Source: an uncultured Bacteroidota bacterium | Lineage (GTDB): Bacteria; Bacteroidota; Bacteroidia; Bacteroidales; CG2-30-32-10 | Assembly (NCBI GenBank): GCA_903889915.1 | Contig: CAISZK010000085.1 | Coordinates: forward strand, 1 to 33,082 | Direction: 5' to 3' | DNA length: 33,082 nucleotides | Shown here: positions 1 to 33,082 of the stretch, piece after piece | Layout: each line of letters starts with the position of its first letter | Numbering within the stretch: the stretch's first letter is position 1 | Program-made: the position numbers and the translations under genes | The notes under the pieces: model-generated | Told to the model about the DNA's origin: nothing | The model's input: only the letters and a program-made list of their open reading frames with translations | The model's database searches: none

Positions 1-102
1 AATGTTAGCGCGTGTTTCAAACGCGTGCTACAATGAATAACAAATACTGACGGATTACAAATCCTCATAATAAAACGGAACGGATTAATTAAATCCGTTC
101 CG
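1..102. repeat. Interspersed palindromic repeat, family A, copy 1
   Basis: A 102-bp unit repeated almost identically at 3611-3712 and in decayed form at 8604-8724. It opens with an imperfect palindrome (TTAGCGCGTG, then ACGCGTGCTA) and ends with a perfect 11-bp inverted repeat, CGGAACGGATT / AATCCGTTCCG at 76-86 and 92-102 with a 5-nt loop. No coding sequence is visible. It resembles REP/MITE-like elements, and the window may cut off its left part. Confidence 0.8.
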
Positions 103-122
103 GCATAAAATAAAATACCATA

Positions 123-497
123 TCAGGAAACCTGAATGTCATCATCTATCACTGAGATAAAATCTTTTTCAATCTCAATCAGGAAATGATTCTTTGAATT
201 ATATTTTTGAATAGAATAGATGCATTCTGATAATAATTTTATCAGTTCGTCATTGGAGATGTTTCCAAGATTTATTTTTAATAATTTTCTGGGAGAGTTT
301 TTCACAAAGTAGCTATCACGGAAATCAGAATCCTTTGTTACAACAATAAAATCATTGGAATCAGCATACTCACAAATTTCATTATCTTTAGTAAACCACT
401 TATCCAAAATTTCATTAACATGAATAGCTTCATATCCCATTGATTTGAAATAATTCACAATCTTATAGGATATATGAACATCACACAAGAACTTCAT
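123..497 (-). CDS. DUF5615 family PIN-like protein (putative toxin)
   Basis: A 124-residue protein of the DUF5615 type, a small PIN-like fold related to Mut7-C RNases. Visible marks are the N-terminal MKFLCDVHIS with an acidic residue at position 6, a central acidic patch (KDNEICEYA) and the typical TKDSDF motif, consistent with a metal-binding nuclease site. Its ATG overlaps the stop of the upstream DUF433 gene by one base (TAATG), so the two are translationally coupled. DUF433/DUF5615 pairs are widely regarded as type II toxin-antitoxin modules; here the antitoxin-like gene comes first. Nuclease and toxin activity are inferred from family and context. Confidence 0.85.
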   Translation of the reverse strand: MKFLCDVHISYKIVNYFKSMGYEAIHVNEILDKWFTKDNEICEYADSNDFIVVTKDSDFRDSYFVKNSPRKLLKINLGNISNDELIKLLSECIYSIQKYNSKNHFLIEIEKDFISVIDDDIQVS

Positions 498-724
498 TAA
501 GCCACGTCTTTAATTGAATGACCCGAAAGGTAAAGTTTTGCAAAATTCAAACTTGCGAGGATATCTTCTTTTTCAAGTTCCGGATGGTCTGCAATAATTT
601 GATCGTTTGTCATTCCTGAACCGAGTAAATCTATGATGACTTCAACAGGCCATCTCAGGCCCCTAATGCATGGCTTTCCGTGGCAAACATTTGGGTCAAT
701 AGTTATTCTGTCTAAATGATTCAT
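497..724 (-). CDS. DUF433 family protein (putative antitoxin)
   Basis: A 75-residue protein with the full DUF433 signature: RITIDPNVCHGKPCIRGLR near the N-terminus, then a helix-turn-helix-like region with the ADHPELEKEDILASL segment. DUF433 proteins are small DNA-binding-type proteins usually encoded just upstream of a DUF5615 partner, as here. The stop codon shares a base with the partner's ATG. A promoter -7 box lies 13 nt before the ATG, and the leader is a run of A residues, which suits the A-rich, Shine-Dalgarno-free starts of Bacteroidota. Its role as antitoxin and autorepressor is inferred. Confidence 0.87.
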   Translation of the reverse strand: MNHLDRITIDPNVCHGKPCIRGLRWPVEVIIDLLGSGMTNDQIIADHPELEKEDILASLNFAKLYLSGHSIKDVA

Positions 725-737
725 GATTTTTTTTTTA

Positions 738-745
738 CAAAGTTA
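738..745 (-). promoter_or_regulatory. -7 box TAACTTTG of the DUF433/DUF5615 operon
   Basis: It matches the Bacteroidota consensus TAnnTTTG and lies 13 nt upstream of the ATG at 724. No clear TTTG -33 element is seen at the usual spacing. Confidence 0.5.
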
Positions 746-864
746 CAAAATATCTGTCGGGACCGGAAATAAAATGAAGAAAAGAAAATAATTATTTTTC
801 CGGTTTTGCAATTGTAAAACGTGAAAAAATGGGGATTTTCGATTCGTGATTTTTATCTGAATAA

Positions 865-968
865 TCTATGTAAAACCTATGTGCCTATGATCCTATGTGG
901 TGAAAAAACATTCACGAAAATTTACCACAATAGACACAGTAGATACATAGGTCTTCACATAGGAAAAC
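865..968. repeat. Interspersed repeat family B, copy 1
   Basis: About 100 bp beginning with CCTATGTG-type words and ending in their complement CACATAGG, with the core TTTACCACAATAGACACAG between. Closely repeated at 1159-1262. Right halves occur at 3561-3604 and 8554-8600, and an inverted copy at 25679-25767. Confidence 0.8.
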
Positions 969-1158
969 TTTTAAATAATAAAGATTTTTGATTTCTGATT
1001 TGGTTTAAAGTATCACGCAAAGATCGCAAAGGCGCGATGGAAGACTTGGGATTTTGTTTAAATGTTTAAGAGTTTAAAATTGTCGAAGTGGAACTTTTAA
1101 ATTTTGCATTTTGCATTTTACATTTTACATTTTTTTGATTTCTGATTTTGATTGAAGA

Positions 1159-1262
1159 ACCTATGTGGAACCTAAGTTCCTATGATCCTATGTGGTGAAT
1201 AACATTCACGAAAATTTACCACAATAGACACAGTAGATACATAGGCTTTCACATAGGAAAAA
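1159..1262. repeat. Interspersed repeat family B, copy 2
   Basis: Nearly identical to 865-968, including the core ACAATAGACACAGTAGATAC, in the same orientation about 290 bp downstream. It is followed directly by the GTCAC mini-hairpin pair. Confidence 0.8.
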
Positions 1263-1336
1263 GTCACGGAGTGACGGCCGTTTAGTAGAAAGTATAAAGT
1301 GAATAAAGATAAAGTCACGGAAGTGACGACATTTTG
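1263..1336. repeat. Paired GTCAC-GGA-GTGAC mini-hairpins, copy 1
   Basis: Two 13-14 bp hairpins (GTCAC stem, GGA or GGAA loop) at 1263-1275 and 1314-1327, separated by a conserved GTTT-GTAGAAAG stretch and followed by GACATTTTG. The same paired unit recurs at 3773-3845 and 8786-8859, and a single hairpin at 5601-5613. Confidence 0.75.
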
Positions 1337-1375
1337 AAACGTGAACACTTCAAACTATTCAACCCTTAAACTTGA

Positions 1376-1831
1376 TCAAATTGCGACCCTACCTTCCGAA
1401 GGAATACTTTTTATATTTTGTTGAGGTGCGTTCAAAGATGTCGTCAGGTCATAATGCCTGTTAAATGCCTCCTGAGACAACTTGAATCTTTCAGAAAGTT
1501 TTCTGATAATTTCTTTGCTCAATCCTTTTTTGTAATTCAAAATATCAGATACCAGTCCTTTGCTCACACCTAAGAACTCTGCCATCATAACGGGTTTGAT
1601 ATTGTTGTCCACCATCAATGATTTCAATAGCTGAATAGGATCCAGGCTATCAAAAGTGTTGTGTTCATTATCCCAATATTCAATTAATAAAGTAAGCAAT
1701 TCAATCTCTTCTTTCAAAGATTTATCTTTAGTCCCGTTCGTCAACAATTCTTCCAACTGTTTGCAATACGCATGATATTGCTTTTTGTTTTTGATCACTT
1801 TATATTTTAAGGTTTCCATACACTCTGGCAT
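1376..1831 (-). CDS. higA: HigA-type antitoxin, HTH/XRE family
   Basis: A 151-residue antitoxin of the HigA family (COG5499 type). The helical N-terminal half (residues 5-60) should wrap the toxin. Residues 64-118 form an XRE-type helix-turn-helix, with MMAEFLGVSKGLVSDILN as the recognition region. The gene follows higB directly with a one-base TAATG overlap, giving the toxin-first order typical of higBA. Translation may instead begin at the in-frame ATG at 1819 (METLKYK); the overlapping start is preferred because it couples translation. The protein probably represses its own promoter through the palindrome at 2190-2206. The last 20 residues are not conserved in any way I recognise. Confidence 0.85.
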   Translation of the reverse strand: MPECMETLKYKVIKNKKQYHAYCKQLEELLTNGTKDKSLKEEIELLTLLIEYWDNEHNTFDSLDPIQLLKSLMVDNNIKPVMMAEFLGVSKGLVSDILNYKKGLSKEIIRKLSERFKLSQEAFNRHYDLTTSLNAPQQNIKSIPSEGRVAI

Positions 1832-2163
1832 TAAAAACTGTTTACTGTAAATTGTTCATTCTTTTTACATATTGCATCGTATTGTGCATGTGTCCCAATC
1901 CAACACACAAACAAATGAACCTGCCTTTCGCCGAATACATATTTGCAGATCATTCTGTAATTATTTCCTCCTATGTCAAACACTACCCTATTGCAACTAT
2001 TACCGAGCAAATCAGCAGAGCAAAATGTTTCCTGAATATCAGCAGGCTTATTCCAATCAGCATACTTTAACAGCGTCAACCAAATATTTATTGAACTTCT
2101 GCTTCTTGCATTCTCAGTAGCAAAATCTTCAAGTGTTTGCTTTTTTATTAAATGAACGCGCAT
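1831..2163 (-). CDS. higB: HigB-type mRNA interferase toxin
   Basis: A 110-residue RelE-fold toxin of the HigB family (PF09907 type). Visible marks are the N-terminal MRVHLIKKQTLEDF, a central VVFDIGGNNYRMICKYVF strand pair, and the terminal HLFVCWIGTHAQYDAI segment with the conserved WxGTHxxYD motif. Family members cleave ribosome-associated mRNA. The ATG at 2163 is chosen over an upstream in-frame ATG at 2178, because the latter lies inside the -7 promoter box region and adds residues (MSYLC) absent from the family pattern. This start puts the ATG one nucleotide after the box, so the mRNA would have essentially no leader. higA follows with a one-base overlap. Confidence 0.87.
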   Translation of the reverse strand: MRVHLIKKQTLEDFATENARSRSSINIWLTLLKYADWNKPADIQETFCSADLLGNSCNRVVFDIGGNNYRMICKYVFGERQVHLFVCWIGTHAQYDAICKKNEQFTVNSF

Positions 2164-2164
2164 A

Positions 2165-2198
2165 CAAAGATACGACAATTTTTCAGAAAGTTCACAAA
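2165..2198 (-). promoter_or_regulatory. higBA promoter
   Basis: On the minus strand a TTTG -33 element (2195-2198) is followed 22 nt later by a perfect TATCTTTG -7 box (2165-2172). The -33 element lies inside a palindrome that is a likely operator. Confidence 0.65.
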
Positions 2199-2206
2199 AG
2201 GTGAAC
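2190..2206. promoter_or_regulatory. Candidate HigA operator palindrome
   Basis: GTTCAC (2190-2195) and GTGAAC (2201-2206) form a perfect 6-bp inverted repeat with a 5-nt centre. It covers the -33 box of higBA, the usual place for antitoxin autorepression. Binding is inferred. Confidence 0.55.
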
Positions 2207-2229
2207 TTATTTACAACATTATTTCCAAA

Positions 2230-3309
2230 TTATTTCTTTTCTATGAGGTAATCAAACTGAGGTTGGAGGTAAAAAAAGATGATCGTTTTTTGATCGTCTG
2301 AATAACTTCGAAGTTTATGCCTGATATTATCAGCAATCAGGGGCCTTACAGTTTTCGTTTTTACAAAATACCGGATAATATAATCCATTGAAGATATTCC
2401 AAGAGAAATATTGAAACCGGGGTTTACCCTTGTTTGATGCAGTGCCTGCTGAATGTGTAATTCCTCGTGTATCTTTTCCTGCATATTGTCGGGAAGCAAC
2501 TTTCTTGCTGCATCCACAGACTCGAAGATGACGCTTTTATTTTCAGGACTCCATTTGATATTTCTAAGATTATTTTTCAGTTCGATAAGTGTTTCACTAA
2601 AATTCCCAAGTTTATTGTGAATGTTTTTCCGGGTGTATAAAAGTGCTTCATAATCCAACCAGGGCATATCAGGAAAATCAAATAAAAACAAATGCAGAAA
2701 TGCAGGTAATTCGCTTTTACGGGAAGAGCTTTTGAAATACTCAACAAATTTCTCCCCTTTTTCATCAGGATAATAGTCAGGCATTATCACAAGCATATTT
2801 TCCGGATTGATCATTTTTTCAATTATCAAATCAGTCACGTAATCTTCCCTCTCTATTCTGACATATTCTTTAATCATTTCCTGGCAAAGAATAATTTTTT
2901 CAGATTCGAACCTTGATAAATGTACAGCCCTTTGTTCTTCCAGCTTACATTTCATATCGAGTTTGACATAGTCGCGCATGTGAGCTTTAGAACTGACCAG
3001 CTTGTTCAGGAAGATTAGGTCGTCCTTTGATTTATGTTTTTGAGCCCTCACTTTTTTTTCATAGTTGTAAATTTGATAATAGTTATTGACTAAATCTTCG
3101 CCGTCGGGGAGGGATTCTTTGGTGGCTATGACCCACGCAAGGATCTCATCATCACCTGCCTTTTCAACACCATTATACATTTGAAGGGCGTTGGCAAGAA
3201 CACCATTACTGGTAACAGTATCGGTAAACAATAATGCAGCACGCATTGCTGAAGCTTCCATTGCAACATTGAGAAAGCAATCTTCATCAATAAAAAGAAA
3301 AGTATCCAT
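2230..3309 (-). CDS. Hypothetical protein, 359 residues
   Basis: I do not recognise this family. The protein is highly charged, Lys/Glu-rich and predicted mostly helical, with no signal peptide, membrane segment, Cys cluster or nucleotide-binding loop. The N-terminus MDTFLFIDEDCFLNVAMEAS may be a short strand-helix unit; the middle (roughly 85-170) is rich in KxxK and EE stretches. It has a good promoter of its own (TTTG, 21 nt, TATCTTTG at 3357-3389) and a leader of about 40 nt. Its stop codon lies 24 bp upstream of the higBA operator, on the same strand. The length and the consensus promoter argue for a real gene. A link to the neighbouring toxin systems is possible only by position. Confidence 0.8.
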   Translation of the reverse strand: MDTFLFIDEDCFLNVAMEASAMRAALLFTDTVTSNGVLANALQMYNGVEKAGDDEILAWVIATKESLPDGEDLVNNYYQIYNYEKKVRAQKHKSKDDLIFLNKLVSSKAHMRDYVKLDMKCKLEEQRAVHLSRFESEKIILCQEMIKEYVRIEREDYVTDLIIEKMINPENMLVIMPDYYPDEKGEKFVEYFKSSSRKSELPAFLHLFLFDFPDMPWLDYEALLYTRKNIHNKLGNFSETLIELKNNLRNIKWSPENKSVIFESVDAARKLLPDNMQEKIHEELHIQQALHQTRVNPGFNISLGISSMDYIIRYFVKTKTVRPLIADNIRHKLRSYSDDQKTIIFFYLQPQFDYLIEKK

Positions 3310-3356
3310 GGTCTTAAATTAAAAAAGAAAAAAATGCTTATCCGTGATATTTTAAG

Positions 3357-3389
3357 CAAAGATAAAAAATTACCTGCGTTGAATACAAA
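3357..3389 (-). promoter_or_regulatory. Promoter of the 359-residue hypothetical gene
   Basis: On the minus strand TTTG (3386-3389), 21 nt spacer, TATCTTTG (3357-3364). The ATG at 3309 is about 47 nt downstream, giving an ordinary short leader. Confidence 0.7.
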
Positions 3390-3445
3390 TTTTAGCTCTG
3401 ATAATGTTGGTCTCAATAATCATAAGTCATAAGGTTATTTGCTGC

Positions 3446-3494
3446 GCGTCATTCTTTGTCATTGGTCATTAGTCAAGAGTCATTAAGTCATTAG
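3446..3494. repeat. Degenerate GTCATTxG tandem tract
   Basis: Five to six imperfect copies of a GTCATTAG-like word in tandem. No coding potential is seen. Confidence 0.5.
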
Positions 3495-3610
3495 AGAATA
3501 AAACAATTTAAAAATTGAACTTTTCAAACCCTTCAAACACTATAAACTCCTCAACCCTTCACCGCAATAGGCACAGTAGATACATAGGCTTTCACATAGG
3601 AAAACTTACA

Positions 3611-3712
3611 AATGTTAGCGCGTGTTTCAAACGCGTGCTACAATGAATAACAAATACTGACGGATTACAAATCCTCATAATAAAACGGAACGGATTAATT
3701 AAATCCGTTCCG
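3611..3712. repeat. Interspersed palindromic repeat, family A, copy 2
   Basis: Essentially identical to positions 1-102, including the perfect CGGAACGGATT inverted repeat at its right end. It is embedded in the composite block R. Confidence 0.85.
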
Positions 3713-3718
3713 TCGCAA

Positions 3719-3749
3719 CTTTTCCAAAGTGAAGAAAACTTTGGAAAAG
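3719..3749. repeat. Hairpin element, copy 1
   Basis: Perfect 12-bp stem CTTTTCCAAAGT / ACTTTGGAAAAG with a 7-nt GAAGAAA loop. An identical element lies at 8731-8761. Confidence 0.8.
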
Positions 3750-3845
3750 TAGTCAGAAACAAACCGAAAAAAGTCACGGAGTGACGGCAGTTTGGTAGAA
3801 AGGATAAAATGAAGAAAAATAAAGTCACGGAGTGACGACATTTTG

Positions 3846-3911
3846 AAACAACAACATTTCAAACTTTTCGAACACTATAAACTCTTCAAACTCTTCAAAC
3901 TTTTCAAACTA
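3846..3911. repeat. TTCAAAC-rich tract upstream of trpS
   Basis: A degenerate tandem run of TTCAAAC/TTCAAACT words with a period of about 9-10 nt, continuing the end of block R towards trpS. Similar tracts lie at 8430-8473, 8866-8948 and 17772-17830. Confidence 0.6.
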
Positions 3912-4001
3912 AAACAGAAAACTGCAAAATGTAAAATTCCACGCAACAACAAACCACAAACAACAAACCACAAACTCTTCCACCCCCTTCAAACTTTTTC
4001 A

Positions 4002-4009
4002 TATCTTTG
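4002..4009 (+). promoter_or_regulatory. -7 box TATCTTTG of trpS
   Basis: A perfect TAnnTTTG box ending 4 nt before the trpS ATG. No clear -33 TTTG is found 17-23 nt upstream. The implied leader is almost absent. Confidence 0.6.
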
Positions 4010-4013
4010 CAAC

Positions 4014-5009
4014 ATGGAAACAGTAGTAAGCGGAATAAGGCCAACAGGCAATTTGCACCTTGGAAATTACTTTGGCGCTCTTAAAAATTTTTTAAAAATG
4101 CAACAGGAGCATCATTGCTTTTTCTTTGTTGCAGACTATCATTCTCTGACCACACACCCCACTCCTTTTGATCTTCACAAAAATATCAAACAGGTGCTTG
4201 TGGAATATCTTGCCTGCGGTCTTGACCCCGAAAAGGCAACGATCTACATTCAGAGTGATGTCCCTGAAACCACTGAACTGTACCTGCTGCTCAACATGAA
4301 TGCCTACATGGGAGAGCTTGAACGCTGCACTTCTTTTAAAGAAAAAATAAAAACCCAGCAAAACAATGTCAATGCGGGTCTGCTGACATACCCTGTGCTG
4401 ATGGCTGCTGATGTTCTTCTTCACAGAGCCACCAAAGTGCCGGTTGGCAAGGACCAGGAGCAACATCTGGAGATGATGCGAACTTTTGCAAACCGCTTTA
4501 ACAGGATATATAACGTTGAATATTTCCCCGAACCTCATGCCTTTAATTTTGGTGAAGCGCTGGTAAAAATTCCTGGACTGGATGGCAGCACAAAAATGAG
4601 CAAATCGGAAAACGAAAACAGCGCTATTTTCCTTGCTGATGAGCCTGCCGCCATCCGCAAAAAAGTAATGCGCGCCCTCACTGATGAAGGTCCCAAGACC
4701 CCAAATGAAAAAAAACCACAGGCTATTGAAAATATTTTTAACCTGATGTCGGCATTGTCATCCAAAGAAACCTACGATCATTTCAATGAACTTTACAACA
4801 CCTGCCAGATCCGCTATGGTGACATGAAAAAACAACTAGCTGAAGACGCTATAAAATTTACTGAACCATTCAGGGCACGGATAAGTGAATTGATGTCAGA
4901 CAAGGAATATCTTCATAAAGTCGTCAGGATGGGAGCAGAAAAAGCACGCGAAAGCGCAGGGAAGACAGTTCGTGAAGTCCGTGAGATCATAGGATTCAAA
5001 TCATTTTAA
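4014..5009 (+). CDS. trpS: Tryptophanyl-tRNA synthetase
   Basis: A class I aminoacyl-tRNA synthetase of 331 residues, the normal bacterial TrpRS length. It charges tRNA-Trp with tryptophan using ATP. Visible motifs are the N-terminal GIRPTGNLHLGNYFGAL with the HIGH-type HLGN at residues 15-18, VPVGKDQEQHLEM in the middle (substrate pocket), and the KMSKS loop at 194-198. The frame is open upstream to 3843, but that extension encodes only the TTCAAAC repeat tract; the ATG at 4014 begins the conserved METVVSGIRPTG and sits just after the -7 box. It starts the plus-strand group running to hflX, although the spacing suggests separate transcripts. Confidence 0.98.
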   Translation: METVVSGIRPTGNLHLGNYFGALKNFLKMQQEHHCFFFVADYHSLTTHPTPFDLHKNIKQVLVEYLACGLDPEKATIYIQSDVPETTELYLLLNMNAYMGELERCTSFKEKIKTQQNNVNAGLLTYPVLMAADVLLHRATKVPVGKDQEQHLEMMRTFANRFNRIYNVEYFPEPHAFNFGEALVKIPGLDGSTKMSKSENENSAIFLADEPAAIRKKVMRALTDEGPKTPNEKKPQAIENIFNLMSALSSKETYDHFNELYNTCQIRYGDMKKQLAEDAIKFTEPFRARISELMSDKEYLHKVVRMGAEKARESAGKTVREVREIIGFKSF

Positions 5010-5098
5010 AAATGAATTAAACCAACAGGCATTTCGTGACAAAGCGAATATGACACATCCTTAAACTTTGAACCTTAAACCTTGAACTCTAAACCCAA

Positions 5099-5440
5099 AT
5101 GAAACCTCTTAAAAGTTTAATGCAATTCGCCACATGGCTGATGCGTTTGTCGGTAGCATTTTTTGTGGCGCTGGGTTTTATGCATACGCTGAAGATATTC
5201 GATTTTAAAAGTATCCAGTTTTACATCGCTTTGGTATTTGCCCTGTTTTCGATACTGCTTGTCATTGGAGGATTTTTAAGCAAGCCTGCCCTCACAGTAT
5301 TCTCAGGAATTATGCTTTTTTTCGCTTCTGTTTATGAGATCGTGATCTTATCTTCAGAAGGTGTCACTGTAGAACTTGCCATGTATGGGGTGATCGCCAC
5401 TACAGCGCTTTATTTTGTTACGGCGGGGAATAAACATTGA
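5099..5440 (+). CDS. Small integral membrane protein, unknown function
   Basis: A 113-residue, very hydrophobic protein with about four membrane helices (roughly residues 14-32, 40-60, 64-84 and 90-108), separated by short loops with few charges. The N-terminus MKPLKSL is basic, suggesting it faces the cytoplasm. I do not recognise a family and see no catalytic or ligand motif. The ATG follows a TTAAACTTTGAACC-type repeat tract with no visible promoter box, so it may be read through from trpS, whose stop lies about 90 nt upstream. Confidence 0.75.
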   Translation: MKPLKSLMQFATWLMRLSVAFFVALGFMHTLKIFDFKSIQFYIALVFALFSILLVIGGFLSKPALTVFSGIMLFFASVYEIVILSSEGVTVELAMYGVIATTALYFVTAGNKH

Positions 5441-5442
5441 AA

Positions 5443-5535
5443 AGTGTCTAAAGTGCACTAAAGTGTCTAAATTGTGCTAAAGTGTCCTAAAGTGTGCTAA
5501 AGTGTGCAAAAGTTCGGAGTGTCTAAAGTTGGAGA
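5443..5535. repeat. CTAAAGTGT tandem tract
   Basis: About eight imperfect copies of a 10-11 nt unit CTAAAGTGTG immediately after the membrane-protein stop codon. It looks like a noncoding microsatellite. Confidence 0.65.
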
Positions 5536-5637
5536 GAAAATCATTTTATTATTCCTGTTTATTAAATTTTATCATTAATGTCCTATTAAATTTTTATATC
5601 GTCACGAAGTGACTTTAATACCGCTGTCAATTTTTTA

Positions 5638-5712
5638 TTACAAAGATTAAATCACTACGTGATTAGGGCTGTAATCGGGTTTGAAAACCTCGTAGAGGTG
5701 AAATCTTTGTAA
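5638..5712. repeat. Nested palindromic element
   Basis: Outer arms TTACAAAGATT (5638-5648) and AATCTTTGTAA (5702-5712) are perfect complements. They enclose AATCAC-TAC-GTGATT (5650-5664) and CCTC-GTA-GAGG (5688-5698), giving a two-branched fold. A GCCCC/GGGGC hairpin follows at 5738-5750. Confidence 0.6.
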
Positions 5713-5829
5713 TAATGATACATGTCACGAAAAGGAAGCCCCATCGGGGCGATATCTTCGGAACATCATATTTTATGCGGTTTTAAAGACGATTGTAATA
5801 ATTTCTCCGGACACTAATGAAATTTTATT

Positions 5830-5837
5830 TACCTTTG
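5830..5837 (+). promoter_or_regulatory. -7 box TACCTTTG of the ATPase gene
   Basis: Matches TAnnTTTG. It lies directly before a 16-bp-stem hairpin, so transcripts should begin at or in that hairpin. No convincing -33 element is seen. Confidence 0.5.
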
Positions 5838-5839
5838 TC

Positions 5840-5886
5840 ATTGCGCATTTTGCGTAACGCACTTTGCGCAACGCAAAATGCGCAAT
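5840..5886 (+). promoter_or_regulatory. Long palindrome in the ATPase leader
   Basis: ATTGCGCATTTTGCGT (5840-5855) and its exact complement (5871-5886) form a perfect 16-bp stem with a 15-nt loop containing further GCG words. It sits between the -7 box and the ATG at 5901. It could be an operator or a 5' stabilising hairpin. Confidence 0.6.
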
Positions 5887-5900
5887 TAAAAAAATGACAG

Positions 5901-7022
5901 ATGAACCCCTTTATAATCACAGGATACAATTCTCCGGCATACTTTTGCAACAGAAAAAAAGAACTGGAGAGTCTTCTTAATGCTGTTGAAAACAACCGGC
6001 ATGTAACTTTGTTTTCTATCAGGAAACTGGGAAAAACAGGTTTGATTCACCACTTGTTTTATCATTTGAAGAAAGACAAAGAAATTTCAACATTCTATAT
6101 TGACATAATGCCAACGCGCAGCCTGGCGGAGTTTGTCAATGTACTGGGTACGGCAATAATCGGAAAGCTCGATCCCAAACCACTACAAATAATTAAAAAT
6201 GCCGGCAAACATTTTTCACATCTGCGTCCGCAAATTAATTTCGATCCTCTGTCGGGAAGTCCGAATGTTTCTTTTCTTGCTCAAAACGAAAATGACACAA
6301 AACAGATTTTATCCGAGTTGATAGGATACCTGAAAAAGCAGAGCAATAAAAATAAGATTGTAATTGCCATTGACGAATTTCAGCAAATAAAAGCCTATAA
6401 AGAAAGCAATGTTGAAGCCTTCCTGCGCTCGCACTTTCAGCAGCTAAAAAATGTGGTCTTTATTTTTTCAGGAAGTCAAAAACACATGTTACTTTCAATG
6501 TTTGGCGATGCACGTTATCCTTTTTACAACAGTACCGAACTGATGCACCTGAGTAATATAATCAGTAAAGACTATAACAAATTTATCTCAAAAAAATTTA
6601 CTGAAAATAAGATTGATTTTCCCCCTACGCTCATTGATGATCTGTTGGAATGGACTTACGGCAGGACTTTCAATGTCCAGTTTGTTTGCAACAAATTATT
6701 CGGTCTTGGCATAAGCAAAATTGAAAAGTTACATCTGAATAAAATATTTCTCGAAATTTTAATTGAGAACGAAGCGCTTTACTATAACCTGAGAAGTATT
6801 GTTCCGGCTCAGCAATGGAACCTTTTAACTGCAATTGCAATGGAACAGGGTGCCGGCTCTTTATTCAGCAAGGAATTTATCAATAAGTACAAAATGGGCG
6901 CTACCAGTACAGTTAAAAGAAGCGTTGAAGGTTTGCTGAATAAGGAATTGATTTATGAAGAGAACAATAAATACTATGTAAATGACGTTTTCTTTTCACG
7001 CTGGCTCGAAACTCATAAATGA
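5901..7022 (+). CDS. AAA-type ATP-binding protein (ATPase_2/AAA_14-like)
   Basis: A 373-residue P-loop ATPase of the multi-copy ATPase_2-like (archaeal-type ATPase) group. The phosphate loop is LFSIRKLGKTGLIHH near residue 40, where the first Gly of the usual GxxxxGK[ST] is replaced by Ser. Walker B is KIVIAIDEFQQI near residue 155, followed by a sensor-like VVFIFSGSQKHML. The C-terminal 80 residues form a winged-helix-like domain (TVKRSVEGLLNKELIYEE). Such proteins are STAND/AAA relatives of mostly unknown role, sometimes linked to mobile elements. The gene stands alone after a strong leader palindrome and is flanked by unrelated housekeeping genes, so a transferred origin is possible. Confidence 0.85.
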   Translation: MNPFIITGYNSPAYFCNRKKELESLLNAVENNRHVTLFSIRKLGKTGLIHHLFYHLKKDKEISTFYIDIMPTRSLAEFVNVLGTAIIGKLDPKPLQIIKNAGKHFSHLRPQINFDPLSGSPNVSFLAQNENDTKQILSELIGYLKKQSNKNKIVIAIDEFQQIKAYKESNVEAFLRSHFQQLKNVVFIFSGSQKHMLLSMFGDARYPFYNSTELMHLSNIISKDYNKFISKKFTENKIDFPPTLIDDLLEWTYGRTFNVQFVCNKLFGLGISKIEKLHLNKIFLEILIENEALYYNLRSIVPAQQWNLLTAIAMEQGAGSLFSKEFINKYKMGATSTVKRSVEGLLNKELIYEENNKYYVNDVFFSRWLETHK

Positions 7023-7167
7023 TGCATGAAAAAATAAATTCCCTTTTGTAAAATAACGATCGAAATTCAGGGCAACAGTTCTCTGAACATTTTCTAAAGA
7101 CCTTCGTAAGTAAAAACCTGAATAATTTTATCAAAACAACTAATTTTTAAAAACACCTACGCCTGTT

Positions 7168-8361
7168 ATGCGCGAACCAATAAACACTGAAATACTTCCT
7201 GAAAAAGCAATCCTTGTCGGGCTAATTACACCCAAACAGGATGCTGAACGGGAGAAAGAATATCTTGATGAATTGTCATTTCTTGTTGACACTGCCGGAG
7301 CCATTCCTGTAAAAAGATTTGTTCAAAGAATGGAAATGCCCGATTCACGGACTTATGTGGGATCAGGAAAACTTGCTTCTATTAAAGAATACATCGCTGA
7401 GAATACTATTGATATTGCTGTTTTCGATGATGAATTAAGTCCATCGCAAATCCGCAACATCGAAAAAGAACTGGAATGTAAAATACTTGACCGCAACAGT
7501 CTTATTCTTGACATTTTTGCGAAACGCGCCAAGACAGCTTATGCGAAAACACAGGTTGAACTGGCACAGCTTGAATACATGCTTCCGCGATTGACACGCT
7601 TATGGACACACCTTTCAAAACAGCGTGGCGGCATAGGTTTCCGTGGACCCGGTGAAAAAGAAATTGAAACCGACCGCCGTGTAATCCGACAGAGAATTTC
7701 CCTGCTAAAAGAAAAATTAAAAATAATAGACAAGCAAATGGCTACACAGCGTGGTAACAGGGAAAGCCTTGTGAGAGTAGCGCTGGTCGGATATACCAAT
7801 GTTGGCAAATCAACGATCATGAACCTGGTAAGCAAATCAGAGGTCTTTGCTGAAAACAAATTATTCGCAACACTGGATACTACTGTCAGAAAAGTGGTGA
7901 TAGGCAATCTGCCTTTTTTGCTTTCAGATACTGTCGGGTTTATTCGCAAGCTTCCTGTCGGACTTGTGGAGTCGTTCAAATCAACGCTGGATGAGGTGCG
8001 CGAAGCAGATATTATTCTTCATATTGTTGATGTATCACATTCCAATTTTGAAGAACAGATCAATGTTGTGACCAAAACCCTGCAGGAAATAAATGCATCG
8101 GACAAGCCCACCATCATGGTGTTTAATAAAATTGATGCCTATCATTTTATTGAACGGGATCCTTTTGATATCGTCCCTGCCACAAGAGAAAACCTGTCGC
8201 TTGATGACCTCAGCAAAACCTGGATGTCGAAGGAGAATATGCCGGGTATTTTTATTTCAGCCAAAGAAAAGCAGAATATTGATGGATTGAAAACAATGCT
8301 GTATGCCTGGGTAAAGGATATCCATGTAAAGAGGTATCCGTTTAATAATTTTTTTTATTGA
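7168..8361 (+). CDS. hflX: GTPase HflX
   Basis: A 397-residue GTPase that binds the 50S ribosome and splits stalled 70S ribosomes under stress. The N-terminal HflX domain carries the glycine-rich YVGSGKLASI motif; a helical linker includes KQRGGIGFRGPGEKEIETDRR, which is diagnostic of HflX. The G domain shows G1 GYTNVGKST (from residue 208), G3 DTVGF, G4 NKID and G5 ISAKE. The stretch between G4 and G5 is longer than in E. coli and includes LDDLSKTWMSKE, a pattern I associate with Bacteroidota HflX. The ATG at 7168 begins about 145 nt after the ATPase gene. No strong promoter box or terminator is seen. Confidence 0.97.
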   Translation: MREPINTEILPEKAILVGLITPKQDAEREKEYLDELSFLVDTAGAIPVKRFVQRMEMPDSRTYVGSGKLASIKEYIAENTIDIAVFDDELSPSQIRNIEKELECKILDRNSLILDIFAKRAKTAYAKTQVELAQLEYMLPRLTRLWTHLSKQRGGIGFRGPGEKEIETDRRVIRQRISLLKEKLKIIDKQMATQRGNRESLVRVALVGYTNVGKSTIMNLVSKSEVFAENKLFATLDTTVRKVVIGNLPFLLSDTVGFIRKLPVGLVESFKSTLDEVREADIILHIVDVSHSNFEEQINVVTKTLQEINASDKPTIMVFNKIDAYHFIERDPFDIVPATRENLSLDDLSKTWMSKENMPGIFISAKEKQNIDGLKTMLYAWVKDIHVKRYPFNNFFY

Positions 8362-8544
8362 AATGAGGTGTGCTGAATTTTGAATTGAAAAAGTTTCTTT
8401 AATGGAAACTATCCTTTAACTCCATGAACCTTTCAAACAATTCAAACAACAAACACTTCAAACATTTCAAACTTCCCACTCACTCGTCAGGATACATAAC
8501 GCGAATTTGCTCAGAAAACAACAAACAACTAACCACAAACTCTT
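8362..8544. other. Gene-free start of the hflX-tcdA gap
   Basis: About 180 bp with a weak AGTTTC/GAAACT hairpin (8392-8410) and a TTCAAAC tract (8430-8473). The rest of the 580-bp gap is composite block R plus another TTCAAAC tract. Confidence 0.55.
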
Positions 8545-8859
8545 CAACCCTTCACCACAATAGGCACAGTAGATACATAGGCTTTCACATAGGAAAACTT
8601 CCCAATGTTAGCTCGCGTTTTAATGTTAGCGCACGTTTTCAACGCGTGCTACAATAAAAAAACAAATACTGTCGGATTACAAATCCTCATAATAAAACGG
8701 AATGGATTAATTAAATCAGTTTCGACGCAACTTTTCCAAAGTGAAGAAAACTTTGGAAAAGTAGTCAGAAATAAACCGAAATAAAGTCACGGAGTGACGA
8801 CAGTTTGGTAGAAAGCGAAAACCATGTCGAATCAAAAGTCACGGAGTGACGACATTTTG
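8545..8859. repeat. Composite repeat block R, copy 2
   Basis: Same order of parts as 3552-3845 and in direct orientation: half B repeat (8554-8600), family A repeat (8604-8724), 12-bp-stem hairpin (8731-8761) and a mini-hairpin pair (8786-8798 and 8838-8850), ending GACATTTTG. It has an 18-bp partial duplication at the start of its A unit and a changed spacer within the pair. Confidence 0.8.
8604..8724. repeat. Interspersed palindromic repeat, family A, copy 3 (decayed)
   Basis: Like 1-102 but with a partial duplicate of its first 18 bp and several changes that break the terminal inverted repeat (CGGAATGGATT against AATCAGTTTCG). The changes are not compensatory, suggesting this copy is drifting. 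Confidence 0.75.
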
Positions 8860-8865
8860 GACGGA

Positions 8866-8948
8866 AACAATTCAAACGCTTTAAACCTTTCAAACCTTTC
8901 AAACCTTTCAAACCCTTTGAACTTTACAAACCTTACAAACTTTACAAA
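8866..8948. repeat. TTCAAAC/TTACAAAC tract at the end of tcdA
   Basis: Six to eight imperfect 9-10 nt units (CAAACCTTT, TTACAAACT) running right into the stop codon of tcdA on the opposite strand. Confidence 0.6.
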
Positions 8949-9661
8949 CCCACAATATCCCTTATAACCGCCGAAGCAGCAAAACACCCAAACACCGCTG
9001 GCATGTATGAAATTGTTCCGACTCTTGATTTTTTATTCTTCTCATCCCTGATCAATTCCATGGATCCTTCGTTGACATCTTCAGGAGAAAACACCACTTT
9101 GAAACCGGAGTAAATGTCAAGTTTGTGCAGTTTCTTGCGAAGGTAGTACGACAGTTTGCAATTGTATGTTTCAGAAATATCAGCTATCCTGACAAGTGAC
9201 GGATCAAACTTTCTGCCCGTACCCAGTGAACTTATCAACCTGTAATTCCTGTGCAGGCATTCCACGATAAAATAAAGTTTTGGTGAAAGGGTATCAATGG
9301 CATCAACGACATAATCGTAATGTCCCAAAGAAAGGATCTCCGGTATTTTTTCATCAATCATGTACTCAGTGACCATTTTCAGGCGAAGTTCAGGATTGAT
9401 GTCAAGCAGTCTTTTGCCCACCACTTCTGTCTTTAGTTTTCCTTCCGTGCTGATAAGTGCAGGGATCTGCCTGTTCCTGTTGCCAGGAGCGATCCTGTCA
9501 GCATCAACAATGGTAAGACTTCCTATGCCCGCCCTGCATATCATTTCTGCTGCCATTGCGCCAACGCCTCCCAGTCCTGCAACCAGTACATGTGCATCTG
9601 CAAGTTTTTGCATTCTATCTTTTCCGATTAAAAGTTCAGTTCTTTCCTGCCAGTGTTCCAT
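8942..9661 (-). CDS. tcdA: tRNA threonylcarbamoyladenosine dehydratase (TcdA/CsdL)
   Basis: An E1-like (ThiF/MoeB superfamily) enzyme that uses ATP to cyclise t6A37 to ct6A in tRNAs decoding ANN codons. Visible are the N-terminal WQERTELLIGKD, the nucleotide-binding GLGGVGAMAAEM, the R-finger-like GNRNRQIPAL, and YDYVVDAIDTLSPK as found in TcdA. At about 239 residues it is shorter than E. coli TcdA, in line with the Bacteroidota form. The ATG at 9661 (MEHWQERTE) is chosen by family pattern; an in-frame ATG at 9673 would add four residues. The usual GAGGK-type motif reads GTGRKFDPS here. A -7 box TACATTTG lies at 9687-9694, divergent from the tRNA-Gln promoter. Confidence 0.93.
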   Translation of the reverse strand: MEHWQERTELLIGKDRMQKLADAHVLVAGLGGVGAMAAEMICRAGIGSLTIVDADRIAPGNRNRQIPALISTEGKLKTEVVGKRLLDINPELRLKMVTEYMIDEKIPEILSLGHYDYVVDAIDTLSPKLYFIVECLHRNYRLISSLGTGRKFDPSLVRIADISETYNCKLSYYLRKKLHKLDIYSGFKVVFSPEDVNEGSMELIRDEKNKKSRVGTISYMPAVFGCFAASAVIRDIVGL

Positions 9662-9686
9662 GTAGATTATCATTCAGTTTCATTAG

Positions 9687-9694
9687 CAAATGTA
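9687..9694 (-). promoter_or_regulatory. -7 box TACATTTG of tcdA
   Basis: Matches TAnnTTTG, 25 nt before the chosen ATG. No TTTG -33 element is found at normal spacing. Confidence 0.45.
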
Positions 9695-9710
9695 AAAAAA
9701 TTTAAAAAAG

Positions 9711-9743
9711 TTTGCCTGTATAATAATTGATTTTGTACATTTG
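9711..9743 (+). promoter_or_regulatory. Promoter of tRNA-Gln
   Basis: TTTG (9711-9714), 21-nt spacer, TACATTTG (9736-9743), eight nt before the mature tRNA 5' end. It is a textbook Bacteroidota promoter, divergent from tcdA. Confidence 0.75.
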
Positions 9744-9751
9744 CAAAGAAT

Positions 9752-9824
9752 TGTCCTGTGGTGTAACTGGCAACACGTCTGTCTCTGGAACAGAAGAGTT
9801 CAGGTTCGACCCCTGACAGGACAA
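9752..9824 (+). tRNA. tRNA-Gln(CTG)
   Basis: Complete cloverleaf of 73 nt. Acceptor TGTCCTG (9752-9758) pairs with CAGGACA (9817-9823), with discriminator A at 9824. The D stem is GTGT/ACAC, the anticodon stem TCTGT/ACAGA with loop CTCTGGA, giving anticodon CTG at 9785-9787, and the T stem is TCAGG/CCTGA around TTCGACC. The U1-A72 pair is a hallmark of bacterial tRNA-Gln. The 3' CCA is not encoded. It reads CAG codons. Confidence 0.96.
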
Positions 9825-9828
9825 CATA

Positions 9829-9872
9829 AAACCCTCTGTAGTTGATAAAACGATAGAGGGTTTTTCTTTTTT
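9829..9872 (+). terminator. Intrinsic terminator of tRNA-Gln
   Basis: AAACCCTCT (9829-9837) pairs with AGAGGGTTT (9855-9863) over a 17-nt loop, followed by a T-rich tail. Confidence 0.85.
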
Positions 9873-10009
9873 AATCATCTCCGTTTTCGTATCCCGACAT
9901 CAGAATTTGAGCTGTCCCTTTAATCCTTCCGGAACGATACTGCTACAATTTTCAAAAGATCACAAGAACCAAATTGAATAAAAATTTGCAACAATGGATG
10001 CCGGTAAGC

Positions 10010-10045
10010 AAAAAAAAACCGGTCAAACAAAATTGAATGACCGGC
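10010..10045 (-). terminator. Intrinsic terminator of nrdJ
   Basis: On the minus strand CCGGTCA (10044-10038) and TGACCGG (10025-10019) pair, followed by a run of T (A-run at 10011-10018 on the plus strand). It lies 55 nt after the nrdJ stop. Confidence 0.85.
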
Positions 10046-10099
10046 TTTACAACTGTGTTTTGGGTTTATTCTAGTTGTAAATATTATTGATAAAAATCA

Positions 10100-12802
10100 T
10101 TAGCCGCATTTGGCAAATCCGCAGCTCTTGCATTTGAGACAACCTTCCTGGTAAATCAATCCATCAGAATCACCACAGTTCTCACATTTTTTATCTGCTG
10201 CCATTGTTCCATCGGGAATGAATTTTTTCAGCGCTCTTTCTACACCTGTCTTCCAGGTATTGATTGATTCAGAACCGAGATTCAGACTGGAGATAAGGTC
10301 AACAACAAACTGCAGCGGCATACCATGACGCAGTATTCCCGATACAAGTTTTGCATAATTCCAGAATTCCTTGTCAAATGTGCGCGACAGGCCTTCAATA
10401 GTTACTTTGAAATTCTGTTTGTCTTCAAACTGGAAGTCGTAGCGACTGATGCCGTCTTCAGTTTTACTTTTAATGATCCAGCCTTTATTCACGAAGGGTG
10501 GTAAATAGAGGTCTTCTGCTTTACCGGTGAATATTTCATAGGGATGTCCATTCAGCAACCCTACAACAGCGATCCATTTATCATAAGCATTTTGGAAACG
10601 TACAATTTCAGCATCCAGTTTTTTGGGACGTGTAGGTGCATTGGTTTCTTTGAATTCTGAAGCATCTTCTTTCTTTTTGTCCGACACCAGAACGCCTGCC
10701 CTCGATCCTTCCCTGTAAACAGTAACTCCCTTACAACCGCTTTCCCATGCAGTGCGGTATATCTCAGCAACGAGTTCTTCTTTTACATTTTCAGGTATGT
10801 TGACAGTAACACTTATTGAATGATCAACCCACTTCTGAACAGCTCCCTGCATCTTCACTTTTGCTACCCAATCCACATCGTTGGCTGTAGCTTTATAATA
10901 AGGTGACTTGGCTATTACAGCATTGAGGTCCGATTCTTTCATCTTTTTTACTTCATCAACATCATAGCCATTCATCTTTAACCATTTCAGGAACTTGTTA
11001 TGGAACACATAATATTCTTCCCAGGTGTCGCCCTGTTCATCAGTAAAATCAACACGTGCGTTCTTGTCACCGGGGTTAACTTTTCTTCTGCGCTTATAGG
11101 ATATCTGGAAAACAGGTTCAATTCCTGATGTTGTCTGAGTCATTAATGAAACGCTACCTGTCGGCGCTATGGTGAGCAAAGCAATATTTCTTCTGCCATA
11201 TTTTACCATTTCATCATAGAGCGATTTGTCTGCTTCTTTCAGACGCTGAATAAAAGGATTGTTCTTTTCCCTTGCTGAATCGTAAATAGGGAAAGGCTTC
11301 CTTTCCTTTGCAAGATGAACCGATGCACGGTAAGCTTCTATTGCAAGAAGTTTGTGAACTTCTATTGAAAATTCTGTTGCATCTTTTGTACCATAGCGGC
11401 AGCCAAGTGCAGCAAGCATATCGCCTTCGGCAGTGATACCAATACCGGTCCTTCTTCCCTGGATACACTTTCCTTTTATTTGCTCCCACATCCGGGTTTC
11501 TGTTCTTTTTATTTCCGCATCTTCAGGATCAGCGTTGATTTTCTCCATTATTTTATCAATCTTCTCAAGTTCCAGATCAATAATGTCGTCCATCATGCGC
11601 TGTGCATAGCCAACATGTTTTGTGAAAAGCTCTGAATTGAAATCTGCCTGAGGAGTGAAAGGATTGTCAACATAACTGTAAAGGTTGATCGCGATCAGGC
11701 GGCAGCTATCATAAGGACATAAAGGAATTTCACCGCAGGGGTTGGTTGAAACAGTGCGGAAACCAAGATCCTTGTAGGAATCAGCAACAGATTCGCGTAT
11801 GATGGTATCCCAGAAAAGTATGCCCGGTTCAGCAGATTTCCATGCATTATGCACAATCTTTTTCCAAAGCTCGTCAGCATTGACTTCTTTTGAATAAAGA
11901 GGTTTGTCCGAATCAATAGGGTACTGCTGAATAAAAGGTACCTTATTTACTATTGATTCCATAAAGTCGTCAGTGATCTTCACTGAGACATTTGCAGCGG
12001 TTACTTTTCCTTCAACCAACTTTGCATTAATGAATTTTTCAGCATCGGGATGCTTTATTGAAATACTCAGCATAAGGGCGCCACGCCTGCCATCCTGTGC
12101 AACTTCACGGGTTGAATTTGAATAACGCTCCATGAATGGAACAATACCTGTTGATGTAAGAGCGCTGTTCTTTACAGGGCTTCCTGCAGGGCGTATATGT
12201 GAAAGGTCATGCCCGACACCGCCACGGCGTTTCATCAGTTGAACCTGTTCCTCGTCAACCTTCATGATCCCTCCATAGGAATCGGAATTTCCGTGACTGC
12301 CTATCACAAAGCAATTGGACAATGATCCTATCTGAAAGTCATTCCCGATTCCGGCCATTGGGCTTCCCTGAGGAATGATATACTTGAAATTTTTAAGCAG
12401 ATCAAAAATTTCATCTTCACTCAATGGATTTGGATAACGTTTTTCAATTCGTGCAATTTCCTTTGCTATCCTGCGATGCATGTCGTCGGGTGTACATTCA
12501 TAAAGGTGCCCGGCAGAATCTTTCAGGGCATATTTATTTATCCATACACTGGCTGCAAGGGTATCTCCCTTGAAGTATTTTGTGGTCTCATCAAGAGCAT
12601 AATCGTAAGCAAATATCGTTTTCATGTTTACGTCCTCCGTAATTTTGAATGTTTGTTCTGGTAAAATTTCATTTCCTTCTTCAGGAAAAATTTCAGGTTG
12701 GGTTCTTAAATTAAGAATATCGCCATAGTATTCAGACCTGCTTTTCTTGTCTAAGTCTTTGTCAATGTTCTTTTTTACGTCATTTTCGTTAAATTCGGTC
12801 AT
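10100..12802 (-). CDS. nrdJ: Class II (adenosylcobalamin-dependent) ribonucleotide reductase
   Basis: A 900-residue vitamin B12-dependent reductase that makes deoxyribonucleotides with or without oxygen. The active-site cysteines are visible: C164 in LSNCFVIG and C367 in YDSCRL as the redox pair, and C356 in STNPCGEIPL as the thiyl-radical residue, with the 11-residue C356-C367 spacing matching the known class II layout. The C-terminus (from about 873) is a Cys4-type zinc ribbon ending CKSCGFAKCG, which supplies external reduction. No N-terminal ATP-cone is evident. The ATG at 12802 is the first in frame. No cobalamin riboswitch motif or NrdR box is seen upstream; a hairpin with a T-run lies in the presumed leader. 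A clear terminator follows. Confidence 0.97.
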   Translation of the reverse strand: MTEFNENDVKKNIDKDLDKKSRSEYYGDILNLRTQPEIFPEEGNEILPEQTFKITEDVNMKTIFAYDYALDETTKYFKGDTLAASVWINKYALKDSAGHLYECTPDDMHRRIAKEIARIEKRYPNPLSEDEIFDLLKNFKYIIPQGSPMAGIGNDFQIGSLSNCFVIGSHGNSDSYGGIMKVDEEQVQLMKRRGGVGHDLSHIRPAGSPVKNSALTSTGIVPFMERYSNSTREVAQDGRRGALMLSISIKHPDAEKFINAKLVEGKVTAANVSVKITDDFMESIVNKVPFIQQYPIDSDKPLYSKEVNADELWKKIVHNAWKSAEPGILFWDTIIRESVADSYKDLGFRTVSTNPCGEIPLCPYDSCRLIAINLYSYVDNPFTPQADFNSELFTKHVGYAQRMMDDIIDLELEKIDKIMEKINADPEDAEIKRTETRMWEQIKGKCIQGRRTGIGITAEGDMLAALGCRYGTKDATEFSIEVHKLLAIEAYRASVHLAKERKPFPIYDSAREKNNPFIQRLKEADKSLYDEMVKYGRRNIALLTIAPTGSVSLMTQTTSGIEPVFQISYKRRRKVNPGDKNARVDFTDEQGDTWEEYYVFHNKFLKWLKMNGYDVDEVKKMKESDLNAVIAKSPYYKATANDVDWVAKVKMQGAVQKWVDHSISVTVNIPENVKEELVAEIYRTAWESGCKGVTVYREGSRAGVLVSDKKKEDASEFKETNAPTRPKKLDAEIVRFQNAYDKWIAVVGLLNGHPYEIFTGKAEDLYLPPFVNKGWIIKSKTEDGISRYDFQFEDKQNFKVTIEGLSRTFDKEFWNYAKLVSGILRHGMPLQFVVDLISSLNLGSESINTWKTGVERALKKFIPDGTMAADKKCENCGDSDGLIYQEGCLKCKSCGFAKCG

Positions 12803-12850
12803 CTTTATAATGATTTCAAATAGTTTAGTAAAAGTTTGGTTTGTAATCGA

Positions 12851-12881
12851 GTAAAAAATTCCGTTTGGGTTAAAAACGGAT
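12851..12881 (-). promoter_or_regulatory. Hairpin with T-run in the nrdJ leader region
   Basis: On the minus strand TCCGTTT (12880-12874) pairs with AAACGGA (12866-12860) across a 7-nt loop, followed by ATTTTTTAC. It resembles a small terminator or attenuator between the presumed promoter area (TACCTTGC near 12884-12891, weak) and the nrdJ ATG. Regulation is speculative. Confidence 0.35.
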
Positions 12882-13001
12882 ATGCAAGGTAAAAAACATT
12901 ACTTCTACCCTCAACAGGTTTTTATTAACAATCAGGATTATTTATTAACCTTCCCGATAAGTGTCTGAATGGAAAGAGGATATTTTCTCTTTGACGGAAA
13001 G

Positions 13002-13457
13002 TTATGAACTTTTATTTTGCCAGATCATTTTTTTTCCAAACCCAAGTCTGTTGTCTGTAAATTTTATAAAGTCCGGAATGATGCTCCACAACTGCAATTC
13101 TGCGAATGCTGCAACAGGAAACCTTCTGATGTAGGCCTTTTTTGACAAGTTGTACTCTTCACCTTTAATCTGAGTCATGGTTCCGGTGAACTGTACTCCC
13201 TGAATCTTGCCAATCATCGTTGTTTCGAGTGCTACTGCTCCTGAAACCATAGGTTGTTTCATCACTTCAGCGATATGACGTGTGTCAAGGTCAGACGTAG
13301 TAAGGAATTTGTTTAGTTTATCATCATAAACATAGAAACAACTGCAGCACCACGGGGTGTTATCGCTTGAAGTAGCCAGTGTCATCACATGGTGCTTCTG
13401 TAAGAAGTGAATGATCCTCTTGTCTATTTCATCAATATAAATGTGCTGGCTTCCCAT
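13002..13457 (-). CDS. YhbP/UPF0306 family flavin-reductase-fold protein
   Basis: A 151-residue protein matching the E. coli YhbP (UPF0306) pattern: an N-terminal helix, HHVMTLATSSDNTPWCCSCFYVYD, RHIAEVMKQPMVSGAV, IQGVQFTGTM, the AYIRRFPVA motif and the terminal KFTDNRLGFGKKMIW. This is a split-barrel, pyridoxamine-phosphate-oxidase-like fold that probably binds FMN; the substrate is unknown. The ATG at 13457 is chosen because the open frame upstream is the terminator hairpin of the preceding gene. That start codon directly follows the terminator's T-run, so expression needs read-through or an unseen promoter. Confidence 0.9.
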   Translation of the reverse strand: MGSQHIYIDEIDKRIIHFLQKHHVMTLATSSDNTPWCCSCFYVYDDKLNKFLTTSDLDTRHIAEVMKQPMVSGAVALETTMIGKIQGVQFTGTMTQIKGEEYNLSKKAYIRRFPVAAFAELQLWSIIPDFIKFTDNRLGFGKKMIWQNKSS

Positions 13458-13493
13458 AAAAAAAGCAGCAGTAGCCTTAGTGGCCACTGCTGT
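13458..13493 (-). terminator. Intrinsic terminator after the T9SS cargo gene
   Basis: On the minus strand CAGCAGTGGCC and GGCTACTGCTG (13492-13466) form an 11-bp stem with one mismatch and a 5-nt loop, followed by seven T (13464-13458). The T-run abuts the next gene's ATG. Confidence 0.85.
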
Positions 13494-13515
13494 TTATAAA
13501 AGTTTTTCAATAAAA

Positions 13516-14601
13516 TTAATCAATCACAAGTTTTTTGACACAGAGGTTTTCGCCTTTATTACCGGTCATCCTAACAATATAGAGACCTTTCGGCAAACCG
13601 GAAACCATGATATTCTCCGATAGCTTATTCAGATCTTCTGATTTTACCATAGCTCCATGAACATCGTAAATTGAAACATTTTTTATCAACATGTCAGATG
13701 AAACAAGGATCATGTCTGTTGCGGGATTCGGACTGATATTTGAGTTGTCTGAAGCATTCAGTTCATCTATTCCTCCATGTACTCCCAGTGTACCCAGATA
13801 ATTTGCACTTATTACAGAATCTGTATGGGGGTTTACATAAATTTCAGCGAGAACAAAGCCTAAATTATTTGCCCACCAGGAATATCTCTTGGTTGTATCA
13901 TGTCTGCCGTAGGTTGATGTAAAATCAAACCATGATGGTCCAAAAGTACTGCTTTTTACCCAAACACTGTCCTGCTCAATTTGAGTTATGACGGCTCTCA
14001 GACTATTATAAGTGCCCAGTGGTGTTGTAAGGTTACCCCAACCATCAACATGGCTTGTGATTGTAGTTTTATCCCTGACTCTGACAGAATCTATTGTTAT
14101 ACCACTTACAACTTGCCCGTAATACTGGACAACCTGGAATTTAGAAAAATTGTTATAGGAAGAGAGATAAGTGGATGGAAAATCCATGAGCTTCTGTGCA
14201 GGATTTAATTTGACAACTATCGGAGTTGCGCTTCCCATAAAATGTGCAGCCTGCCCAATAATAGAGAGGCTGTCAGCGCTATTTTTCATGTAGGAATAAG
14301 ATGAGGAACTATTGATGGTTATCAAACACAAATTGGATGTTGGATATGATGAACCATAAGGTGTCCATTGAGGATTTGCGAAAATAAGTGTATCTGTATT
14401 GTCATGATGAATTGTTGAAAGATTCCAGGTTTGGCTTGCGCCGGCATTTCCCGGAACTACTGTAGCGGCAGGCAAAGTATCATTGTATCTCTGGAACTTT
14501 GTTGAAGGTGCTGCGACATCACTATAATTGACAGTGATCTGTGCTATTCCCTGCATTAGCAGGAAACAAGTGATAACGAGGGTAAAAATTACTTTTTTCA
14601 T
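13516..14601 (-). CDS. Secreted protein with T9SS type A sorting domain
   Basis: A 361-residue exported protein. The signal peptide is MKKVIFTLVITCFLLMQGIAQ, with cleavage likely after Ala-Gln. The body (about 22-280) is Ser/Thr/Asn-rich and predicted beta; I recognise no enzyme motif. Residues 285-361 form a type A C-terminal sorting domain with NISPNPATDMILV, a central VSIYDVHGAMV strand and the final LPKGLYIVRMTGNKG followed by a KKLVID end. Such domains direct passage through the T9SS and anchoring at the cell surface or release. It has its own -7 box TATCTTTG (14646-14653) with a 44-nt leader, and a strong terminator. Its sorting domain differs from the related set at 26.5-32.6 kb. Confidence 0.88.
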   Translation of the reverse strand: MKKVIFTLVITCFLLMQGIAQITVNYSDVAAPSTKFQRYNDTLPAATVVPGNAGASQTWNLSTIHHDNTDTLIFANPQWTPYGSSYPTSNLCLITINSSSSYSYMKNSADSLSIIGQAAHFMGSATPIVVKLNPAQKLMDFPSTYLSSYNNFSKFQVVQYYGQVVSGITIDSVRVRDKTTITSHVDGWGNLTTPLGTYNSLRAVITQIEQDSVWVKSSTFGPSWFDFTSTYGRHDTTKRYSWWANNLGFVLAEIYVNPHTDSVISANYLGTLGVHGGIDELNASDNSNISPNPATDMILVSSDMLIKNVSIYDVHGAMVKSEDLNKLSENIMVSGLPKGLYIVRMTGNKGENLCVKKLVID

Positions 14602-14645
14602 GTTGGATTGTTTTAGGTGGATAATTGTTTATTTTTCTTAAAAAG

Positions 14646-14673
14646 CAAAGATAAAAAATAATAACTAATCAAA
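14646..14673 (-). promoter_or_regulatory. Promoter of the T9SS cargo gene
   Basis: On the minus strand TTTG (14670-14673), a short 16-nt spacer, TATCTTTG (14646-14653). It overlaps the end of the upstream exporter gene. Confidence 0.5.
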
Positions 14674-16473
14674 CGATTGCATATCGCAAAGTTTTTTATA
14701 GATACCATCCATAGCGAGCAATTCGGCATGTTTGCCACGTTCTACGATCTCACCTTTTTGTAAAACGATGATCTCATCAGCATGCTGAATAGTTGACAAC
14801 CTGTGTGCGATAACTACAGACGTTCTGTTTTGCATAAGTTTTTCAAGCGCATCCTGAACAAGGCGTTCTGATTCGGTATCCAGTGAAGAAGTGGCTTCGT
14901 CAAGGATCAATACAGGAGGATTTTTCAGAATAGCCCTGGCAATACTGAGGCGCTGACGTTGTCCGCCTGAGAGTTTGCTGCCCCTGTCGCCAATGAAAGT
15001 ATGATAGCCCTTGTCCATTTCCACAATGAATTCATGGGCATTGGCAATTTTAGCAGCTTCTATAACATCACTTTCTTTCACGTCTTTCAGGCCAAAAGCA
15101 ATGTTGTTAAAAACAGTGTCGTTGAACAAAATTGATTCCTGGGTAACGATGCCCATCAGCCCGCGGAGGTCAGATATAATAAGGTCCTTTATCGGAACCC
15201 CGTCAATGATTATTTCACCTTTGGTGCAATCATAAAAACGTGGAAGCAAATCAACCATGGTGGATTTGCCACCGCCGGAAGGTCCCACAAGAGCAATGGT
15301 TTTACCTTTCTTAATAGTAAGCTGAACATTCGATAGGACTTCTTCTTTTTCGTAGGTAAAACATACATTGTTATAAACGATCTCTTTCGAAAATTCTTTC
15401 ATTGCTATTGCATCGGGCTTTTCTTCAATCACCTCTTCGGCATCCAGCACATACCTGATACGTTCAGCGCTGGCAGCGCCTTTCTGAATATTATAAAATG
15501 CGGTCACTATTGATTTAACAGGAACAATCAACTGGGAAAACATGACCACGTAAGTAATAAATATGGAGGGTTCAATGCTTCGGTTATTTCCAAGTACCAG
15601 TTTTCCTCCAAACCACATGATAACAACCAATATTAAAGCGCCAATAAATTCACTTAAGGGATTTGCAAGATCACGCTTCCGGTAAACCTTTATCATCTGC
15701 TTTGTATAGTTGTGATTTTCCTGCTTGAATTTTTCCTCAGAATAATCAATAGCATTAAAAGCCTTGATGATTCGTAAACCCGATATTGTTTCTTCAATTA
15801 TTGATAAAAGAACGCCCGATCTTTTTTGAACTTTATCAGAACTTCGTTTTAAACTTTTACCAATTTTACTTATCAGATATCCGGTCAATGGTAGAAGAAC
15901 TAGAACAAAAATGGTGAGTTGGGGGCTCATTACGATCAGAACTACAAGAAACATTATGATACTTATAGGATCTCTGAATAACATTTCGAGCGAACTCATA
16001 ATTGACCATTCCACTTCCTGAACATCTGTGGTCATTCTGGCAATAATATCACCTTTCTTTTGTTCTGAATAATATGAAAGAGGCAGGATCAATACTTTTA
16101 AATAAAGATCATTTCGCAGATCTTTGACCACTCCGTTTCTGACAACTGCAAGATAAAACATAGCCATGTAACGGAAAAAGTTCTTCAGGAAAAATAATAC
16201 AACTACAAAGAGGCATATAAAAATTAAGGCATTTACCTGGCCATATCTGTGAATAATTACACTGATATAATAATTCAAAGATTCCATTGAGAAAAAATTG
16301 TCCGGTTGCTCAAGCAGAGGTGTCACCGGGCTAAAAAGTAATTTGAGGAAAGGGATGACCATTCCAAGAGAAACAATTGAAAAAACAGCTGAAAGAATGT
16401 TGAAAACTATATTGAGGGTGGCATATCCCTTATAGGATTTCACATAGTTAAACACTTTCGTCAGATTTTTCAT
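14665..16473 (-). CDS. MsbA-like ABC exporter (fused permease and ATPase)
   Basis: A 602-residue half-transporter with one six-helix membrane domain (about 1-330) and one nucleotide-binding domain (about 355-602). The latter shows Walker A GPSGGGKST near residue 395, the signature LSGGQRQRLSIARA, Walker B VLILDEATSSLD and the H-loop VIAHRLST. Such homodimers export lipids, lipopolysaccharide core or drugs; the family cannot be narrowed from sequence alone, but an essential MsbA role is plausible. The ATG at 16473 (MKNLTKVFNYVKSYKG) is preferred to the open frame from 16521, because a perfect TATCTTTG box lies 5 nt before it. It is divergent from rbfA with only 84 bp between starts. Confidence 0.93.
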   Translation of the reverse strand: MKNLTKVFNYVKSYKGYATLNIVFNILSAVFSIVSLGMVIPFLKLLFSPVTPLLEQPDNFFSMESLNYYISVIIHRYGQVNALIFICLFVVVLFFLKNFFRYMAMFYLAVVRNGVVKDLRNDLYLKVLILPLSYYSEQKKGDIIARMTTDVQEVEWSIMSSLEMLFRDPISIIMFLVVLIVMSPQLTIFVLVLLPLTGYLISKIGKSLKRSSDKVQKRSGVLLSIIEETISGLRIIKAFNAIDYSEEKFKQENHNYTKQMIKVYRKRDLANPLSEFIGALILVVIMWFGGKLVLGNNRSIEPSIFITYVVMFSQLIVPVKSIVTAFYNIQKGAASAERIRYVLDAEEVIEEKPDAIAMKEFSKEIVYNNVCFTYEKEEVLSNVQLTIKKGKTIALVGPSGGGKSTMVDLLPRFYDCTKGEIIIDGVPIKDLIISDLRGLMGIVTQESILFNDTVFNNIAFGLKDVKESDVIEAAKIANAHEFIVEMDKGYHTFIGDRGSKLSGGQRQRLSIARAILKNPPVLILDEATSSLDTESERLVQDALEKLMQNRTSVVIAHRLSTIQHADEIIVLQKGEIVERGKHAELLAMDGIYKKLCDMQSFD

Positions 16474-16478
16474 AGTGG

Positions 16479-16486
16479 CAAAGATA
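16479..16486 (-). promoter_or_regulatory. -7 box TATCTTTG of the ABC exporter
   Basis: Perfect consensus box on the minus strand ending 5 nt before the ATG at 16473. No -33 TTTG is seen at normal spacing. Confidence 0.55.
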
Positions 16487-16543
16487 ACATGAAATTTCTT
16501 ACTAAATTGTGATGCTATCAAAATGCTATGAGAAAAATATTTC

Positions 16544-16551
16544 TACCTTTG
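16544..16551 (+). promoter_or_regulatory. -7 box TACCTTTG of rbfA
   Basis: Consensus TAnnTTTG box ending 6 nt before the rbfA ATG. No clear -33 element. It is divergent with the box at 16479-16486. Confidence 0.55.
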
Positions 16552-16557
16552 CTCAAT

Positions 16558-16902
16558 ATGGATTCAACAAGACAAAACAAAGCAGCCCGGCTTTTGCACA
16601 AAGAAATCAGTGATATCTTTATTATAGAAGGTCGCGGATATTACGGTAATTCATTGGTTACTGTTACACGTGCAAGAGTTACACCCGACCTGAGTGTGGC
16701 TAAAATATACCTTAGTGTTTTTGTCACAGGACAAAATGATAAAAAAGATGTTTTGAAAAAAGTCGAAATGCACAACAAAGAGATCAGGTGGCATCTTGGA
16801 AACAGAGTAAAAAATCAATTACGGATTATCCCCGAACTTGAATTTTACCTTGATGATTCCCTTGACTATATTGAGAATATTGAGAATTTATTGAAGAAGT
16901 AA
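16558..16902 (+). CDS. rbfA: 30S ribosome-binding factor RbfA
   Basis: A 114-residue KH-like protein that binds the 30S subunit during late 16S rRNA maturation. The visible pattern is RQNKAARLLHKEISDIF at the N-terminus, VTVTRARVTPDLSVAKIYLS in the middle and LGNRVKNQLRIIPELEFYLDDSLDY near the end, all characteristic of RbfA. The ATG at 16558 (MDSTRQNK) is chosen over the open frame from 16528, since the upstream codons cover the promoter box. It begins a likely operon with the methyltransferase (37-nt gap) and the LolC/E-like permease. Confidence 0.95.
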   Translation: MDSTRQNKAARLLHKEISDIFIIEGRGYYGNSLVTVTRARVTPDLSVAKIYLSVFVTGQNDKKDVLKKVEMHNKEIRWHLGNRVKNQLRIIPELEFYLDDSLDYIENIENLLKK

Positions 16903-16939
16903 ACTTTAAACTTTGATCCTTAAACTTTAAACTTTCCTC

Positions 16940-17752
16940 ATGGAATACGACCCAATTAAACGCAGTCTGGGTAAGGTTTTTAACAAATCTCCTTTTACCC
17001 GTAAAATATTTTACCACCTGCTCGATATTCTTTTATTGAGAACATGGCACATAAAAAAATCCGTGAAGGAATGGGTGAAAAAAACCAATGGTGAAGTTGA
17101 GATCCTCGATGCTGGTTCGGGCTTTGGTCAATATTCTTATTACCTGTCGGGGCTTAAATTGAAATGCAACATCACCAGTGTGGATGTAAAAGAAGAACAG
17201 GTTGAAGATTGCAATAATTTCTTCAAACAGATAGGCCGCACCAATGTTGAATTCAGCGTTGGCGACCTGACAACTTTCCGTAAAAAAGACAAATTTGATC
17301 TGATTCTTTGTGTTGATGTAATGGAGCATATATTAGAAGATGTGAAAGTTTTTGAGAATTACTGTTACTCCATGAAACCCGGAGGAATGCTTCTTATTTC
17401 CACTCCTTCCGATCAGGGTGGTTCTGACGTTCATGATCATGATGGTGAAGAATCTTTCATTGGTGAACATGTCAGGGATGGTTACGGTCTTCATGAAATT
17501 GGAGAAAAACTTTTTCAGGCAGGATTTACCAAAGTTGATGCATGGTATGTTTACGGAACACCCGGGCAAATATCATGGCGCTTATCCATGAAGTACCCAA
17601 TACAAATGCTTGGTGTGTCGAAATTATTTTTTATCATACTGCCTTTTTATTATCTCATCACTTTCCCATTTTGCCTGCTGTTGAATTGTATTGACCTTTA
17701 TGGAAAACACAAATCAGGTACCGGACTTATAGTGGAAGCGCGTAAAGACTAA
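16940..17752 (+). CDS. Class I SAM-dependent methyltransferase, membrane-associated
   Basis: A 270-residue protein with a Rossmann-type methyltransferase domain (about 45-190). It shows motif I EILDAGSGFGQYS, an acidic residue after strand 2 (TSVDVKEE), VGDLTTF, and motif IV-like FDLILCVDVMEHI with the following MKPGGMLLISTPS. The C-terminus has a hydrophobic stretch (roughly 222-250, LFFIILPFYYLITFPFCLLL) likely to sit in or on the membrane, which suggests a lipid, quinone or envelope substrate. The exact substrate is unknown. The 37-nt gap from rbfA is a TTAAACTTT repeat ending at the ATG. It precedes a LolC/E-like permease. Confidence 0.88.
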   Translation: MEYDPIKRSLGKVFNKSPFTRKIFYHLLDILLLRTWHIKKSVKEWVKKTNGEVEILDAGSGFGQYSYYLSGLKLKCNITSVDVKEEQVEDCNNFFKQIGRTNVEFSVGDLTTFRKKDKFDLILCVDVMEHILEDVKVFENYCYSMKPGGMLLISTPSDQGGSDVHDHDGEESFIGEHVRDGYGLHEIGEKLFQAGFTKVDAWYVYGTPGQISWRLSMKYPIQMLGVSKLFFIILPFYYLITFPFCLLLNCIDLYGKHKSGTGLIVEARKD

Positions 17753-17771
17753 AAAGGCATTGACTGCAAAC

Positions 17772-17830
17772 TAAACATTAAACAACTTCAAACAACAAAC
17801 ATTTCAAACACTTCAAACATTCCAAACCCA
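17772..17830. repeat. TTCAAAC tract before the permease start
   Basis: Imperfect AACAACTTCAAAC / ATTTCAAAC units with a period near 10 nt, running to within 3 nt of the TTG start codon of the next gene. Confidence 0.6.
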
Positions 17831-17832
17831 CT

Positions 17833-19065
17833 TTGAACCTGACCTTATTCATAGCGAAGCGTTATCTCTTTTCACGGAAATCCCACAACATTATCAATAT
17901 CATTTCCGGGATATCTGTTCTTGGGTTCACTATCGGATCCATGGCGCTGATTGTGGTTTTGTCTGTGTTCAATGGTTTCGAATCTGTGGTTGTGAAATTG
18001 TTCAACACCTTCAATGCCGAAATTCAGATCACTGCCAGCGAAGGAAAGACTTTTATGGCTGATAGCCTTCCGATAAATAAAATCAGCAAGGTTGCAGGTG
18101 TTGCCTGTATGAGCGATGTTATTGAAGAGAATGCTTTGCTGAGGTACAAGGATAAACAATACATTGCGACTATCAAAGGTGTGGACACAGGTTACCGCAA
18201 ACTGAGCCGCCTTGACAGCATGGTTGTTCAGGGTGAATTCCTTCTTCAAAAAGACAGTACCAATTATGCCATCATCGGGCAGGGAGTTGGTTATAATTTA
18301 GGTTTGAGCCTCAATGATTACATCAATCCTCTCGAAGTTTATGTTCCCCGGCGTGGCATTGACAATCCTTCAAACCCTCTTGAATCCTTCAATTCGGAGA
18401 TGGTTTTTCCGTCAGGGATCTTTTCGGTGCAGCAGGATTTTGATGAAAAATATGTGATCGTCCCTATTCGTTTTGCACGAAAATTACTTGATTATGATAA
18501 TGAGATAACCTCTGAGGAAATAAGCCTCACCAAAGGTGCAGACCTGGAAAAAGTTCAGTCGGAAATTGAAAAGATAGCAGGCAGCAGGTTCTCTGTAAAG
18601 AACAGGTTTCAGCAACAGGAGCTACTTTACAAGATCATGAAATCGGAAAACTGGGCGATCATCCTCATCCTTTCATTCATTTTGCTGATTGCAACTTTCA
18701 ATGTGATCGGAACACTCACCATGCTCATTCTCGACAAGAAAAAAGATATTGCAGTGTTGTGGAGTATGGGCGCCGACCGCAATCTTGTTCGCCGGATCTT
18801 CTTTGCCGAAGGTATGATGATCACCTTTATCGGAGCAGGTCTTGGCCTTCTGCTGGGAGGAATTGTCTGTCTGTTGCAGCAAAAGTATGGCTTTGTTCAC
18901 ATGCCTGCAGGTGGTTCATTTGTGATCTCATCCTACCCTGTTCACATGTCCCTTTTCGATTTTGTGTACGTGTTTCTGATAGATGTGGTGATAGGAGTAG
19001 TAACTTCATGGTATCCCGTCAGACAAATCTCGAAGAAAGCAATTGCACAGGAAGATAAGCTGTAA
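17833..19065 (+). CDS. LolC/LolE-like ABC transporter permease
   Basis: A 410-residue FtsX-family permease of the lipoprotein-releasing (LolC/E) type. The N-terminus NLTLFIAKRYLFSRKSHNI leads into TM1 (about 22-48); a large periplasmic domain follows (about 50-270) and three more helices lie near 275-300, 320-345 and 365-395, the typical four-TM layout. It should work with a LolD-type ATPase, not in this window, to move lipoproteins towards the outer membrane. The start is TTG: no ATG occurs between the upstream stop and the conserved NLTLFIAKRYLF, and a CAAAC repeat tract runs up to it. It is the last gene of the rbfA group. Confidence 0.9.
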   Translation: MNLTLFIAKRYLFSRKSHNIINIISGISVLGFTIGSMALIVVLSVFNGFESVVVKLFNTFNAEIQITASEGKTFMADSLPINKISKVAGVACMSDVIEENALLRYKDKQYIATIKGVDTGYRKLSRLDSMVVQGEFLLQKDSTNYAIIGQGVGYNLGLSLNDYINPLEVYVPRRGIDNPSNPLESFNSEMVFPSGIFSVQQDFDEKYVIVPIRFARKLLDYDNEITSEEISLTKGADLEKVQSEIEKIAGSRFSVKNRFQQQELLYKIMKSENWAIILILSFILLIATFNVIGTLTMLILDKKKDIAVLWSMGADRNLVRRIFFAEGMMITFIGAGLGLLLGGIVCLLQQKYGFVHMPAGGSFVISSYPVHMSLFDFVYVFLIDVVIGVVTSWYPVRQISKKAIAQEDKL

Positions 19066-19067
19066 GA

Positions 19068-19145
19068 TTTTTGAATTATGATTTAAGATTTTTGATTTGG
19101 GACTTAAATCTTGGAATTTGGGTCTTGGATCTTGGGTCTTGGCTC
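19068..19145. repeat. Degenerate TTGGGTCTTGGATC tract
   Basis: Imperfect short-period repeats of TTTGGGACTT, TTGGGTC and TTGGATC words between two convergent stop codons. No terminator is obvious. Confidence 0.45.
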
Positions 19146-19937
19146 TTACTTCTTGGTGACCATTTCCGTTTTATTGTCGTAATTCACCCAGTATTTTCCT
19201 TTCATGAGGTCAGTAATACCCACTTCTTTGCCATAACCATCGGTAACAAAAGTGCCTTTTTCATCAAAGACTTCGTAAGCAGTTTCGCCCGTAAAGGAGA
19301 TGGTTTCGCTGACTTTGTTTGAAACGAGCATTACTTCTTTTAATGCAGGATTGCGGTATTTCACAATTTTTGAAGAGACAATAATTCCTTTGGCATCGGT
19401 GTGTGAAATGCGGAACTGATTAATGCCAAAATGCGGTTTTGTTTCATAGGAATACATATTCTTCCTTACAGTATCGGCAATTTCAACTTCGCCAAGTGTG
19501 ATCCATTTTTTCCAGCGAAATTGTTCAACTGTAAACGCACTGTTTATATCGCCCTTTACTGTCCATGTAAGTTTTCCAAGTTTATCGGCTTTGGCGGTGA
19601 TGAATGAGAAGTTGCTTTGTGGCTGCAACACTTCTGCATTCACTACTTTTACTTTGCAGCCTTTGTTATAAAAGATCATTACTTTTACCGGAGCTCCGAT
19701 TGCGATATTCAGAAGTGAGAAGTCCACCTCAAAGGAATTCGAGTTCAATTCGTCTTTCGAGGGCTGTCCGTTCACTAAAACTTTCTTCACGGAAAATGAT
19801 TTATGAACCGTGTCTGTAGGGTTGATGACATAAATGTTTTTTCCAAAGTAATGTCCCTGCACAACAATGGTGTCCTGTGCAAAAACCGACATAGAAGAAA
19901 AGATCAGAAGTAGTGTGACAGCAAGTAAGTTTTTCAT
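19146..19937 (-). CDS. Secreted protein of unknown function with a degenerate sorting-like C-terminus
   Basis: About 263 residues with a clear signal peptide (MKNLLAVTLLLIFSSMSVFAQ). The body shows alternating beta-strand patterns, among them a fibronectin-like VKVMIFYNKGCKVKVVN segment and KPHFGINQFRISHTD. The last 50 residues (ETAYEVFDEKGTFVTDGYG, then LMKGKYWVNYDNKTEMVTKK) resemble a type A sorting domain that lacks the usual NP motif and VRKFIK-type end, so T9SS export is possible but weaker than for the other cargo proteins. An ATG at 19949 would add four residues. An imperfect box (TATCTTTA) lies at 19960-19967. It is convergent with the permease gene. Confidence 0.75.
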   Translation of the reverse strand: MKNLLAVTLLLIFSSMSVFAQDTIVVQGHYFGKNIYVINPTDTVHKSFSVKKVLVNGQPSKDELNSNSFEVDFSLLNIAIGAPVKVMIFYNKGCKVKVVNAEVLQPQSNFSFITAKADKLGKLTWTVKGDINSAFTVEQFRWKKWITLGEVEIADTVRKNMYSYETKPHFGINQFRISHTDAKGIIVSSKIVKYRNPALKEVMLVSNKVSETISFTGETAYEVFDEKGTFVTDGYGKEVGITDLMKGKYWVNYDNKTEMVTKK

Positions 19938-20160
19938 TTTAATTTTCAATCTGCAATATTAAAGATAATTTTAATTATTGAAAATAAAAAGTGAAGAAAT
20001 TTTGAATAGTATGGTTGGTACCTTTATTAATTAACACTTTTTGCATAATGCCATTATTTTTGCATCTTCAACAATAATTGCTTTTTTTACGAATGTAAAA
20101 TAGATTTGACAGAATTAAATAATTGTTGAAATCATATTGCATTAGAAATCAAAAAAATTC

Positions 20161-20190
20161 TTGGTGTTTTAATTTTTTTATTTATCTTTG
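20161..20190 (+). promoter_or_regulatory. Promoter of rimP-nusA-infB
   Basis: TTG (20161-20163), 19 nt, TATCTTTG (20183-20190). It implies a transcript starting about 65 nt before the rimP ATG. Confidence 0.65.
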
Positions 20191-20202
20191 CATCGAATAA
20201 AT

Positions 20203-20295
20203 ATGGCGAAGAAAGAAGAGGGGGCGATAGTCCCCTCTCTCATTGCCGGTAAAAACGAACATGATCAAAGAAGAATTCATCAGAAACCTTGCTGA
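20203..20295 (+). CDS. Possible 30-codon upstream ORF overlapping rimP
   Basis: It starts with ATG at 20203 (MAKKEEGAIVPSLIAGKNEH...) just after the promoter and ends with TGA at 20293-20295, 35 nt inside rimP in another frame. It contains the leader hairpin. It could be a regulatory leader peptide or chance; only position supports it. Confidence 0.3.
   Translation: MAKKEEGAIVPSLIAGKNEHDQRRIHQKPC
20217..20238 (+). promoter_or_regulatory. Leader hairpin upstream of rimP
   Basis: AGAGGGG (20217-20223) and CCCCTCT (20232-20238) form a perfect 7-bp G/C-rich stem with an 8-nt loop in the presumed 5' leader. No T-run follows, so it is not an intrinsic terminator. A role in autoregulation of the operon is inferred. 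Confidence 0.5.
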
Positions 20296-20713
20296 ACAAC
20301 ACCTAGCTGGCACTGATAAATTTATTGTTTCGGTGAAGGTAAAAGCAGGCAACAATATCAGGGTTTTTATTGATGCCGACACCAATGTTTCTATTGGCGA
20401 TTGCATTCAGCTTAGTCGTTTTATTGAGACACAACTCAATGAATCGGGCGAAATCTTTGAGTTGATCGTTTCGTCTGCCGGGCTTGATTCACCATTGCTT
20501 TTCACCAGGCAGTATAAAAAAAATATAGGCAGGGAAGTTGCGGTTTTGATGAAAGACGGTAAGCGAAAAAAAGGTGTGTTATCCGCTGCTGATGATAATG
20601 GATTTGAAATAAGTGTAACCTTCACTGAAAAAACAGGTAAAAAGAAAGAATTGAAAACGGAGCAATCGTTTCTGGAGTATGATATCGTGAAGGAAACGAA
20701 GTTGGTGATTTGA
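20261..20713 (+). CDS. rimP: Ribosome maturation factor RimP
   Basis: A 150-residue protein needed for 30S maturation. The N-terminal domain shows KFIVSVKVKAGNNIRVFIDADTN and SIGDCIQLSRFIE, followed by the ELIVSSAGLDSPLL signature and GREVAVLMKDGKRKKGVL of the SH3-like C-terminal domain. Order and identity are confirmed by nusA and infB downstream. The ATG at 20261 (MIKEEFIRNLAEQ) is chosen; an in-frame TTG at 20243 is less likely. A leader with a G/C hairpin and a small overlapping ORF precedes it, which may regulate the operon. Confidence 0.94.
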   Translation: MIKEEFIRNLAEQHLAGTDKFIVSVKVKAGNNIRVFIDADTNVSIGDCIQLSRFIETQLNESGEIFELIVSSAGLDSPLLFTRQYKKNIGREVAVLMKDGKRKKGVLSAADDNGFEISVTFTEKTGKKKELKTEQSFLEYDIVKETKLVI

Positions 20714-20826
20714 AATTCAGAATTTGAAATTGTAAAATGTGGGGAAATGGGAAGTGACATTTAATAAATAAAATGCTACCAAAAATCCACAAAGTAATTA
20801 AGTAAAAAAATAATAATTCTCATAAA

Positions 20827-22062
20827 ATGGAACATATTAATTTAGTTGAATCCTTCTCAGAATTTAAAGAATTCAAGAATATAGACAGGGCAACCATGAT
20901 GCGTATTCTGGAAGATGTTTTCAGAGGCATGCTCATCAAGAAATTCGGGGCATCGGACAATTTTGATATTATTGTCAATGTTGATAAAGGTGACCTTGAA
21001 ATCTGGCGTAACCGTTCAATTGTTGAAGATGGGGCTGTGGAGGACGAAAACCAGCAGATAGCTTATTCCGATGCTATTAAAATTGAACCCGATTTTGAGA
21101 TCGGTGAAGAGGTTTCGGAAGAATTTAAAATGGAAAACTTTGGTCGCAGGGAAATACTTTCGATACGTCAGAATCTTGCTGCAAAAATATTGGATCTCGA
21201 AAAGGACAATGTGTATAAAAAATACAAGGAAAAAATTGGCGAGATCGTTGCAGGCGAAGTTTACCAGGTGTGGAAAAAAGAAATTCTTATTCTGGATGAC
21301 GAAGGTATTGAACTTTTACTTCCCAACGTGGAACAGATCCCTTCGGATTATTATAAGAAAGGCGATACTTTAAGGGCTGTGATCTCGAAGGTGGATATGA
21401 AAAATAATACACCTGTTATCATTTTGTCAAGAACATCATCGGTTTTCCTTGAAAGGCTTTTTGAAGCAGAAGTTCCCGAAGTTTATGACGGACTGATCAC
21501 CATCAAAAACATTGTGAGGGTTCCTGGTGAAAGAGCCAAGGTGGCTGTGGAATCATACGACGACCGCATTGACCCAGTCGGTGCATGCGTAGGAATGAAA
21601 GGTTCGCGTATTCACGGTATCGTCAGAGAACTGAAAAACGAAAATATTGACGTGATCAATTACACCAACAATAATACACTGTATATTCAGCGTGCATTGA
21701 GTCCTGCAAAAATATCTTCCATCGTTATTCACGACGACACCAAACATGCAGAGGTTTATCTGAAGCCTGACCAGGTTTCGCTTGCAATTGGTAAGGGTGG
21801 ATATAATATTAAACTTGCCGGAAAACTTACGGGTTATGAAATTGATGTTTATCGCGACACCGAGGAAGATGTGGAAGATGTGGATCTGATGGAATTCAGT
21901 GACGAAATTGATGCCTGGATCATTGATGAATTCAAGGCTATCGGATGCGACACAGCAAAGAGTGTGATTGAACTCAGCATTGATGAATTGGTGCAGAGAA
22001 CGGATCTGGAAGAAGAAACCATCAGAGAAGTTTTGAGAATACTCAAATCAGAATTTGAATAA
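20827..22062 (+). CDS. nusA: Transcription termination/antitermination factor NusA
   Basis: A 411-residue NusA with an N-terminal RNA-polymerase-binding domain (about 1-130, SFSEFKEFKNIDRATMMRIL), an S1 domain (about 135-200, KIGEIVAGEVYQV) and two KH domains (VPGERAKVAVES, DPVGACVGMKGSRI, then SLAIGKGGYNIKLA). A short acidic, helical C-terminus ends in a helix-hairpin-helix-like stretch (DELVQRTDLEEETIREVL). It binds the elongation complex and controls pausing and termination. It lies 113 nt after rimP in the conserved rimP-nusA-infB order. The E. coli-type duplicated acidic repeats are absent, as is normal outside Gammaproteobacteria. Confidence 0.97.
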   Translation: MEHINLVESFSEFKEFKNIDRATMMRILEDVFRGMLIKKFGASDNFDIIVNVDKGDLEIWRNRSIVEDGAVEDENQQIAYSDAIKIEPDFEIGEEVSEEFKMENFGRREILSIRQNLAAKILDLEKDNVYKKYKEKIGEIVAGEVYQVWKKEILILDDEGIELLLPNVEQIPSDYYKKGDTLRAVISKVDMKNNTPVIILSRTSSVFLERLFEAEVPEVYDGLITIKNIVRVPGERAKVAVESYDDRIDPVGACVGMKGSRIHGIVRELKNENIDVINYTNNNTLYIQRALSPAKISSIVIHDDTKHAEVYLKPDQVSLAIGKGGYNIKLAGKLTGYEIDVYRDTEEDVEDVDLMEFSDEIDAWIIDEFKAIGCDTAKSVIELSIDELVQRTDLEEETIREVLRILKSEFE

Positions 22063-22350
22063 TAAAAACAGGTTCCACGATTCAAGAAATAAGAGGATAG
22101 TTGATAATAGAGTAGGCAGCATTTAAAGATTAAAATAGTTTAATAAAAAAGTAGAAAAAAATTGATTCTTGCATTCAGGATCAGGAAAACTAAAAGATGG
22201 AAAACTCCGGAAATTGAGTCTTTGATCAGAGTCTTAAAATCCGGTTCCGGAAATTTATTAGTGATTTGATGATTGTTATTTGAGATTTTAAATTTAATTT
22301 TACACCATAATTCCTGTTCATAACAGTTAATTAGAAAGAGAAAGAATAGT

Positions 22351-25300
22351 ATGACAGACGTGCCACAAGGAATTCGACTTAGTAAGGTAGCTAAGGAATT
22401 TAACATTGGATTGCAAACCATTGTTGATTTTCTTGGTAAGAAAGGTCATCGTACAGAATTAAATCCCAATGCCAAGATCACACCCGCAATGTATGATCTT
22501 TTGGTGAAGGAATTCCAGACTGAAAAAAGCGCCAAGGAAGAATCGCTTAAGATTGGGATGAATTTTGATTCGAAGAAAGAAACTGTATCACTTAAAGATA
22601 CTAAGCCTGCAGCCAAGGAAAGAGAGTTGGATGATGAACCTGAAGAACTGCTGATAAAGGATACCAAATCCTCAGCCATCACCAGGAAAGAAGTATTCAG
22701 GAAAGAAGAACCTGAACTGAAATCTCCTAAAGTGCTTGGGAAAATGGATGTGGCGCCTGTTACCCCAAAAGCTAAAGAACCTAAGGTAAAAGAACCGGAA
22801 GTAAAAGTTGAAAAAACTGGTGCTAAGAAGAGTGATACCGAAGAAAAAACCAAGACTAAAAAAGTTGAGGAAGAAGTAAAAGAAATTAAAGAAGTAAAGG
22901 AATCCAGGGAAGCCAAAGAAATCAAGGAAACCAAAGAAGTTAAAGAAACCAAAGAGACCAAAGAAACCAAAGAAAAGAAAGCAACAAAAAAAGAAGAGGT
23001 TGTTGCTGAAGAAACAATCATAAAACCTGAGCCGGAAGAACCTGTTGTGGAGAAAAAAGAAACTCCTCCGATTGAAAAGAAACATAAAAAACACGAAGAA
23101 AAAGAACCCGAAATTGTTGTTGAAGCGGAGCAGGAATCAAAGATCAAGGTGATTGGAAAGATTGACCTTGATTCAATGAACACCAAGACACGTCCTGACA
23201 AGAAAACCAAGGCTGAAAAGGAAGACGAGAAAAAGAAAAAAATATCACAGAAGAAAAATAAACCTTCCGGTAAAAAAGAAGAACAGCCTGCTATCCGGGA
23301 AGAATTTGATGAAGAATATGAAGATGATATTCAGGAGGAGCTACCTGAAATTACTGAAGAAATAAAAGAAGTACCTGACAATTTTCTGCCTACGGAAAGA
23401 AGAAAACTTGATGGTCCCACCATACTTGGCCGCATGGAACTGCCTGCTGCCAAAGAACTGCATAAAAAACCGGCAGGCTCTTCCTCTGAAGATTCGAAAA
23501 ACAAGAAGAGAAAAAGGAAAAGAATTAAAAAGGATTTCAAAGTTGAAGCTGTTCCTGACCCAACTCCGAAGAAACCCAAAATAATTGAAAAAAGACACCT
23601 CAAAAAGGATCGTCCAAAAAATGAGGTATCGGAAGACGATGTACAGAAACAGATCAAGGAAACCCTTGCGCGGTTAAGTGGTACAGGCAAATCGAAAGCA
23701 TCCAAATACCGCAGGCAGAAACGTGAAACTGCAAGCCAGCAAATGCAGGAGCAATTTGAAAGGGATGCCGAAGATCAAAAAATTATTAAGGTTACCGAAT
23801 TCGTTACTGCAAATGAACTTGGTACCATGATGAATGTTCCGGTTACACAGATCATCGCGACCTGTATGAATCTAGGACTTTTCGTTTCTATCAACCAGCG
23901 TATGGATGCAGAAACACTTAGCATCATTGCTGAAGAATTTGGTTATAAAGTTGAGTTTGTCAGTGTGGATGTGCAGGAAGCCATCAGAGAAGACCAGGAC
24001 GATCCCAAAGACCTGTTGTCACGTGCTCCGATTGTTACCGTAATGGGACATGTGGACCATGGCAAAACATCTCTGCTCGACTATGTGAGAAAAGCCAATG
24101 TGATCGCAGGCGAAGCCGGCGGAATCACACAACATATTGGCGCATACGAAGTGACACTTGAAAACGGAAAGAAAATTACATTCCTCGACACTCCGGGTCA
24201 CGAAGCATTTACTGCTATGAGGGCGCGTGGTGCAAAGATTACGGATATAGTTATCGTGGTTGTGGCTGCCGAAGAGAGCGTGATGCCTCAAACCATTGAA
24301 GCTATCAATCATGCACAGGCAGCAAATGTTCCGCTGATATTTGCCATCAATAAAATTGATAAGCCTAATGCAAATCCCGAAAAAATAAAAGAACAACTTG
24401 CCAACATGAATTTCCTTGTTGAAGACTGGGGCGGAAAATATCAGTCGCAGGAAATATCAGCGAAAAAAGGTGTCAATGTTGAATTGTTGCTTGAAAAAAT
24501 ATTGCTCGAAGCCGAATTGCTCGAACTGAAAGCAAACCCTTCAAAGAATGCTGTGGGAACCGTCATTGAATCATCACTTGATAAAGGCCGCGGATATCTT
24601 GCAACCATCCTTGTTCAGAACGGATCACTGCGAATAGGCGATATGCTTTTAGCAGGCTGTACTTATGGCAGGGTGAAAGCCATGTTCAATGAAAGAAATC
24701 AGCCGGTGAAAGAAGCAGGACCTTCAACTCCTGTACTTATTCTGGGACTTAACGGAGCGCCACAGGCAGGTGATAAGTTTAATGTGATGGACGATGAGCA
24801 TGAAGTGAAGAACATCGCCACAAAGCGTCTGCAGTTGCAACGTGAACAAGGATTGCGTACACAGAAACATATCACTCTCGATGAAATCGGAAGAAGAATT
24901 GCCATTGGCGACTTCAAGGAACTTAACCTGATCATCAAAGGCGACGTGGATGGTTCCATTGAAGCATTGACAGATGCTTTGTTGAAACAATCAACGGTGC
25001 AGGTACAGGTGAATGTAATTCATAAATCTGTTGGACAGATCACAGAATCGGATGTGTTGCTTGCTTCGGCATCCAACGCAATCATCATCGGATTCCAGGT
25101 TCGTCCTTCCATGAGTGCACGTAAACTTGCCGAGCAGGAGCAGATTGATATTCGCCTGTATTCGGTAATCTACAATGCCATCAACGAACTTAAGTCGGCT
25201 ATTGAAGGTATGCTTGCACCTGAGATCGAAGAAAAGATCATTTGTAATCTTGAAATACGCGATGTGTTTAAAATTACCAAGGTTGGCACTGTTGCAGGTT

Positions 25301-25527
25301 GTATGGTGCTCGACGGAAAGATCAGCAGAAGTACAAAAATACGACTCATTCGCGATGGTATCGTGGTTTACACCGGTGAACTTGGCTCACTCAAAAGATT
25401 CAAGGACGACGTGAGAGAAGTTGCCACAGGCTACGAATGCGGACTGAACATTACAAACTTCAACGATATTAAAGTAGGCGACATCATTGAAGGTTATGAT
25501 GAAGTGGAAGTGAAAAGGAAACTGTAA
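22351..25527 (+). CDS. infB: Translation initiation factor IF-2
   Basis: A 1058-residue IF-2, which positions fMet-tRNA on the 30S subunit and drives subunit joining by GTP hydrolysis. The N-terminal domain (about 1-60) has the [20 protein letters not shown] motif. A long charged linker (about 60-480) is built of Lys/Glu repeats such as [13 protein letters not shown] second N-domain (about 485-530) precedes the G domain: G1 GHVDHGKTS at 566-574, [10 protein letters not shown]3 [12 protein letters not shown] and G4 NKIDK. Domains II-IV follow to the C-terminal end ([20 protein letters not shown]). It is separated from nusA by 288 bp with no clear promoter box, so it is probably transcribed with it. 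Confidence 0.98.
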
Positions 25528-25544
25528 GTAAGTTTCTTTTTAAG

Positions 25545-25582
25545 AAAAGCAGTGATCAATGATTTGGTTGCTGCTTTTTTTT
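25545..25582 (+). terminator. Intrinsic terminator of rimP-nusA-infB
   Basis: AAAAGCAG (25545-25552) pairs with CTGCTTTT (25571-25578) across an 18-nt loop, followed by more T. It starts 18 nt after the infB stop. Confidence 0.75.
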
Positions 25583-25863
25583 ACGGGTTAATGAAAGTGC
25601 GGGGAATAACTAACATGAATAGTTCCTATACACACGATGCACGATAAAAATTATGAGCATTGAGGACAATATGTTTTACTATGTATCTATTGTGTCTTTG
25701 TGGTAAGGGTAAAGGAAAAAATTACCACATAGGATCACAGGAACATAGACTTCACATAGAAAAAACTATTTACAGAAGAAGGCAATTGTTAAATGGTATA
25801 TAGGAAAAAGTTCAGAAAGAAAATTCCTTATTTACATTTCAGGAAAATTTATTGGTATAAAAA
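25583..25863. other. Gene-free interval with an inverted B repeat
   Basis: About 280 bp after the infB terminator. It contains the family B repeat in inverted orientation at 25679-25767 and otherwise A/T-rich DNA without a clear promoter. Confidence 0.6.
25679..25767. repeat. Interspersed repeat family B, inverted copy
   Basis: Reads as the reverse complement of 865-968 (CTATGTATCTATTGTGTC, then TTACCACATAGGATCA), with several changes. It shows the family inserts in both orientations. Confidence 0.7.
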
Positions 25864-25893
25864 TTGTGGCAAAAAGGGCTAAATCTATTGACC

Positions 25894-26466
25894 TTGAAAT
25901 CGAAAATTCTACTTTATTTCATCATTCTTCTTTTTTCATCCTGTTCTATTCTGGAAAAAACAGAATTTCAGAAACGCAGATACCGCCCTGGTTATAACAT
26001 TTCTTTCGCTTCAGGAAATAATGTTCACAAGCTGATTCCGAAAAGTAAACCCGGAGAGGATAAAGAAGAAACAGCACAGGCAAGTGACACTGTAGCCCGG
26101 TTTACAAACACCCATGATACTGTTGCAGTGCGTCCGCATGAAGAAGCAACATTCATCGGCACTATCAGATCAAAAGCGCCTGTCGTTTCAAAAGTGAAAA
26201 CCATTGCAGACGGGATCAACAAAGCATTGCCAACACCTGCGATCTTCAAAGCAAAGAGTTCCGTTTGCAGTGCACAAAAAACAAGCGGCAGCAAGTATTA
26301 TGGAAATGGATGTGGTAATATTCTTGTGGATATTGCAGTCTTTATTGTTGCGTTATTGATAATATTGATTTTTCCGGGCATTGATCCGCAGGTGGCGGAG
26401 TTGATCGCCATAGCTGTGCTTATTGTTGCCGGCATAGTTGTTTTGATAATTTTGGGACATCGCTGA
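25894..26466 (+). CDS. Putative lipoprotein with two C-terminal membrane helices
   Basis: About 190 residues. The N-terminus KSKILLYFIILLFSSC reads as a lipoprotein signal with Cys at position 17 as the lipidation site. A polar, basic region follows, including QKRRYRPGYNISF, a pattern I have seen in Bacteroidota proteins of unknown function. The last 50 residues hold two strongly hydrophobic helices (NILVDIAVFIVALLIILIF and AELIAIAVLIVAGIVVLII). No ATG is present: the start is probably TTG at 25894, with an alternative TTG at 25864. It is convergent with the T9SS gene at 26553. Function unknown; confidence is high that it is a gene, lower for the start. Confidence 0.7.
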   Translation: MKSKILLYFIILLFSSCSILEKTEFQKRRYRPGYNISFASGNNVHKLIPKSKPGEDKEETAQASDTVARFTNTHDTVAVRPHEEATFIGTIRSKAPVVSKVKTIADGINKALPTPAIFKAKSSVCSAQKTSGSKYYGNGCGNILVDIAVFIVALLIILIFPGIDPQVAELIAIAVLIVAGIVVLIILGHR

Positions 26467-26491
26467 TCCGGCAGATGTTCCCATGCATGGT

Positions 26492-26527
26492 TAAAAGCAA
26501 TGCAGCCGAAAAGTGCAGCAGCTTTTA
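26492..26527. terminator. Bidirectional terminator between convergent genes
   Basis: TAAAAGC (26492-26498) pairs with GCTTTTA (26521-26527), with an inner TGCA/TGCA pair. T-rich on one side and A-rich on the other, between convergent stop codons at 26466 and 26553. Confidence 0.6.
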
Positions 26528-26552
26528 TTTTGAGAAGTGTTTTTAAGAAAAA

Positions 26553-28979
26553 TTATTCTTTAATAAACTTCCTCACTCCAATTCCCATTTCCGTTTTCAC
26601 TTCTACAATATAAACTCCATTTGAAAATTCTGAAGCATCTACATTTGTTATAGTACCAATTATTCTGAGAGTTTTTATAAGTTGGCCCTCGATGTTTGAA
26701 ATTTCTATTGTGGCTGGTTGCGAAGTTTCAATTGTGAAATTATCGGAGACAGGATTTGGATAAATTATGAAATTCACATCGCCATCCGGATTATCCACAT
26801 CATTTGGTGATCTGTAATATGCGTAATCTTTTACAATAATATAAGAGCCACTTTCGTTTAAACGTATCCATCCGTAAATTGAAACATTTGATGCATTAAC
26901 TTTTAATCCGACATATTTATTAATAATCCCGTTCCAAATGCCTGAACTTGTATTTGTAAAAGGAGGAACATTGTAATACAAAAACTGACGGAAAACACAT
27001 AAGTTAGAATTCCAGAAAAGATCTTTATTGATCATATCGTTTAGTCTTAAAGTGTCAGGATTAATACTTCCCTCCTGCACAGCACAAAATGCATTATTTG
27101 TCAGAGGTGTAATATAAGCATAGCCGGTTCCAAAGCCCGGACTTGAGCTGCTTTCGGTATGAATATTGAAATCCTTTATGCCATCATTATTCAAATCAAA
27201 AGTGAAATTTTCATTCGAATTATGAAAATATTCACCCAATGAAGAATCAGGTACAATATCCACATAATGCACACCGGCGCCAGTATTTTTGCCTGCTTTA
27301 AAATAGTCAGGCTGTGCCAGGCTGATAATATTTGAAGCCAGGGAAAGAGCATTTTTATCAGTGTGAATATTGTCAGCCATTGTAAGCACATAAAAACGAT
27401 AGGGAGTATTTTGTACAATCGGGTCTCCATCTTTATCCTTTGCAGAAACGGGCAGGAACATATTAATATTTGTTCCGGAGCAGTTCACCGGAATATAATT
27501 GCCCGTCTGAACAAGATTGGCGGTGTCTATATTAAATGAATCACATTCTGCCAGTTTTACTCCAATTAACCGGTATCCTGCAATTGTTGATTCATTGTGA
27601 ATGGAGTCGAATAATATTTGCATATCAGAAGGGCTTCCTGAGTCAGTGAAATCAATGGCCTGAAGCCCTAAAATCGGCACTGTTGGTGAGGACATCAAAA
27701 AAGCAGATGAAGGCGCTGACAAAGCATCAACATTCGCATGTACACCATCGGCAACACTCAAAACAAAAATTTTGTAGCTATAAGCATGTGAAATAATACC
27801 CGATGAATAATCATGCAACGTGTCAGAGCTAAAGTTTATTAAAATATTAGTTCCCGCAGGAGGTATGGAATAATAAGCTGCAGTTGGCAATGAAGAAGCG
27901 GAGTCTTTATTAAATGAACCGGCTGATGTAGATTTTACAAATATTATCCTGTAAGCTGAAATGGTTGATTCGTCCTGTATCTTATTAAAAGAAACTTTTA
28001 CACGATAAATGTTATTGCCCTGAAACGACATTGAATCCTTCAAATTCGTCACAGCCGTTGCAGGTGAAGTCAACACAATTGAATCGGAAGGTAATGACAG
28101 GTAATTTTGTGTTGAAATTATTCCATCGGCAATTGAGAGCACAAAAACTTTATAAGCTATAAACTCTGCAACCGGAGCGCCGTTTCTGTCATTGGCATTT
28201 GATGGCAGTGTATCTGCAATATTCTGCCCATTTGGAATAACACTGGTATAATTTCCGGGAGCCACATTCCGGGCTGAATCCAAAGTGAAACCGGCAGCAT
28301 CGGAAGCCTTCACAACAATTACGCGGTACTCGCCTACTTTTGATTCATCAATGGCCCTGTCAAAACTAACTTTCAAATCGCTTCCGTTTTTGTTATTCCC
28401 GACATCACTTGCTATTACATTTTCAGCAACCGACGGAATGCCGCTTCCTGCTATGATTGGCTGGTTTGAAATGGTATCGTAAGCCATATCTTTGACGGTA
28501 ATCATCATGCCATAATCACATGCAACATCCATCCTCACCCAGGCATATAAAGTGTCCTGCCCTGATATCAACCGCACCCCAATAAATTTATTATTTACAC
28601 TACACCATAATCCCGAAGAACCACCAAATGATTCACCTAATTGTTCCCCTGCTGTTGACCAAATGCAAGACGGACCTATAGTATCATGCACATTTAATGT
28701 GTCAACATAATTTGTAGAAGACACAATTGCACTATTATTTACCGGTAATACGTGAGCTGTAAAATCACCATAATAATTATAAATAACGAATTGCAGATCG
28801 GGGACAGCATCATTATTTATGTCAAAGTTGTAGGTAACAGTTGTGTTGGACGAATAATGGTAAATGATATCGGGGTTAATATCCGAATATACCACCTGTG
28901 CTGATACACCGAAACCTTTAATCAGAATTATTGTAATGAACAAAAACTTCCAAACTTTCCGGATACTCATAATCTTCAA
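26553..28979 (-). CDS. Modular T9SS cargo protein with three tandem internal repeats
   Basis: An 808-residue secreted protein. A signal peptide (to about 28) precedes an N-module (30-175), three tandem repeats of about 123 residues (183-305, 308-432, 433-557), a C-module (570-722) and a type A sorting domain (735-808: IIYPNPVSDNFTIE, then GVYIVEVKTEMG and a final KFIKE). The N- and C-modules are homologous: each has a calcium-loop-like motif (FDINNDAVPD at 52-61, FDLNNDGIKD at 594-603), a THVLPV/AYITPL strand and a GVRL...YAWVRM / GLKV...YGWIRL segment. The repeats share DES, an aYRxIxVK strand, VLSxADG and LSxPS. Likely a surface or matrix protein; no enzyme motif is seen. Confidence 0.87.
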   Translation of the reverse strand: MKIMSIRKVWKFLFITIILIKGFGVSAQVVYSDINPDIIYHYSSNTTVTYNFDINNDAVPDLQFVIYNYYGDFTAHVLPVNNSAIVSSTNYVDTLNVHDTIGPSCIWSTAGEQLGESFGGSSGLWCSVNNKFIGVRLISGQDTLYAWVRMDVACDYGMMITVKDMAYDTISNQPIIAGSGIPSVAENVIASDVGNNKNGSDLKVSFDRAIDESKVGEYRVIVVKASDAAGFTLDSARNVAPGNYTSVIPNGQNIADTLPSNANDRNGAPVAEFIAYKVFVLSIADGIISTQNYLSLPSDSIVLTSPATAVTNLKDSMSFQGNNIYRVKVSFNKIQDESTISAYRIIFVKSTSAGSFNKDSASSLPTAAYYSIPPAGTNILINFSSDTLHDYSSGIISHAYSYKIFVLSVADGVHANVDALSAPSSAFLMSSPTVPILGLQAIDFTDSGSPSDMQILFDSIHNESTIAGYRLIGVKLAECDSFNIDTANLVQTGNYIPVNCSGTNINMFLPVSAKDKDGDPIVQNTPYRFYVLTMADNIHTDKNALSLASNIISLAQPDYFKAGKNTGAGVHYVDIVPDSSLGEYFHNSNENFTFDLNNDGIKDFNIHTESSSSPGFGTGYAYITPLTNNAFCAVQEGSINPDTLRLNDMINKDLFWNSNLCVFRQFLYYNVPPFTNTSSGIWNGIINKYVGLKVNASNVSIYGWIRLNESGSYIIVKDYAYYRSPNDVDNPDGDVNFIIYPNPVSDNFTIETSQPATIEISNIEGQLIKTLRIIGTITNVDASEFSNGVYIVEVKTEMGIGVRKFIKE

Positions 28980-29054
28980 ATTTTAAATCTCACAAAAAGA
29001 AATTAACCCAATAGGCTTTACCACTTAATTAATGAAAGCTGAACATCAATTTTA

Positions 29055-30029
29055 CTATTCTTTAATAAATTTCTTCACAGCTATTCCTTTTTCGGTTCTC
29101 ACCTCCACCAAATACACTCCATCAGGCCATGCAGAAACATTTACCACGTAGGATGAATATCCAACGTGGTAAACATTTGTTTTGCTGCCGCTGGTTGCAA
29201 GGGTTTTTATTAGTTGACCTTGGATGGTGGAGATTTTTATAGTAGAGGGGGAAGGGGTTTCAATTGTTATTTGACCAATAGCAGGATCAGGAAATAAGTT
29301 AAAATTATCAGATTGATAATTAAATCCCGGTATTCCGGTTGACCCATTTATAAGTGTATCGCAAGGTGCATTCGGAAAATGTGTTTGCCAATAACAACCA
29401 ATATAAGAAATATTACTATCCTCATAACATCGAAACCAGTCCAAAAGAAATTGATCCTCTACAATACAAACAGGATTGAAATAAAAGTTCATATTGCTGG
29501 CAGCACATAAGGGATCATAACCGATCCTCTCAATCACAGGATAAGTAATTTTTTCATTATTTCCTCCAAAATTGGGACTATAATAATAAGTACAGCTGAC
29601 ATACTGAATTCTTAAATTAAAACTGCTAATATTGATGTTCTTAATGGAGTCAACTATTAACGGGGAAACAGAATCACAGGCAGAGTTACTTGTATTAATA
29701 GCTAAAGTATCGCCAACGTTTAATGTGAAGTCATACATTAATCTGAAAGTATCGTTATTGTAATAATATACCTTAGAATTTTCCTCCCTTGCAATAAGAG
29801 AACTAACAGAAACAGTATCGCCATTATAACTTATGATTTCTCTTTTTATGATCTTTGAAAGTTTTGTACTAACTATGGTATCTTTTACAACGGTATGTTT
29901 AATGTAGCCGTGAGCGGGAAATGGAAGTTCTTCCTGATAATTATAGTACCATGTAGCCCCGATTGGAAACCAGCTTTGAGATTTGGCAATCATTGGTATT
30001 AATAGAATAACGAGTAAAACTTTTTTCAT
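29055..30029 (-). CDS. T9SS cargo protein with palindrome-bearing sorting domain
   Basis: A 324-residue secreted protein. The signal peptide is MKKVLLVILLIPMIAKSQS. The body (20-235) is beta-rich with several Cys and many Tyr/Asn; I recognise no enzyme family. The type A sorting domain begins with NLFPDPAIGQITIE (Asp replaces the usual Asn of the NP motif) and ends VEVRTEKGIAVKKFIKE. It carries a 10-residue insert, HVGYSSYVVN, encoded by a palindrome (29141-29172), also found in the gene at 31710 but absent from the otherwise very similar domain at 30135. No consensus promoter box is visible; it lies 105 bp after its neighbour and its terminator. Confidence 0.88.
   Translation of the reverse strand: MKKVLLVILLIPMIAKSQSWFPIGATWYYNYQEELPFPAHGYIKHTVVKDTIVSTKLSKIIKREIISYNGDTVSVSSLIAREENSKVYYYNNDTFRLMYDFTLNVGDTLAINTSNSACDSVSPLIVDSIKNINISSFNLRIQYVSCTYYYSPNFGGNNEKITYPVIERIGYDPLCAASNMNFYFNPVCIVEDQFLLDWFRCYEDSNISYIGCYWQTHFPNAPCDTLINGSTGIPGFNYQSDNFNLFPDPAIGQITIETPSPSTIKISTIQGQLIKTLATSGSKTNVYHVGYSSYVVNVSAWPDGVYLVEVRTEKGIAVKKFIKE
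29141..29172. repeat. Palindromic in-frame insertion, copy 1
   Basis: TTACCACGTAGGAT and ATCCAACGTGGTAA are complementary at 13 of 14 positions with a GAAT loop. Aligning with the paralogous domain at 30135 shows a 30-bp (10-codon) insertion here. The core is identical to 31798-31825. Confidence 0.8.
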
Positions 30030-30084
30030 AATTCAAATTTTTAAAATTGCTCAAAATTCATTGTTCAATCCTGTTTTTTCCGGT

Positions 30085-30122
30085 AAAAAGGTTTCTCCTT
30101 TAAAAAGAAAGAAGAAACCTTT
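30085..30122 (-). terminator. Intrinsic terminator of the Asp-box cargo gene
   Basis: On the minus strand AAAGGTTTCT (30122-30113) pairs with AGAAACCTTT (30096-30087), followed by TTTTTACC. It begins 12 nt after the stop at 30135. Confidence 0.7.
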
Positions 30123-30134
30123 CGCTGCGAATTT

Positions 30135-31595
30135 TTATTCTTTAATAAACTTCTTCACGGCTACTCCCTTTTCCGTTCTCACCTCCACCAAATACACTCC
30201 ACAGGGCAATGAAGAGACATCCACATTTATTTTACTGCCGCTGGTTGCAAGGGTTTTTATTAGTTGACCCTGGATGGAGGAGATTTTTATTGTGGATTGA
30301 GGAGGGGTTTCTATTGTGAGATAGTTGATGACGGGGTTTGGATAAGTTTTTATTTGATTTAATAATTCATTTTCGTTTATTCCGGTTGTACCCTGTGGAA
30401 TTACATCTATTGTCAACATTGAATTTGTTGATTTTTGCAAATAGGTTGAATCGCAATAAGTACTTGTACACCCAATGGAATCAGTAATTGTTAGGCAAAT
30501 GTTATAATATCCGGCAGTACTGTAAGTATGGCTGGGATAAGCAACATTATCGGTTGTTCCATCACCCCAGCTCCATGTATAGGTTAATGGGGGTGTGCCA
30601 AATGCATTATTTGTTACAAAATAATGATGAGGAGTAGTTGTGTCAGCTTCCAAAGTAAACAATGCTGAACAATTCGACATTAAAATATCCGTTAGGGAAC
30701 GTTTCCAAACACCTGCATTAAGCGTTCCTGCATAGAGATAATTTCCACTAATAGCTAAAGCATAAACAGCAGTTGAAGCAGGCAATCCTGTATTAACTGC
30801 AACCCAGTTTGCGCCATTATCCATTGATAAGAAAACACCTCCTCCATTGGAACCTGCAAAAATATTTGAACCGCTTACGATAAAGGAACGAATATCATAA
30901 TTAGTTAAGCCGTGACTAACCGGTGTCCAAATTGTATCATTGTTTGATAATCGAAAAATACCTCCGGTAGTTCCAGCAAAAATATTTGTGTCCTTCACGG
31001 CTAAAGCCTGTATCCAGCTATTTTGCAAACCAGAATTTATTACCGTCCAACTTGTAGCACTATCAATTGATTTATACATACCACCACCAGTACAGAATAA
31101 ATAATCAATACCTGCATAAAGATTAGTTCCGCATGCAGCTAATACTCCCGGATAATTTGGAGGAACATTATTATTCATTTGAGTCCAAGTAATACCGCTA
31201 TCTGATGATATGGACATTCTATAGCAACCTGTAAAAATATTTGATCCAATCACTGCAAATGAAGTACCAGAAGTATATAAAACAGAAGTCCAACTTATGC
31301 CATTATCTGTTGAGTAAGCAGTATATCCTTGACCTCCGGCAAGAATATTTGATCCATAAGTTAATAATGAAGTAGTATTACTGACAATTGGTTCAGTATT
31401 CAGAGATATCCAGCTTGACCCATTATCTGAAGTTGCAAATATTCCATTTTCATCAGTTCCTGCAAAAATTTCAGAACCTTTTACAGCTAAACAATTTATT
31501 TGTCCGCCATAAGGACCATTAGTTTGAATCCACTGTGCATTTACGCTCAAGCCAAAAATGGCGAGCATGGTAGCAAGGAGTATTGTTTTTTTCAT
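30135..31595 (-). CDS. T9SS cargo protein: Asp-box beta-propeller plus PKD domain
   Basis: A 486-residue secreted protein with signal peptide MKKTILLATMLAIFGLSVNAQ. Residues about 25-310 hold repeated blades with Asp-box-like SxDxGxxW motifs (SDNGSSW, STDNGISW, SSDSGITW, SIDSATSW, SMDNGANW), each followed by an IFAGT-type strand. This gives roughly seven blades of a sialidase/BNR/YCF48-like propeller without sialidase catalytic residues. A PKD domain follows (about 315-390, YTWSWGDGTTDN, with HTYSTAGYYNICLTITD). The type A sorting domain (TYPNPVINYLTIE ... KKFIKE) lacks the palindromic insert of its neighbours. Probably a surface-displayed binding protein; the ligand is unknown. An intrinsic terminator follows. 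Confidence 0.9.
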   Translation of the reverse strand: MKKTILLATMLAIFGLSVNAQWIQTNGPYGGQINCLAVKGSEIFAGTDENGIFATSDNGSSWISLNTEPIVSNTTSLLTYGSNILAGGQGYTAYSTDNGISWTSVLYTSGTSFAVIGSNIFTGCYRMSISSDSGITWTQMNNNVPPNYPGVLAACGTNLYAGIDYLFCTGGGMYKSIDSATSWTVINSGLQNSWIQALAVKDTNIFAGTTGGIFRLSNNDTIWTPVSHGLTNYDIRSFIVSGSNIFAGSNGGGVFLSMDNGANWVAVNTGLPASTAVYALAISGNYLYAGTLNAGVWKRSLTDILMSNCSALFTLEADTTTPHHYFVTNNAFGTPPLTYTWSWGDGTTDNVAYPSHTYSTAGYYNICLTITDSIGCTSTYCDSTYLQKSTNSMLTIDVIPQGTTGINENELLNQIKTYPNPVINYLTIETPPQSTIKISSIQGQLIKTLATSGSKINVDVSSLPCGVYLVEVRTEKGVAVKKFIKE

Positions 31596-31624
31596 GAATT
31601 TAATTTTTAAAATTCTTCAATGTT

Positions 31625-31669
31625 CAATATTGCAGCCTACCAATTGATGATTGCAGGCTGCTCAATATT
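31625..31669. other. Extended inverted repeat between T9SS genes
   Basis: CAATATTGCAGCCT (31625-31638) and AGGCTGctCAATATT (31655-31669) pair with a 2-nt bulge and a 16-nt loop. No clean T-run follows on either strand. It may be a weak terminator or processing site; TTTCTATCAT words repeat just beyond it. Confidence 0.45.
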
Positions 31670-31709
31670 TTCTATCATCTTTTTTCTATCATCAATTTTC
31701 TATCTTTTT

Positions 31710-32633
31710 TTATTCTTTAATAAATTTCTTCACCGCAATTCCTTTTTCGGTTCTCACCTCAACTAAATACACTCCATCAGGCCATGCTGAAACATTTACC
31801 ACGTAGGATGAATATCCAACGTGGTCAACATTTATTTTACTGCCGTTGGTTGCAATGGTTTTTATTAGTTGATCCTGTATGGTGGAGATTTTTATAGTAG
31901 AAGGTGAAGGGGTTTCTATTGTTAGTGTGTTGCTGGCGGGGTTGGGGAAAAGTGAAAACCGGCTGGCATTTTTTATTATTTCTTCTTCACCTAAACTCCA
32001 ATTTTGACATGCATATTCTCCCATAGTTAGTGTTGTTGCACTCCCAATACTAAAACTTGTTCCAACAATTTTTATCCATCCATATTCAAAGGAAGAATCT
32101 ACTTTTATACGAACACCGAGGTATGCAGTATCGGAACTATAAGAACGATTGCAGTAGCAAGCTGAACTATCAGTCGGCGTACCCATCATCATAAAGTAAT
32201 AACTTAAATAACCTAAACTTTGCCAATTTGCATTGGAATTTATGGTGTCATTGTAATGAAATGCATAAGCCATTCCAATGCTACTTGAACAACTTCCATA
32301 AACACCGCCATTGTTAAAGCAGGTGTCATAGCGGGCAAAAGCTACATCATTGTTATTAAGCCCGGTTATCAGGCAATGATCTGTATTTTGTCCCAATGCA
32401 CCAGAGGGGGCAAGTAATGCAAATTGAAAATCCATTATACCATCATGGTTTATATCTAGAGAATAATAATGATCACTATAAGTGGTTCCATGTGCCGGGA
32501 TAGAAATTACAATACTATCGGGAGTAAATTTATAATAGTAATCGTCCACGTTATGTTGTCCTGCAATAATACTCTGTGCATGTACGAAACAGGTCAAACA
32601 AATAAATAAAATAACTAGTAAAACTTTTTTCAT
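31710..32633 (-). CDS. T9SS cargo protein with a calcium-loop-like module
   Basis: A 307-residue secreted protein with signal peptide MKKVLLVILFICLTCFVHAQ. The body resembles the N- and C-modules of the 808-residue protein: LDINHDGIMDFQF at 59-71 (a DxNxDGxxD loop), a CLITGL strand, and YLGVRIKVDSSFEYGWIKIVG before the linker. Several Cys residues in the middle may form disulfides. The type A sorting domain (SLFPNPASNTLTIE ... VEVRTEKGIAVKKFIKE) has the palindrome-encoded HVGYSSYVVN insert. Its DNA is nearly identical to the domain at 29055 over about 170 bp, whereas the bodies are unrelated. No consensus promoter box is seen upstream. Confidence 0.88.
   Translation of the reverse strand: MKKVLLVILFICLTCFVHAQSIIAGQHNVDDYYYKFTPDSIVISIPAHGTTYSDHYYSLDINHDGIMDFQFALLAPSGALGQNTDHCLITGLNNNDVAFARYDTCFNNGGVYGSCSSSIGMAYAFHYNDTINSNANWQSLGYLSYYFMMMGTPTDSSACYCNRSYSSDTAYLGVRIKVDSSFEYGWIKIVGTSFSIGSATTLTMGEYACQNWSLGEEEIIKNASRFSLFPNPASNTLTIETPSPSTIKISTIQDQLIKTIATNGSKINVDHVGYSSYVVNVSAWPDGVYLVEVRTEKGIAVKKFIKE
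31796..31827. repeat. Palindromic in-frame insertion, copy 2
   Basis: Same 28-bp core as in 29141-29172 (ACCACGTAGGAT, GAAT, ATCCAACGTGGT), but the right flank reads CA instead of AA. It encodes the same 10 residues in the same frame. Confidence 0.8.
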
Positions 32634-32732
32634 ACCTGAAAAATTTACCTTTCAAATTGACGCTATAAAAGTACTCATAATTATTATTCCAAATCTATTT
32701 TCAAAATAATTTCCCCAAATTTATTATGCTAT

Positions 32733-32767
32733 AAGATTTGACAACTTTCAAAAAGTTGTCAAATCTT
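32733..32767. other. Perfect 16-bp hairpin
   Basis: AAGATTTGACAACTTT (32733-32748) and its exact complement (32752-32767) with a 3-nt CAA loop. Possibly a terminator-like or REP-type element upstream of the T9SS gene at 31710. Confidence 0.7.
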
Positions 32768-32811
32768 GTGTATCTGATCAAATAATTTTTCATCACGTTC
32801 TTTCAAAAAAT

Positions 32812-32856
32812 CTCTCAAAATGCCCGAAAACAGGGGATTTCAGGCATTTTTGAGAG
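32812..32856. other. Second hairpin near the window end
   Basis: CTCTCAAAATGCC (32812-32824) pairs with GGCATTTTTGAGAG (32843-32856) with one bulged base and an 18-nt loop, followed on the plus strand by TTTT. It could terminate transcription in either direction. Confidence 0.55.
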
Positions 32857-32922
32857 TTTTAATTTTGAATATTCAGATTCTATTACACAACACAAACATC
32901 TGATAAATAGAGAAATAAATTG

Positions 32923-33082
32923 TTAATTTGGATTGCAAAAGTTCATATTTCCACCGTATGACTTCTTAGTGCGGCAATATGAGCTCATCCTTCCACCGTA
33001 TGACCTCTTAGTGCGGCAATATGAGCTCATCCTTCCACCGTATGACCTCTTAGTGCGGCAATATGAGTTCATCCTTCCACCG
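32923..33082 (-). CDS. Possible partial ORF of 14-residue tandem repeats
   Basis: On the minus strand an open frame enters from beyond the window end and stops with TAA at 32923-32925. It encodes three copies of MSSYCRTKRSYGGR (with S/N and R/K changes) and ends GGNMNFCNPN. The repeat length (42 nt) is a multiple of three, so any stop-free frame stays open; the plus strand is also open in one frame (PPYDLLVRQYELIL units). Coding is therefore unproven. No family recognised. Confidence 0.25.
   Translation of the reverse strand, partial: GGRMNSYCRTKRSYGGRMSSYCRTKRSYGGRMSSYCRTKKSYGGNMNFCNPN
32941..33082. repeat. 42-bp tandem repeat, cut by the window end
   Basis: Units begin TTCCACCGTATGAC at 32949, 32991, 33033 and 33075 (partial), exactly 42 bp apart and differing at only one or two bases. 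Each contains the palindrome ATGAGCTCAT (ATGAGTTCAT in the third). A degenerate unit start (GTTCATAT) precedes at 32941. There are no variable spacers. Confidence 0.9.

Follow-up and report, generated by a model that had tools for sequence, protein, structure and literature searches.

Palindromic repeats that lie in frame within unrelated protein genes, and also in intergenic DNA, are known from Rickettsia as the Rickettsia palindromic elements, or RPEs (PMC10969869; for an in-frame case, see PMC5656822). RPEs are ~100-150 bp long and have no known mobiliser, and protein-coding palindromes have so far been a Rickettsia curiosity. Smaller imperfect palindromes of 20-40 bp, the REP elements, are dispersed through genomes and occasionally fall within genes (PMC3733652), and GIY-YIG insertions that are not introns occur in the rRNA genes of CPR bacteria (PMC11270868). 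Here we analyzed a stretch of 33,082 nucleotides from an uncultured Bacteroidota bacterium (the window), in which a short palindrome interrupts the C-terminal type IX secretion (T9SS) sorting domains of two genes. We propose, with a probability of roughly 0.6, that this palindrome is mobile and that, among the non-autonomous derivatives of a ~290-bp GIY-YIG element, it is the smallest. Compared with the RPEs, the system is independent and far smaller and belongs to other phyla; its target duplication is visible, exact empty sites exist, and a candidate enzyme gene shares its ends. Together these features make the entry of palindromes into proteins directly testable. No description of such an element was found in the literature that we looked through, including among the papers listed as matches for its 11-mer ends.

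The insert is a 26-bp imperfect palindrome, CCACGTTGGATATTCATCCTACGTGG, identical in both window copies and located on the minus (coding) strand; its expected number in shuffled sequence is 0 (exact pattern match, window). An earlier note on this DNA had described the arms and the GAAT loop correctly: two arms of 11 bp enclose a GAAT/ATTC loop, with a single internal T.T mismatch, and the insert has no coding capacity of its own. Copy 1 (29144-29169) lies in frame in the sorting domain of gene 29055-30029, where it reads HVGYSSYVV, as judged from the pattern match, the open reading frame and the genome family. Copy 2 (31799-31824) lies in frame in the sorting domain of gene 31710-32633, based upon the pattern match and the open reading frame. 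The earlier note had called the insert a 30-bp palindrome. The net gain per insertion is indeed 30 bp, or 10 codons, translated on the coding strand as HVGYSSYVVN between NVD/NVY and VS, but the palindrome accounts for only 26 bp of it, the remainder being a duplicated 4-bp target. This target reads TTGA on both sides in most genomic copies (7 of the 10 tabulated), and in the window one or both repeats have been altered since insertion. Copy 1 is flanked by TTTA (29140-29143; coding-strand right flank TAAA), a decayed half of the duplication, and by TAAA (29170-29173; coding-strand left flank TTTA), which derives from TTGA by comparison with other copies. At copy 2, the coding-strand right flank TAAA (TTTA, 31795-31798) is altered from TTGA, whereas the left flank TTGA (TCAA, 31825-31828) is intact. 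Since 26 bp plus a 4-bp duplication add 30 bp at every insertion, the reading frame is never shifted. We also considered whether the unit is designed to remain open, and rejected this idea: it is open in a mean of 3.57 of six frames versus 3.36 for shuffled sequence, so that length alone, and not composition, spares the frame.

The two interrupted sorting domains form the 3' parts of their genes, at 29055-29330 (minus strand; Pfam Por_Secre_tail, E=2e-8) and 31710-31991 (minus strand; Pfam, E=8.2e-10). As the earlier note had claimed, the ten residues are extra: two other minus-strand sorting domains in the window align without them, an empty-site paralogue reading NVDVS at 30135-30383 (Pfam, E=3.1e-13) and a paralogue reading NVDAS from about 26553 (about 26556-26801; TIGR04183 match). 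AlphaFold2 models with and without the insert (31710-31991 and 30135-30383) predict that the fold is kept and that the insert provides a replacement strand, and thus lend no support to the suggestion that it alters export. The window pair lies within a 220-bp repeat (29050-29269 and 31705-31924; 92% identity) spanning sorting domain and insert, and the 78 bp downstream of the two inserts are 94% identical. The pair therefore represents one insertion, duplicated along with its domain. The alternative raised earlier, that a single insertion was copied between the genes, is correct for these two copies but fails as an account of the genome-wide pattern.

Across the window's genome, the insert is present in 11 of 141 distinct sorting domains, drawn from the best 150, and always at one shared site. 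Recurrence at the same site in 11 genes might suggest that these ten residues belong to some sorting domains as a regular, conserved feature and that the palindrome is a coincidence of codons. We give this reading practically no credence, as 130 of the 141 domains lack the insert and its DNA recurs in intergenic positions and in unrelated proteins, in either orientation and read in other phases; the intergenic copies and those in another phylum already refute it. The earlier note had named beforehand what would speak against a mobile element, namely no other copies and ten residues conserved everywhere, and the search found the opposite on both counts. A single ancestral insertion passed down one clade of sorting domains is ruled out by the domain tree, on which carriers are scattered and form no clade. 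The exact empty site, AAAACAAATGTTGATGTTTCA, is kept in two insert-free paralogues (L313 and L155), and filled sites are longer by exactly 30 bp. The insertion site extends over ~21 bp, AAAACAAATGTTGA^TGTTTCA, and carriers were found only among domains having it (Fisher p=3e-7).

These carriers could also have arisen by short-tract gene conversion, in which a single sorting-domain insertion was copied to paralogues by recombination and the palindrome has no current mobility. Copying of one insertion is certain for the window pair. Moreover, the 11 sorting-domain copies share one site, one orientation and one subfamily (CCACG), unlike the intergenic copies (CCCCG), and carriers are more alike in the immediate flanks, over ~5 codons to the left of the insert and 2 codons to the right. 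However, insert identity exceeds flank identity in 53 of 53 carrier pairs. One carrier, L016, is a very divergent domain whose downstream flank is just 44-47% identical to those of other carriers; its insert matches at 30 of 30 positions and the flanking site at only 18 of 21, which indicates that the transfer ended at the insert. The 21-bp site is also native to insert-free domains, and in other genomes, insertions have duplicated their targets at a wide range of unrelated sites. We therefore consider gene conversion an unlikely source of the genome-wide pattern, though one to be taken seriously.

The mobility of the palindrome is well supported by its wider family. Related palindromes, CCCCGTTGGATNNNNATCCTACGGGG, with the T·T mismatch in common, lie in intergenic DNA of the window's genome, of other Bacteroidota and of Cloacimonadota, with at least 16 family copies in the window's genome and tens in other genomes. 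Four-bp direct repeats (TTNA) flank 21 of 46 copies, against 8.7 in shuffled sequence (permutation test, p=5e-5); such repeats were not seen around palindromes of sister end types, which are present in four other genomes (control, 0). In one nested case, a palindrome copy lies within another, with a net gain of 30 bp, and the window's genome contains intermediate forms of 29 and 59 bp. In-frame copies, a tally that omits short open frames judged to be chance, are found in sorting domains of palsa_967, in other loops than the window's, and in Cloacimonadota in a methylase, two DDE transposases and an integrase. The integrase insert corresponds to an exact 10-residue gap against two homologues; for the L110 transposase, viral contigs contained no insert-free homologue. 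No copies were found in 392 other genomes of the same order, among them five of the same family. Phylum-wide, the general pattern of the family matches mostly single-copy perfect palindromes, which are probably terminators. The proposed search of the genome and its relatives thus recovered coding and intergenic copies, flanking direct repeats and insert-free paralogues, and the comparison that the earlier note had drawn with RPEs, as a tiny palindromic element that spares the frame, is borne out by these copies, by the nested case and by insertions in unrelated proteins of another phylum.

A 288-bp element of the window's genome (G000:C314, about 17280-17568) matches the palindrome in its ends and also in its T.T mismatch. 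It splits an integrase gene, and its sole gene encodes an 87-aa GIY-YIG nuclease (domain E=6.7e-17). Elements of this kind are 282-300 bp long, which leaves no space for an intron, and have one gene each, of 85-89 aa. Inverted repeats bound 21 of the 32 closest GIY-YIG relatives versus 2 of 112 controls. Insertions lie at conserved motifs of genes for an integrase, S23, an epimerase and DUF1016. On plasmids or phages, only distant GIY-YIG proteins were found (37-40% identity). Several points weigh against a link between these elements and the palindrome. The autonomous copies have flanks of the form TTYA...TRAA rather than clean direct repeats, and the sister palindromes, as noted, show no 4-bp direct repeats. 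Of the 7 palindrome-rich genomes that we examined, only 3 had nuclease elements with matching ends of the GTTGGAT type, and palsa_967, for instance, had none. GIY-YIG enzymes are not known to act as transposases. DDE elements, by comparison, typically have short inverted ends and a fixed target duplication. The palindrome could be a conventional MITE derived from a DDE insertion sequence that has CCCCGTTGGAT/ATCCTACGGGG ends, with GIY-YIG genes having come to use similar ends independently, and its short inverted ends and fixed 4-bp duplication would fit. This is quite improbable: following the unpaired palindrome ends in the examined sequence brought up either a GIY-YIG gene or a ~60-bp form, never a DDE gene, and in many genomes the sequence of the ends changes together with the GIY-YIG gene. 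No transposase with shared ends was found. The GIY-YIG element is the probable parent of the palindrome.

A different enzyme, the REP-associated tyrosine transposase (RAYT, Y1_Tnp), might instead move the palindrome as a REP-type element. RAYTs move palindromes of 20-40 bp (PMC3733652), and Y1_Tnp genes are present in all 7 of 7 palindrome-rich genomes. Yet different palindromes, whose loops are of 2 nt (e.g. CCACCAACTGAAGTTGGTGG), flank most of the RAYT genes, and scanning of 36 Y1_Tnp loci found a family copy near only one (L189) and a degenerate copy near another (L174), the other loci having different palindromes or none. The GTAG/CGTC foot is absent, the palindrome flanks being TTNA/TRAA. 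Transposition of the IS200 type produces no target duplication, which is at odds with the 4-bp duplications observed. Movement by a RAYT is accordingly very doubtful.

Two 11-bp ends that abut each other, CCCCGTTGGAT / ATCCTACGGGG, make up the palindrome; in the sorting-domain subfamily, they read CCACG...CGTGG. Entry is at a 4-bp TTNA target, which becomes duplicated. Based upon these comparisons, we infer that the GIY-YIG nuclease may be the mobiliser of the palindrome, and the strand chemistry is likewise proposed. The nuclease of the 288-bp element would most likely cut the target and/or the element ends, driving spread in trans. Selection would keep coding copies only where ten added residues are tolerated, often in loops of T9SS sorting domains, which are themselves repeated. 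In the window's genome, the sorting-domain subfamily may have spread to several paralogues at the single ~21-bp site in a homing-like manner, the window pair sharing one event through domain duplication. We see about even odds that this amounts to an undescribed type of bacterial transposon: ~290 bp long, with terminal inverted repeats and an 85-89-aa GIY-YIG nuclease as its only gene, spreading itself and palindromic derivatives down to 26 bp, whose fixed 30-bp gain spares the frame and supplies 10-residue loops, repeatedly to T9SS sorting domains. In-frame insertions of this kind offer a route for diversifying sorting-domain loops in ten-residue steps. If the GIY-YIG link is true, it would join homing endonucleases to MITE-type transposition, and small GIY-YIG genes, for which 232 of the 395 searched genomes of Bacteroidota had matches, would gain a role as mobile elements.

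How does this system compare with those already described? Like RPEs, the palindrome lies in frame in diverse proteins (sorting domains, methylase, transposases, integrases) as well as between genes; unlike them, judged by description rather than by sequence, it is a 26-bp unit with a 4-bp duplication, occurs in Bacteroidota and Cloacimonadota and has a candidate parent gene. It shares with REP elements its small size, imperfect palindromy, dispersal and occasional location inside genes, but it lacks the GTAG/CGTC foot, its target is duplicated, and the palindromes around the RAYTs of these genomes are of other kinds. Cyanobacterial very small dispersed repeats and mitochondrial GC clusters or double-hairpin elements are mobile sequences of ~20-50 bp, some of them in coding or structural RNA genes; these are of similar size, with other hosts and sequences. 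As in MITEs, the unit is short, non-autonomous and dispersed in multiple copies, with inverted ends, target duplication and ends common to a larger coding element. Its ends abut with no interior, however, which is the minimum possible size, and the coding partner is a nuclease instead of a transposase. Finally, the parent element resembles free-standing GIY-YIG homing endonuclease genes, in that a small GIY-YIG gene lies at conserved motifs and splits its host gene. A comparable case is mobE in a phage nrdA gene, and the GIY-YIG insertions in CPR rRNA genes are another (PMC11270868), but the ~290-bp element differs from these in having terminal inverted repeats and gene-less palindromic derivatives.

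The 26-mer CCACGTTGGATATTCATCCTACGTGG occurs twice on the minus strand of the window, at 29144-29169 in the T9SS sorting-domain gene at 29055-30029 and at 31799-31824 in that at 31710-32633, and has zero matches in dinucleotide shuffles of the window, in agreement with the earlier claim that two T9SS genes carry the same palindrome. Its arms enclose a 4-nt loop and contain a single internal T.T mismatch. The window's sorting domains are assigned to Por_Secre_tail in Pfam; in these two, the insert is translated as HVGYSSYVVN between NVD/NVY and VS, and adjacent domains without it read NVDVS (at 30135) and NVDAS (at 26553). A 220-bp repeat, 92% identical between copies, encloses both inserts, and their downstream flanks are 94% identical. 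Thus, the two copies represent a single insertion, duplicated along with the domain. Other repeats in the window include a 42-bp tandem unit, TTCCACCGTATGACCTCTTAGTGCGGCAATATGAGCTCATCC (3.2 copies, 97% matches, 32949-33082, continuing past the contig end), and numerous short arrays between genes, composed of 9-bp units of the TTCAAACNN type (e.g., 3858-3910, 8871-8950, and 17796-17827). A composite intergenic repeat present three times (1-162, 3611-3772, and 8622-8784) contains palindromes such as CGGAACGGATTAATTAAATCCGTTCCG and GCGCGTGTTTCAAACGCGTGC, possibly of other families.

The genome-wide search put forward in the earlier note yielded further copies, coding and intergenic, in the same genome (5.55 Mb, 476 contigs, the window being contig C85). 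A pattern search recovered 10 copies in sorting domains and 5 between genes, the latter mostly CCCCGTTGGATNNNNATCCTACGGGG, with the core and T.T mismatch of the sorting-domain copies; in sorting domains, an eleventh copy, at locus L341, has diverged. The same ends bound two forms of 29 bp and one of 59 bp, the last in frame inside an integrase gene (KNS[PRGITDSLPQPLLNENIQRGK]ADISF). The insertion-free counterparts and flanking direct repeats to which the note had drawn attention were also found. Once 30 bp are removed from insert-bearing sorting domains, AAAACAAATGTTGATGTTTCA or a near variant remains, and exactly this empty site is present in the insert-free paralogues L313 and L155. Because the removal restores the exact empty site, the insertion consists of 26 bp plus a duplicated TTGA, and its length (26 + 4 = 30) therefore keeps the reading frame. 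The base composition of the 30-bp unit is not unusually open in reading frames. Across 46 copies, excluding the repeat-rich genome UBA2365, 21 have identical 4-bp flanks (TTTA, TTCA, TTGA, TCTA) versus 8.7 expected when right flanks are shuffled (p = 5e-5), as do 12 of 17 in Cloacimonadota (5.2 expected); direct flanks are very rare at other palindromes of this shape in the same sequence. Part of the copies are flanked by TTYA...TRAA rather than direct repeats, which could stem from template-switching correction of a near-palindrome.

AlphaFold2 models of the sorting domain have seven strands both with the insert (mean pLDDT 84.5) and without it (92.7). YSSYVVN is predicted to replace the strand that KINVD forms when the insert is lacking, and residues 52-57, which are displaced, are modeled with low confidence. 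Among solved structures, the closest folds are those of the mirolase C-terminal domain and of a T9SS substrate-bound complex. Since the models keep the seven-strand fold, loss of function is not predicted.

The earlier note had also suggested that one insertion was copied between genes, which holds for the window pair, given its 94% identical flanks, but does not account for all copies in the genome. On a tree of 141 distinct sorting domains (drawn from the best 150 of the genome), the 11 carriers do not group together, requiring 10 parsimony changes versus a shuffled mean of 10.7 and minimum of 8, and the nearest domains to one carrier, L026, are insert-free (L159 and L290). Insert identity exceeds flank identity in 53 of 53 carrier pairs (0.91 versus 0.63); four carriers (L015, L016, L018, and L025) have palindromes identical at 26/26 positions and downstream flanks 44-79% identical. 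Carriers make up 9 of the 21 domains with at least 19 matches to a 21-bp site versus 2 of the 120 below this threshold (Fisher p = 3e-7). Repeated entry at a homing-like site, rather than conversion, best fits the origin of most sorting-domain copies. Short gene conversion may account for some, as the site, orientation, and subfamily are the same in every carrier, yet L016 is a telling case against it, with a perfect 30/30 insert beside a flanking site that matches at only 18/21 positions.

Among relatives, the 16-base core was not found in 392 other genomes of the same order, but copies are present in other Bacteroidota and in Cloacimonadota. In the GTDB collection the core is clustered in few genomes, many hosts being MAGs: Saprospiraceae UBA2365 and 134-614 and Bacteroidetes palsa_967 in the Bacteroidota, and NIOZ-UU1, CSMAG_1570, CSMAG_2405, and RS_16_45 in the Cloacimonadota. 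Isolated matches in the remaining genomes are mostly at chance level. In palsa_967, in-frame copies lie in reverse orientation at three other sorting-domain loops, reading PVGYSSNGV, and insert-free paralogues align with clean 10-residue gaps. In-frame copies in Cloacimonadota are located in a DNA methylase (L061), two DDE transposases (L084 and L110), and an integrase (L132), the last giving a gap of exactly 10 residues against L254 and L220 in BLAST. At L068/L112, one element is nested within another, for a net gain of 30 bp. The 30-bp gain over empty sites and these in-frame copies in unrelated proteins bear out the proposal that the element enters coding DNA without breaking the frame.

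An unpaired end at L132 pointed to a GIY-YIG gene, which splits the integrase there, between CCCCGTTGGAT and ATCCTACTGGG. In the window's own genome, a 288-bp element on contig C314 encodes an 87-aa GIY-YIG protein between CCCCGTTGGATTAAAATAAT and ATTATTTTAATCCTACGGGG; it splits an integrase, with INAI on one side and KFYYE on the other, and has the T.T mismatch of the palindrome. L233, in UBA2365, is a further such element, and relatives of the own-genome protein occur in 232 of 395 Bacteroidota genomes. Among the 32 GIY-YIG loci that share 50% or more identity with that protein, inverted repeats of at least 11 bp lie at the gene ends in 21 (versus 2 of 112 control windows) and of at least 13 bp in 16 (versus 1 of 112); more distant GIY-YIG loci have them in only 3 of 22. 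The ends fit the pattern TTYA-CCCCGT(T/G)..., and the host sites are conserved motifs, from which host genes were named by eye: integrases, a Y1 transposase at its HUH motif, S23 four-helix proteins at SNIAEG, and DUF1016. Four genomes contain palindromes whose ends are other members of this family, in 27, 22, 17, and 8 copies, versus 0 in the control. The palindrome and the GIY-YIG genes share their ends, and we infer that the 26-bp element is probably two GIY-YIG element ends joined, with the gene dropped, and that the GIY-YIG nuclease would move it. Three observations weaken this reading: matching nuclease ends were found in only 3 of the 7 palindrome-rich genomes; autonomous GIY-YIG copies have no clean direct repeats, and palindromes of the sister end types have no 4-bp duplication.

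GIY-YIG genes also occur in other settings. Distant members at L215, L224, L228, and L232 adjoin tRNA genes, with a tRNA piece duplicated, a different insertion style. At L267, L270, and L271, genes with their own inverted repeats lie in an apparent RNase P RNA gene (flank ..GGAGGAAAGTCCGG; motif only). Elements at L231, L246, L253, L260, and L273 come after no more than the first codons of a gene resembling an epimerase (..TGGAGF), an arrangement that looks like duplication of the target's 5' part, and near-identical GIY-YIG genes stand in tandem at 450-bp spacing in another genome (G633:C1, ~120135-122165). Around RAYT (Y1_Tnp) loci (L174, L177, L183, L189, and others) lie several palindromes that resemble REPs and have loops of 2 nt, such as GCGAGATGGTTTACCATCTCGC. 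At L406, a low-complexity open frame with SYDRGNHSND-type repeats (247-771) lies upstream of the split integrase. Contigs C5, C6, and C9 of genome G576 hold six GC-rich palindromes, 25-32 bp long and ending in CCCCGT, which are possibly another family or terminators.

We found no element of this kind in the open-licence papers searched, by sequence or by the topic of GIY-YIG with inverted repeats or palindromes, which is not proof of novelty. The closest known in effect to the sorting-domain palindrome are the Rickettsia palindromic elements, and the closest to the candidate parent are the non-intron GIY-YIG insertions in rRNA genes of CPR bacteria.
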